Under the pieces are notes generated by a model. That model saw nothing but the letters and a program-made list of their open reading frames with translations, did not search any database and had not been told where the DNA came from. 64,000 nt of DNA, from positions 186,001 to 250,000 of the forward strand of contig JALIZF010001448.1 in NCBI GenBank assembly GCA_029948255.1, in the 5' to 3' direction. Each line of letters opens with the position of its first letter. The first letter of the stretch is position 1. The stretch is from Telmatactis stephensoni (taxonomy: Eukaryota; Cnidaria; Anthozoa; Actiniaria; Isophelliidae). Shown one piece after another: positions 1 through 64,000 of this stretch. The position numbers and the translations under genes were made by a program.

Positions 1-716
1 CAACATGCATCTTTTTTTCGTTGACTGCAAGGAGGGGCATATTTTTTAGGCATACTCTCCAGCTACTACTTTCCTCAAGAAACCATACATTACAACTTCG
101 ACCCAGTCAATAATACGAGTCAGTAATAAATTGTTAACAATCTTGGCCTAACAATGTCCACTGCCATGATTCTAGATAATTTCACTATTATATTTGCAAT
201 GCGTTTTGGAAATGAAGTTAAAACTGAATTGAATTGAACATGAGATTAAATTATCTGAATGATAGTACACTATTTTCGCAGAAAATGAAGAAAACATACA
301 AAGAACAAACAAACAAGGAAATACAAACGTGTGCATTGTCATTGACTTACTTGTAGAACGTTTTTTTCGGCATTTTGCCCTTTTATCTTAAAAATATAAG
401 AAGATAACTTTGAGATATTGCAAATCTACGTTTTTATTGAAAATGCAACCAGGTAACATGTAGAGGTGGGCTACTTACATCTGGTTTAAGGTATTTTGGA
501 TCAATATTAAGTAAGGGTTGAAGAATGGTCACGAGAGTGATAATGTAGTTTTACTATGTACTAGTATATTTTGCTTTGTTAAGCGAGAGCACCAAGGGAA
601 ATAAATGTCATGGATGTTGTAGTCAGGGAACTGGTTTATGTTTACGATGACGCATGCGCAGGGAAGACAATTGTGGAAGTGTTAGATGAAGAAATGTCCA
701 CCATTCCCATTGGTAG
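1..716. other. AT-rich stretch, no gene seen
   Basis: No reading frame, splice-flanked exon or repeat was recognised here. The last nine bases (CATTGGTAG, 708-716) are the left target-site duplication of the next element. Confidence 0.5.
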
Positions 717-1014
717 TTCCCTGCTAACAGAGGCTCACACAGACGTTAAATCACTCGAAAAGTGAGCCTCTGCCGAGCGAGGCCGTTTTCTTTGTTGCGC
801 ATGCGTTAGGTAACTAAGCAACCCCTGACGTCATTATGACGGAGTTTCCAATTTGCTCATGCGCATCATCTAATTTCCGGTTTAAACCGGATTTAAAACC
901 GGTTTTCTTCGTCCACGATTGTGGACGGCGGCACAACAAAGAAAACGGCCTCGCTCGGCAGAGGCTCACTTTTCGAGTGATTTAACGTCTGTGTGAGCCT
1001 CTGTTAGCAGGGAA
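717..1014. mobile_element. Foldback element with 81-bp inverted ends and 9-bp target duplication
   Basis: The first 81 bases (717-797) are the reverse complement of the last 81 (934-1014) with no mismatch that I could find. The ends read TTCCCTGCTAACAGAGG. The nine bases CATTGGTAG lie immediately outside both ends (708-716 and 1015-1023), a clean target-site duplication. There is no room for a protein, so it is nonautonomous. A 9-bp duplication with long inverted ends is typical of Mutator-like elements; assignment to that superfamily is inference. The near-identical arms suggest recent insertion. It lies about 37 bases downstream (minus strand) of the donor of the immunoglobulin exon. Confidence 0.9.
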
Positions 1015-1050
1015 CATTGGTAGTTAATGGGTTTGTGAAATGTAACCAAC

Positions 1051-1315
1051 CTGACGTAACGATCATTCTGCAAGCAACTCTCTTCTTGTTTCCCACAACA
1101 CATGAATAAATGCCAGCGTCCTTCTTCTTTACATTGGATATCACCAAAATTTCTTTAAAATGACGTCGCTTGAACCTGTAGTCTTTATAAGTACGAGCAA
1201 GTGCTTTGTTGTTCAAGTACCACTTGACGTCGGAGCTCTTGGCTGGAAGAGAACATCTTAGTTTACATGTAGCTCCCAAACCGGCTTTGATTAATGGAAC
1301 TCTTTCGTAAATTTT
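1051..1315 (-). CDS. Exon encoding an immunoglobulin (I-set-like) domain
   Basis: Read on the minus strand this segment gives one almost complete Ig domain. It has the B-strand cysteine (TCKLRCSLP), the core tryptophan in VKWYLNN, and the F-strand signature DAGIYSCVVGN with the second cysteine. A polypyrimidine-AG acceptor precedes it (exon begins at 1315). A GT donor follows at 1050, leaving phase 1, which is usual for Ig-domain exons. Ig domains of this type are extracellular adhesion or receptor modules, so the parent is probably a membrane or secreted Ig-superfamily protein. No signal peptide or transmembrane segment is visible, and the rest of the gene was not identified with certainty. 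A possible further exon lies at 6275-6339. Confidence 0.72.
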
Positions 1316-2170
1316 CTGAAATGAAAAGTTAACAGCTTATAGTATTACGCTTATAACAGCGGGGTAGAACTTAATGGTACGTAACACATGAATGTAATAA
1401 ATGTTCCGAAAATTCGTTGGAAATTTCCCGAAACAATTTCCTAATTTCTAAATAAAGAGTTGAAACGGGGAATTTTCAGTGTTCATACAACGCTCTACAG
1501 CATCGAGATTTGACCAACATGTAGTCGTATGTCTTATAGAATCATCATGTTTAACAAGTGGAAAAAGACTGTTCAGTTTGTACTAGTTAACAAAGAAACA
1601 ACAACAACAACAGCAACAACAAAACATCTGGTTTAGAGTCTCCTACTAACTATTAGTTTTCAGTATTTAATTTTTTCACGGTGGCGTTCGACGACAATAT
1701 ATTATTTTCCATGAGAATATTTGATCATTCTAAAACCCATGTTTGTAAGTTCCCCTGATAACTTACGGGATAACACTTTAATCATTTCCTCGAACAGACA
1801 CAAGAGTTCTACCGGCTACCAGATGCAACTCGCCTTCCTATCAGCAGGGCCGCATTTATTGACTGGTATCTGACCAGAGCTAGGGATTATGTGTTCTGCA
1901 TGATATCATACCAAACTCTGCAAACAATTTTAGTTTCCACAAACCGAGAGCTAGAGGTCCTAGAAGGTCCTAGGACAAATTTTTGTCTACTGTCCCTACC
2001 TCACATGAATTCTCTTCTACTTTCAAAGCCAAATACAAGAAATTTTCAATTAATAATAGTATTTAATTAACTTATCGTATTTTCTTTTACCATATTACTA
2101 CATTATTATTATATTGGAATGCTGCCAGACTATCGTAAATTAGTTGTATAATTATGAAAGGGTTGTAAAA
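1316..2170. other. Non-coding stretch
   Basis: Nothing recognisable except a short run of AAC-type triplets around 1595-1625. It may be intron of the minus-strand Ig gene. Confidence 0.4.
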
Positions 2171-3290
2171 GAGATCATGTCTAAAACTCCACACGGGTAC
2201 ATACGAGTAACATACGGGTACATACGACTACATACGAGTACATACAGGTGACATACGAGCACATACGAGTAACATACGACAACACACAGGTAACATACGA
2301 CAACATACGAGTAACATACGACAACATACGGGTAAAAAATTTTATTTCAATAAAATACTAAACTTTTTTTTCAATCACAAAATTCATAAAATCAATAATT
2401 CAAAAAGGCCACGGCTTTGACATCGATCGATACCGAAGTTTCCAGGAGTATTTGAATCTGGATTCGAAAGACAAAATGAAGAAATAAAATATAGAACAAT
2501 GATCTGAAGCTTTCTGTTCGCCGTGTGTTCATATTTCTGTGAAGTGTCAGTCTAGGGTTTTCACGGTGAATGTTTCTGAAGTGTTTTACGACATTTCGAC
2601 GATCCTTGGGTCTTCGATTACAAACACTGACTCATATTCCAAGGATCGTCGAAACGTCGTAAAACACTTCAGAAACATTCACCGTGAAAACCCTAGAAAC
2701 TTCACAGAAAAAAATAATATATAGACCTCTATGACTAGTACGTCTATCGATCTCTGAGATGATGTTGTTCTCTTTCCTTTTGCTTGTGAGTGCGTATTTA
2801 TACAAAACTAAGAGTCATACAATCGAGTTGTGAATCACATACATGAACCAGAAGAGAAAATTCCAAACCATATGACCAGGGGTAGGCACTAGGGTTCCAG
2901 AAAGAGACAATGATGGCCTGACTGACTGACGCTAGTAAAAAAACAAGACAAAAACGTGCTATGCTCAACAAGCACCATGTATATTCTTAGTTACAGTGTT
3001 ACAGGCAATATGACATTCAGTTTGATAGTATATATTTCTTGAAGAAATAGACGTGCTTTATTGATTATGTTCAGATTGAAAAAAAGGGAAAAATATTTTT
3101 TTTTACCCGTATGTTGTTGTATGTTACTAGTATGTTGTCGTATGTTACCCGTGTGTTGTCGTATGTTACTCGTATGTTACTCGTATGTACTGGTATGTCA
3201 CCTGTATGTACTCGTATGTAGTCGTATGTACCCGTATGTTGCTCGTATGTTACCTGTATGTACCCGTGTGGAGTTTTAGACACGATCTTG
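2171..3290. repeat. Inverted pair of ACATACGA-type tandem arrays, possibly one element
   Basis: Bases 2171-2335 are a degenerate 10- to 12-bp tandem repeat (ACATACGAGTA, ACATACGACAAC and variants) preceded by a GTCTAAAACTCC motif. The reverse complement of the whole arrangement recurs at 3102-3290 and ends with the same motif inverted. The intervening 770 bases contain a second, inner hairpin. The symmetry suggests a foldback element with tandem-repeat arms. No target duplication was established. Short open frames through the arms are repeat artefacts. Confidence 0.7.
2551..2696. repeat. Long hairpin inside the inverted array pair
   Basis: Arms of about 59 bases (2551-2609 and 2639-2696) are reverse complements with about one mismatch, around a 29-base loop. 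The arms contain GTGAATGTTTCTGAAGTG. This looks like an independent small foldback unit nested between the ACATACGA arrays. The 61-codon frame across it is a by-product of the palindrome. Confidence 0.85.
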
Positions 3291-3299
3291 TAAAAGACC

Positions 3300-4200
3300 A
3301 CTACTCAAATCATTTTTTTGTCTCAGTTTGATATTGTGAATAGTCTGTAAAGTATCTATTAATTCATTCAATATTGTGCAAATAAAGTTGGAATTGAAGT
3401 GAATTATAAATGAAGTGAATGTGTAGAATGTGACTACTAGAGTCAAAGAATTTTTTGCTAATACGATAACTCAACTACACGACTAGAAAAATGCTTCGTT
3501 TATAAGTTACATGTTTGGGAACAGAAGTTTTAGAATCGATTTTAGAACATGAACAACAGATGGCCATATAACAGAATCTTGGTTGACCACCATATGGTTA
3601 ACGTGATCGTTTATTTGGTCAATTAAAATATCTAATTAGTATATAAACCCACATAAAAACATTTATAGTCAACGTTCTACTTCGGTTGACTGCATTTGGT
3701 AAGACCGAAGTCCAAGGTTAAGATATTCCATTTTTGCATTTCCTGAGTTTTTGTTCTTTATTAATTCTTTCTCTCGTTTAGACTTTTTGTTCCTCCACAA
3801 AACACCCGCATATATATTTAACGAATTGAAGATTTGAATGAGGAAAAATACATTAACGATCGAAATGATAAAATAAAATAGAAATTCTTTCTAGAACATA
3901 AAATAATCAGACAGGAACCAACAACCACTGTATTGGTCACTAAGCCACAACATTCCTTCCACAGGAATGTCAACATGGTCGAAAACCTTAAAACAGAAAA
4001 TCGACTTACTCAGTACGTCAATAAAACCACCAATTATTTGTCTTAAACGTCACTTTTAATGCGCCGGTGTTAATCTCAGTGAAGATGAGTAATAAGAAGC
4101 ACAATGCAATGGTTGCGCAATGCTTCTACATTTTATTATGAAAACGTTGATTACGTTTAAAAAATTAGCATTGAAATCCAAAGTACCGAAATCGGGCTCA
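3300..4200. other. Non-coding stretch
   Basis: No exon, RNA gene or repeat recognised. Confidence 0.4.
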
Positions 4201-4271
4201 AGGAGATGAAAGACTCGGTTAGAAAGAAAGAAAGAAAGAAAGAACGAACGAACGAAATATTGAAAGAACGA

Positions 4272-4327
<56 letters not shown>

Positions 4328-4367
4328 ACGAACGAACGAACGAACGAAATATTGAAAGAACGAACGA

Positions 4368-4431
<64 letters not shown>

Positions 4432-4610
4432 AGAAGGAAGGAAATAAAGAAAAAAGGAAAGAAAAAAAAAAAAAAGGAAAGGAAGGAAGGAAGGAAGCCA
4501 AAGAAAGAAAGAAAGAAGGAAGGAAGATAAAAAGAAGAAGGTAAGAACGAAAGAAAGACAGGAAGAAAGAAAGAACGAAAGAAAGAAAGAATAAAAAAAA
4601 GAAAGAGCAT
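4201..4610. repeat. GAAA/GAAC microsatellite
   Basis: A roughly 400-bp purine-rich (GAAA)n tract with patches of GAAC and GGAA and two short AATATTGAAAGAACG interruptions. Leucine/phenylalanine/serine-rich open frames on the minus strand come only from the repeat. Confidence 0.97.
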
Positions 4611-6274
4611 CATTGTCAATATATCTATGATTATCGCTCGTTTATCTTTCTAATCGATTTTCAATAACGAAAGTGCGTCTCGAATTTCCTTTTTTTGGCA
4701 ATTATTAAAACCAACTTAAACATTGAAAGAAATGTGTTTATATCTAAGAGCATTTCGTTGACAACGCTGTCAAACTATTTATTAAGTATAAGTAATTTTG
4801 GAAAGCCAATACGGGGAGAAAACTAAGAGACTACTTGAAAACAACGAATGATCATGCTATTATCAGCATTCAGGAACTTCAGGAAATTCCTGCTATCGGC
4901 TTCCTGTGGACATTGGTATAATCATTTCTAGTAATGTAGCTAACAACGTTATTATTCTCATCGTTGTTGTCAAGGCATCATCCAGTCATCATCATCATCA
5001 CCATTGACAGCATTGTTCATTACCTGTAAACAAGTCCAAGAGCCCTGTTTACAAGAGAGTTCGTTGACACTAGCTAACTCACTTGTTTTCCACGTCACAA
5101 ACGAAAAATAATTTGGGAAAATATACACTAAATCGCATTAATTTGGTTTTTTTTTCGTTCGCCCTCTCACCTTTCGATGTCTCACTAGACTAGCACGTTG
5201 AACGTTGGTGCAGTGTACGCTGGTGATTGATGGTAGCAATGTTGTGAATGTTTGAAACTAAATGCCGCAACAATGTAGTGTTTGAGGTTGTCCAGTTACC
5301 CAGATTAGAATGCAGTTAGCCTTTAAGCCCTAGTGATGGAGCTGGCTTTGAGACGATGACTCTGCACGCCAACTCGATTTGTATGCGGATATTCTCGACA
5401 TCATTTGAAAGTTATTTCTGTGGACAGCCTTCGCACGTCATTCTGCATGGTATTATTAAAACAATACTGCGCTATTTTACTGGGAAATCGAAAACTCGCT
5501 ATTTTTCAGGGCCTAGTTGACATGCCTTTAGTATTTGTACTAGAAGCGAAATCCAATCACACGATAAAACAATTCAATAAAGGCATAGTCATAAGGCGAC
5601 CTCTTCTGCGGTTCTCCCGAACTGTTTAGCCAAACTCAAGTTATTTGTTTTAGCCTCGAGCTCTCTCTTCGTTGAGACTTTGTCGGCAAATGCTGACAAC
5701 TTTTATTTTCATATTTGATTTTATCTCCGACAGGAAAATATTTCCCTTTCATTTGTACAGGGTATACGGTATACTACCTGTTCATTGAAGCGTAAATCTT
5801 GACGTGCTCCGCGACCTCAATTTAGACTTGAATGTTTAATGCTTTTGACGTCAAGCGAACTCAGAATATATTGCAATATATATTAAAACCCTTAACAGTT
5901 ACTCCGTAAAATTTTGCATTACAAGCCTTTCCCTGAGTCTATTACTAAAGTTTCCTGCTAAAATTTCTACGTCTTTATCTTTCTGAGGAAAGAACAGGTC
6001 GAACAGGAACTCTTTATACATGCTTTTATAGCTTTATATATACATATCGGAATCTCGACCGAAAGTTCAAGCTTGAAACCTTCGTACATTGTCTTACAAC
6101 TGCATGAAGACCGTCATACCATATTCTAGAAGTAGAATGTAAAACTTGAGCAGAAATTAACGGGCAACTTCATTTATGTGATCAAGCTCACCGCTTTTTC
6201 TGAGAATCATTGAGTTTCATTTGCCGTAGAGAGGAAGTCGAAGAAAAAATATTGTATAATTTGCTTGTTTATAC
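4611..6274. other. Non-coding stretch
   Basis: An isolated 74-codon frame starts at 5405 but has no family resemblance or supporting splice structure. A CAT/ATC trinucleotide patch lies near 4990-5005. Otherwise nothing. Confidence 0.4.
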
Positions 6275-6339
6275 CTTCTTTTCCCTCGACCTGGTAGATG
6301 ACTGTGGCTTCGGTATCCCATGGACGTTCTCTAGAAACA
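6275..6339 (-). CDS. Possible small exon, product unknown
   Basis: A 65-base minus-strand segment encodes about 21 residues (core RERPWDTEATVIYQVEGKE). It sits between a pyrimidine-rich acceptor ending TTAG and a GTATAA donor. It is on the same strand as the Ig exon about 5 kb downstream and could belong to the same transcript. The phases (ends in phase 1, Ig exon starts in phase 0) do not join directly, so another exon would be needed. Support is only splice consensus and protein-like composition. Confidence 0.25.
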
Positions 6340-7711
6340 CTAACAGTGTAAAATAGCACAGAAATGCACGAAAAAGTTGGCGAAAGAAAACCATAACAGT
6401 AGAAGCAGTTGTTGACACTGTAAACGAGAGTCACTGATCCGAAAACCTGTCAGTCATCGAATTACCACTCCTACTACCGCTCTCTGCAGTGAGAGCAGAA
6501 TTAACAAATAAATTATCTTGCTGGTCTTTTTTTAGCTTTGACTACAGGAAGATCGAATATTCACTATCGATAGTAACTCTATTTAGCTTAATTAAACCTG
6601 GGATGCCTGTGGTTCACCTTCCCGGAAACAGCATGTGTACTGATTGTGGCCGATGTGAATTAATACTCATTTAGGGTACTTTCCATTTAGTGAAACCATT
6701 CCAGCAAATGCTAGGAACTGACATAGCCGTTCTGGCCAGCTGGTTCCACCAAATGGAAAACATGCTAAGATTCAAAAACTATGTACGTGACAAGTATTTT
6801 TGTGTGACTGAGGTTTAAAAACGCAAACTATTTTATTAGAGTGGTTTTCGTATGAGTGAAAACACTGTATGGTTGCGATACGATACCGCGGTTACAGCAG
6901 GAATTTCAAATGTTTTTATACCGAGGAACTATGATACTGGTACAGTTACGAAACGGTACGGTAAGTTTCCCACTCATACGAAAAAGACTCTAACGTCTCG
7001 CTCGCACTAGTTGTGTTTTGATCGCCTTTATAACAAAGCTTCGAGATGACAAACAGAAGGAACTTGAAGAAACCTCTTCGCGATTTGAAAAATACTCTAG
7101 GCCCTAATATTTTTAACATAATCATTATATTTTGTCACGATGAATTTCCAAACATTGATACAAGCACGATCCCTTAGGCGCTGACGTACTTCCAACAAAT
7201 GAGAATTTCAATCTTATCTTCATAAAATGGTTAAATGATCGTCATGATCAGGATCTCAGCTAATACTTAATCTTGATACCTATCATCATCTATTGACTTT
7301 TCACTTCAATTCTGAAAATGTCGAAAACATTGTCGGTAATATAAGTTGAGATGACGTAAAAATACATGTCGTCTGAAAATAGAGGTTTTTAATTAAAAAA
7401 AAAAACCGCTAAATCACTAAATTGTAATTAATGACGTTAGGTTTTATCAAAATATTGGATTTTGAGTTCAACAGTAGATACAGATATTTCAGTTCGTTGC
7501 GTTTGTTAATATACGATATATAATATACCTTTGTACGTAACTGTGATATAATTCAGAAAATTTTGTGAAAAAGCAAACAAAACCCATATATATTGCCAAG
7601 TGGACAAAAGCTAAGGTCGGGAATATATTTCCTGTTTAACAAAAAATGAGCTTTGCCACCTGCTGCTTGAATAGAATTAAAAAGACAGCATACTGCAGTT
7701 TGATGAAGCAC
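6340..7711. other. Non-coding stretch
   Basis: No gene recognised. AT-rich, with no clear tandem or inverted repeat. Confidence 0.4.
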
Positions 7712-8152
7712 CAAAACAAAACAAAACAAAACAAAACAAAACAAAACAAAACAAACAAAACAAAACAAAACAAACAAAACAAAACAAAACAAAACAAAAC
7801 AAAACAAAACAAAACAAACAAAACAAAACAAAACAAAACAAAACAAAACAAAACAAAACAAACAAAACAAAACAAAACAAAACAAAACAAAACAAAACAA
7901 AACAAAACAAAACAAAACAAAACAAAACAAAACAAAACAAAACAAAACAAAACAAAACAAAACAAAACAAAACAAAACAAAACAAAACAAAACAAAACAA
8001 AACAAAACAAAACAAAACAAAACAAAACAAAACAAAACAAAACAAAACAAAACAAAACAAAACAAAACAAAACAAAACAAAACAAAACAAAACAAAACAA
8101 AACAAAACAAAACAAAACAAAACAAAACAAAACAAAACAAAACAAAACAAAA
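7712..8152. repeat. (AAAAC)n microsatellite of about 440 bp
   Basis: Almost pure AAAAC pentanucleotide with a few AAAC interruptions, all in the first third (about 7750-7865). The remaining 290 bases look uninterrupted. Open frames on both strands (NKTKQ or FVLFC repeats) are artefacts. Confidence 0.98.
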
Positions 8153-9764
8153 GTAAGTAATTTTTTTTCCACTGGAAAAACATAATCTAAGCTGTTTAGT
8201 ATTCCTTGTTAAGATTGTGGCACCAATTTTAACTGTATTGTTTATTTTTCTTGTAGTAAAACACGGCCGGAAGACGTAATTTATTACTGACTCCATAAAT
8301 AACCTTGCTTTTCTTCTTTGATGAATTGCGCCACCCTTTGTCATCAATTTGGCTAAGAGGACCCGATATATAGAACATAAAAAAGTCATTATATATAAAG
8401 TTAGGTGCCCCAAGGCAAGTGCTTAATACAGTGGTTGGGTTATCAAAGAAAAAGTCATTCATGAAATACATACACATTAACAGATTAACATGAGATAACA
8501 GTAAAGTACTTCATTCTTGCGTGCAATGCTCTCAACCTATATATTTAGAAAAAATAAAGTAGATCATTGATTTTGTAACTAAAGATAACTCCGAAGGTCA
8601 ATGGCAAATTTAAAAGTGGAGACGAGTCGCCTCTAGCCGTAACTAAGAGGGTTGGGAATCCTGTTTCGTTAGATTGAAATGAGATTGGAATCGAATACGA
8701 GAAATTGTTGTGAATGTTTTTAATTTGTTTGATTTCCCTTTGAATTTTGGTCCTTGTTTCGTTGGCAGATTGATCCTGTTTCAGAATAAGAATACATAGA
8801 ATGATTCGAACAACCGCCCGGGGTTATAGTTCTCAAGGGAAGAGAGAGAGAGCACTTGTTTTGTTTGTTTGTTTGGCTTGTTTTTTAAGTACCGAAGTTC
8901 CTTTGATTTTGCAGCAATACACATTTAGTTAACTTTTATTGTTGGAGAGTCACTTACTCTACACATACTGAAGCACCATCAGCCTACCAAGACAGAGAGA
9001 ATGGGGGAAGGGAGTTTTAGAAGATGAGAAGATACTTTATTAACAAATACTTTGCAACCATAAGCTGAGTTGCGTATTTAATAGACTAATAATAATTAAA
9101 TGTTATTGTATTATATACAATAATTTCTATAAAGATTTCAAGACTAATGGTCGTGCGTCGTGTGTCGTGGGTAAGGTCGTGGGTACCAAAACTGTTCCAA
9201 AAATGATATAGAATGATCGAATTTGAGCGAACAGTGAATTATAGTAATGGATTTCGGCCTAAAGCCCCGTATTTATTCTTAGTATTTGGACCGAAACACT
9301 CGCACTCGTTATTGAACTATAGCTTAATATAGGAGAATAGACAGACAATACTTTTTATATTCGTGTAAATCAGAAATTAACACTGAAGGTTTGCTTGACG
9401 CAACAAGGGTAAATTTACCAACAGTCAATCACTGAACGCGGTGACGAGATATTGTTTCTGAACTTGAATGAGTGTCTACTAGTAGTTACTCACAAGAACT
9501 ACCGAAAGGGCGGTGTGCAGAAAAGGGAAGCATGATGTCATTTCATTTGAGATGACAGTTGAGTGTACAGTTTCATCACTGTTGAAAAAGAACAGATACC
9601 AACGGTGGGTTCTTTCTCGATGTGACAGACCTGGTATTAGGTCTGTTAACGGAATCTGGTCTACGCGTCTCCGTTTCGTATTTCTATAAAAAGCACGGAT
9701 CGGTTATGATCACTGTTTGACTTTAATTACTAAACATATTGGGTTTGTTGGATGTATTGCTCTC
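8153..9764. other. Non-coding stretch
   Basis: No gene recognised; a short GA run lies at about 8840-8850. Confidence 0.4.
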
Positions 9765-9955
9765 TCGCTTATCACGTTTATACGCACGTTTTTTACACTC
9801 GCTTTCATGCACGTTTTTACGCACTTTTTTTGCTCGCTTTCACGTTTTTACCCACGTTTTTTACTCGCTTTCACGTTTTTACTCCCTTTTTACTCTCTTT
9901 CACGTTTTTACGCACCTTTTTTACTCGCTCATCACGTTTTTTAACCGACTTTCAC
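9765..9955. repeat. Degenerate tandem repeat, about 30-bp unit
   Basis: Six or so diverged copies of a unit like CTCGCTTTCACGTTTTTACG with variable T-runs. Open frames here in several phases reflect the repeat. Confidence 0.8.
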
Positions 9956-11290
9956 TCCTCCGTGCTGAAAGCAGTCAACAAGCGAGTTACACATAAAGCA
10001 CCTAATCAGCGAGACCTCTTTCACTTTTGTTCTGTCGTGCGCAAAAATGTCATGTCATAAACACCGAAAAATGGTTTGATTATTTTCATGCTATACCTAT
10101 GAAACGCCAGACAGAACTTAACCATGAAAACCATTACTCCATTACATCAAAAACCATTTTTTTCTAACGAGACAGACGTCAAACGTTGAAAACAAATCAA
10201 AAGAATAAACGCCTGTGAATTTTATTCATCTTTGCATCCCATTTTTTCTGGTGCTGGAGTCCGCTTTCTCGACCAGAGCGGTACTCATCGGTCCATTCAT
10301 TTACTAGCTTGATATATTTTGCCATTGTATTGAGTATTGGGATGGTAGCAGGCTTTACGCAAAACATATTTTATTCTTCTTCTTTAACTGCAACTTAAAA
10401 TTAAAAAGCTAAATAAATTCTCCACAATTGTTGTCAACAATATATATGGCATGTTCAGATATGATGTCCTCAGTTACTGGTCTTTGTTCTTTGTTTTTTT
10501 TCCTTTTTGTCGTAGACGCTTTCTTTTTCTTTTTCGTTTTTTCCTTCTTTTTCCCCTCTCTGACATGTACTTTTTGATTCTTTCTCTGCTGTTCCTCTCC
10601 TCAGGGACCGCGGAGACGGGGGGACTGGGGGTGGGGCTATTTCGCGATGAAAATTTAAAATGTTTGTTTCAAAATTTGACTAATACTGTTTTTATAGGTT
10701 ATAATTGACCTTTTCTCTTGTCATGGGATTCTTGATAGAGAAGTGAAATGCGCCAGCGTTTTATGGCGGGATTTCAGTTCATGCACGATCTCTCGGTCGT
10801 TTAGCTGTTTGTTTTCAAACGTTTAATTTGTCACAAGAAAACTGAACTTCCATCTATAATCATACAAAAGAGCGGTGTCGACCAAATGTTTTCAGTAGTG
10901 TAGCTAGGTATAGCGCCCCTTCACTTGTGTAAAAAAATTAATTGGTTGAAGTGGGTGTACAAACCACAGTTTTAAAAGGAGCACCTGCAATATCACTGAA
11001 TGATGTCCATATTCATCTAATAAGCAGTTACGCCACTTTAAAACTCTTGCAATACTGTGTTTCATAAGTATTTTCAAACGGGTAGTCTACTTAGTCAATG
11101 GACCATTATAGTTTTTCCGAGTGACTCGCGCTAAGCGTTCCTAGGAGCTAATTGTATTCTATGTCTGAGCTACAAATCTTCTTTCATTAGTGATATTCTT
11201 TGAGGGGGAGTGACGCGCACAATGTTTTACCCTAGGAAGGAAGTAGCCTTTGTGAACGCCTATATCTTAGCTCTTGCTCCCTTTTCAGTT

Positions 11291-11293
<3 letters not shown>
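9956..11293. other. Non-coding stretch
   Basis: T- and C-rich patches near 10480-10600; no exon or element recognised. Confidence 0.4.

Positions 11294-11346
<53 letters not shown>
11294..11346. repeat. (CT)n microsatellite at the 5' edge of a LINE fragment
   Basis: About 26 CT units run directly into the reverse-transcriptase reading frame. The LINE copy therefore appears cut off at the microsatellite. Confidence 0.95.
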
Positions 11347-11349
<3 letters not shown>

Positions 11350-11735
11350 CAGCTTTGTACACTAAACCACATATGTATGCTGATGACACTATTTTGACTT
11401 CAGCCTCCGTATCAACAGTCGATTTGCAGTGTAATATAAATAAAGATCTAATGAATATTAGACACTGGCTACTAGCAAACAAACTGAGCCTTAATGTCAC
11501 TAAAACTGAATATATGGTCTTTGGTACGGAGTTCAGATTAAACAACTTGGGCCGGGTTATCCCAATTACTATAGGCGATAAAGAAATTAAGAGGGTTAAA
11601 TCAACCAAATATCTCGGAGTTTACTTGGATGAAAACCTCCAGTGGGTCGAACACATCAATCAGCTTTGTACAAAAGTAAGTCGATCAATCAGTGGTCTGA
11701 AACAGGCACGTGATTATTTAATAGATAATCACTGA
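11347..11735 (+). pseudogene. CR1/L2-like LINE reverse transcriptase, middle fragment
   Basis: The frame encodes the RT catalytic box (HMYADDTILTSAS), then the thumb-proximal segment NKLSLNVTKTEYMVFG, KSTKYLGVYLDENLQW and HINQLCTKVSRSISGLKQAR. These are signatures of non-LTR retrotransposon RT of the CR1/L2/Jockey group. The N-terminal endonuclease and most of RT are absent. The frame stops within a palindromic sequence at 11724-11806. The matching C-terminal portion of such a protein occurs on the same strand at 17376-17894, so one LINE may have been split by an insertion; two independent fragments are also possible. Confidence 0.85.
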
Positions 11736-11806
11736 GGCACGCAGCATTCGTGGGTATAATGCAGGCCTGCATTATACCCACGAATGCTGTGTGCCGAAGT
11801 GATTAT
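11724..11806. repeat. Near-perfect 82-bp palindrome interrupting the LINE frame
   Basis: Two 41-base arms meet at AGGCCT and differ at about three positions. Each arm contains GCATTCGTGGGTATAATGCA. A related block (GCATTCGCTGGTATAATGCA) recurs near 17360, next to the resumed LINE frame. These blocks are probably ends of inserted DNA elements. Confidence 0.85.
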
Positions 11807-12137
11807 CTTTTATAATTACTGGTCAACTTCATAACCACCAAAATTGTTTAAATTGAGGTATTTATTTATTTTTAAAAGTTGAAGTATTGTTTGAGCATGC
11901 GTAGTTCTGCTGATTTTGTATCCCACACGTTTTGATACCCGTGTTTGTCATAACAAAGAAAGGCTACGTTAATTAAATTCTGAATGGGGAGCTGGATTTT
12001 GAAAAGGCTCTGAAAAGTACTGTGACTGCTAGCTTAGTAGTTACAGTTACATTACTTTATCATCCTGCAAATCTGGTTCCCCTGTAAGCAAAACACGCTG
12101 CATTATTAATAATGTTGTGGGATCACAGAATCACACA

Positions 12138-12197
12138 GCATTATTAAAAATAATGCCGTCTGCTAGATTAGACAGACGGCATTATTTGCAATAATGC
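12138..12197. repeat. Hairpin with 25-bp arms
   Basis: GCATTATT...AATGCCGTCTG at 12138-12162 pairs with its reverse complement at 12173-12197 with about two mismatches, around a 10-base loop. It lies in a cluster of GCATTATT-type inverted motifs (12095-12200). Confidence 0.8.
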
Positions 12198-12399
12198 AGC
12201 TGCTCTATGCTTTTTGTGCCTGCTTAGCAAAAAGCAGGCACTCTTGTCATCGGGATGGTAAGTAACTTGACGTCACAATGGAATCGACGAAATACGTCAC
12301 GGTGCCCCTTGAAATCGCTATCGTCTCCCCCAATAACTTTGATCGATCGCTGAGCTTTCTTTCCTCGTGGCGCTTGTTTGACTAGTACATAGCCCTGTC

Positions 12400-14120
12400 A
12401 CGTGACTCTCTTGCATACTATGGCTCGGTCGGAACTGGGAACTATGTATCCCCGTGTCAATATGGCGGACGTTTTGCTCAATGCGGGAAGGACGACTAGT
12501 TCGCTCGTTTCAAACAGTTATCGTTGATAATATTAATCCAAGGTGTGTATACTGAAACTAGATGGGAGTGTGACGATCGAGCGGACACTTGTGAAGACTA
12601 CCTGACGAATTTTCCACACTGTAGTTCAAAAATGGACGAAAAAATGAGCTTAGCTTTCATGTGTATGTAAGTCTTTCAAATAAAAAAGTTAGAAATGCAA
12701 GTCATTTTTGATGACTGATTCAGTTTCAAAGACGATTTCCGTATACATTTCACTCGTTTAAATAAAGGTTGTACTTGTGGATTTGTATTGATATAGGCTA
12801 AATTATTATTTTTTTGTCATTAGCATTCCTCGACCCAATCATAAATGCGATTGCAACTAGAGGATGGGTACTTTACTTTACAAATTTTGGCATTTATTTT
12901 ATTAATAGAATCATAATATTCCCATCAGTACATGGTGAAAAGAATCATGTATAGATTACAAGTTAAACAGCTGGCTTCATTTCTCATCTTTTCAGATGAG
13001 CGTGTTTCTTTATTGTTGTGTAAAATCTTGAACACTCTTGCGTTCATGAACTGTTGTATACATCATTTTATCACATGTACTTCTATTATTCTAATAGATA
13101 GATATTTAAGATGTTTTCTATTTTTGCTACAAAAATTTTACATACTTTACATTAACACAAATGCTATCCCTTCAGAACATTGCTTTCAAAAACAATTATA
13201 GTAGCAAATGTTGCTTCCAGATTTCTTATCAAAACAGTCAAATATCTTGTTGCTTCACCAAATTTTGTGCCAGTGGATTTTTGAGTAAAACTCCTTCGCT
13301 TTTCACAAAATATTCTCTCATTTAATCAGAACATCATAAAATAGATGAAAATGGGAAGGGAATAAGCCCCAGGTGTGATTACATATTACCATCTCTCTAT
13401 AACAGAATCCTTTTCAAGTAGCTCACTAATTAAAACTATTGTTTGTGTTCTTGTAGGAATTTAAACTAATTTGTACATGATAGGGCTTTGAAAAGGATTC
13501 TGGTATAGACAGGAGCTCATCATGCTTTGGGGGAAAATGGGATAGAGGAAAGCCAATATTGTTCCCTTTCCTTACCAGCCCCCTTCCAAGTACCAGCAAT
13601 GCATGTTAAAATAGAGAATTTAAGATGGCGAGACAACTGACAAAAGTATCGCTTGCAGCACTTCACTTTCGATAAGAAGTGGCTAGTGTATGAAATTATT
13701 AGAATGTAGCAATGAGATAATATATCAATTGAAAGAAAGTAGAAAAAGGTATTTTTTGACCAAGCTGCAAACCTTGGGTATATTGCACTCTTCAAACAAG
13801 AATGTGTGTATTGAATCTCATGGTTATCTGATAGGTTTGTTCTTGAAAATGTCTTTTGTGCATGCATATATTAAACTCATTATTTCCTTCCTTCACAGTC
13901 TTTTTACATGAAGATATGTGAACTTTAAGATGGCTATTACCCTACAAACAAGAAAATAATGTGCACCATATGCACACAAAATTTATGTGCATATTAATAT
14001 AGATAAAGGGTTGTAATACTAATCAATGCAGATATTCCTTGGTACAGTCATTCATTCCATTTGCTTTACTGCAAAGCAGCAATTCCATTTTCATAATAAT
14101 TGTTTTGAGACCTGAAAGGA
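12400..14120. other. Repeat-derived non-coding interior
   Basis: Apart from the left arm described above and short inverted pieces (13400-13420 with 13488-13505), no gene is seen. An 89-codon plus frame at 12932 and a 115-codon minus frame at 13520-13867 show no recognisable family. Confidence 0.4.
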
Positions 14121-14126
14121 TTTTCA

Positions 14127-14278
14127 TGAAGGGTTTCATTTGAAAATGGCCTAAGTGACTTTATTGATGATATTTTTTCAATGGTATAAAATGGTATAAT
14201 TAACTTTCCTATTCTGGAAAAATTAATCTCAGGACATCCATCAAAAAGTCACTCAGGTCATTTTCACAGGGAACCCTT
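14127..14278. repeat. Small foldback, about 35-bp arms
   Basis: AAGGGTTTCATTTGAAAATG and following bases (14127-14162) pair with an imperfect inverted copy at 14245-14278. The loop is AT-rich and there are no coding features. Confidence 0.65.
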
Positions 14279-14620
14279 CAATTTCTTAAAGGTTTACAAC
14301 TGACTTTTTGGGTTCCCCTTAAATAGAATACTCAGTAAAACATTGACCAATATCCTTTTATCATGGACTAGTTATAAAATTGCACATGCTGTTTATGTGC
14401 ATGTCCACACACTCTTTGCATGTATTCCCTCTTATCCCTATCCTTCAATTAACTTTTGCATAAATGGTATTGCTCTTTCACAGAAAACAGGGATGGATTT
14501 AGGTTAGGGCAAAGGGGACACATCCCTTCCCTTTTGGAAATTTGAATACCATTTTTTGAATACCTTTTTGACTCACTCATACTCCAAAGGATTATTATGT
14601 TGTTATGTGAGTTATTGCTA

Positions 14621-14760
14621 GAGTGCACGCACTTAATCCGTGAAACATAAATAGTACAAAATAGTGCTAAATTATGGTAATTCCTTTGTTTCCTATTGTC
14701 AATCAACACTATTTACTACTAATTAGTAGTGTTTGTTTCACGGATTAAGTGCATGCACTC
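14621..14760. mobile_element. 140-bp TA-flanked MITE
   Basis: The ends GAGTGCACGCACTTAATCCG and their inverted partner (14733-14760, one or two differences) each abut a TA dinucleotide (14619-14620, 14761-14762). A TA duplication is characteristic of the Tc1/mariner-IS630 superfamily. The end design GAGTGCA...TAAATC/TAATC-YGTGAAA resembles that of the 4-kb DM-domain/transposase element at 36376-40400, so it may be a nonautonomous relative. Confidence 0.85.
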
Positions 14761-16038
14761 TATCACTTTCTTATGGCATAAAAAAATGTGTAACTGAATA
14801 GCCTATTGTTACACAAATCCTCCAGCCTGCTTTGAGCACTTCCTTTTAGATGGTCCAATATTGTCTGAAATGAAACTAGCTAGTGTGGACACCTCTCTGA
14901 GGCTGGCAGGCACTAAGAGCTTGTCCTGAAAGTAAGGTAAGGCCAGGTGCTGGTCCTAGAGTTACTGTATGCCTTTTTCATTGACTTTTGCTTTACTCAT
15001 TGGTTTTGTGCAGTATCCATGAGTTGTCTCATTGACAGCTTTGACTTTTTTAAATATCTTTTTTGAAACCAATGTTGCATGCCCCCTCTTGTAAATTTAT
15101 TTGTAAATACCTTTATCTTTTTAAGTGTAGGAAAGTGTAGGAAATGTTCACCCTGTTACTATATATGTCTGTGTGTGTATGTTATGGATATCTTAAAATT
15201 ATTATAAGGGAAATGGTAGCACATCTAAGCTACTCTTACTCTAAGCTTTCACACACTTAAACAGCAACAAAATTATGAAATGTTTATCTACTTATACACA
15301 AGAAAAATTGTATTACATTCATGTTGATTTGGGAAATTTTTTGGATAATGAGTGAGAATATGGGTGTGATTTTTTTTACTAACTTTCTTTTCCAAAATAG
15401 AACAATATTAAGTATTGTGACAAAGAAAGTATGTACAAAATTGATTTAGAACTTGTAGGTACTGAAATGTGGTTTTGGAGATGCCTGTGGAGTTTAATTA
15501 CTGACACAAGGAAATTGACCCTTTGTACTCTCCTGAGGACTTTTACTTTACAACCTCTCACGACCAAGTTCCACCGTTACGTAACTATATTAAAGTTCAC
15601 ATATTTGATTTATAGTCATTTCAAAAACATTGCATGTGAGGTTTCAGAAAACACTGTGCACAAATATATTAAGCCTGAATTTTTTGGGTCTATGAGGGGG
15701 TTAGTAACAGCCCTGTCACAATCATGTTGAATTATTGTGTTTTTACGTTTTCCGTAATGTGCATTGTGATTGTTCAAGTTTATCAGTTTCAGAAATTTTT
15801 CGAGGAAATAAAAAATGATTCAAAACAGTTTTAAAAACGCTATACAAGAGCCTCTACAGATTAAACAACAAAATCATTTAGCGACCGACTGCGCAAAATA
15901 TCAAACACTGATCAGAACTTTCCTCGAGGACTTTTTGTTGGCATTTTCGTTTTGGTTCTTGCAGTTTTGTTTTCCACAAAATAGGCAAAAAAGCTGGTAC
16001 TCTCGCGTCAAAAACCGTCAAATTTCCACTATACATAC
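14761..16038. other. Non-coding stretch
   Basis: Frames at 15431-15730 (plus) and 15379-15567 (minus) overlap and lack family signatures. No repeat or RNA gene recognised. Confidence 0.35.
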
Positions 16039-16176
16039 ATTCTGAGTTTTGAAGAAGCATATGTTGCAGTGGCAATGCTTCATTACTCCATTGCAAGTTT
16101 CGTCTTGACAAATGTTTGCATTTTCGAAGCAAGAAAATTGATTTTCTGCGTTTTCTTTGTCTTCTTCGGCCGCCAT
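16039..16176 (-). CDS. Possible first coding exon, product unknown
   Basis: A minus-strand ATG in the strong context CAAGATGGCGGCC opens 46 codons (MAAEEDKENAENQFSC..., four further cysteines and histidines). They end at a GTATGT donor. The composition is protein-like and Cys/His-rich in the second half (CNGVMKHCHCNIC). An overlapping minus frame (15878-16207) begins at an upstream start codon and runs across the same bases. No downstream exon was found. It lies at the edge of the candidate inverted element, so it could be host or element encoded. Confidence 0.3.
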
Positions 16177-16573
16177 CTTGGTCCGCCATATTGACACGGG
16201 GAGACAAAGAAATTGACCAATCGTGTTCAATTATGCAAGGTCGGACGACAGCTAATCAGAATGCAGCGCGTTCCGGGCTATGTACTAGACAATGTGGTGG
16301 AATCTGGTGTAGTGCTGCTGGTGAGTGTATTTACATTACTTTTATCGTTAATTCTTGTTTATTACAGCTTTCTTACACTACTGCTCGGTGTAATGAAAAG
16401 TATTTTCAAGGTTTTAGGTGCTTGTTTGCAACGACATGGCTCGAATATTCTTCCCAAACGTCAAGATGCAACTCGACACTCGACGACACTTTCATGCAAC
16501 GTGACTTTACACAAGGACAAACAAACCTCAAACAGAACACAACAAAACACAACTGTACTTTCATATAAACACA

Positions 16574-16725
16574 ATCAACCCCATTGTGGGTATATTCAGC
16601 CTCTTCGGAAGATATTTAAGCCCATATTATATGGGAGAAATCAGCCTGTATTGATCGGGATAAATACAACCCTTCGGGGAATCAAAAACCAACCCCATTG
16701 TGGGTATATTCAGCCTCTTCGGAGG
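16574..16725. repeat. Direct repeat CCCCATTGTGGGTATATTCAG
   Basis: A roughly 33-base unit (core CCCCATTGTGGGTATATTCA then GCCTCTTCGGA) occurs at about 16575-16608 and again at about 16690-16723. Bridging CTTCGG-type motifs lie between the copies. Origin unknown. Confidence 0.7.
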
Positions 16726-17375
16726 CGCTTCAAGACTCCCTACACTAACTGATAGTTCTTATTTTTGTTTATTTTTATAGGATGTCTTGCAAGACAAGCA
16801 AATGGATGTATCTTTTGACATTTTATTGTTATTTGCTTTTCCTAATAATCATATAACTGTTTTCAATATATTACAGTGTTATTCTAAATATTATACAGCA
16901 AAATTTTAAAAATCCAGATTATATATATACTCATGTATCATTTCCCAGATTGTTTTCAGTTAATGAAAAAGTTAATAAAATCAATTATAAATTTATTGTG
17001 AACTAATCAATTGTTTCACGGGTTTTTGAACATCACTATTACCAGCTAATTAACTTTTGTTTCACGGGTCTAGCAGGGTTTTCAGAAACTCGTAAAAAAG
17101 TTACTTATCAATTAGAAATAACCAGATTGGAACAATAGAAAACAAAGGAATAACAGTGTAATGTTATTTATTACGCTATAATGTCTTTCACGGGTTTATG
17201 AAAATCACTCTATCAAAACCACTCCAGCTAAATTCATTTAACAATAAAAAAAACATCCAAGTACACAACCCATACAATACGTATGCCCTCATTCCACAGA
17301 TATTTAAACATTAAGCAGGCACATGCGCTTATAAAGCGCCTTTAATTCTCTTTGCATTCGCTGGTATAATGCAGA
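16726..17375. other. Non-coding with three TTTCACGGG motifs
   Basis: GTTTCACGGGT-type motifs occur at about 17013, 17050 and 17188. The same word is found in the ends of the 36-40 kb element. No gene. Confidence 0.4.
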
Positions 17376-17894
17376 GTGAAAACAATGAGTTTTGGTAAGA
17401 ACAGTAATTATGTATCACTTGATATCCTAAAGCTGATATATAATGCGCTTATTCAGCCAGTTTTCGACTATTGTGATGTAGTATGGGGCAACCTTAATAA
17501 AGGGCTGGCAACCAGAGTTCAAAAGCTACAAAATTGTGCAGCCTGTATTATTACTTTTCAAGGTTATGATGTTCTATCAAAAGATATATTAAAATCATTG
17601 AATTGGGATAACTTGGAATCAAGAAGAGAAAAACATCTAAGCTTAATAATGTATGATACAATTAATCATAAGACGCCAAAATATTTAAGAGACCTTTTCC
17701 CAAAATGTTCAGAAATCAACGCATTCAAATCTCGGTTACGAGGAAATGAATATAATGTAATAGTTGATTTTAATCCCAAAACAGAATATGGAAAAGCGTC
17801 TTTTTCATATAGAGGTGCAAAATTATGGAATTCCCTTCCCAATGACGTAAAGTCATCTAAATCAAAAACAAATTTGAAAAAGAAACTGACTTAG
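17376..17894 (+). pseudogene. CR1/L2-like LINE, C-terminal domain of the pol protein
   Basis: The frame encodes the post-RT region of CR1/L2-type LINEs: IYNALIQPVFDYCDVVWG, RVQKLQNCAACIIT, LNWDNLESRREKHLSLIMYD, and a terminal SYRGAKLWNSLPNDVK before a natural stop. An untranslated tail follows and ends in ATTC repeats (about 18181-18206), as expected of a CR1/L2 3' end. It is probably the 3' part of the LINE whose middle lies at 11347-11735. Confidence 0.85.
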
Positions 17895-18180
17895 GGTAAA
17901 ACATCCGTTGATTGACGTCAGAAACATCAACTGACATTCATATAGATTTTTCCACGATATTTTTATCTGAATTTTCTTGAATTCGAATGCATGATTGATT
18001 GTATTACATTAATTTTAAATTCTTAAAGTATCATTTTTTTATTAATGGAAATTAATATACATATAATGTACATATCACATAGAATATTTTATTGAATGGA
18101 TTTTCTATATTATCATATTACGGCTTCCTTGTAAAGAAGTGTACCAACTTAAGGAACTACCGTGTTTAAATAAAAGTGAT

Positions 18181-18339
<159 letters not shown>

Positions 18340-18517
18340 AGAGGCTGAAAGTGTGTCGTCTTTTAAGAGGGAGCTCTCTTCTGTCAAGGCATTTAATTAA
18401 TTTTTATCAAACATACAGTGTAAATTACTTTTAACTGAATTCAATCAGAAGCTCGGCTTCCATGAAAAACAATTGTACATTGATAGGAATACCGACGGTA
18501 AATAAAATTCCACTCCA

Positions 18518-18519
<2 letters not shown>

Positions 18520-18582
<63 letters not shown>
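18520..18582. repeat. (CT)n microsatellite
   Basis: A pure CT run of about 62 bp, the second within 200 bp. Confidence 0.95.
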
Positions 18583-18585
<3 letters not shown>

Positions 18586-19390
18586 GTCTAAACGTATATA
18601 GGACAATATACTTTCCCAAAGCTTTACTTTCTAAATGTTTGTTGTTGTTGGTTTTATCGAAATTGTTAATGAAATTGATGCGCCTTAGTTCAAATTTGAA
18701 AAGAATAATCATAAGTTGTTTTTGCTTCTCACAATTTTACTAGCTTCAAAAAGGGCGTTTGAGGAAGTTACGCCCCCCGCTGTGTTTTGTAAAATGGTAT
18801 CCTCCTTTTAAAAGGTCTAGATCCGCCGCTACAGCCCCCCACTTTTGAAGGTGCTCCGCGGTCCCTGCTCCTCCTCCCCCTCTTCTCGTTCTCTTCCCTT
18901 TTTCTCTTTTCTTTTTCTTCCTTTTCTCTCCTCTCCTCTTGCTAAGATGTTCTTGTTGACCGGAACAAATCCAAAGCGGCATTCGAAGGAACGCAGAGAG
19001 ATCCCTGCATTCGCACAATTGGTGTCACGTTATCGGCCACGAGTTTTTATTCCTTTATTCAAAATTTATTTTTCTGCGGATTCGTTCGTGAAATCTCATA
19101 TTTACAAATGCACAGCTTGGGCTACCTGTGGGGCCTTTGGCAGCGCGGGAGCTTGGCAGACGTACCAAAGTGAAAAAATTCCAAAATGGCGGAGGATGTA
19201 CCATTATTCAGTGATTTAAAGTTTCCAAAATAAAGCTGTTTTCGTCCACTTTCTTTGAAATATGTTAAGACCGGACGATTATTAATCAGTGGAAAAGTAA
19301 CAAAGATTCATTGAAAGGTAAGTTCGGCTTTTGATTTTTCTCCATTAGAGTCTAAATCAGTCTAAATCGATCCAGTGTTATAAAACTAGA
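18583..19390. other. Non-coding; pyrimidine-rich patch
   Basis: A C/T-rich patch lies at 18860-18940. A start-like AAAATGGCGGAGG at about 19182 opens only 15 codons. No supported gene. Confidence 0.35.
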
Positions 19391-20160
19391 CGTTTCTAAT
19401 AGAAAGTGGAATGCTGCGAGCAAGAAAACAGTTGTTGTATCCACTGCTTTCTCTGATTATCAATTCTTTTGTTTGCCCCTGTGCGTTGTGTGACACTGCA
19501 GTTGACCTTCCAATATTGAGCTATTAAACAACACATACACAAGTTTAATTTTAGAATCGTACAAGTATATTTTATTTAAATCTATTGCTTCAGTTTAACA
19601 GTGTCTCTGTGTCTGGTATAGCTTGTTCTGCAAAGGCCTTTAAGTACTTAGCATCTCCTACTAGTATTCAATCGACTTTATGAGTTGTCCACTGTGAAAC
19701 AGGGCACGAGTTAGCACATAACAGCTGAAAGACTCATAAAAGTACATTGTCTTCCCCTTGATACGTCGCTAAAGCGATTGTTACTTTGACAAATACTTCA
19801 ATCAAATTGTTAACAATCAAATCAACGTTTGACATTGTATTAAAGCTTGTTTGAAATATACTTACCTCAAAATCTGGTCACAAAAATGGATTCAACAAAA
19901 TTTGACCACAAAAAATGGTCTTCAAAAACATGCTCAGCCCAACGCATAATTTTAGGACAGTTTGCCGCTATCCAATGCATTTGCATATTCACAAAATTAA
20001 GTATTGTGACATCCTGACAACAATGGACAATACAAACATCCTGACAAACCTGAAAAGATTGACTTTGAAACTGCATAATATAGTGCCCAGACCCTCTCGG
20101 CAAAATCGAAACAGGAAGTCCGTCAAGATTAGTGTCGCTGCTTGCTATGCTCGCAGCAAT
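19391..20160 (+). mobile_element. Dispersed repeat family, copy A
   Basis: It begins CGTTTCTAATAGAAAGTG-AATGCTGCGAGCA and ends GATTAGTGTCGCTGCT...GCTCGCAGCAAT. The same beginning and end, with shared internal blocks (GTGCGTTGTGTGAC, TTGACCTTC, ACTCATAAAAG-ACATTGTCTT), occur in copy B at 32681-33912. It looks like a nonautonomous transposon with a GC-rich hairpin near its 3' end; the class was not determined. Confidence 0.7.
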
Positions 20161-20539
20161 TAAGGGTGCAGGGACATATTTCGTTACTAAGCAATGTGGT
20201 TGCTATGTTGGCAGTAAAAGCGAGTGCAAGAGCTCATTGATGTCTTCGACTTTACGATTTTTTGAGAAAAAGTCACTTTTGGTTCGCATTTCTATTGAGA
20301 GGGTGGGAAATATAATTTTTCAACAAAAAATGCTACAAAATAATTTCTTGAATAATCAAAACCAATATAAACTTGTTGAAGCTGTTCATTATGATATAGC
20401 CAAACTATAAAGTGTTGAACATCTGAAATCTCCAGTGTGCATGCACAAACAACTGGTTTTCATTTTCAATTATATAATCTTTGTGGAGTTTGCAGCTAAA
20501 ATATCTATTTTTATCTTGAAATGTTTATGTATTATGCTA

Positions 20540-20650
20540 CAAAGTAAGAAGACGAAGTCACGAGAAAACAAGAACGTTGAAGAGGCCAGAAGGCGAAACG
20601 CGTCCGAGATTTCCATCATAGCTGGTTTGTCAGCAGGAGACTGTGGAAGG
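20540..20650 (+). CDS. Possible exon, product unknown
   Basis: A plus-strand segment reads ...SRENKNVEEARRRNASEIS... and ends GACTGTGGAAG before a good GTAAGA donor at 20651. The acceptor is unclear. Support is weak: codon-like composition and one splice site. Confidence 0.2.
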
Positions 20651-20659
20651 TAAGACCCC

Positions 20660-21580
20660 CCCCAAAAGCGACATGACCAAGTAAGAAATGGGTTTTCTAG
20701 AAAAGTGTAAAATAGCAAAGTTATCAGCAAAAATGTCTTTACGAAGATGAAAAAGGAGCTCTCAAAAATTTATCTGTCAACAAAATGAAAAATGCATATG
20801 TCACTTTGTAACACTCGAAAATCATACTATGTAAGAAATGAATAAAAATGTTTTGAAACGGCAAAAATTATAGAAATTTTCTGTTCTGATGACGTCATTT
20901 GATGATGTCATGCGATGATGGCATCAAACACAAGAAATTTGTGAATGTTGATGACCTCATAAGTATCACTGCTTAAATCCAAATATTAGCCAACTTACAA
21001 GAATATGAAGTTCCCCTAGCAATGGGCTCCAGGAAGAAAATATATTTCTTTTATAAACTTGTGCAGTGAGTATTTTTATTTATTTATTTATTTTTAGGAA
21101 TTAATCTTTGCATGCAAATATGCATCGTGTGAGGTGTCTTGTACTCAACATGAAATCTCTCAAAAATAAATTGTGTGGATCAATGAAACTTAATTTAAAA
21201 AGATTTGGTAAAGACAGAGGCAACAGTAGTAATAAATAAATAACTAAGATACATAATTTAAGTGACTATAAAGTAATCTTTTGTTCTTTTTCTTTTTTGT
21301 TGGAAAACTTTGTACTTTTAAAAGTTCAATGGAACTAGTGCCAAACTATAAAGCTTAATAACGTTTGGTTTGGATGGTGAAAGCTAAAACCAAAATTTTC
21401 AAAAAAATTATAATTATAAAATCATGCAATAAACAGATAGAAAGTACTTTGTACAGGTTTGTATTCACTTGTTGTTTGTGTAAAAATAATACTCACTAGC
21501 TCATTCCTCGCTTGTTCGTGTTTTGACACAAACAAAAAACTCATGAGACCTGTACTCAGCACTTTCTATGAAGTAATCTC
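20660..21580. other. Non-coding stretch
   Basis: A TTTA-type run at 21075-21100 and a weak inverted pair (21437-21460 with 21545-21571). No gene. Confidence 0.4.
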
Positions 21581-21584
21581 TATT

Positions 21585-21885
21585 TAAGTATGCACAGGGG
21601 ACATTGTCATAAGTATTAATGGTCTGAGATATTATGTCCCACTTCACAATATACACAGGAGGTACTTTGTCATGTCAGAGTACAAATGGTCTATGATAGA
21701 TTGTTGCCCTTCACAATATACACGGGACACACTTCATTATGAGTATCAATGGTCTTTGACAATCTGTCGCACTTCAAAATGTGCACTACAGGGGACACTT
21801 GAACAGTCTGTGATAGAAGTGTCCCCATCACAATATATACAGGGGACACCTTGTCATAAGTATGAATGATCTATGATATCTTCTA
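21585..21885. repeat. Degenerate tandem repeat, about 60-bp unit
   Basis: Four to five diverged copies of a unit containing CACTTCACAATATACACAGG, GGACACTTTGTCAT and TATGAATGGTCTATGAT. Copy spacing varies from about 55 to 66 bases. Confidence 0.75.
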
Positions 21886-22307
21886 TCAATCTATCCATTG
21901 ACTTCAAGAATCTGTCATGAAAATGAGGCAATTCACATTTTTACATACTTGATACTAATCTCGTGATCTGATTGGTTGATTAGAGTGTGTCAATAAGAGG
22001 ACAGACACACTGCTGATGTGTTTCAGTGCGCATGCTTGTTCTGTTGCCCCATTTGAAAAGGATTTTTTAAACTTTTATCTCAAATAATTGTTGTAAAAAA
22101 CAAATTGAAGATGGTTTTGAGTTGTCTGTCCTCTTACTGATACACTCTTGACGCAATAAAATGTTCAAAACTTTGCAGTGAAACCACTCGCTGTGCTCGT
22201 GAGTTTTTGCCCTGATAAAAAGCGTACCTTCCCTTCCCTAATGAGTCCTAAAGTACTAACTTGTAATGTAAAAGCACCTAGACATAGATTTGATTACAAT
22301 TATGTTA

Positions 22308-22396
22308 GATTTTGCAATGGTGCTCCATCAAAATAGAAGATATTAGTAGTCCTAGTCTGTTATACTCAAAACATGGAGCACCATTGCTAAAAAATC
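22308..22396. repeat. Small inverted repeat, 22-bp arms
   Basis: AGATTTTGCAATGGTGCTCC at about 22308 pairs with its inverted copy at 22373-22396. Confidence 0.6.
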
Positions 22397-22425
22397 TTTA
22401 CATGGTTTGATGTGGGATTTTTTTG

Positions 22426-22700
22426 TCACAGACACAGGAGTGATATGAGAGAATAAAGCACAGAAAACTTTGGAGGACTCAGTTTGAGCACCATCGCTTT
22501 GTTTGGCTCACTGCTACAGATCATATTCCTTGTTACTATGCCATAGTATTGGTCAATGGTTTCTTGCTCCTTGGGGCTCAGGAGGGGAGATTTATCGCCC
22601 AGCAACAGTTTTTTCATTAGCACTCCCAGTGGGAATATAGCTTTGACACCTGCACCAATTGATTTCTGCACTAAGATGGCACAAGTTGTGTGAAAATGTA
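22426..22700 (-). CDS. Unrecognised minus-strand frame, possible exon
   Basis: About 85 codons (KSIGAGVKAIFPLGVLMKKL, then LLSPKEQETIDQYYGIVT...) follow a pyrimidine-AG acceptor near 22690 and end at a stop. Composition is protein-like but I recognise no family. The minus-strand LINE-like fragment upstream (22990-23313) suggests the pair could be element derived. Confidence 0.3.
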
Positions 22701-22989
22701 CATAATTCAATTTCTTTTATAACAAGAATTTAATTTACATCTAGGAAACTTTCAGCAGTTTTTGTCTCCAGATGTGTAGGTGCAATATTTAGCCACATGC
22801 TCTGTGAATATAAAGTTCATGGGAAGAATTTATTGTAGTGAAGTAAGGCATTCTGTTGGGACAGTTGGATTCTGGTTTGGCTAGAGCTTTCAGGTAAAAC
22901 CAGAATTACAATATGTGAGAAATGTATACTATGGATAAGATAGATAAAACAATACTATACAATAAAAGTTCAATAATACAAACAGCTAC

Positions 22990-23313
22990 TTAAATACTCC
23001 CATAGCACGCTGAAGGAATGAGGCTTTTCATATAGCGCTCAGTTCTGCACCTCGGTAAGACGTAGCTTTTCTTGTTCCTTAAGTTGTGACTGTGTATTGA
23101 GGCTTGTGTAGTAGGGATGAGATGGTGTAAAATTGAACTGGGTTCTTCCATTTTCTGCAACATCATCTGACAAAGGAACCTTCTGTCAACGAGGCTTTCA
23201 CATTTAGCAACCAGCAATACATCACGATATTGTGTGTGGCGGGGTAGATAATACGCAAGGCTCTTTTCCATTTCGATGATGTTCATTAAGTAATTTGGCA
23301 AGAAAGTGCTCAA
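22990..23313 (-). pseudogene. LINE-like pol C-terminal remnant
   Basis: The minus frame contains CESLVDRRFLCQMMLQKM and SHNLRNKKSYVLPRCRTERY. These resemble the region after RT in LINE proteins (LESLEQRR..., then HSLR...CRTDRYKNSF). The usual WNSLP ending is missing and the frame ends early, so it is a decayed copy. Confidence 0.5.
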
Positions 23314-24064
23314 AAGTCATGCAGAGCAGTCGGGAAAGGGCAAAGCAACATACACAGACTCAGTGTTGCATTTCTTACCTAGATGTGAAAAAAGACAATG
23401 GACAGTACCTCTCTGAGTCTGTGGATGATGCTTTTGTTTCTGCTTCTGTTATTCATGAAAATCCAGTTTGTAGCTTAAGGTGGCTCAATATAGTTTTTTA
23501 TTGACCATGCTTCCGTTTTTAATTCCACGAATTGAGCAACTTACTCTTGACCGGTTTTTACACTAGTTATTGGACTTAAAGTTTATATTTTTGTCTATTT
23601 CACTTCAATTTGTGTTGCCATAGTGATGGTAGACAAAGATGGCTGAAATCAAATATTTGAAAATATCTTGTGAACTTGAACAGCTCTAGACAAGGGACTA
23701 ATATGGGCAATAAACTACATAGTAAAATAAAGAAAATGAGGCTGAATCCAAAAAAATGTTTTCAAATAAAACATGAAAACAAAAATAATGCAAATTTGCC
23801 AATTTCTAATCCTTTACTCAAAATCACTTCACCAATCGAAGAGTTTTAATTCTATTTTATCTCCTTTACCTTGGTATGTACTTTGTTACATATTATTTGA
23901 GTACCTGGATTTCTTTGAAATCAAGAGATATTTCAGAAAAACTTATTTCAGCCTTATTTTTATACTGTTGCCATGGTAATGCCAATTACACTGAAACCGA
24001 CAAAAAACAAAACCTTGAAAAATCATTGTGATTAAACTAGGGTAAACTTATCAATAGTCCACTT

Positions 24065-24235
24065 TCGATATATGGTTGAGTTACCGCACACAAAGAAATC
24101 AACACGAGGTTCTGGGGAATAATGCTTAGTAGTGCGTAACAAAACAATTGCTTAGTTGCGCACCACAAAGCATTATTCCCCGGGGCCTCGAACTGATTCT
24201 TTTGTGTGTGGCATCTCAACCATATATATTTAAAG
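24065..24235. repeat. Imperfect palindrome, about 58-bp arms
   Basis: TATATGGTTGAGTTACCGCA with following bases pairs with an inverted copy ending TCTCAACCATATA. The centre carries GGGGAATAATGCT on one side and its inverse on the other. Confidence 0.75.
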
Positions 24236-24776
24236 TGCTACTCTGATCAAAAAACGGTGAAATTCTATTTAGCAGAAAATTCGTGAAATAAATCTTCAAG
24301 GGTCTATTGATCACCAGTTAAAATATCTTGTTGGTATTCAAAAGGGAAGTACTAGATTTTTAGCGTTCTTTTTAGGTGCCAGTGACGTCATCGACTCAAC
24401 TCATGGATTCACTCCATATATTTCTTTGTATTTTGCAATCAAAATATCTCTGTGTAATTTTTTTCAATTGAAGATCACTGGCCATGCAAGTAATCCTTGA
24501 CACAATAACTGCAAGAAAACTCTTAAGCAAAATTATTAGAGCAGAAATGAATAGAATAATTTAAGTCATAAAATACAAAGAAATGTATGGAGTAAATCCA
24601 TGAGTTAAGTCGATGACGTCACTGACACCTAAAAAGAACACTAAAAATCTAGTACTTCCCTTTCGAATTCTAAAAAGATATTTTAACTGGTGATCAATAG
24701 ACCCTTGAAGATTTATTTCACGAAGTTTCTGCTAAAAAGAATTTCACCGATTTTTGATCAGAGTAGCACTTTAAAG
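24231..24776. mobile_element. Foldback MITE with about 205-bp inverted arms
   Basis: The ends AAAGTGCTACTCTGATCAAA and their inverse bound 545 bp. The arms match over about 205 bases, including CATCGACT-AACTCATGGAT and GATGACGTCACTG. TTTAAA at both borders allows either a TA (Tc1/mariner-like) or TTAA (piggyBac-like) target duplication. Confidence 0.85.
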
Positions 24777-25347
24777 TGGGCTATTAATAATCTGGGGCTT
24801 ATCTATAAATTTCATTTTTTGAACTGTTTGTAATTTATTCAAAAATGGCTTGGTAAAATTTTTTGAATTGTGCCATAATTTCTTTGCCTAGTTAGTGTGT
24901 AGTTTATTGCCCATGTAGTCCCTTGTCTAGAACTGCTCAATTTCAAGAGATATTATAGGAAAATTGATTCCAGCCATCTTTGTTTACCATCGCTATGGCA
25001 ACACAAATCGTGAAATAGACAAATATCAAAACTTTGATTCAAGTCCAGTTACTGGTGTAAAAACTGTTTGGGTTGGTCAAAAGTACGTTGATCAGTTGTC
25101 AAGGGGGCACACTGTTGCCAAAAATAACTTAGAATTTTATGGAGAAGTTTTGTTATTGATAATCTGGTATTGTGTATAATATCCGGGATTATTTAATAAG
25201 CTACACTGCCAGGTGCCCCAGTTTTTCTTTAATGCTAAAACAAACTTAATTATATTTCTCTTTCTGGTAAAAAAAGTACTCGATCACCATGTCTTGGGAT
25301 TCCTGTGTTAATTCTACTGCTAATGCATTCTGGGTGCTTTGACGGCT

Positions 25348-25434
25348 ATGGCGCGGATGGCGCGGGGTTGTTTGGTTGTGCCTGATTTCATTGTTGATTT
25401 TCTGAGATTCAGGAAGGTTTCGTCGGCTGCTATG
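25348..25434 (+). CDS. Possible first coding exon (29 codons), product unknown
   Basis: The ATG in GGCTATGGCGCGG opens MARMARGCLVVPDFIVDF and 11 further codons, ending exactly at a consensus GTAAGT donor in phase 0. No downstream exon could be chained with confidence. A second candidate start exon lies at 26466. Confidence 0.35.
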
Positions 25435-26465
25435 GTAAGTTTACCTTTAATAAGGTCAGTAATTGTTTAAAACGGCATATTTAAAAAAAAAGTATTTTGT
25501 TTTCTGGGCATTTTTCGGAAGTACAGCAAAACTATGATATGATGGCGCCACACTTCATTGTGTCCGGATGGCTCTTTGGAAGTGGCATAATTGTAATAAA
25601 ACCTTTGTTACTTTGTAGATCTTGAGTTACTAATGCGAAAGAAACGAGCAAATAGATGTTTATTAGAAAATATTTCGCTTGGGAGACCAGAGTAGCGATC
25701 GATTTGGACCGAATATTAAGTGAGGGAGCATGGACACCTACAAATGTTTTGCACGCCCCACGAACGTTTAATTCTTAAGATTGCCGATCAAATTAACGAC
25801 TGCGAACAAAGTGTCAGCGGTGTATATTTTTACTTTGATAATCGGCTGGAAAACTGATCGTGGGCGCACTTCTGGAAACGAGAGAAGATTTGGTGTTTTT
25901 ATCGAACGGTGTCTTTAAAGCTTAAAATAGTCAAGGAATTATTATCTGCAAGGAGAAATTCACCCATGTATTGCTTCATTGTGCATTTATGGATGCCAGG
26001 ATGATAACTCTGTTTAAAATTAGTTCGAAAAAATTGGGCATTTTTGCCTTGAAGTACGAGCATCGAATGTCAGGCTTGAACAAAAGAGTGAACAAGGCTG
26101 CTTTCTCTCAGTTAAAGATTGCTCAAAATCGAGCCAGTTGCCACAGGATAAACTTGGACTGGAAGTGTTCTTAGAGAGACAAACAAGAGAAACAGAGCGG
26201 TAAATCTGGGATATCAGCCCATCTTCAGCATATGTTCATCGGTTTTACATCTTCGCATCGGTTCTGCAACAGTGATTACAGGACTCCGTTGTTTACTTTT
26301 TTCTTCAGTAGCTCTGTAGTCTGGAAAACTGAATTATGGCACAAAGAAGGTTTCTCGGATATTCTTATATAATGCTCTTCACAGTTCAGCTGTAACTATT
26401 CCCATCAGCAGCAAAAACTGCAGTTAGAACATTGCCTCATTCAAAAGGAAATCTACAACTGGAAA
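25435..26465. other. Probable intron or non-coding
   Basis: No element recognised. The word CAGTTGCCACAGG occurs at about 26136 and again at 26527, suggesting a small local duplication. Confidence 0.3.
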
Positions 26466-26537
26466 ATGTCTAGCCACCCTCGAGCCCCCTCGACCGGTTT
26501 GGATGCAAATAGACGAAAATCTACCCAGTTGCCACAG
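26466..26537 (+). CDS. Possible first coding exon (24 codons), product unknown
   Basis: GAAAATGTCTAGCC opens MSSHPRAPSTGLDANRRK and 6 more residues, ending CCACAG before a GTTAGT donor, phase 0. Serine/proline/arginine-rich and probably disordered. It has the same phase as the exon at 25348-25434, so the two could be alternative first exons of one gene. Confidence 0.35.
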
Positions 26538-26998
26538 GTTAGTGTCAAGTTATTTTGTTAAAATGAACATTTATTGATTCAAATAGTAATATTCGATCGA
26601 GTTTACAGCCCTTCTTCGTGGTGTATTTTACATTCTTGCGTCGAATATGTATGTCTGACTAAATGTGAGCGTGTATCGATGCTGCTTATAAGTAGTCTGT
26701 AGCAACTCTTTTATTTCTCTGGTAGTTATCCAAATTCTACTAAATAGCTATATAGTCATTAATGGTTTGGAAATGTTTCCAGGTGATTTCCCCCCCCACA
26801 AGCTTGTCTCTAAATTCAAACTACACAGTCATTAGCATGTGACATTTCACCTGAAAGATAAATATCAATATTCCTATATTCTGTACCATTAACCATTGAT
26901 CACTATATAAATAACTATTATTGCAATCTACGATATGTTATTTACAATGCTATACAAATAATGTGATTATTCTTTCTACCCTTGATCAATAGAATACA
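26538..26998. other. Non-coding stretch
   Basis: Nothing recognised. Confidence 0.4.
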
Positions 26999-27153
26999 AA
27001 CACTAAAAGTGTGCAACATAAATAGGTACTAAATAGTGCTATTTTCTTTTTTTTTTTTTTTTTTTTGCTAATTCTATTGTTTTCTTTGTTTAATAAGCAC
27101 TATTTAGTACAAATACTACAAAGTGTTGCATGCTTGTAGTGCTTGTATGCTAG
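26993..27153. mobile_element. TA-flanked MITE, about 160 bp
   Basis: The left end TAGAATACAAACACTAAAAG and the inverted right end (CTACAAG...GCTTGTATGCTA) match with a few differences. Inner blocks TACTAAATAGTGC also mirror each other. A run of about 25 T sits in the middle. The TA borders and ACAAACACTA ends resemble the element at 36376-40400. Confidence 0.7.
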
Positions 27154-28376
27154 TGGTTTGAAATAACATTCCCCTGAGTAATATTAAGATTGAAGACATC
27201 AAGTCTATTGCTTTACAAGCTCTAGATGATCTCTACTGTCATTTGACTCTAACTGTGCATGATCACTTAATGTACCCATGCAAACACTTATTGCAAAACT
27301 AGATTATCACTGACGTTAAATAATTCTTGCAAACTACTATGAAAACAGGTTTGGTTTCAAAGTCTGCAAGTGTAGTTTTTATTGAGTCTAGAATTTGATC
27401 TTGAATTCTATTATTGTCAACTAATAATTTGGTTTGTTTAGATAAACTGATGTGACCATGGTTAAAGTAAATAATCCATACATACTATCAAGTATCAATT
27501 ACATTATATTACATACTGTACCTTATTTTTTTCACTTAACCTAGACTCTTAGCCTAATAAATTTTGCTATGTATTTGAAATTAATTATATTTTCTGTTCA
27601 CATATAATCTGAACTTCCACTATAGTGTACTCTGTTTTAGTAGTCTACTCAAGCATCAGTAATTAAAAGCAAACTGTGCTCTGATTAATTGCATTTGTGA
27701 TGGATGGTTAGTAAGAATGGATTACCATTTATGTCTATTATAGATTGACTACTTGCCTATTTTGCATTGAGAAAAGAGAAATTTGATGGAAACATCAATG
27801 CTAGTTGTTTTTGCAAACTACTGAAAGTCTCAGTATATTTGGCATTCACACTTAATAAAGAAATAATAAATAAATAAATAAAATAAATATATATATATAT
27901 AATAAATACATAAATAATAAATAAATAAATAATCTTTTCACAGCATCATATCCACATAGTGGTTCTTCATCTACTGTCACTCACACCCACTACCTCTACA
28001 TTAAATACTTTTACATACAACTCTCAACTTACATGTTGATTTTTGCTTAGAGAAGAAATACCGAAGAACCCGGAGAAAAACCCTCATAGCGTGGTAGTGC
28101 ACAAAGCTTCAAAATAAAGTCCATCCATGGGGGGTGGGAATTCATGTTATCCATGTTCTTTACTTTGTCATTGCTAAGAATAGGGATAAATTAAGTCTTA
28201 AGGACGCCCCAGGTATTCTGCTGTGAACTTATTAGCTGTTATTATAGCCGCAGAAAATTGTTATTACTTGCTTCTGCTGAATTCTGTGAATCTGCTGACA
28301 ATTTTTATCCCTGCCTCTTCTGCAGATTGAATGAACTCTTCCTTATTCCTCCTTATTGTTGAGGCTTGCTGAGCAG
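27154..28376. other. Non-coding stretch
   Basis: AT-rich with AAATA/AT runs at 27865-27930; no gene. Confidence 0.4.
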
Positions 28377-29544
28377 TCACGTCCTCACTGCTGACTTGAC
28401 TGGGGAACTTATAGATGATGTCAACTTTTCAAGCAGCTGGCTTCTCTTTTTCAAAGTACTACAAAATGCTGATAAACTTCCTGTTTGTGCTTCTGGGATG
28501 GCCATCAACTTGATTGACTTTTCTTTGTCATTATCAGGCATTAATAAAGCCATTAACACTCTGACCTTGCTTTTTCTTAAAGATGTTAATAAATACCTAA
28601 AGCAAAAATATTATTGAAAAGGAATAATATTTGATGAAGTTATGGTGTCAAGAGTTAATCTTCACATAATGCTGTAGTCTGCGAGCATAGTTTCCTTTTT
28701 CTCCTCCTTGAATCAAAGCAGGAAGTGCTCGCAGAGTAATAATGGAGATATTTAAGGAAATCAGTAATCGATTGCTTTTCAAATCCAGATATATCAACAA
28801 TATCTACATAATATTATAGTTGTGAAGTTTTGTCAACTCCTGTTTCAAAGTAGATATTTGGCTCATAACATTCAGGTCAGATGAATCTGTGAAGAGTTTT
28901 ATATTACAAATAAAAAAGTCATAAATATAATTGTTTTCAATTGTTAAATCAAGGGGAATCGAAGGTTAAAACTGGGAAATTATTTACCTGGTCCTGAAGT
29001 TTTGTTACGGGCTTTGAGACATCCCTGTCCACGTTAGTCATCTCCAGTTTAGTTAAACGACTTTGTAGCTGTTTCATTGTAGTAAAAGTTCGTGTTCGGT
29101 ATCTTGTGAATGTGTTGTGCTGGTAAGAGGTTCATGACTGCGAGTTTATATTGTAAACAGAGATGTGAAGTCGAGGAAACAGAATTATCAATGAGGTGCG
29201 AGAATTCGGGAAAATCCCTTCTCAGCATAAGTTTCCAAGTCCTTTGGTCATTACAAAGGGGATAGAAAATGTGAACTGGTTAAACTAAAGGAGATGTCCT
29301 TGATGTTTAGAAATCTTATGACATACAAAAATATCTCGAAGCGCAGTGTATGAATTCATGCAGTTCCTTCGGTTACGGTAGCTAAAAGTGAGTCTTGTTG
29401 TGATCGTTTTGAAAGGACAGTCTTTGGAATACTTTGCGTGCCTCTTGAGTCCAGATTTTTATCGTATTTGAAGCTGTATTTGCTCTTTGATCTCGTAAGA
29501 TTCCTTTGACAAGAGGTACACAAAACATCGTCTGTCTCCGTCAT
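28377..29544 (-). CDS. Possible small minus-strand gene, product unknown
   Basis: An ATG at 29544 opens 62 codons (MTETDDVLCTSCQRNLTRSK...), with a CxxC and a basic tail. Downstream, 28988-29102 is bounded by AG and GTAAAT and encodes a heptad-like segment (MKQLQSRLTKLEMTN...). Bases 28800-28886 encode another (SQISTLKQELTKLHN) before a stop. A further frame lies at 28377-28559. The coiled-coil character suggests one gene, but the exon phases as I read them do not all join, so this is a hypothesis. Confidence 0.25.
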
Positions 29545-30026
29545 CGTAGCGCCAAAGTATTCAGTCTAACTCTCTTTTATTATTGTCTGTGACCGAAAAC
29601 CAACGCGATGTAGACCGCCTTTGGCAAACTATACACTTTTTGGTGGCCATTAACAAACACGTCTTATATAAACAAGAATTTATTGCAACAAAAACAGTGC
29701 ACATAATTTTCCCGCTAGACGTTCGACCGCGGGGTTGCGCGAGTACTGGTAATTAAAATAACTGCGTGCGCAAGGATTATCAGTTCCAGCCGCTGTAAAC
29801 TCCAAAAATGACCGTCGTCATTAAGTTGATCACCTCAAACGTTCGTGGCCCACGCGCCATTTTCAGGCACATCGAATTAACGATTCACTGCAAAGTTTTG
29901 AATATTTTTTGGCTTCATCTATGATCAATAAGAGGACAGACAATGAGAAACTATGTTTGATTTGTTTTTTATCACAAAAAAGAGCATTTCAATTTAAAGC
30001 GTGACTGCATTTCGTGACATGACCAA
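29545..30026. other. Non-coding stretch
   Basis: Upstream region of the possible minus-strand gene; nothing else recognised. Confidence 0.35.
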
Positions 30027-30176
30027 TTAACACTTATTGACTGGGACCGAGGGAAACAGTATGTTTTGTGGTCCCGAGACCGCTGATGGTTTCCCGAAGC
30101 GGAGCTGAGGAAACATCAGCGGTCGAGGGACCACAAAACATACTGCTTTCCCGAGGTCCCAGTCAATAAGTGTTTT
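30027..30176. repeat. Long palindrome, about 65-bp arms
   Basis: AACACTTATTGACTGGGACC and following bases pair almost perfectly with the inverted copy ending GGTCCCAGTCAATAAGTGTT. The loop is short and itself partly palindromic (TTTCC...GGAAA). Confidence 0.9.
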
Positions 30177-30621
30177 GTTATATACCAACTGTCAAAGAAC
30201 AAAATAAAAAGCAAAACGTCGCTGCCTACAATTAAAGTTTTTAATCAAAATTCACACAAAACTGACCTTTTTATCACACATAGTTTTTCGGAGAATTGTT
30301 GCAGCTATTTTGGTGACATTCCTGGATGATTATCATCTTTTTCTCGTAATAAATATTGTATATTGGTCTTAAAAGTTTGGCAATAAACACGAGTTTTGCC
30401 TCATGCATGTCTGAATGAATGAATTTGTAAACGCGCGCTGCCAAAAATGCGCCTTCAAAGCTCAATCTACTTCCGGTTTTGTTATTACCGGTCAATAAAC
30501 TCACTGTTGCCCGCTGAGAGTTGTTGCTGGGGAAACAGCAAAATTTGTTGACGTTCACGTGATTATCTCTCGCCCAATCAGAGCACGGAAAAAATTGACT
30601 TTGACAGTTGGTATATAACAA
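30175..30621. mobile_element. Foldback element with 23-bp inverted ends
   Basis: TTGTTATATACCAACTGTCA at 30175 and its inverse at about 30599-30621 bound 446 bp. It abuts the palindrome at 30027-30176, and the two may form one composite element. A minus frame inside is not recognisable. Confidence 0.65.
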
Positions 30622-31134
30622 TGTTATATGTTTGAGTCATGACAAGCCGCCATTTGTCCAGCACGTGTCTTTATTCATGAGTTACACAGGAAACCCATAT
30701 TACAAAGGAATCCCATAACATCTCCCTTTCTCCAAAAAAATGAAAAACTAAATATAACTGATTTAATTGTGCTTGTACTGGTACATGTAAACTAACAACA
30801 AGTTGAAGCTACTTTGCTTAACACTCAATGTCCATAACAAACTGTAACAATGAATTTATCTTAAGGCAGTGGCACTGGCTATTTTTAGGTCTTTTTTTTA
30901 CGGATTTGAGGACATAAATTATAAGTATTATGTCATACAATTTGGTTGGGATATTTATTTGAAAGAATTTCTTTCTCTTTCCCTCCGTTAATTTTACTTG
31001 AAAATCGAAAATTTTACCGGAAGTGGAAATAATTTTGCAAGCTGAGTTACTAAGGAAATCTGTAATTCAAAGCCAACGGAAGTCAGAAACCAACCACGTT
31101 TTCACACCTTTGCTGGATTCCTTCGTGAACCAAC
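30622..31134. other. Non-coding stretch upstream of a gene
   Basis: No repeat recognised. It may contain the promoter of the gene beginning at 31135; no TATA box is obvious. Confidence 0.35.
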
Positions 31135-31764
31135 ATGGACGCTGTAAGAGAGAATGCGTTGCTGGTTTTCAACGCAGAATTTGTAACAGCTGGGTAAGTA
31201 AATTAGTAAATCACATTGGATGACTATACAGTTTTTGTATGAGTTATTTATGTACGTGTTTTACAATGTAATTAGACTTGGAAATGCCCCTGAAGGACTG
31301 ATTGAGCTACTCCGTAGATACCAACGCAAGCCAGGAGAATCGGCTAACGAAATATGCCACAGAATATACAAACGAATCTGGTGTATCATGTGGGTGAGTT
31401 GGATAATAATTCTTCGTTCTGTCAAAAAGTATGTTCCAATTATTGCTGTTATAAACGCTGTAATGTTTATCTTGCAGGAGCGCAAACATAATGGAGCTTG
31501 TTGTGATACCTTTTACCTTTGTAAGGAAAACTTTCAGGATGTGTTACAACGAAAATTTATTGCAACATAGTATAAATAACTAGTAAACTTGCTTGCTTTA
31601 CTAATATGCATGTATTGATTTGCTAGTATGGTAGCAAGATTGGCCAGTGTGCGGTTTCTGGATCGCAGAAACCCACGTATGTTTACCCAACACCACTCAA
31701 GACAGTTATACGTGCACTTATCCAAGGGGAATTGGCGGACTATTCTGATCCAACTGGCTCCCAC
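31135..31764 (+). CDS. Spliced gene, at least three exons, product unknown
   Basis: Exon 1 (31135-31193) starts ATGGACGCTGTAAGAG and ends at GTAAGT. Exon 2 (31276-31393) follows a TTAG acceptor and ends at GTGAGT. Exon 3 (31627-31764) ends at GTAAGT. The phases join, giving 105 codons: MDAVRENALLVFNAEFVTAG, then LGNAPEGLIELLRRYQRKPG, then YGSKIGQCAVSGSQKP and a tail ADYSDPTGSH. It continues past 31764 or ends soon after. A candidate exon at 31478-31520 does not keep frame and is left out. Residues in exon 2 are helical and Arg/Lys-rich. I do not recognise the family. Exon 3 is also open in other frames, which weakens that part. Confidence 0.45.
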
Positions 31765-32680
31765 GTAAGTATTGTACTTTTCTGTTTTTCTTGGTTTTCA
31801 AGTCTACATTGGTGTGATACACTGATATGGTCGAAATATCTCAATTGCAAGGATACACTATTATTTTCTTCAAGACTGACCAGTGTGAGTGATTTTACTT
31901 TGCCTGTGAAATGAAAATGACTATGGGCTATTCCACATGAGAGTTGAAAAAAGCAAAAACAATTAAATGCTTAGTTTGCATCAAAAATGCATTTAATATA
32001 GAAAAAAAATTGTTAGGCATTTAAGAAAGATTAAGTTGGTGATGATAAGACTGATTCCTATATCAGGGGGAGTCCTCAATGTCGGCAATTGATGAAATTG
32101 ACAAATTTGCTTAAAAATTGGCCTTTTCTGTGAAGAAATTGTGTAAACTTTGAAAAAAATTTTTGCTGCAAAATCATCTTTATTTGTGAATGAAATTGGC
32201 CCAATTGTGTCTCTGAAGAACGAAACTATGCATAAGCCAATTTAGTTTACTCAAAAGACCTAAATAGAGAGGGTTTTTGATGGCATAGAAATAACATTCC
32301 CAAAAATGTCATGTCCGCAACAATTTATTGTCACGTCCGCAACACACTGTATTCCTAATAAATCCATAGAAACAAGCAATATCAATTCTTTAATTTTGGA
32401 TTTATATAGTGCAGTTAGTATAGAGTTTAGGCAGTATAAACACTTTTTTTGAAAAGTTTCAAGTTCACAGGATTTTAGCTTTGTTCAAGAGTAACTTCAA
32501 ACATGGTTGTTTTCCATGTCATGTCTGCAACATGTCATTTACACATTTTTCTCTTAATATTCAAAAGTCAGCCAAAATGTTTTTATGCTAAAATCAAAGG
32601 GACAACCAGGAGTATTGATTGGATGAATTTCATTTGTTTTGAAAAACATCTGGGTTGAACAGCCATTTATTATTACTAGC
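31765..32680. other. Non-coding stretch
   Basis: The motif CATGTC-GCAACA occurs three times between 32310 and 32540, but without clear periodicity. No gene. Confidence 0.35.
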
Positions 32681-33912
32681 CGTTTCTAATAGAAAGTGAA
32701 ATGCTGCGAGCAGAAAACAGCTGGTGTATCTACGTTAGCAGAACTGTTCCCCTAAAACTCACGAAAGTACACCGCTTTGTCTGATATATCAAATCTCCTG
32801 TGCGTTGTGTGACGAACACTGCTAGTTGACCTTCAGTATTGAACTACTGAACATAATTCTCCAGGTTCAGTGTCGGACACACACAGTTCAAAATATTTAG
32901 CACTTTGAGTAAATTAATTAAAAAAAAAAATTGGGGTAGCTCATCACCCTTCCTCGCAGCCAAGTGCTGAATTACGAAGGGCGCAACTCAACGTGATCGA
33001 GTCGAAGGTTTACAAGGGCGCTTTCATTACGAGACAATTGAACAATCACACATTTACATACAAATTTACATACACATACACGTAGCAGCCACCATACGAC
33101 CCATGTCTGCGGATCACGGAGATCACGGTTTTTCAAACAATCACAAACGGCTAGCGATGGCAATGATTATAAAACTAACTGACTACGACAACACAAGTTT
33201 TAGAAATGTATCACTGAAATATATGAAATATATTGCTTTTTCAAACAATCACAAACAGTGTTAGGAATGATTATAAAACTAATTGATTAAAGTTTGTTTA
33301 GTAAAGGATGTGTATCGCTCCCTGGCAGCCATAAAAAGAGTGCTTGATAAATATCTGACACATAATTTGCCTTGTAATGTATAGAGAATGCATAAATATA
33401 TGTGGATTTAACTGAACTACTGAGAGTAGTCTGCGTAAAGAAAGCAAAATTTCGATTCACCAAAAATTTTAGCGATATCGTGTGGCTTTCTAAAGAGATT
33501 TTACCTCTTTGAAGAGGAGAACATTGGAATGCAACTTTATATCGTCTTGCTTCGATCGAGCGTACAACGCGGCGATGAAAAACTCATAAAAGGACATTGT
33601 CTTTCCTGAGAAATATCACTAAACAGTTCATGACCTTGCTGAACACTTCCACGAATACAAAGCAGGATTCAGTGGATTCCCGGGTATGATAAATCTGAAT
33701 AACAACGACAACTTAGCTAGAAAACAAAGACTCCAATCACGTGGTCAGTGATCATTCCAAGCATATTTTGATGACGTCACAAATCATCGTTCGCTACATA
33801 CATATACGTACGTGCCTACCTACCTACCTACCAAGAATCGAGTTCAGAGCCGGTACATAAACATGCCGCGCATGTGCAAGATTAGTGTCGCTGCTCGCTT
33901 CGCTCGCAGCAA
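32681..33912 (+). mobile_element. Dispersed repeat family, copy B
   Basis: Same start and end as copy A (19391-20160) but longer, about 1.23 kb. The 3' end GCTGCTCGC-TTC-GCTCGCAGC forms a hairpin. A CCTA run lies at 33817-33832. No coding potential. Confidence 0.7.
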
Positions 33913-34428
33913 TAAGTAATACCATGACCCTGAGGGATATTAGTGATTAAATGTCCCCGAAGCCGAGGGAGGTTTAGTGGAAGTCTTTTACTTTTATGTA
34001 ATACCATGATCACCGAGGAAATAAACGAAAATATACTTCGCTGTTTGTTCATCCAAAACTTGAAAATATTATACAATTCTTTTACCAATTGTGCGTAACC
34101 CTGTTCTGCATAAAATAGTACAAAATACTGTTATTAAAATTTCACGCTTTTACCAAAAGCTCTCTAAAAGTGAATTTATCACTTCGATCAAATCATACAT
34201 ATGAAATGCATTTATAAAATATTTATATTATATTCGTTTTGTTCAAATAGCTATTCTTATAATACGAATATTCTCTACTTATATTAATTTTTTTGTATCT
34301 ATGTAATTCGATGGATCAATACTGTATTGTATATATATGTGTGGTAAATAATCACTAGCTAATACTTGTAAAAATCAAACTTAACAAAACAAGAGTTCAA
34401 ATGTTTGTGGCTAAAATGACTGAATGGA
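33913..34428. other. Non-coding stretch
   Basis: Downstream flank of the minus-strand Myb-like gene; AT-rich, nothing recognised. Confidence 0.35.
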
Positions 34429-35573
34429 TTACTTTTTTGATGAGAACATGTCTCCTAGTTTTCCAAACACTGCAAGCATAAATTCCTGATGCCTCTTTTC
34501 TGCATCTGTTTGGAATTTTAGCAGAGTTTCCATCGCCTTTTCATCTTGCTCCTGAGATCGTTTAAAGGCTTCTTGCTGCGCTTCCAGCAGATCGATCAGC
34601 TTGTTTTCATTTTCCTCGCTGACTTTCTGTTTCTTCTTCCTTCCCCCGCCACTGCTTTTGGGTTCGTTTTCTGCCGTCTCTTTTCCACCTGTTTTCCCAC
34701 CACTATTTTTGGGTCTTTTCCCCTTTCCTTTCAGAGCATTAGTTCCGTCCGCGTCATCATCGTCGCTGACGTCAGAATTATGATCACCCTTGCTGATGAC
34801 CGCAGTTTCTTTTGTGAATCGTGAGTGGACTTTGTCTGAAGAGCCCATGAATTCATCGATATCATCGAAGAATTCAAATTCCATTTTTTCGCGACCAGTT
34901 TGCGAATTGTTATCGCAAACCGCTTTGTATTTGTCAAACAAGGCCCGCCACTTCTCTTTAGCTTGCGCTAGCGTCTTGTTGGTTTTAATCTTTGCTTTGC
35001 TGCAGCCGTCTAAAAATTCTTGATAAAGTACATCCCACATCAAGTGGTTCGCTTACCGCCGCTTGCCGTGGATGTCTTCTTTTTGGGCTTCTTTTCTGGT
35101 CCTGCGGGCGTCGACTGGTTTAAGCCACTTGGTCCAGGGAGATCCAGGGGCCTTCCTGGAGGCGTTAAGCCAGAGGGCACAAAATGGAACGACGAAGCAG
35201 AAGGAGGATAGAACGGCATGTACGGCCCATGTTGTTGGATGCCTGGATTTTGCGGGGGATTTTGATTGAAATACCACGAATCATCGTCACAAGATCTGTT
35301 AGAATTCCTGTTATAAACAGAGAGTTTAATTTGTTAAGTCACTTGTTTCAAATGCATGCTTTATTAGCATGAACAATTTAATCATACTCGCAGCATTTGT
35401 CCAAAGCCAGCCATGTTTGAAGTCTCCAGAACACGCGGTAAACTACGATCAATTTCTCAATACTACAGCCTAGGTAGTAGATATGTTCACATCATGCAAT
35501 TTCCTGGATTATCTTAAACGAGCAATCTCATTGGTTGCTTTACCGTTCCCAAGCTTTCAACCTACCTTTTCAT
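34429..35573 (-). pseudogene. Trihelix/Myb-like DNA-binding protein gene, frameshifted
   Basis: A minimal first exon (ATGAAAAG, 35566-35573, then GTAGGT) joins in phase to an exon starting at 35307. That reads NSNRSCDDDSWYFNQNPPQN, a proline-rich stretch, and PEKKPKKKTSTASGGKRTT, and hits a stop near 35045. In another frame, 35043-34429 continues with WDVLYQEFLDG, AKEKWRALFDKYK, an acidic segment (DVSDDDDADG), basic KKKQK, and a C-terminal coiled coil (LIDLLEAQQEAFKRSQ...). This layout matches Myb/SANT-like (trihelix) proteins, including the second protein of PIF/Harbinger transposons. The first helix, expected just after KRTT, is missing, so a deletion with frameshift probably broke the gene. 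A host transcription-factor origin is possible. Confidence 0.65.
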
Positions 35574-35658
35574 CTTGGGGACTGTCATGGGGAATTCTTT
35601 TGTTCTTTTTGACGTATCTATGGTGATTCACCGCGGTGAATTTACCTCGGGAAACGCA

Positions 35659-35729
35659 GGTTACACTACAAAAACACTTTTACCGTGGTGATCGGGTCGT
35701 TTACCGCGGTAAAGGACTCTAGTGTAACC
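35659..35729. mobile_element. 71-bp miniature foldback
   Basis: GGTTACACTACAAAAACACT and the inverted CTAGTGTAACC bound a 71-base palindrome with an ACCGCGGT-type core. Another CACCGCGGTGA lies just upstream at about 35629. It sits about 90 bases upstream of the Myb-like gene's start. Confidence 0.65.
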
Positions 35730-36318
35730 ACAACTTATGATTTCTTTTCAAAATTTTGTAATCACAAAGATCCTATGAGAAAGGCGGCAAGAGACGCATT
35801 CAAGAAGATAAAATACTGTGCAAAGCAAGTTAGCTTGGAGCACTTTAGCACTCGAAGATACACAGCTTTACAGTTCCAATTGTGTGAGATTCACAAGTCT
35901 GCTGAAGCTGAGATTCGCCTTTGGCACAAAATGATTTTGCGTAGGATGCACAAAACACCCTCTCACTCAAGTCCATGGATCTGCAAGTTCAACAGGGATC
36001 TTCCTGAAGTAATATTTGAGCATATTTGCGAAATGTTTACTACAAATAACTATGGCATTAGTGTGTCAAGAAAAGGAACTAGCGTACACCTTGCTATCAC
36101 TGAGATTAAAAAAGCACAATGTGTGTTCAAGAGTTTTTGAAGATGACAATTGTGAGATTTTGAAGAGGCCATATCAAGAATACGGTTTTGCCAAAGTAAT
36201 AGTAACCAGTGAATTTCCGATGGAAATTAAATATTTCAGTAGTCCCAACAGACTTGCTGTTACCTTACACTGCAAGTATGGTATGTGGAATGAAAATGGT
36301 GTACAGCAGCATTGGTGA
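35730..36318 (+). pseudogene. Unrecognised ORF family, plus-strand copy
   Basis: The frame reads KAARDAFKKIKYCAKQVSLE, SAEAEIRLWHKMILRRMHK, then PWICKFNRDLPEVIFEHICE and SVHLAITEIKK before a stop at 36138-36140. A neighbouring frame continues FEDDNCEILKRPYQEYGFAK up to a GTGAGT donor near 36315, suggesting a frameshift. The block from THSSPWICKFN to ITEIKK recurs inverted at 44735-44960, where it is fused to a coiled-coil gene. Function unknown. Confidence 0.55.
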
Positions 36319-36878
36319 GTGTCAAAACAATTTATTTTATACAATTTGGTGCTATTTTGTACTATTTTTTCACTAAAGTGCAAACACTAAATCTGTGAAA
36401 GACTAATTACTACATAGTACTACATAGTGCTATTTAAACAATAGAGTCGTTTCATTTAACCCGTGAAATAGTTAGTGACTTATTACGTAGAACCACTGAG
36501 TAACAGATAGTAGTATTTTTTGTATTATTTGCACTCAAGTAGACTAAGTCAAAAACACCATTTTATTTCATGAATTAAATACTAATTACATTAGTTTTGA
36601 CCTTTGCAAACAATGTTCAATGAAAAAAATACATAGCTCATATGTTAGCTTCGTCACTGACGGCTTTTTAAGCCTTACTCGAAACTTTAAATTGACTTAG
36701 CCAAGAACTCATTTTTTTTATCTCATGAAATTTCTAATAAATTGCATCAGTTTTTTTTCTATTGCATGAATAATTACTTGGTATATCTTAGCTCACTACA
36801 TCACTGACGGCTTTCTTCAGACTTACAAAAAATTAATAAACAAAGTGAAACAATAAGAAAGTGAAACAATTGAATAAA

Positions 36879-38493
36879 TTACCAACGATGAAATGTTGGG
36901 TCAAAAACTCCTCCACAACAACTGCAAAAATTTCCTTGTTGGTTTTCCTGAAAACAGTAAGGACAATCACTGTGGCGGTTCGATGATGTCCTTTCAGCTA
37001 ACTGTTGTGAAGTCTGGTCAGCTTCTCCTACAAGGCTGCTTGTTGTGGCAACTCTGTTGTTGTGTGGTTTATGAAAGGACAACAGATTACTACACCCTGA
37101 AGACGAGTTTTCGGATTGAAGTGACTCGTTCCTCTTTACTGTATCCAAGATATCTTTCAAAATGGAAGTGTCAACGTTGACATCTGTCAAAGATGGTGTT
37201 TTGTTTTCATCAGTCAGATCAATCACCTTGGTATCTACACAGCTTTCGTCATCCCCGGCTCTACCATCAGACTCCAAAATTTTGTGAACTACCGCATTCA
37301 TATCTCCCTGTTCTGTGGCAAGAAGGGAGGCCAGCTTTACTTCAGAAGCAAAAGGTAGCACCTGTTTTAGATTGTCAAGCTGGTCATGGAACTTGAAATG
37401 CAGGGCAGTTGATGATTCTAGACTCGCTTGAACGGCTGGTGCACTTGTTGCAGCACTGGACAAGTCGGTTTCTTTCCCAGCATCACTTGATTGGCGTGGT
37501 TGCCGCTGATGCAATAGAATTGCGGTTTTAAGAACTGCCAGGGGGCTTAACTCTTTAGCAGTTTCTGCGATTTCATGTGAATAGGAATTGATACTTTTGT
37601 AGATGCTTCTGTGTTCCTGCAGCTGCTTCTTTTGCTTATCTGAAAATTTAACAATAAAATCTTCATTAATATTTTAATGTATATAATTTATTGGCATTAA
37701 TATTTTTGTATAATCTACTGAACACTGGAAATTGAAGTCACAAAAACTAGACCAGATAACAATTAAAATATTCATTGTTTCTATGTTTGTGTCTGTTAGA
37801 ACTCAATTTTCCCCTTTGCTGCATATTTAACAATTTTGCAAAGCCCATTGAAAGGCAATGATATCAGTTTTTCAAAACAAAGAATCCAATCAATATTCGA
37901 ACAGAAAATTCATTAATGAGCTCAACGTGTTCATGCTTTTGCTAGTTTGACCATAGGTTTGACTGTAAACAGGTAAAGATGTTCTAGATTCTCAATTCTT
38001 TCATAAAAAAATTGGGACGAATAATGTTTTGGATGAATGGAACACATTGATAATGCACTTGTTTGATTAAGCATAAAATTCAGAAAACTTGGAATTATAC
38101 AGTTATGTGTTGCATACCTCTTTTTTGATCAGCTTTTGGCATTTTCTTAAGTACCATTGCTTTTGATGACTCAAAGTTTGCCACTTGCAGTGCACTCATA
38201 CACTCTTCGACATTTGGTGCATAGAGTGTTGGTTTCATATCTGGGAAAGGCACATCTGTGGAAGACGGCGTTACAGGTGTTTCTGTCCTCAGACTCGAGT
38301 TCAAGCTTGCCCTCCACTGCTTTCCCTTGTCTGACTTATCTTGGCGTTCTTGATAACGCATTGCCAGAACTTGGTCGTGTGTGGAGCATCTCGAACACGA
38401 ACAATTTGAGAAAGGACAGGCCCGTCTATGACCTTTTAAAGGGACAATTTTACCGTGTAGACGGCACTTTCCGCAATTTCTTCCTGCCATCAC
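36879..38493 (-). CDS. DM-domain (doublesex/mab-3-type) DNA-binding protein, two exons
   Basis: Exon 1 (38118-38493) and exon 2 (36879-37639) join in phase (AGAG|GTATGC ... TTTTCAG|AT) to encode 378 residues. Residues 7-36 hold the DM zinc module with the spacing C-x2-C-x2-H-x8-H-x3-C-x4-C-x-C-x2-C, identical to the doublesex family (CGKCRLHG, LKGHRRACPF, CSCSRC). A basic, helical recognition tail follows. Residues about 210-251 (LKQVLPFASEVKLASLLATE, GDMNAVVHKIL) resemble the CUE/UBA-like DMA domain of DMRT proteins. The C-terminus has a Cys cluster (C351, C354, C364, C366, C367). DM proteins bind DNA in the minor groove as sex- and development-related regulators. This copy has no stop or frameshift and lies inside the TA-flanked transposon. 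Its role there is unknown: captured host gene or element-encoded DNA-binding factor. Confidence 0.82.
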
Positions 38494-39084
38494 AGGTTTT
38501 CAGCTGATGTGAAGGAGTGTCCCATGTGCAAAACTTGGATTTTATATTTTTTTATTTAAACAATGTAATTGTCACCGTTTTCTTGTTTACGAAGAATTTG
38601 TATCCCAAGGGAGGATATTATATAAGAGTTTATTCTCTTGTGTTATCAGGGAAAGCCCTTATGGATATATTTCGACGTGCCACCCCTCCTCTTCCCACCT
38701 CTATGGAAACATATTATCCTACAAAAACGTTTATATAATTTACATTGCATTGGTATCGGCATTTTCTCATGCATGTCATCACTAAAATCAAATGTTCTTA
38801 AAAAATAGACAATGGCCAGAAATGAAGCATATTTTATTTTGTATAGAACGTTATATAATCATGAACATTCAATATTTTAGCCATAGAAATTTCATTATTA
38901 CAACTACACAAAGAGCATCGCAGAATGGCTGGTCTGGTCATTTAATGAAATGCCCTGGTACAATGTAGATGAAATAACGTTTTCTCAGGAAGTGGATTTG
39001 ATTTTTCTGCCTTTCTAAATGCCTTGGTATCTAAATGATCATGGAGGGTGTTATCGTTATGGTGTTTCTTACCCTACGCAATAA
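38494..39084. promoter_or_regulatory. Shared intergenic region between divergent DM-domain and transposase genes
   Basis: About 600 bases separate the two start regions. No clear TATA box pair was identified. The arrangement makes this the likely bidirectional promoter of the element. A 73-codon plus frame at 38517 has no family signature. Confidence 0.35.
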
Positions 39085-40032
39085 CGACTTCAAGTAATTG
39101 TAACGTATTTAGCTACGTTATCTACCCCACGCACTGCTGAAATCTGCCAAGTATCGTACAACTGCGTCGACAAATATATGAAACTTTTTCAAGAAAGAGC
39201 GACGATTTCACCATTGGTAAACAGAAATATGCGTCCAAAAAAAATCGCTTGGTGGATGGAAGCGTATATGGAGGCAATTGTAAGAATATATCCTAATGTT
39301 TACCTTCGCGAGATTCAAATGCTACTCAGAGACGACTTCCAACTAGCACCAAATGATGTTCCATCTATTGGGGAAATTGCAAAATTATTCAAACAGCTTG
39401 AAATTACTCGAAAGAAATGTATACATGTAGCAGTTGAGCGACTGTCGCCACGTAATCGTTTATGCAGACAGATGTACATTCAATGGAGAAGAACAATTAA
39501 CCCAGGCATTATATATTTTTTTGACAAAACTCACTTCAACGTTGAAACAGATGAGAGAGAATATGGGAGAATTGATTCAGGATTTGCATGCCCTTCATTC
39601 CGCTCAAAGGGCAAGGCAAAGGACGGAAAATATTCTACGCTGGCTATTTGTGGCTTCAGAGAGGGAGTAATTCAAGCTATACCTGTGGCTGGATCATTCA
39701 CAGCTGATCTAATTAACGAAGTTATGGAGAATCAAGTCCTTCCTCTTCTTCCAAACAATTGTTTTATTGTTGCAGATAACGCCAGTGTGCACAATGATGT
39801 CGCACTATGCCGAATATTAGCTGCAAAGAATATAACTTTGGTCAAGCTTCCAGCGTATGCCTATGATTTAAACCTGATAGAAATGGTGTTTGGGCATGCA
39901 AAAGCCATTGCCCGGTTTACTCCAGGTTTTTTGAGAGCAAATTCCATGTTAGCTATTGTTAGTGCGTTCCAACAAGTCTCCGCATTAAAAGTGCGAAAAT
40001 TCTATAAGCGTTCATGGAACATTTTTGAATAA
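39085..40032 (+). CDS. DD34E transposase, IS630/Tc1-mariner superfamily
   Basis: From the ATG at 39178 the frame gives 284 residues. The catalytic triad is visible: D116 (YFFDKTHFNV), D200 (IVADNASVHND) and E235 (YDLNLIEMVFG), with exactly 34 residues between the second D and the E. The frame is open upstream to 39085 and encodes RTAEICQVSYNCVDKYMK, a helix-turn-helix typical of the N-terminus of these enzymes. The true start is therefore upstream, perhaps in an unseen exon, or the N-terminus has decayed. No internal stop. It would cut and rejoin the element at TA sites. The gene ends about 370 bases before the right terminus. Confidence 0.88.
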   Translation, partial: RLQVIVTYLATLSTPRTAEICQVSYNCVDKYMKLFQERATISPLVNRNMRPKKIAWWMEAYMEAIVRIYPNVYLREIQMLLRDDFQLAPNDVPSIGEIAKLFKQLEITRKKCIHVAVERLSPRNRLCRQMYIQWRRTINPGIIYFFDKTHFNVETDEREYGRIDSGFACPSFRSKGKAKDGKYSTLAICGFREGVIQAIPVAGSFTADLINEVMENQVLPLLPNNCFIVADNASVHNDVALCRILAAKNITLVKLPAYAYDLNLIEMVFGHAKAIARFTPGFLRANSMLAIVSAFQQVSALKVRKFYKRSWNIFE

Positions 40033-40350
40033 GACAACTAACTTGCAGACTGTACTTAATCTTTCGATGCACGTATTACAATACATTTTACTGCTCGGAA
40101 TTCCTTTTGTTTTTGTTCACAGCATTGTGTGATCGCACTTAAGGTCCTTAAGCTATTCTACACATTGTTTCAACTCATAATGGTAAATGTACTGAAATGT
40201 ATTAAATTACAAAATATGGAAATAATCTAAATAAAAGCTTTTTGTATCACATAATATTACATAGTACGGCTTGGTATTACATAGTGAGTAATTGCTAGTG
40301 TTTCACGGGTTAAATGAAACCACTCAAGAAGAAAATAGAATTTGCATAAA

Positions 40351-40793
40351 ATTGCTCTATTTAGTATTACTAAAATTTCACAGATTTATTGTTTGCACTC
40401 TATTCTTGGTTTTCATGTGACGTCATTGAAAATATTGGTTCATGCTCCATATTGATCACAAAAAATTTAGTCTGAAGTATGTTGCTTATATACCTAACAG
40501 AAGATTTTCCTGAATATTTGAGAAGCTTTCCTTGTTTGGTTTTTGGAAAAAAAATCAAATCTTTTTTAGTTGTTTAAGCAGGTTGGATTTCTGGCAACCA
40601 TTGCTCTATTTAGTATTACTAAAATTTCACAGATTTATTGTTTGCACTCTATTCTTGGTTTTCATGTGATGTCATTGAAAATATTGGTTCATGCTCCATA
40701 TTGATCACAAAAAATTTAGTCTGAAGTATGTTGCTTATATACCTAACAGAAGATTTTCCTGAATATTTGAGAAGCTTTCCTTGTTTGGTTTTG
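40351..40793. repeat. Tandem duplication of the transposon right end and flank
   Basis: About 194 bases from 40351 (ATTGCTCTATTTAGTATTAC...) recur from 40600, offset 249, with very few differences. The unit contains the last 50 bases of the transposon and about 145 bases of flank, so the terminal sequence GTTTGCACTC exists twice. Confidence 0.93.
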
Positions 40794-41723
40794 GAGTTAT
40801 CAAATGCTAAAAACTATGTCACGGAACACTGTCATGCATTTTCCTCGGGACATAAAACAATGAATTTGTTAGAAGTAAACACACATTTGGCTTATTCTAT
40901 GAATAAAGCCATTGTTTATTTGGTATCAGTATCAAAATATATGATTAAGTTGCTATTTTTAAATGATTTTGCCAATCATATTTATTGTCCACCATGTACT
41001 AAAGTGGTACACCAATATGGCAGCCCCATACATTTCTTTGTAATGACTGAGTTTGTGAAACTGTTGATATCTTTGCATCACAACCTCTTTTGGACTTAAA
41101 ATTCCCTGGAGTTATAAAGTTTTTCCTCCTCTTTAAGAGAATGTGCTCTGATTTTACTCAGGGACGTGAGTTATTTTGATGACCTGAACCTGGGGAGTGA
41201 CACCAACTGCGAAGTGTCATACATTTCTTACTAAAGATTGAGAACTTCAAAGGTTAATATCTTTGCAACAAAAGCTCAATTTAATTTGAAAATTAATGTG
41301 AAGTTTAACTTGCTCTTTAGAGTGATATTATTTTCATTTCACTCAGGGCCCTGGAAATTTTTCAAGGACGTTGGTGAAACCAAGAATAATTGCTTTTAGC
41401 TAGGCTAAGTTCAAATGTTGAATCTCACATTTGCCAAATTTAACTACATCAAGGAAGACCACCTCATTATCTATTGTTTAAATTGCATTTGGCACATGTG
41501 AAATTTGATGTATGAACTTAACCGTAGTCTATATTAGTGTATGCTTCAAACTCTTAGAGTGGTTTTCATTAATGAAATACACTTTTGTGCATTTAGTACA
41601 CACTAGTATACTAGTACTAGTATAATAATAATAATACTAATGTACTTAGTGCGCATTTAACATGGCTCAATGCGCTTACATATGTGTATAAATAAAAAAT
41701 AATCTGTAGATAAATAAATTGTG
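40794..41723. other. Non-coding stretch
   Basis: A 123-codon plus frame (40728-41099) begins in the duplicated unit and shows no family signature. A TACTAGTA-rich patch lies at 41600-41640. Nothing else. Confidence 0.35.
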
Positions 41724-42578
41724 CTAAATTTCATGAATAAAATTGAGATATTTATAGTAATATAAATAAATAAAATAAGTTACGCTAATTGTCATGGGGA
41801 AAAATATACTAAAAAAGTATACTAGTGTAGGCCTTAAGTATACTAGTATAGGCCTTAATTCACCTATGTCAATGGAATTGATATAACTGATCAACTTTTT
41901 GTCTTGTGTTAATTTGGGTATAAAGCAGTTATCCATAAATGTCCTTCTACATCGTTTTTTCTTTTTTGAATCAATGGACATTCCAAGCCTAGATCTTACT
42001 GTGTTATACTTTCTCTTACTAAGAATCCCACCTTCATAAAGAACACTTAGGGATCTTACTGTATTATCAATGCTTTTCTCATAAAGCTTAACAGAACTGT
42101 TAATAATAGGAGAAATTACTTTGCTAGTTACCACATTTGACTTTTCAAAGTATTGCTGAAGCATTTTAGGCTCTGTAGAATTTACAATCGTGAACCAAAG
42201 TCTATCCGAGCATTCTCTTTTTCTCTCTTCCTCGCTTGAGTTTACTCCACTATGTATCTCTGCTACTTTTTCCAAAGTCATCCTTTTTCTTTTTGATGCC
42301 ATCCTTGGATCAAGCTTTAGAATATCACTATTTTCATCTCCTACAGTACTTGGTTTCATACAGTATGGTCTTTTTCGTTGTGCTAAGTGTACTTTTTCAT
42401 TTTCCAGTAGTCCTCTCTGTAAATGAAAAAAAAAGTCAAATGATTTGGATTGATTTTAATGAAGTTTTTCCATCTGAAAATACTCTGTGGAGAATAAATA
42501 TCATTAATTTTGAACAACAACAACAACAATAATAATAATCATCATCATCATAATAATAATAAACAATAATAGGTAATA

Positions 42579-42820
42579 GGTGCTCTCAGTATGATAAAGA
42601 AAGGGATGGAAAAATATGTCAAGAAGATACCAGGTAGCATCAGGGTACAAGAAATCCAGAAGATTGCTCTCCTTGGTACTGCTCACATACTAAGGAGGAC
42701 GCTATCAATTAAATAAACCAATCACCCCCTCATAGGTGCACTAAGTCCAGGGCCTGGACTTGGCATCATGAGCAAATACAGCAGGAAATTTAGAGACAAT
42801 GTCAATAATAATAATAATAC
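42579..42820 (+). pseudogene. R2-type LINE 3' end fragment, plus strand
   Basis: A 45-codon frame (KKGMEKYVKKIPGSIRVQEI, ALLGTAHILRRTLSIK, stop at 42714-42716) matches the last residues of the same LINE class as the neighbouring minus-strand fragment (compare its end ...GTTLILQSVLSL). An untranslated tail leads to (AAT)n at about 42805-42820. Confidence 0.6.
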
Positions 42821-42905
42821 AGAATTTCTATAAATAGACAACCTGAGTGGAGATTCACACTACAGGTGTAAGATACTGCTTAGCCTCGACCCCAAGACCT
42901 GGGGC

Positions 42906-44186
42906 TTAGAGACTAAGCACACTCTGCAGAATGAGGGTGGTCCCTATGACCGCAGACGTCTGCATACCACCCAGCATGTCTGGAATACCGAGATCTTTCA
43001 GGTACCCCTCAAGATTACTAGACACGACCCCTAGACAGCCAACAACCAATGGAACCACCTTTGTTGACACCCTGTGTAACTTTCGTATCTCCTTTGCAAG
43101 AGGAGAATATTTAGCAATTTTCTCCTCTTCCTTCACCACCACATTACGATTCCAAGGCACCGAGAAATCAACGAAGGTCCACTTACGAGCCGCCCGATTC
43201 AACACAGTAACATCTGGACGATTATGTTCCATCTTCTGTGTTGTCTCGACGCTCCTGTCCCACCAAATCCCTACTTCTCCATCATCCGAAATCCTAACCT
43301 CATCTGGAACCTCCTTATACCAAACATCAGCACATTTCACCCCATACTTCCGACACAGCTACCAATACACCCTCAACTCCATCCGATCATGTCTCTTCTT
43401 ATATTGCTTCTGGGCCAGAACACTACAACCACTCGCCAAATGGCCAACAGACTCCACCTCCTTCCCACAAACCCTACACTTTGGATCCACATTCTCTTTC
43501 TGAATGGTTGCCCGGAAAAACCTTGTCCTCAGAGCTTGCTCCTGTGCTGCAAAAACAAACCCCTCAGTGCCCTTACCCAAATACCCTGCCCTTAACCACT
43601 GCCAAGACCGCTGATCAGCAACCTCGCTCACATCCCTCATGAATTTTCCATGCAACCTCTTCTCTAGGAAATTTTCTTTCCTCTCCTTCTGCACCCTCTT
43701 CTTATACTCCTTCTTTGTCTCACCAACATGCAACGACACACCAACCACCTTTAACATCCACTCGTCACTCCCTTTAACATACCCAAACAAACCCAGCTGT
43801 TCTGCCCTCACACAGTCAACAACACTGATCAGCCCCCTACCACCATGCTTCCTTTTCATGTACAACCTCGGAACACTCCCTTTCTTGTGAAAGACCCCAA
43901 ACATTGTCAACCTCTTTCTCGTTTTTACATCCATCTCCTTCAACTCCCGATCACTCCAGTCCAAAATCCCAGCACTATACCTTACCACACTGACAGCCCA
44001 AGCATTGATTGCCTTGATCAAATTAACACCATACAACTTCGACTTTGCCACAAGCTTCACCCTTCTCAAGTATTCATCTCTTACTTTCTTCTTCATTTCC
44101 TTCTGCATGATATCTGCCCCTTCTAACACACCCAAGTACCTATACCCATTCTTGTCCATCTCACTCATTACCTGACCATCAGGCAA
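42906..44186 (-). pseudogene. LINE with CCHC and restriction-like endonuclease region (R2/NeSL type), 5'-truncated
   Basis: The minus frame starts in the RT thumb (MPDGQVMSEMDKNGYRYLGV) and runs through VVRYSAGILDWSDRELKEMD and GGRGLISVVDCV. It reaches the knuckle C-x2-C-x8-H-x4-C (CRVCGKEVESVGHLASGC). A single in-frame TAG (43359-43361) follows, then the region around RPDVTVLN and WTFVDFSVPWN, which corresponds to the restriction-like endonuclease of early-branching LINEs, and ends ILQSVLSL. The 5' part is missing beyond 44190, where AAT/GAT microsatellite begins. It lies within the intron of the gene above, in the same orientation. Confidence 0.8.
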
Positions 44187-44206
44187 AACAATCCCTTCAC
44201 AACGTT

Positions 44207-44232
44207 CTTTAATAATAATAATAATAATAGTA

Positions 44233-44264
<32 letters not shown>

Positions 44265-44275
44265 AATAATGATAT
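44207..44275. repeat. AAT and GAT trinucleotide microsatellite
   Basis: (AAT)n followed by about nine GAT units at the 5' edge of the truncated LINE. Confidence 0.95.
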
Positions 44276-45273
44276 AACTTTATTTAAAGAAGGTTTAAAA
44301 GTATCGGTACAAAAATACACCAGTTTATCTAAGCTTGTCTTTCACTGGGCCTTAATATAATAATATAATATTTTAATCTATAAAATAATACTTGATGAAG
44401 TATATAGGTCTAGGCTAGCTGTGTAATGTTGGTGAACATTAATACACATACTACAGGCTAGGAGGTCAATTTTCTCATTGTTTAAGATTTTTCAAAACAA
44501 AAGCAATAGTAATACAATAATAACAATAGATTGATGATGATGATGATAACTAACCTTCTCTTTCAGCTTTTCAATAGTGTTTTCAGCTTCTTTTACTTTG
44601 TTGCTTATATCTTGCAGTGCATTGTTCGTTCTCACTAGTTCTTCTCTCTCCAATTTCCTTGCCCTCGACCAAGACCCAATATCAAAACGTCCTTTGCCTT
44701 TTTGCCACATATTGTAAACCTCAGTAGTCAAGTATCACTTCCATAAGGAAGATCTCTTGAAGACAGATAGTCTCTTTTTAATCTCAGTGATAGCAAGATG
44801 TACGCCAGTTCCTCTTCTTGACACACTTATGCCATAGTTATTTGTAGTAAACATTTCGCAAATATGCTCAAATATTACTTCAGGAAGATCCCTGTTGAAC
44901 TTGCAGATCCATGGACTTGAGTGAGAGGGTGGATTAGCTAGGGTTAGCTAGTTTGCACACGGTACTTTATCTTCTTGAATGGGTCTCTTGTCGCCTCTGT
45001 TAAAATCCTCTTGGTAATTTTTTTCTCGAAAAAGGAAAAAATAAGGTCAAATTAGCAAAAACATAAACTAGAGCATATTTATGAAAATTCTATCGTTTCA
45101 TATTTTATCTGTTGGGCCTCACTTTTTTACAATAACTTCGTAAACATGATGCTATCTGAATTAAAAAGGCCTCTCATACATCAAAGGACGAACAATAGCA
45201 AACTTTGCAATTTTTGAAATCTTATTTTATACAATAAAAAGTTGAGTAAAATACATACCTTTGGAAAGGCCAT

Positions 45274-47501
45274 TCAAAGTGGAAAAAACGTGGCGGCTGT
45301 CTTTGTCAGCCTCTCAGCCTCCAGGCTTTGATTCTTGGCACAAAAGTGAGGCAGGACCGAGAAGTGGGCTTCACAGAGATTGGATTGCCTTCTTCCCATC
45401 TCTGGATGTATGACTGAATGTGCATCAGCTGCTCTCAGTTCACATTCAATTTGGTAAGCCATATGGTGGAAGGGACATTTGATGACGTTTGTCGTTGTAT
45501 ATGGCTTTCCTTTACACTGGTGCTTTTCGTCTTTACATTTACCACACGAGCAAACCGTCTAGGGATGAAAGCCACATTCACCTCCTTTCCAACTGTGAAT
45601 GTCTACACAGTGGTATTGTGATAGGGCCCTCATACGCCTTGCATACTCAGCAGGGGTCGAGCATTGCTGAAGGCAGCAGAAATGATTTATTCTAGCATTA
45701 AGGATAAATTGTTCTGACAAACAGTCACATCCTTTACTGTGTCGCTTGCAAATGCAAACCAGAGTTTCCATCTTAGGGAAATGCTGTTTCCATCTCGACA
45801 CTTTTGCAGCAGGAAATCTCTTGAGTTTTGCTGCCTCCTTTAAATTGTTGGCATGTGCTCGACCAACATGGCCACCACATTTAAATACTCTTTGAGGCTC
45901 AACCCCAAATACAGATTCCACAGAGGATTTGCAGCTCGAGTCTGCGTCTTGCCAGACAATAGCAACGTCACATCCCTCTTCCTTACATTGTTGATAACAT
46001 TCTCTGCAAGGACGCCCTCCATCGATTTTGCTGTGCCTTTGAACCGCTGGTCCTCATCTTTGCCCCTAATACATTTGTGGCCAAACCACAGTAAAGCACC
46101 AGTGAGGTAGTTCTTAATAATAAACAAGCCATTCTTACTGAAATGGCCTCTTGTGTGCCAAACGCCATCAGATGTGAGCACAGCCCTCTTCCAGCTGCCC
46201 AGTGTCATGTCATCTTTCTTCTTCGTGTGGGATTTTGCCTCCTCACACATCTCATTTAAAATATCATTTACATGAGGATAAATAAGGCTGATAACTTCAA
46301 AGTACCTGTTCTTTGAAATAGCTGGTATTCCTAAATATTGATTCAGTGTTTTGTTAAACTTAGCAAAGCCATGCCCAGACACAATAAATGCTACAGCAAG
46401 GGATAATCCAACCACCGTCCTTCGAGATCCCTCTATCATTGACGATCCTTGAAATATTATGTTTCGATGGCTGCAACCGTTACACTGAAACATGATGTTT
46501 AAGGTACCTCCAAGGCCAAGAGTTTCAATTTTGGATGGAACAAGGATACCTAAGTATAAAAGAGACAGTATAAAATATAAATCAAAAATCAAAAAATTGT
46601 CTACTGCAGTGCAAACTGACTTTTATTGATTAATAGCACTGCTCCCAGCCATTCAGAATCTATAATTTTTCATGTATATTATACATGTAAAATGATAACG
46701 CTCATTCCAACACTTGCATTTGGATATAAAGTTTGCTAATAATCGCACAAACAAGGATCACAAGGCCAGTCACGCGTTGTGTGTTGATAAATTCACTGTT
46801 TATTTGGATATACATAAGCTTCATTCATGACTCTTACCATTGCAATCATCGGTGGAACATCTGGATGTTTTTAGTATCTGCAAGTCTTCTTTTTACCATC
46901 TTCGAAACATTGCAAAAATAAGGAAATACATCTCTTTGAAAACGACTGAAACTCTTGTCCATGCGTTCATATCCTCCAAACTTGACAATTGTAACTCTCT
47001 ACTCTTTGGATTACCCAACAAACTTCTTGATAAATTACAATCTGTACAGAATGCTGCTGCCAGAATCATCACTCTTTCCAATAAACATGACCACATTACA
47101 CCTATCCTTGTTAATCTGCACTGGCTACCAATCGAATCTAGAATTAAATATAAAATCCTGTTACTTACCTTCAAAGCTCTTCAAGGTCTATCTCCTAATT
47201 ATATCCAAGAACTTATTTCAGTGTATAAACCCAAACGTAATCTTCGTTCTTCATCACAAGTTCTTCTATCAACACAGTCGTACAATCTTAAATCTTATGG
47301 CCATCGCTCCTTCTCTGTACCTGCACCTGAACTCTGGAACTCACTGCCAACATCTCTCCGTAATGTATCAAGTCTGGCCTCTTTTAAAACTGAACTAAAA
47401 ACTTACCTCTTCAAATTTGCTTATTCTTTGTAATTGTCTTTTGTTACCAATATTTATTTAATTAGCACTTAGAACAGATTTGTATTTGCGCTTTATAAAT
47501 A

Positions 47502-47535
<34 letters not shown>

Positions 47536-47949
47536 TATACTTTCCAGGAAGCTTGCAAGTTGTGTGGACTCACAAACAAACAACTGACGCTCAAACGTTA
47601 CAGCTGTACTCGTCCTCTGTCCTTTCTTCACAGGGCTCGGTTTATACTCTGAGAATTCTGCGGGGCTGCTCTCTTCCGAAGATTCTTCGATGCACAACTC
47701 GTTCCCTCTATTTCGAAGGGTGTCTTTCACTTTGTCAGTATTATGATACAAAGTCTTTCCTGGCGACCGAAACTTCTCCTTCTCAAACAAACCGTAGTCA
47801 TGTACCTCTGAACTCCATTGAGCTGGAAGCACAAAGTTTCATTGAGAACCACCTCCAATTCCTCTTGCCTCAGCTCCTGCTTTTCCTCTAGCTGACTGCA
47901 ACCATTTTCTCTCCGCTTTAGTTAAAGATTTCCGTTTTCTCTTAGGCAT
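45274..47949 (-). pseudogene. Mutator-like transposase gene, decayed
   Basis: Exon 1 (47949-47541) begins MPKRKRKSLTKAERKWLQSA, then shifts frame about twice before LPAQWSSEVHDYGLFEKEKF and ends ...QLASFLE|S at GTATAA. Exon 2 starts at 46549 (phase 1, joins to S-ILVPSKIETLGLGGTLNIM). It carries FQCNGCSHRN and VLTSDGVWHTRGHF (first catalytic Asp region). One frameshift near 45985 follows, then CDVAIVWQDADSS (second Asp), KCGGHVGRAH and a Cys-rich tail (CICKRHSKGCDCL, NHFCCLQQCSTPAEYARRM, CGFHP). An in-frame TAG at 45559-45561 precedes CSCGKCKDEKHQCKGK and MAYQIECELRAADAHSVIHP. These are hallmarks of the metazoan Mutator-like transposase family common in cnidarians. At least four lesions make it a pseudogene. 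Confidence 0.8.
46840..47536 (+). mobile_element. L2/CR1-like LINE 3' fragment inside the Mutator gene intron
   Basis: The plus frame 46850-47433 encodes the LINE C-terminal region: SFYHLRNIAKIRKYISL, FISSKLDNCNSLLFGLP, LQSVQNAAARIITL, HWLPIESRIKYKILLLTFKA and APELWNSLPTSLR. A natural stop is followed by a short untranslated tail ending in (ATT)n at 47503-47536. It is 5'-truncated, a common outcome of target-primed reverse transcription. It is antisense to the transposase gene and ends five bases short of that gene's donor. Confidence 0.9.
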
Positions 47950-49675
47950 ATTTACACTATTTCCAACAACACTTTTAAGATTTATATGACGCTTTTTGCT
48001 GAATCAAAATGACGGGTAAAAACTTGTGCAAAACTTAACTGGAAGTAAATTGTCGATATCACGCCTTCTCGCATGCTTCTGCATAGCAACCACATAGCGA
48101 CTAGTCAAAACAAAGGCTTTTTGAAGCCTGTGTATACCCTAGAAGGGATGTTTTATGTCCAAGATGGCTGACCAAGATGGCGGAACATCATGAAAGCTTT
48201 GTTTCACAGTTTTAAGCAAAACTACAAGTGAAAGGAAAAGATTTGTTGACAATGTTTGTTTTATATGAGCTTCTCAATCATTTTTCTTGCTAGCAATGTA
48301 AGCTTTTTAGATGAAATTTGCTACACTTCTTCAAAATACCGAGAAGAAACGCGTGCTTGCGACTTGCATTTGAGTAAGTGTACATGATTTTATTGCCGAT
48401 TAATGGACAAATAATAAAACTTTTGATTTCTCTGAGAATATTCGTAATTTCTCAGGTCGAAAGCACATGATCCTGTGTTTGTATGTGCTTTTCAAGAATC
48501 CCTTTTTAGATTTATTTACGGAGAGAAATGCGATAAATGTAAAAACACATCCAGTGGGGGGGGGGGGGGGGGCGTTGTAATTATGAAAAGGTATCATGTT
48601 ACACAAAACCATGGTATATCTGTTTCTAAATAAACATTCTCTTAATGTGGACACTCTGAAACCAGAATATTTATTTCAGAAAGAGTTGCAGGCCTTAGAA
48701 AGGGGCTTCAAATAGCCAGTGCAACTACCTTAAGGACGGTGCCCACTATTGTCAGCACGCACTGCGTTCTGCCCTTCGTAGTGAAAACATCGTAAAAACA
48801 AAGCAGTTTTGCGATATTTGGATAAATAAAACTTACTTGCTTGTAGAAAAAACATTTGACTGTTCCTGTAGTAGAATTACATTCAGTATTGATGAATAAA
48901 ACTTGCTTAAAAACCACTGTTTTGATCACAAGGACTAGATTTGCCTATTGGCCGCCATCTTGGAAATATCCCATAATGCTTTGTAAAATCTGTCCATACT
49001 CTGTATGGAGGGCTAGGGATTTCATTGTATTTCGTGCATTTATCGGTAAATAGCTTCTTAACCCTTTCACCAAAGGAATCCCAGCACGAAAAAACACCCA
49101 AAACAACAGAAAACCAGCAATTTTTAATCCCATCGAATCAATTTTATTTGAACTGATATTTAAGCATGAAGTCATTTTCATTTATAGGAACCCCATATTC
49201 AAATGAAAGGTTTGGAAGTGAACTTTCTTTTCTAGATGTTGGTTTGGCGAACTCGTGACTCTAACGTGAGATTGAGGCTGTCAAAGTTACAATTTATTGA
49301 AAAATCGCATGGACAGAAAAAAATTCCAAATATCAACACAAAACATCACATTTTGTAAAGATATTAATAAAACATGTCTTCTTTTAAGTATCTAATGCCA
49401 AGTAGTTTATCAAAATGATGATCTCCCATCAAGATAAAGGTTTGAAAAGTGTAATAATATTTGCAAATGTGTTCCTATTGCATCTCCATGGGTTTGCTAG
49501 AATATGGGTTTAACAAATGAATAACCAGGCATTTCTGAAATCAAAAATGTCAGTTAAAGTACAGTTGTTTATCACATATTGCTGTCAGTATTATAGATGA
49601 AAGTTTAGTGCTTACACAAGCTAAATTTTGGAAAGACTAGCCATTTTTTGGAATGACCCTGTCAAAAGAGAATGT
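47950..49675. other. Non-coding stretch
   Basis: Contains start-like words AAGATGGCTGACCAAGATGG at about 48162 (only a few codons), a run of about 18 G at 48556-48573, and GCCGCCATCTTGG at 48952. No supported gene; the first part may be the 5' flank of the Mutator-like element. Confidence 0.35.
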
Positions 49676-50201
49676 TCACTCTTTCCAATATTCCACCTTG
49701 GTATGCCAAGCTCTGAAACAGTTCATTTCCCTGCTGATGCACAAATATACTTTGCAACAGTCACACATGAAAGTGGTTTTGGTCATCCTCTTTCTTTGGG
49801 ACATCTGGGTGAGAAGGCATGTAGCGGTGCCTTCTCTCAGTACAGACTTGACAGGTGTGATCACAGCCAATACCCTTGACAGGAAGATGGTCTCGAACAT
49901 TTTCAAGTCTGAAAGGGTTTGCTTGTCTTTTCCTTCCAGGTCTTATCCTTTCCATCCTCCAATTTCCAACCAGCTGCAGTATTAATTCCTCTCTAAAGGT
50001 TGCAAAGCATCTCCTTTTTCCAGGAGGGGAATGGTCAACAAAAAAGCCTTCGATGATGTATGAGTTAAAAGCCACAGCCTCTAGGAATTTTATAACAAGC
50101 TGCATATACCAGCGCATTTGTCTCCTATTCTTCATAACAGTTGTGAGCTGATCATTACTATCTACACCACCCATGTGAGAATTATAGTGCCAAAATGTCA
50201 T
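49676..50201 (-). pseudogene. piggyBac transposase, C-terminal remnant
   Basis: The minus frame has the piggyBac landmark YNSHMGGVDSNDQLTTVMKN (DDE domain third-Asp region). It continues WYMQLVIKFLEAVAFNSYII and the C-terminal Cys-rich domain (CDHTCQVCTERRHRYMP). A frameshift near 49790 separates the remaining ligands (FMCDCCKVYLCISREMNCF). The N-terminal two thirds are absent. Stop at 49676. Confidence 0.85.
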
Positions 50202-50353
50202 TTTATGAGTACACAGCTCATCATTGATGCAGATGGATTAATTGTTCTTCTTGTGGCTGGGTAGGCTAATAACATTATTGATACTGAAATTCATAGTTGA
50301 TATTTTTATGTATTCATCGATCTTAGTCTTTAAAAATCTGATCTGATTTGTAG

Positions 50354-50696
50354 TTTTCCGGGTCACATGAATGACGCTGGGACCTATAGACTACTTCCTG
50401 CTATTGGGCGTGGTAGGTGTGCTTTACCAAGACGGGCAAGGTTGTTAGCTGATGGAGGATACGCCAACAACCCGCCCCTTATCACACCAAGGCGAATTAC
50501 TCATAATAGACGACAAAGAGATGCTAACAGGGCCTTGAGGTCTTTATGGATCCGTGTGGAGCACACAATTGGGTGTGTCAAGGTATATTCTGCAACCACA
50601 GATATTTTTCGGCATATGAGGCCATTGCAACCAGTTGTTGTAGCCACTTGTGGTCTTCTCACAAACCGAAGAAAAATAATTTTGAGAGCAATCTAA
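50354..50696 (+). pseudogene. PIF/Harbinger transposase, last exon
   Basis: After a TTTGTAG acceptor the frame reads FPGHMNDAGTYRLLPAIGRG, ARLLADGGYANNPPLITP, RSLWIRVEHTIGCVKVY, FRHMRPLQPVVVATCGLLTN and stops at 50694-50696. DGGY...PLITP and RVEHTIG are signatures of the DDE nuclease of Harbinger-type transposases (second Asp and Glu). This exon is intact, but no upstream exons were found, so it is probably a fragment. Confidence 0.85.
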
Positions 50697-51399
50697 TTAT
50701 ATTTGATGAGGATTATAATATTTGATATCTCGTTCTTGACATCAAAGTTAATTAATAAGGTCCAACTAGCAATAATAATATCAGTTTCCTTCTTTTGAGC
50801 TGTTTGAAGTATTTCACTGTATAAGATGACAATTGTTTGGACCTGATTTAAAATATCGCTTGCTTCCTGTTATTGCTTACGTTTTAGTTCATTGGCCTGA
50901 AAATAAAATAAAAATCCGTGGTATCAAAAAGCGTAGGGCCAGATACATGAACCATGTACGTCATGCAAGAAACGCATATATTATGTGTATAATAAAGTAT
51001 TGTAAATCATTGACATTATATTTTTCACTGCCTTTATAGCTTGGTTATTCATCTATTTATTTGTTTATTTATTTGTCCATTTGTTTATTTATCTGTTTAT
51101 TTATTTATATTCTTAATTCATTCTTAAGCAATAGTTTTATTCATAGTCTACTATATGCTGGTATAAAGTTTCATGTAACTTTATAATATGTGCGAAAGGA
51201 TTATAAAAATTTATATGTGCGAACGGATTATAGAAATGTGGCATATGGTGGTATATACTATGCCTATGCCGCTAAATCGGAAATGTCTGATTTCAAGAGG
51301 CCTACAATTATGATAATTGGTTCATTATACGATATACACACTAATTTACAATTAGGCATTGTCTTATATACATCTTTTCAGTCTTTGCAACCCAATATT
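50697..51399. other. Non-coding stretch
   Basis: A TTTA-rich patch lies at 51050-51112. A short direct repeat, TATGTGCGAA-GGATTATA-AA, occurs at about 51187 and 51214. No gene. Confidence 0.4.
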
Positions 51400-51800
51400 T
51401 ACTGTGTGGTACCGGGGGGGGGGGGGGGGAAATCCATTGTAAAATGATCGGGTATGCTCGTCGGAAATACCCCTAAAAGATACCGGAAGTCTTCTAAAAA
51501 GGGCGTGACTGGGCGATTTTTAACCCCTAAGAAATACCCCACCAAAAACACATAAACTGTTTAAACGTTTCTCTGAGTATTATTCTGAGTATCATATTAA
51601 AAATCCTAAACTTCTTATGTGCAAATATAAAATACGGGCTCTTTTGATACCCTAAGAGATACCAAGTAGTGTTAAAGCTCTAAACTTAAATTATAATGCC
51701 CTAAAAGATACCAAATCGCCGATTTTTTTCCCCTAAGAGATACGACGAGCATACCTGATCCTTTTACAATGGAGTCCCCCCCCTCCCCCCCAGGGTGTGG
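51400..51800. mobile_element. Foldback element with G-rich inverted ends
   Basis: GTGTGGTACC, a G-run, CCATTGTAAAA-GATC-GGTATGCTCGTCG and CCCCTAA-AGATAC appear at 51400-51485. They reappear inverted at 51725-51805 (C-run, then GGTGTGGTA). The arms are about 75 bp. Related GAAATACCCC/AGATACC words fill the middle. Confidence 0.8.
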
Positions 51801-52135
51801 TATAAACAAAGGATAGCCTTTCTTGAATAAGCATACCGCATTCTTTTGCAAAAAAAAAGCGGTTGTGATATACATTCACAGAAATTAAATACACTCATGA
51901 TTGGTTGGGGTGCCTCGACAGCAAAAATTCATTTCAACCTTAAGAGATAGCACTGACATTTCCCTTCTCCCAACTACTTCCATTTCGACTGCTAATAAAG
52001 CACCGAGAGGGGAAAATAAATAATTTCAATGTCAGTAATTGGTACAGAACCAATATATATTTTTTAAAATAAGATCTACAACTGATATCTTACAACTTTG
52101 TGCAAAGTAGGATAGAGATGATTAGTTATATTTAC

Positions 52136-55056
52136 CAATTGAAGACAGACTGAGCTTTAATGCTGTGGATTTGCCTCGTCCTGGCTGTCCAACTAAAATA
52201 GCCGTTGGACAGCCTTCAAAGAATTCCTCAATGGACTCGAGGTGATTGATCATGGCCACTGCGCCCAGGGTAAAGATTGCAGCAGGAAAATTATGCTTCA
52301 AGGTTTTCTTCATTTCCTATGTATACATGCATAAAAAATAAATAAATAAAACAGAACGAGAAAAAGAAATTAAAAAGGATAGAAATTAAAAACGAAATAA
52401 ATATATCTACAGTATTAACAGTAATTAATGCTCTCAAATTTTTCTAAATGGTAAAATCGTGTTTCTATGTTATAGTTTGTCTTCCTTGAGGGAACTTAAA
52501 CATTTTGAGACGTCACTGCGTAACGTCATCACATGACGTCGTAGCTAAGGCAAAAAATCAAGAAGAATTGGAGATGCAATAGATGATTCTTGAGACCAAA
52601 GTACATAATTCTAAGAATGCGTTTTAAGAAGGCTCTCCAAACAAATTTGATACGATTTTTTGAATGTCGAATAATAGAAATAGCTTCCGTATTTCTTGAT
52701 TTTTCCTAAATTCCATGCTTGGCTTTAAAGAAAAGCTTTATACATATGATACATATTGAAGAAACACTTAGTTTTGAAGAAAACCACTGAATATTATAGC
52801 ATTTTAAAGAAAACGGAAGTTAATTAAGCTTTCAACAGAGTTTGTCGCAAAGAGAGTGCGTTTTACTGGGAGTCTAGCTAACCTGTAAGGTGTCATACAA
52901 TGGAAGAACTGACATTGACCCTCCAACCTCTGTCATAAGTTCGTTATCATCTGGTACATATACGTAACTGGTATCCTGCACCGCCTCACCTTGGCTGTTT
53001 ATCTGTACCTGTTTTATTATTAAAATTTATTACTATTTAAAGATGAATAAAATAACGTCTTCATCAGTAGAATAACAACTGGCTTACATACAAGAACACA
53101 ATTAATATCCTTGAAATATTTAAAGTAAAAATGTTAAGAAACTTCTATACTTATTTATTCATCTTAAAGTTGTTTGCCCAAAGAAATATATCTATTATTA
53201 TTTCGCTCCATTTTTAACAGAGAATGCAGTCAAAGCATAAGAATGCTTATATATAAAGCTAATTCATGACTCTTAAAACTCCAGTACATGCGGGCTTAGC
53301 CTCGAACCAAGGAGCTATTTGTTTTGTTATTCAAATTTCTGCTTTTGTTCTTCTGTCGCAGAAGTGAGGCTAAGCCCACATGTACTGGAGTTTTAAGAGT
53401 CGTGAATTGCAGAAACATTTGACCCTTTCAAAAAGCTGAGACCGAAATGAAAACCGGGAAATATACTGACAAGATCATTTTCAGGAAGCGCGTGTACATG
53501 GACGATTCAAACAGTGACTGAGACAAGAGCTTGGTGTTCTTGATGTGTTTATTTAGCGCAATCATAGATAGAGCACATAAATATCCAAATATTGTTCTAT
53601 TGTTAGTACGCTTGCCACAGTTACTACATTTGCTACAGTTACTACGTTTACTACACTTGCTACAGTTACTAATACGGTAACTACAGTTATTACAATTACT
53701 GATGTTGCTATAAAAGACTCTTTAATACGTAAAAACAAGCTTGTTAGCTTCTAAAAATTCGTGACGGTTCAGATCATGGGCCTATTACCCATTTCGGTCT
53801 CAGCTTCTCGGTTCAATGATTTTTAAAGAGTCAATGTTCGTACACTGAAATAGCTATAGATACTTCCTTCTCAGCCCCATATAGTTAAGTGTGAAAGAAA
53901 AATATTTTCTTTTCCCTTTCTCTCAGCCTGTTACTAGTAAAAGACTACCCTTTGCATGGCTGACACACAAAAAACGTATTTGATTTTATTTACCTTGTCA
54001 GATAGAACCCACACGTTTTTCACTTTTCCAAGAGTGTTTGTGGCTTTCAGGAAGTTAAAGTCCGTTGAACTTAAAAATTTAAGGACCTTGTTAACGAACT
54101 CCGTTTTGAACATGTTTTCCAGGAGTGAGCAGGATAGGCCACCTCCCCCTTTTTTACACAACGCTTTGTTCAATTATTCACAGACTATTTCATTTTGGAT
54201 CGAAAAACATCTTTTTTTGTGTGTTGAATGCACAGTTGGACGATTTTTACAAGACAAAATGTGTGACACAACGTGACATAACCAGGGTCAAGATAGAAGT
54301 CTCTCTTTGAAATAAAACAGAACCGCTCAAAATACAGAACCCGCGCTTTTCTAAAAAGACATTACCTTTTGGTTAGCACAAAATTATAAGGACGGTGGTA
54401 ATTATAGAGGCAATGGAGACAATTAGTACTCTCAAGATATATAGTGAAGAACCTTTCTTCTGTGTGCAGATAAAGTGCTAACATATTTCATCTAATTTGA
54501 TTTTATGTGTTGAAATAGATAAAATATATCCTTTAGGCAGTCGCAAGCTGACTTTAGTAGAAAATCTGATAAGCAGACACATTGACAATTATGTATACTG
54601 TAACTTTTGAACAGAAAATCAGGACAGTAGTATATTATAAAAGTGGAAAACGGCCATGAGGCCATGCGGCCATGCAGCTTAATTGCCGCAGAGGAATATT
54701 GCAATATTTCAATATATATTGTACATTAACAGCCACTTACAGCTTCGTTCCATTCGGGAAATTTACGATCTTCATTAAAAAGCCATCCTTTTCTCCTCCG
54801 AGCTGTCAACAAGAAGTTGAGCCGTTAAAGGAAGACAATATGGACAACATGCAGTCTTCGATTTTTAAAAGTTCACATGCGTCGTAACCAAACTCACCTG
54901 GGCGACGGGAAAGAACACGAAGTTTGAGCAGGGTACAAACTTAGTGACGACATTACCATTCTTCTTTTCTTTAACCTTGAGCCCAATTTTTGAGCTTGTT
55001 TCTTGGTAAGTTGCCTTTACCATTTCAAAGCTAGCAGTGCACAGACGCTGAAGGTT
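52136..55056 (-). CDS. Multi-exon gene for a P-loop NTPase-like protein, partial
   Basis: Four minus-strand segments have good splice borders. 55056-54898 encodes NLQRLCTASFEMVKATYQET ... NFVFFPVAQ. A segment ending at 53995 encodes SCSLLENMFKTEFVNKVLKF ... VWVLSDK. 53008-52883 encodes VQINSQGEAVQDTSYVYVPD ... LYDTLQ. 52316-52136 encodes EMKKTLKHNFPAAIFTLGAV ... ILVGQPGRGKSTALKLSLSS. The last holds a Walker A motif (GQPGRGKST) that predicts ATP or GTP binding. Exons two, three and four join in phase 0; the join of the first two is less certain and may lack an exon. The gene continues below 52136 (phase 1). The family was not identified. The second intron contains foldback elements. Confidence 0.55.
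52321..52882. other. Probable intron
   Basis: Lies between two exons of the P-loop gene; no element recognised. Confidence 0.4.
53261..53407. mobile_element. MITE with about 43-bp inverted ends
   Basis: AATTCATGACTCTTAAAACT...GGGCTTAGCCTC at the left matches its inverse at the right with about two differences. Located in an intron of the P-loop gene. Confidence 0.85.
53415..53840. mobile_element. Second foldback, carrying a small TTGCTACAGTTACTAC array
   Basis: AAGCTGAGACCGAAATG at about 53433 is inverted at about 53790. The interior (53610-53705) is a short array of the same 18-bp unit that forms the large minisatellite at 62331-63426. Confidence 0.65.
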
Positions 55057-55710
55057 CTGCGTCGTGTCAAATTGTTATCGTATGTAAAATAAAAAGAGAC
55101 AGAGAGAAACTAACAACAGCTTATTAGAATTGAATATCCAAAGTAACAACTTAGAACACAAAGTGTGAGTGTGAGGTCAATTCAGTTTACTAACAGGAAT
55201 GCCTTTGTGTCCCTTGTGTGGGGCCTAAGTCTTGAGGTGTAAAACGTTGGGGGTCACATGACAGACATGCGCCTTCCTTTGTGTAATGGTGTCGACCAGC
55301 CCTGAAAAGTTTTTGTAACTATAAAGTACACTTTTGTTTCGGGAATGAACAGTCCTGAAAATGTCTTGATGATTTTGGATTTAACACATACTGGTTATTT
55401 TCTTGATACGAATTCCCCGATCACCCTCATCGAGAAATATAAATGCTTTTATCAAACACCATAATGCGATTTCCCGCCAATGCAATTGCACAATCATTTC
55501 CTGTCGATTCAATTGCACAATTCTCTGCTAATTAAGTTAGCCTGCGTAGCGGCCCTCCAGAGGACTGTAGCTGTCAAATGTCAAGTGTAGAAGGTCAGAA
55601 GTCTTGTTCTTGCATTTTTTTAAACCCTAATCGCTTGAGCATCAAAAACCTTTATGCGAATAGGACAAAACATGAAGATAGATGACGGACAAAACGCAAA
55701 CTTAGCACTA
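55057..55710. other. Non-coding stretch
   Basis: Upstream of the P-loop exons; nothing recognised. Confidence 0.35.
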
Positions 55711-55802
55711 TTTTCCCTGCATAATTAATTAGCTCAGAGTATAAATAAGCCTGCTCAATCTAGGAGTGGTCACTTCAAGATACGCCGGCACACCGTGAAC
55801 TT
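55711..55802 (+). promoter_or_regulatory. TATA-bearing repeated module, copy 1
   Basis: About 90 bases, nearly identical to 60680-60771. Contains GAGTATAAATAAGCC (TATA box at 55740) followed about 30 bases later by GTGGTCACTTCAAG, a plausible initiator. Probably a promoter from a retroelement terminal region. Confidence 0.5.
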
Positions 55803-56471
55803 TCGTTCTTTGCCATCGTCAACCGCCACCAGCTCTAATTCAAGATTCTTATTCTGAGTACTCTCAGCAGCCTCAACGTTCTGACTTTTCTACCAAGCTT
55901 GGTTAAACTGAACAAGGCTAGCTAGCAGAGTTAGCGAGCACAATTGCACCAGCTTGCTTTGGTAAACGTATCGAGGTAATTTAGTGTTTGTTACTCGGAC
56001 ATTTTCTCTTGGTTTGCCCGGGGTTTATTCCCAATTTTGCTAGTGGTCGTTTGTATTTGTAGCCGCTTCTAGTTTTTTCTCGTCCTAGTTTGCTGTAAGT
56101 TTGTTATTTTCGTTTTATCAGTCGGCTTGGTGGTTTGGGCAGGCTTTCAATCGTTTCTATTCCTTTTCATAATTGTTTCTTTGTGGTTTCAGTTTTATGT
56201 TTTCTACACTGACTTTCGTTGGCTATAAAATTTTACGCTTTATATCATTAACCCAAACCGCTTTTATTGCATATTTTGTGTTACCTCGGCCAGTACTGCC
56301 ATTAGCGTCCTACTTTGGTAATTTGCATTCGTCTTGCATGCTTTGTGTTACGCTTCGTAACTTCGGTCTTTGTTTCCAGTTAGTTCGTTAGTCGTAAATT
56401 TATTTGTTTTATGCTTTGTTTATTTAGTGCTCTAAATCTACGTTCTAACTTCAATTAATCCACATATTTTA
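55803..56471. other. Non-coding, possible 5' untranslated or element leader
   Basis: Lies between the TATA module and the 69-bp tandem array. No convincing exon. GCTAGC-type words are frequent. Confidence 0.3.
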
Positions 56472-57152
56472 TGTGGCCTTAAGAGCCGCGAGGTTTGAAT
56501 TTTAAAGAATCGCACAGATAGAGGAGTAACGCTAGCGAAGGTGGCCTGGAGAGCCACGGGTTCACGATTTTTGGGAATTGCATTGATAGAGGAGTACCGC
56601 TAGCGAAGGTGGCCAGGAGAGCCACGGGTTTGCGAATTTCAAAGAATCGCACAGATAGAGGAGTACTGCTAGCGAAGGTGGCCAGGAGAGCCACGGGTTT
56701 GCGAATTTCAACGAATCGCACAGATAGAGGAGTACCGCTAGCGAAGGTGGCCAGGAGAGCCACAGGTTTGCGAATTTCAACGAATCGCACAGATAGAGGA
56801 GTACCACTAGCGAAGGTGGCCTGGAGAGCTACGGGTTTGCGAATTTCAACGAATCGCACAGATAGAGGAGTACCGCTAGCGAAGGTGGCCGGGAGAGCCA
56901 CGGGTTTGCGAATTTCAAAGAATCGCACAGATACAGGAGTACCGCTAGCGAAGGTGGCCGGGAGAGCCACGGGTTTGCGAATTTCAAAGAATCACACAGA
57001 TACAGGAGTACCGCTAGCGAAAGTGACCTAGAGAGCCACGGGGTGGCGGATTTAAAGAATTGCATTTATAGAGGAGTACCGCTAGCGAAGGCGGCCTGGA
57101 GAGCCACGGATTTACGCATTTTGAAGCATTGTATTTACAGAGGGATACCGCT
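56472..57152. repeat. 69-bp tandem array, about nine copies
   Basis: Copies begin near 56521, 56589, 56658, 56727, 56796, 56865, 56934, 57003 and 57071. Consensus landmarks are GAGGAGTACCGCTAGCGAAG, GTGGCC-GGAGAGCCACGGG and TTTGCGAATTTCAA-GAATCG. The central six are very similar and the edges diverge. Because 69 is a multiple of three, both strands stay open as a 23-residue repeat (minus: IRKPVALPATFASGTPLSVR...). Whether any is translated is unknown. Confidence 0.93.
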
Positions 57153-57229
57153 AGAAGAAACGAATACGTACCATAGCCATTGGTAGAATGTTTCCCCTTT
57201 TTTCATTCGGCCCATTTTAACCTCCCAAT

Positions 57230-57445
57230 CCTTCCTCTCTGTTGACCTCGGGGGGGCTAGCTAAAGCTCTAATTCTGGACCTAGTTCAGAGCCTAGGGTC
57301 AACAGAGGGTGGGGTTCCCTTTCGTGCATCACAAGGTAAATTGAGCCTCTTATGTTGAGCATCGTTTATACAACTGTCTATCGTTTACAGGGCATACCGC
57401 CTTGTTTTCTTTCCCAGAGACCCTACCCTCTGTTGACCCTATGGC
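57230..57445. repeat. Inverted CCTCTGTTGACC motifs
   Basis: CCTCTCTGTTGACC (57233), AGGGTCAACAGAGGG (57295) and CCCTCTGTTGACCCTA (57428) form nested inverted pairs, perhaps ends of small foldbacks. Confidence 0.5.
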
Positions 57446-57889
57446 TACCTAAATCGCTACCTAAGTTCGTCGTTCTGGAGCCCTCAGGATGCGAGGTCAA
57501 TATTTCTTGGAGACAACTTGATGTTAAAAAGGTCTATACCTTCATAATAACGTTTTTCCAGTTTGCATTTTCGGGTGCGAGGAATTTGCATTCGGGGTTT
57601 ATAGGTGTTTATGAATCATCTCATTCAGTTTTTAATTCGCTATAGTGGATCCTGCAGTAGTGTGTATAACATAGATATGGAATACATGGCAAGGTGATGG
57701 AATACGTTTTAATGCCATATCAAGATTAAGATTATTGACTTCACAGATTAAAGTCCCATAATCCCTAGCAAAACGTACATTTTTGAAAAAGTCGAGTATC
57801 TTGGACTCGTAGTTAAAGCGAAGAAGAATCTAAATGAGAGGAGATGGACAAGAAAAATTTGATATATTAGAGAAAGCATGCCGTGTTCC
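57446..57889. other. Non-coding stretch
   Basis: Nothing recognised. Confidence 0.35.
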
Positions 57890-57980
57890 TTTTTTGAGTT
57901 TTAGAGGTCGGAGCAGTTCTGCTAACGTGGATACACCGACTGTTTTCTGCTCGCAGCATTTCACTTTCTACTAGAAACGG
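57890..57980 (-). mobile_element. Dispersed repeat family, copy C (5' fragment)
   Basis: Read on the minus strand it begins CCGTTTCTAGTAGAAAGTG, TGCTGCGAGCAGAAAACAG and continues CACGTTAGCAGAACTG, as in copy B at 32681. Only about 90 bases are present. Confidence 0.75.
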
Positions 57981-59125
57981 TTAGTCTAATAAAGTACTCG
58001 CCCATTCAAAGCTAATTATCCCAGATTGAAACTCGTGCTCTCCGGAAGGCTAGAATTTGGTCAGTAATAAACGCATTTGGTTCATAACACATTTTTGAAA
58101 TTTAAGACACATTGTGTCGTAATTTAAGGAACAAACGTCTCCTCACGACACATTTCAACTCAGCGGAGACGGCGCAAAATGTCCATGTCAAAGTAGTAGA
58201 ATTTTTAGCAGGATTTACAGAGAGTGTATAGCAAGAACAATATACATTATATCCGGGGATAGCAAGAGATTTTGCTATCTTATCTTTAGAATTCAAGCTT
58301 AGAATCTCATTGCCGCTATTATATACAAACTAGTTAATATCACTGAAGCAGAACAGTGCATGTGGGTAACAATACCAGCATTCTTTCTGTCGAGTGCAAA
58401 CAACAAGCCATGCATTCAAACAAAAGACAAAACTGAAGCACATGCGGAAAAGGTTGAGAGGTACATTTAACTACGTTTGTGCGTTTGTTTTTTGTTTTGT
58501 TTGTTTTTTGTTTTTGTTGAATTTGTCTAAGCAAGGAATGAAGAAACGACAGTGACAAGCCATTGTGCGGGAAGGCCGCTTGAGGAATAAAATGAGATAA
58601 CTTTCATTTTTGCTGACTTCTTGTGTCCGTATAAAATTAAGAGTAAAATGTCTTAGACACTACAAGTTTTATTTGTGTCTATGTGCCGTTGTTTAGCTTC
58701 AAGAGCTTAATAAATGGAGTAGGAAACCATTTCATTTGCGTCTTGTCTCTTGTGTATTTTGCGTTTTGGCCCTGGAACAATAAAGTGGATAGAACAAAAT
58801 TTCATTTGCGTCTTTGTCGTTATCTTGGGCTTATAGATGTGTCTTGTGTCTTGAATTTTAGAAAAATTTATGTGGAAGAAGAAAATGTATGCACAATTTC
58901 ATTTTCGCCTTTTGTATTTGTTTGCACCTATAGTTTACGCCTGGGTGAATTCTTAGTTTGTCGATCACTAAACTCCTATTGTGCGCTAATTGGTTAGTAA
59001 TTCTTTCTCGGAATATATGGCGTGCACTCTAACTTAACACCGATCAATCTTATGGCATTAAATTTGTCTCTAGATTATAAACCAATTTAGCGGAAGCTCA
59101 TCCAGTTATCATCACGGCCTCCATT
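57981..59125. other. Non-coding stretch
   Basis: TTTCATTTGCGTCTT occurs twice (58730, 58800) and GTTT-rich runs lie near 58490-58520. No supported gene. Confidence 0.35.
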
Positions 59126-59320
59126 TTAGATTAATAGCCATTCTGTCCAAGGGAAGTGTCTGTTGCTTGTACTGACTCGCCACGACTTCAGCGCTCTCAT
59201 GCAGGACGCACGTGGGGACACTTTGGCCACTAGGTCGATCCGAGCAACTCGGATGTCATGTTGCTTCAGCTCTTCTTGCACTCTTTCCAAAATTCCTTTT
59301 ACATACGGAGGGACCAAGCT
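59126..59320 (-). pseudogene. Possible Penelope-like linker fragment
   Basis: The minus frame begins SLVPPYVKGILERVQEELKQ and soon ends. A PYVKG-x-x-E pattern precedes the GIY-YIG domain in Penelope-like elements, but no RT or GIY-YIG was found here, so this is weak. Confidence 0.25.
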
Positions 59321-60370
59321 CTGTGGGTTTCCTGCATCTTTCTACCAGGTGAAATGACGTCTTTACATGCTCATATCAGTTCTCAAGGTCATTTTCCAAA
59401 ATACCTCGTACGCGCATTCTCGCCGGGACAAAAAAAAAAAAAAAAGTCAGAAGACTCGAATTAACGCGAAAGCTAGAAGGCATTTTGCACATTCTTAGTT
59501 ATTTGCCTTTGTTAGGTTCAGTGAATAGTTTTCTCGATCCTGCATTCCACCTAGGTGCATCCGGTCTTGGTGAAAGAGTTACCGTTGCTGACTTTTACAT
59601 TTTTGTTTGTAATTCATCCGTCAGACGGATTTTTAATTTGGCGTGATCAGTCAGTTGGACTATGGGTCGCGAAACTTTTGTTACTGCTTTAGGGTAGATT
59701 GGGCCTGTTGGTCGGAAAATAGGCGTTTTTTATCAATTTGAATTGCGTTTTTCTTCGTTTGTTGGTTCCCTTTTCCGCTATTCTAAGTTTCACCTAATAT
59801 CAGCAATATAGAAAGTCCTACCACAGATCGGTTTTCTTTGGACTTGATGTTCTAGCATTCTGACCAACTCGGATTCCTTAAACGTTTCACCTGTTTGCAA
59901 ATAGTTTGGTTTTGCGACAAGCATTAACCCACCAGTAGTGGACTGTGCGTTTACTCTCGCAGGATAGTTGTGGATATAGTCCCATGTGCCAGTTTGATCC
60001 CTTAAAACGCACATGGGTTTTTACGAAAAGCAATGTCTTGCTACCTAGTTTAGCTGGTCGACAAGAGTGGTCCGTACACGCCCACTCGTTGTGAGTGGTG
60101 GTTTCTAAGAGTAATTTCTCTACTTTTGGCGTCAGTCTCACGAGTGCCCTTGATAATTTGAGACACTATGAATCTTCTTTAATCTCCAATTCTAGTTCAA
60201 TTGGTATTATTACTGTTTGCATTTGGCAGACTGTTAACGATGCAGTGATAACTGGCAAATTAGAGAGGAGAGAGTGCTGGTTACGAGTGCGGATTTTCGG
60301 AGTTGGAATCTGAGTAATGGAGAGAGTAGCGGGAAGTTACCAGGTAATATATGTTTGATCAATGAAGACG
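59321..60370. other. Unassigned; two overlapping minus-strand frames
   Basis: Minus frames 59790-60014 (contains TGGLMLVAKPNYLQTGETF) and 59887-60141 (contains WACTDHSCRPAKLGS) look somewhat protein-like but match no family I know. An A-run lies at 59429-59444. Confidence 0.3.
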
Positions 60371-60374
60371 GGGA

Positions 60375-60470
60375 CTAATCCACGCCTCCAATGGAAATTG
60401 AACCTACAATTTCAGATTACCGGTCCGATGCCCTAACTACTACAGAGCTGTGGAAGGCCCTAGTAGCAAG
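60375..60470 (-). mobile_element. tRNA-derived SINE-like segment
   Basis: On the minus strand it reads AGCTCTGTAGTAGTTAGGGC, ATCGGACCGGTAATCTGAAA and TTGTAGGTTCAATTTCC. A tRNA-like anticodon stem-loop (TCGGA/TCTGA) and a B-box-like GGTTCAATTTCC are visible. The acceptor stem is not convincing, so it is a tRNA-derived repeat or pseudogene rather than a working tRNA. Confidence 0.5.
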
Positions 60471-60613
60471 CAGTCGGCTAATCGCTGATAACTCGAGCGG
60501 TTTAGATTATGGGAATCTTCTGTAGGAAAGTGGGGAGTTAGGCGGTGGTCGTTTTAGTCCATTTGGGCCGTGGCCCCAATAAACGTATGCATGGTGTATT
60601 GGTGAGGGCAGGA

Positions 60614-60673
60614 GCGGACTCCTCCCATAACTTAATTATACGATGAGTTAATGAGTATGCAGTGAGGATATAT
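60614..60673 (+). repeat. 60-bp direct repeat, copy 1
   Basis: GCGGACTCCTCCCATAACTT through GCAGTGAGGATATAT recurs at 61568-61628, 954 bases downstream. Confidence 0.9.
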
Positions 60674-60679
60674 TACTAT

Positions 60680-60771
60680 TTTCACTGCATAATTAATTAG
60701 CTCAGAGTATAAATAAGCCTGCTCAATCTAGGAGTGGTCACTTCAAGATACGCCGGCACAACGTGAACTTT
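60680..60771 (+). promoter_or_regulatory. TATA-bearing repeated module, copy 2
   Basis: Near-identical to 55711-55802, with TATAAATA at 60708 and the same downstream GTGGTCACTTCAAG. The two modules are about 4.97 kb apart in the same orientation. Confidence 0.5.
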
Positions 60772-61567
60772 TGCGACCCACCCACCTCCCCTGGTGGCGG
60801 TTGATCAGCCTATCCACTAGTTTTGAGTTGTGTTTTGCTAAGTGTTGGCCTCAAGCCGAAGGATCCTAGCTCTAGATTCCTAATCAACGCTAGCGTGACA
60901 TGGACCAGAACCATTGAATGTTGAAGTCGATTTGCTTTGTTATGTGTGCACCCTTTGTCTTCCTCCAGTGTCCCCCAAATTATTGAAGGGATTGTCTCCA
61001 TAAAGACAATAGCGTTTTCCCGTTATCCTCGACTCTAAAGATTTTCTTAATGTATGGCCATTTTCAACCAACCATTGCAAACACAGCCAATATAGCTACC
61101 AATTTGCTATATGTACCCTACATAGAATTTGGTTTTTAACCCCAAAAGTTATCCCTAAGAGGGAATAAGTCATTGAATTCGACTAGACGTGCTCCTCGAA
61201 AGTAACAGCAATTTCGTCATATTTCAACCAGCAACGTTTTCGTTCAGTTATACCTTCTTTGCAGCATAAATTACAGTAGGGAAGCGTTCTTTACAATCTA
61301 TGATCAGCCCGCAGTCCAAGTCTCCAACGAGGGAGGTTGTTAGGCAATAGTGGTTGGTGGTGTAGATTAATAGGTTTTCCAACTACAAGTTTTTTCTAAT
61401 TCGGAACTCATGGGCATCCTTTTTCGGCCATTTTTAAAATTCAAAGAAAATTGTCCCACAGGAGAATACGGCAGTTCATTACACAAACCCGCCGAATTTC
61501 ACCAAGCAAAACAAACTCAAAACTGACTTGCCAATATCCTTATTACATGCTTATTACCTCATCAGTC
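60772..61567. other. Non-coding stretch
   Basis: Bounded by the two 60-bp direct repeats; possibly a small element or solo terminal repeat. No frame of note. Confidence 0.35.
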
Positions 61568-61628
61568 GCGGACTCCTCCCATAACTTAATTATACGATGA
61601 GTTAATGAGTATGCAGTGAGGATATATA
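61568..61628 (+). repeat. 60-bp direct repeat, copy 2
   Basis: Matches 60614-60673 closely and ends GAGGATATATAAC. Confidence 0.9.
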
Positions 61629-61948
61629 ACTATAAGGACTATGTATTACCTATAATAATCAGGGGACCCAGGGAGAAGAGGGAAGGCGGGTGGGTGGGGG
61701 GGGGGCGTAATCTCCTATCCGTTGTATTCTCTCGTAAGCGGCCACCCAGAGGATTCAAAAAAGGTCGCTTAGGAGAATGTGCTCTCATAAGCGACTACAC
61801 ACCCTGGCAAAAAAAATCTCTAAAAGTTACCGATAGTTTTATCAAAAGGGCGTGGCTTTACCACGCCTACCTACGGTTTTGGAAAAAATGAAGTGAAGAG
61901 GCTGGTGTAGATGGAGAATTTTTAATCGTTCACATTTGTTAAGACAGC
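61629..61948. other. Non-coding; G-rich patch
   Basis: G-run near 61696-61706 and AAGCG-type words. A 91-codon frame shows no family signature. Confidence 0.35.
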
Positions 61949-64000
61949 GCGTTTTCTAGTTGTGGATCTATTAAACCTCCCAGCTCTCGATTATACGTGA
62001 TCGAAGAAGTGTTTTTAAATTGCATTTAAGTGAATTCGGTTTTCGATTTTTTGTGATTGTTTTTGCCTTGAAGAGTATGTCAGCATTATGATATACACAA
62101 ACTTTTGTGATTTTTATTTTCTTGGACAGCATTACAGCAATATTATGTATTACTTTACTATCATAATTTTCTTGGATGTAAGTAACTCTTTTCTCTTAGC
62201 AAGAATCCAGCTTTGATAATCTAAACTCAAACGGAATGCAAGCTTGAGCTCACAGTAGAATAAAGAATTCTACGACCCGAGAAGGAGCTGAGCAATCCTT
62301 ATATTCAAGTGGTAAAGTGACGCAGCTATGTACACAGTTACTACGCTTGCTACAGTTACTATACGCTTGCTACAGTTACTACGCTTGCTACAATTACTCT
62401 ACTTGCTACGTTTACTACAGTTACTACACTTGCTACAGTTACTACACTTGCTACAATTACTACGCTTGCTACAGTTACTACACTTGCTACGGTTACTACG
62501 CTTACTACAGTTACTACGTTTACTACAGTTACTACGCTTACTACAGTTACTACGTTTACTACAGTTACTACGCTTACTACAGTTACTATGTTTACTACAG
62601 TTACTACGCTTACTACAGTTACTACGTTTACTACAGTTACTACGCCTGCTACAGTTACTACGCCTGCTACAGTTACTATGCTTGCTACGTTTACTACAGT
62701 TACTACGCTTGCTACAATTACTACGCTTGCTACAGTTACTACACTTGCTACAGTTACTACACTTGCTACAGTTACTACACTTGCTACAGTTACTACACTT
62801 GCTACAGTTACTAGACTTGCTACAGTTACTAGACTTGCTACAGTTACTACGCCTGCTACAGTTACTACGCCTGCTACAGTTACTATGCCTGCTACAGTTA
62901 CTACGCCTGCTACAGTTACTACGCCTGCTACAGTTACTACGCCTGCTATAGTTACTACGCCTGCTACAGTTACTACGCTTGCTACAGTTACTATACGCTT
63001 GCTACAGTTACTACGCTTGCTACAATTACTACACTTGCTACGTTTACTAGTTACTACGCTTGCTACAGTTACTACACTTGCTACAATTACTACGCTTGCT
63101 ACAGTTACTACACTTGCTACAGTTACTACACTTGCTACAGTTACTACACTTGCTACAGTTACTACACTTGCTACAGTTACTACGCTTACTACAGTTACTA
63201 CGTTTACTACGCCTGCTACAGTTACTACGCTTGCTACGTTTACTACAGTTACTACACTTGCTACAGTTACTACACTTGCTACAGTTACTACACTTGCTAC
63301 AGTTACTACGCTTGCTACAGTTACTACGCCTGCTACAGTTACTACGCCTGCTACAGTTACTACGCCTGCTACAGTTACTACGCCTGCTACAATTACTACG
63401 CCTGCTACAATTACTACGCTTACTACGCGTTTTCTAGTTGTGGACCTATTAAACCTCCCGGCTCTCGATTATACGTGATCGAAGAAGTGTTTTAAAATTG
63501 CATTTAAGTGAATTCGGTTTTCGATTTTTTGTGATTGTTTTTGCCTTGAAGAGTATGTCAGCATTATGATATACACAAACTTTTGTGATTTTTATTTTCT
63601 TGGACAGCATTACAGCAATATTATGTATTACTTTACTATCATAATTTTCTTGGATGTAAGTAACTCTTTTCTCTTAGCAAGAATCCAGCTTTGATAATCT
63701 AAACTCAAACGGAATGCAACCTTGAGCTCACAGTAGAATAAAGAATTCTACGACCCGAGAAGGAGCTGAGCAATCCTTATATTCAAGTGGTAAAGTGACG
63801 CAGCTATGTACACAGTTACTACGCTTGCTACAGTTACTATACGCTTGCTACAGTTACTACGCTTGCTACAATTACTCTACTTGCTACGTTTACTACAGTT
63901 ACTACACTTGCTACAGTTACTACACTTGCTACAATTACTACGCTTGCTACAGTTACTACACTTGCTACGGTTACTACGCTTACTACAGTTACTACGTTTA
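61949..64000 (+). repeat. 1,478-bp higher-order tandem repeat (one full unit plus 574 bases)
   Basis: A unique block of about 380 bases (GCGTTTTCTAGTTGTGGA ... GACGCAGCTATG) is followed by about 1.1 kb of minisatellite (62331-63426). The unique block then recurs at 63427-63808 with only a handful of substitutions, and the minisatellite resumes with the same order of variant units to the window's end. Offset is 1,478 at both ends of the unique block. The array continues beyond 64000. Confidence 0.95.
62331..63426 (+). repeat. 18-bp minisatellite (TTGCTACAGTTACTACRC)
   Basis: About 60 units of GCTACAGTTACTACRCT with 12- and 6-bp variants (GCTACGTTTACTACAG). All three plus frames stay open in places (ATVTT, LLQLL, YYSYY repeats) because units are multiples of three. 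I regard these as non-coding artefacts. Confidence 0.95.

Follow-up and report, generated by a model that had tools for sequence, protein, structure and literature searches.

The window analysed here, a 64,000-nucleotide stretch of Telmatactis stephensoni contig JALIZF010001448.1, contains a transposon of 3,882 bp (36444..40325, unstranded) that runs from GAGTCGTTTCATTTAACCCGTGAAA to an inverted copy of GAGTCGTTTCATTTAACCCGTGAAA and carries a DM-domain gene beside a transposase. Its left (36444..36468, forward strand) and right (40301..40325, reverse strand) terminal inverted repeats, whose exact ends are paired at 14 loci, are 25 nt long and 96% identical, with a chance expectation of 0.03 matches per window. 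A second, outer pair of repeats (36374-36400 and 40376-40402; 27 nt, 93% identity, chance expectation 0.00 matches per window) had been taken as the element's termini in an earlier reading of the sequence alone, which gave a span of 36376..40400 (4,025 bp). Both sets of repeats are real, but the outer set bounds a ~145-bp MITE, and all 13 copies of the family to which the window element belongs (family A) stop at the inner repeat; the outer repeats are therefore ruled out as transposon ends, and the true ends are what the sequence-only reading had listed as an inner block. The transposon jumped into this MITE, the left and right parts of which now lie at 36374..36443 and 40328..40402 (both unstranded), leaving nested repeats at the locus. 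Two uninterrupted relatives of the MITE (L024:344-488, 77%; L022:3815-3957, 76%) show no gap at the joint. The element is flanked by TA on the left (36442-36443) and by AA on the right (40326-40327), and TRF found no tandem array at 36000-41500.

The DM gene is intact in the window and, as previously read, comprises two uninterrupted leftward exons, which encode 377 aa. Exon 1 (38118..38490, reverse strand; 124 codons plus one base) contains the DM domain, which scored 45.5 bits against a Pfam cut-off of 27; the match covers positions 4-36 of 47, the C-terminal part of the domain having diverged. A GT-AG intron of 478 bp (37640..38117, reverse strand) separates it from exon 2 (36879..37639, reverse strand), which encodes a CUE/UBA-like stretch, an LLSFHKP motif, a C-terminal zinc ribbon and the stop. 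Domain order and intron position match those of the DM proteins of other element families. The element DM domain aligns with Doublesex and DMRT1 chains via its Cys/His pattern, and a protein search with exon 1 alone returned one candidate and no significant match. Pfam reported no CUE domain for the CUE-like stretch of the window protein, and CUE exceeds the Pfam cut-off in four of its relatives. With E <= 10 as the limit, the predicted structure of exon 2 (mean pLDDT 65.6, pTM 0.25) had 54 Foldseek matches, of which none reached E <= 0.001; the top-ranked rows were UBA/CUE domains with probabilities up to 0.99, a result that is supportive only.

A head-to-head intergenic region of 528 bp (38491..39018, unstranded), presumably a shared promoter, lies between the DM gene and the transposase (39019..40032, forward strand), which consists of a paired-box-like DNA-binding region and a DDE_3 domain. 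The earlier identification of a right-facing DD34E transposase was borne out by the DDE_3 match (PF13358; 54 bits, cut-off 28.6) and by the catalytic residues D169, D253 and E288, which are invariant in transposase alignment A1 (34 residues separate D253 from E288). However, this frame, which opens at 39019 and encodes 337 aa in relatives, is broken in the window copy at codon 22 by an in-frame TAA (39082-39084). The paired domain (PF00292) scored above its cut-off in P0016 and L039 and below it in the window transposase and L029. At E <= 0.01 the transposase matched only four PDB entries, Prd, Pax6, Pax5 and Pax8, and its likeness to Prd/Pax spans the whole paired domain.

We defined family A as loci with an exon 2 at least 97% identical, which comprises 13 copies, 99.2-99.9% identical, at 12 sites. 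The exact inner ends pair at 14 loci in the genome, these 13 copies and a 2.1-kb derivative that retains a DM remnant, and all 14 pairs enclose DM-gene sequence, whereas a reversed control pattern of the ends had no match. Whole DM domains are present in 12 of the 13 copies and a truncated one in the remaining copy (L019). Thus, both genes recur between the same ends, as the sequence-only reading had proposed to check, and the copies lacking a DM gene that it had named as contrary evidence did not appear. TA borders both flanks in 12 of the 13 copies, the window copy being TA/AA, and empty sites with a single TA were found for three of seven joined flanks. Of 12 family-A copies, 10 have the DM and transposase matches 541 bp apart; in the other two the distance is 540 and 554 bp. 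Both frames are open in only 4 of the 13 copies; in the window copy only the DM frame is. Because near-identical copies with both frames open exist, these sequences suggest recent activity of the element. We also observed short elements, several of 141-145 bp, with ends nearly identical to those of family A.

The same arrangement was found in ten further elements from eight diverged lineages, each with its own TA-flanked ends, both genes inside and a transposase 42-74% identical to the query: B (L022, L023), F (L025, L026), G (L028), H (L030), I (L031), K (L033) and two D elements of 8.2 and 7.3 kb. Their terminal arms match over 16 to ~270 nt, and the genes are head-to-head in seven and tail-to-tail in families G and D. 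Terminal inverted repeats were not found at L020, L024 and L038. In most diverged lineages the second gene encodes a DM, CUE-like and zinc-ribbon protein; L025, L026 and L033 have damaged DM frames. The lineage is characterised by a TA target, ends starting GAG and a paired-box-like DD34E transposase. The arms of L032 do not begin with GAG.

Across the genome, 50 of 74 weaker-scoring DM matches lie no more than 3 kb from a related transposase (head-to-head in 45 cases), and the other 24 have no transposase match within that distance. Larger distances of 13-19 kb separate the DM and transposase matches at C1096, C231 and C442, and no later DM exons were identified at C571. No DM-domain match lies within 20 kb of 9 of the 55 near-complete transposase loci; two of the nine were inspected, of which L019 has the truncated DM gene and L038 (transposase 55%, one stop) has no DM remnant and no ends that we could find. 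None of 13 distant transposase loci (27-30% identity) has a DM match within 20 kb. In two scans of viral contigs 47 and 5 stretches, and in prokaryote genome contigs 18, matched the search pattern for relatives, and none was confirmed.

In the nine families compared, DM divergence tracks transposase divergence (Mantel r 0.84, a value reached by 5 of 20,000 permutations). Between families, pS was 0.72-0.89 versus a pN of 0.32-0.51: replacement sites are restrained, and frames and domains are kept, while silent sites are saturated. In many families a single pair of ends encloses both genes, which were inserted jointly at TA. Because the two genes recur between ends and diverge in step, and the DM protein is kept under restraint, sequence comparison indicates that DM is an integral second gene of the transposon lineage and not fresh cargo. 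We consider it quite probable that the window element is a copy of an old, diverse Tc1/IS630-type lineage whose DM, CUE-like and zinc-ribbon second gene provides an accessory factor. Weighing against this reading are the DM and transposase matches without a nearby partner, the small number of copies with both frames open, the damaged DM frames and the missing Pfam CUE in the window protein. The sequence-only reading had left a choice between capture of a host DMRT gene and a transposon lineage in which DNA binding by a DM protein has an accessory role; the comparisons point to a DM-bearing lineage, and the DNA-binding role is one that we infer.

The job of the DM protein is probably accessory DNA binding or regulation. 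The protein would be expressed from the putative divergent promoter and assist the element through DNA binding: it could attach to the element's own sequence, and its CUE and coiled regions could anchor the transposase, control it, or bring in chromatin proteins of the host, a two-protein cooperation modelled on the Harbinger Myb-like protein and its transposase. The classical DM binding site is ACAWTGT, which occurs four times in a family-A copy, twice ~160 bp inside the ends. Over nine elements the motif was not enriched, either overall (15 versus 11.3 expected; 38 of 200 shuffles had at least as many) or in the 400 bp next to the ends (4 versus 2.4 expected; 41 of 200 shuffles), and such sites were rejected as general evidence for DM binding. 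It is conceivable, if rather unlikely, that the protein instead acts outside the transposition machinery, as an element-borne germ-line transcription factor for element or host genes that hijacks a DMRT role. DM proteins are known germ-line and sex-related transcription factors, and the head-to-head layout would allow the genes to share a promoter in the region that separates them; families G and D, however, are tail-to-tail, and a shared promoter is therefore not what retains DM. That two unrelated repeats merely adjoin by chance or assembly artefact has next to no probability: nested repeats do occur at the locus, as the MITE attests, but the near-constant 541-bp spacing, the 14 exact end pairs against none for the reversed control, and the empty sites already contradict it.

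Two further readings concern the origin of the DM gene. The DM domains of the element and of DMRT proteins are clear homologues, as expected had one transposon copy recently picked up a host DMRT gene of no function to the element. Yet nine lineages, the window's among them, possess the gene, which diverges in step with the transposase and is under selection as a protein, and in a DM tree, unrooted and built from few columns, 34 element-type rows occupy one side of a branch with support of 91/84. The tree that had been proposed as a check thus does not nest the element genes among the sampled host DMRTs, which makes it less likely that the gene was captured recently from one of these; a capture long ago, or transfer the other way, is compatible with the tree. 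Nor did the DM gene turn up at a host locus without the ends, an outcome that the sequence-only reading had named as a refutation: none of the 13 host-type DM matches in the genome lies on the same contig as a related transposase. Presence across lineages, divergence, selection and tree together already contradict a functionless passenger, which we regard as very improbable. In the opposite direction, transposons would have had the DM-CUE protein first, and an element of this kind would have given rise to animal DMRT factors and their DMA domain. Consistent with this, the tree sets element DM domains on one side, the CUE of the element protein matches the host DMA profile (hhalign 87%; 0 of 200 column-shuffles as good; Pfam calls CUE, not DMA), and the transposase is Prd/Pax-like along its full paired domain, a parallel to the PAX paired domain, which is thought to stem from Tc1-like transposases. 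However, the tree is short and its branch lengths give no direction, generic CUE likeness would also yield a DMA match, and the relatives sampled come from one genome, further assemblies and one coral. We consider such a derivation improbable; if true, a transposon lineage that joins paired-box and DM, two hallmark animal DNA-binding domains, would hold the older form of the DM-CUE protein, and animal DMRT sex-determination factors would be domesticated transposon accessory proteins, as in the proposed origin of PAX.

Tc1/mariner elements are regarded mostly as one-gene transposons. The lineage of the window element shares with them (IS630-Tc1-mariner) a TA target, terminal inverted repeats, paired-like DNA binding and a DDE_3 domain with DD34E, but has two genes, the second encoding the DM protein, in elements of 3.1-8.2 kb; a DM gene, whole or damaged, is present in all 13 family-A copies. 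One gene is the usual state of this superfamily and not its strict definition. With DMRT factors the element protein shares the DM domain and its Doublesex- and DMRT1-like Cys/His pattern, and its downstream CUE-like domain, placed like DMA, may correspond to it; the element protein differs in its diverged DM C-terminal part, its extra zinc ribbon, its location on a transposon and its position outside the sampled host rows. A DMA domain downstream of DM is a feature of a subset of DMRTs. PMC7325037 describes three ORFs in Tec/TBE elements and names HvSm of Hydra/Schmidtea as a DD34E family. PIF/Harbinger elements likewise combine a transposase with a small DNA-binding partner with congruent trees, and their Myb-like partner is less conserved than the transposase (PMC9179366), as is the partner in the DM lineage. 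They differ in their transposase and in a partner of Myb/SANT fold, where the window element has DDE_3 and a DM, CUE and zinc-ribbon protein. Fungal DNA transposons with a TET/JBP gene also carry a regulatory accessory gene, which, as far as PMC12730594 describes it, encodes an enzyme and not a DNA-binding factor. Our literature search for a transposon lineage carrying a DM gene found no report.

DM genes are otherwise known from animal sex-determination factors, and DM proteins are regarded as animal transcription factors that stand at the base of sexual development. A transposon lineage that retains a DM protein as its second gene would link these factors with Tc1/mariner elements, and it becomes an answerable question which way genes passed between DMRT loci and transposons. 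The near-identical copies with both frames open offer a testable two-protein transposition system. Furthermore, DM-domain counts in such genomes may include many transposon genes, here up to 74 of 87 matches; 50 of the 87, all among the weaker-scoring 74, have a transposase within 3 kb.

The window contains a two-exon DM gene facing left, as the sequence-only reading had proposed: exons 38490-38118 and 37639-36879 on the minus strand, separated by a 478-bp GT-AG intron, encode 377 aa, with a DM domain that scores above the cut-off (45.5 bits against 27) and is alignable with the solved DM domains of Doublesex and DMRT1. The transposase beside it matched DDE_3 (54 bits, cut-off 28.6) and, in its shortened frame, the paired box just under the cut-off. 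Transposases of relatives are about 337 aa long with the N-terminus M(P/S)W; in the window copy codon 22 is TAA and DE is changed to DK beyond the initial portion of the catalytic core.

A repeat search of the window revealed two sets of inverted repeats, one nested within the other (outer, 36374/40402; inner, 36444-36468/40301-40325), for which the chance expectations from scans of the window were 0.00 and 0.03, respectively; enclosed by the inner pair are the transposase (plus strand) and the DM gene (minus strand). All 13 copies of family A, the window element and its near-identical relatives defined as exon-2 matches of at least 97% identity, terminate at the inner repeat GAGT[C/G]GTTTCATTTAACCCGTGAAA and have TA outside it, save on the window's right side, now AA. 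The outer ends, with up to four substitutions allowed, were absent from the other 12 copies, except for a diverged set adjoining the copy on contig C93. Thus, the outer repeats, previously taken as the ends of the element, are ruled out as such; the flanks minus the inner element form a palindromic repeat of ~145 bp. This repeat has element-free relatives at L024:344-488 (77%) and L022:3815-3957 (76%), with alignment continuous across the joint, and the window element therefore transposed into a MITE. Directly right of the element, a 193-bp stretch comprising the right end of the MITE and host flank occurs twice in succession (40351-40543 and 40600-40792, 99.5% identical).

With up to two mismatches, the true-end pattern matched 348 times genome-wide versus 0 times for a reversed control pattern. 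Among the matches listed (about 101 of the 348), 29 were exact and made up 14 pairs and one lone end (C28), the pairs being the 13 family-A copies plus a 2.1-kb derivative, located on C428, in which the end of DM exon 2 persists. Several one-mismatch ends among the matches listed oppose each other 141-145 bp apart and represent MITEs whose ends nearly match those of the DM element, such as C73:1032651-1032791, C133:120747-120891 and C212:12228-12372.

Pairwise identity among the 13 family-A copies is 99.2-99.9%. The transposase frame is complete in 11 of them and the 377-aa DM frame in five, the window among them; both frames are open in four (L010, L014, L015 and L016). The DM gene has lost its start codon in L013, has a stop in L011 and a frameshift within exon 1 in L021, is broken in exon 2 in L009, L012, L017 and L018, and in L019 is missing codons 1-17 in addition to a break in exon 2. 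The exon-2 breaks of these last five copies differ from each other and lie at almost one place, codons ~190-210 of the exon, close to LLSFHKPRNN, with an insert of ~110 bases in L009; this clustering may reflect a hot spot, decay or assembly error. Only L018 and L019 have both flanks in common (99%), the remaining flank matches being two short repeat stretches, and the 13 copies therefore occupy 12 sites. A genome search with joined flanks found uninterrupted counterparts with a single TA exactly at the joint for three of seven (C35, C343 and a repeat with at least 38 sites, of which C439 was the one checked); the search scored 40 candidates, so that the other four are not negatives.

The pairing of DM gene and transposase is a lineage, rather than one copy. 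In ten further elements of diverged families, matched TA-flanked ends enclose both genes: L022 and L023 (family B), L025 and L026 (F), L028 (G), L030 (H), L031 (I), L033 (K), and two of family D, C571:245923-254152 and C186:357309-364630. Their ends begin GAGT, except for GAGC in C186, and vary in sequence between families, while TA, GAG and an inner edge resembling GAAA recur. The genes lie tail-to-tail in G and both D elements and head-to-head in the other seven. A stop interrupts exon 2 of the DM gene in L025 and in L026, the latter additionally lacking one zinc ligand, and the DM gene of L033 has a shifted end. L032 (J) carries both genes, with arms that lack the initial GAG, L027 is a derivative whose DM gene is broken, and no element ends were found at L020 (E) and L024. 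The D members (L029/L041/L042 on C571, L039/L040 on C186) measure 7-8 kb; the C186 element has a DM gene with more introns and, internally, a further pair of its ends separated by 140 bp.

Genome-wide, we obtained at least 87 DM-domain hits, classed by score alone as host-type (at least 59.8 bits, 13 hits) or element-type (74 weaker hits), and at least 123 transposase hits, merged to at least 98 loci. Among the matches listed, an element-type DM hit lay within 3 kb of 50 and within 20 kb of 62 of the 85 transposase loci at least 33% identical to the query, within 20 kb of none of the 13 loci at most 30% identical, and no host-type DM hit (0/13) shared a contig with a related transposase. Likewise among the matches listed, 45 of the 74 element-type hits had a transposase within 3 kb head-to-head and five convergently, with none that near for 24, and 46 of 55 near-complete transposase loci had a DM hit within 20 kb. 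Two of the nine others were examined at sequence level: L019 retains most of its DM gene, and no DM remnant was found at the L038 locus. On C1096 and C231, DM gene and transposase are separated by 14-19 kb.

Furthermore, transposase and DM identity matrices of nine families were correlated (Mantel r 0.84, reached by 5 of 20,000 permutations, near-duplicates A_window and B_L023 left out). Both trees agree on (J,(I,K)) and group A, B, E and F; the transposase tree additionally unites G with H, whose relationship the DM tree leaves unresolved. Comparisons between families gave saturated silent sites (pS 0.72-0.89) versus a pN of 0.32-0.51, which we read as the mark of purifying selection acting over a long time on the DM protein as part of the element.

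In an alignment spanning the full length of 11 spliced DM proteins from nine families, in which the intron positions correspond, the DM domain is followed by a coiled stretch, a block resembling LSPLxVLKTAIxLHQ, a CUE/UBA-like domain, an LSF or LAF motif and finally a Cys4 ribbon that closes with RW or RL (missing in L026, shifted in L033). In the C186 gene, DM, CUE and Cys-pair C-terminus each occupy a separate exon; in C571 the DM exon alone was identified. CUE exceeded the Pfam cut-off in L032, L033, L039 and the protein relative P0006, but not in the window protein. The exon-2 structure model was weak overall (pLDDT 65.6); its best-ranked structural matches were UBA/CUE chains, with probabilities reaching 0.99 and every E at 0.001 or above. 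The element CUE aligned without gaps over 39 columns with the DMA domain of eight host loci (hhalign 87%), a match equalled by none of 200 column-shuffled controls and one that general CUE likeness could give too, and a DMA hit lay within ~6 kb on the same strand at 11 of 13 host-type DM loci. These observations suggest a domain order common to element and host DM genes, with general CUE likeness as the alternative.

An unrooted DM-domain tree (46 rows, identical ones removed, 62 columns), in which element-type rows were chosen by score and include some, such as C1:3778414, that have no known transposase, divided element from host rows by one branch (support 91/84, recovered by 92% of bootstrap trees). 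It is thus unlikely that a sampled host gene was captured recently; ancient capture by a transposon and the reverse direction are both compatible with the tree. The host row closest to the element side, weakly, was C110:266973-267113 (L043; 78/87). This host-type DM gene, whose contig yielded no DMA hit, is a candidate for a donor or a domesticated copy. A large protein collection yielded 39 transposase relatives and 14 DM-protein relatives, the latter through matches to the second exon; the one named among them is from the coral Desmophyllum pertusum. P0014 (DM partner) and P0021 (transposase) are each listed with 3 contigs, the longest of 3,100 bases, which suggests that they may lie on one contig. 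The DMRT-type DM and DMA genes of the window's genome point to an animal host.

The transposase N-terminal region matches the entire paired domain of Prd, Pax6, Pax5 and Pax8 and presumably binds the element ends, with the DM protein as a second factor that could bind element DNA and whose CUE and ribbon could serve for contacts. Passages of PMC9179366 describe Harbinger elements with a transposase and a Myb-like partner, congruent trees, and joint nuclear import and TIR binding, which may serve as a working model for the transposase/DM pair. A site count found no enrichment of the classical DM site in elements, which weighs slightly against simple DMRT-like binding; another site may be recognised by the portion of the DM domain that has diverged. 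Among the matches listed for full-text literature on DM or DMRT genes in transposons, subscription papers and Repbase entries apart, we found no description of a transposon-borne DM gene; 'DM domain', 'DMRT' and 'doublesex' are absent from PMC10027918 on transposon-derived animal factors, as is 'DM domain' from PMC7325037 on Tc1/mariner.

Elsewhere in the window, open frames at 43359-44279 (-), 17370-17894 (+) and 46831-47433 (+) resemble, by eye, reverse-transcriptase or LINE remnants, and simple-repeat stretches at 7553-8422 and 62248-63495 are long and open in several frames.
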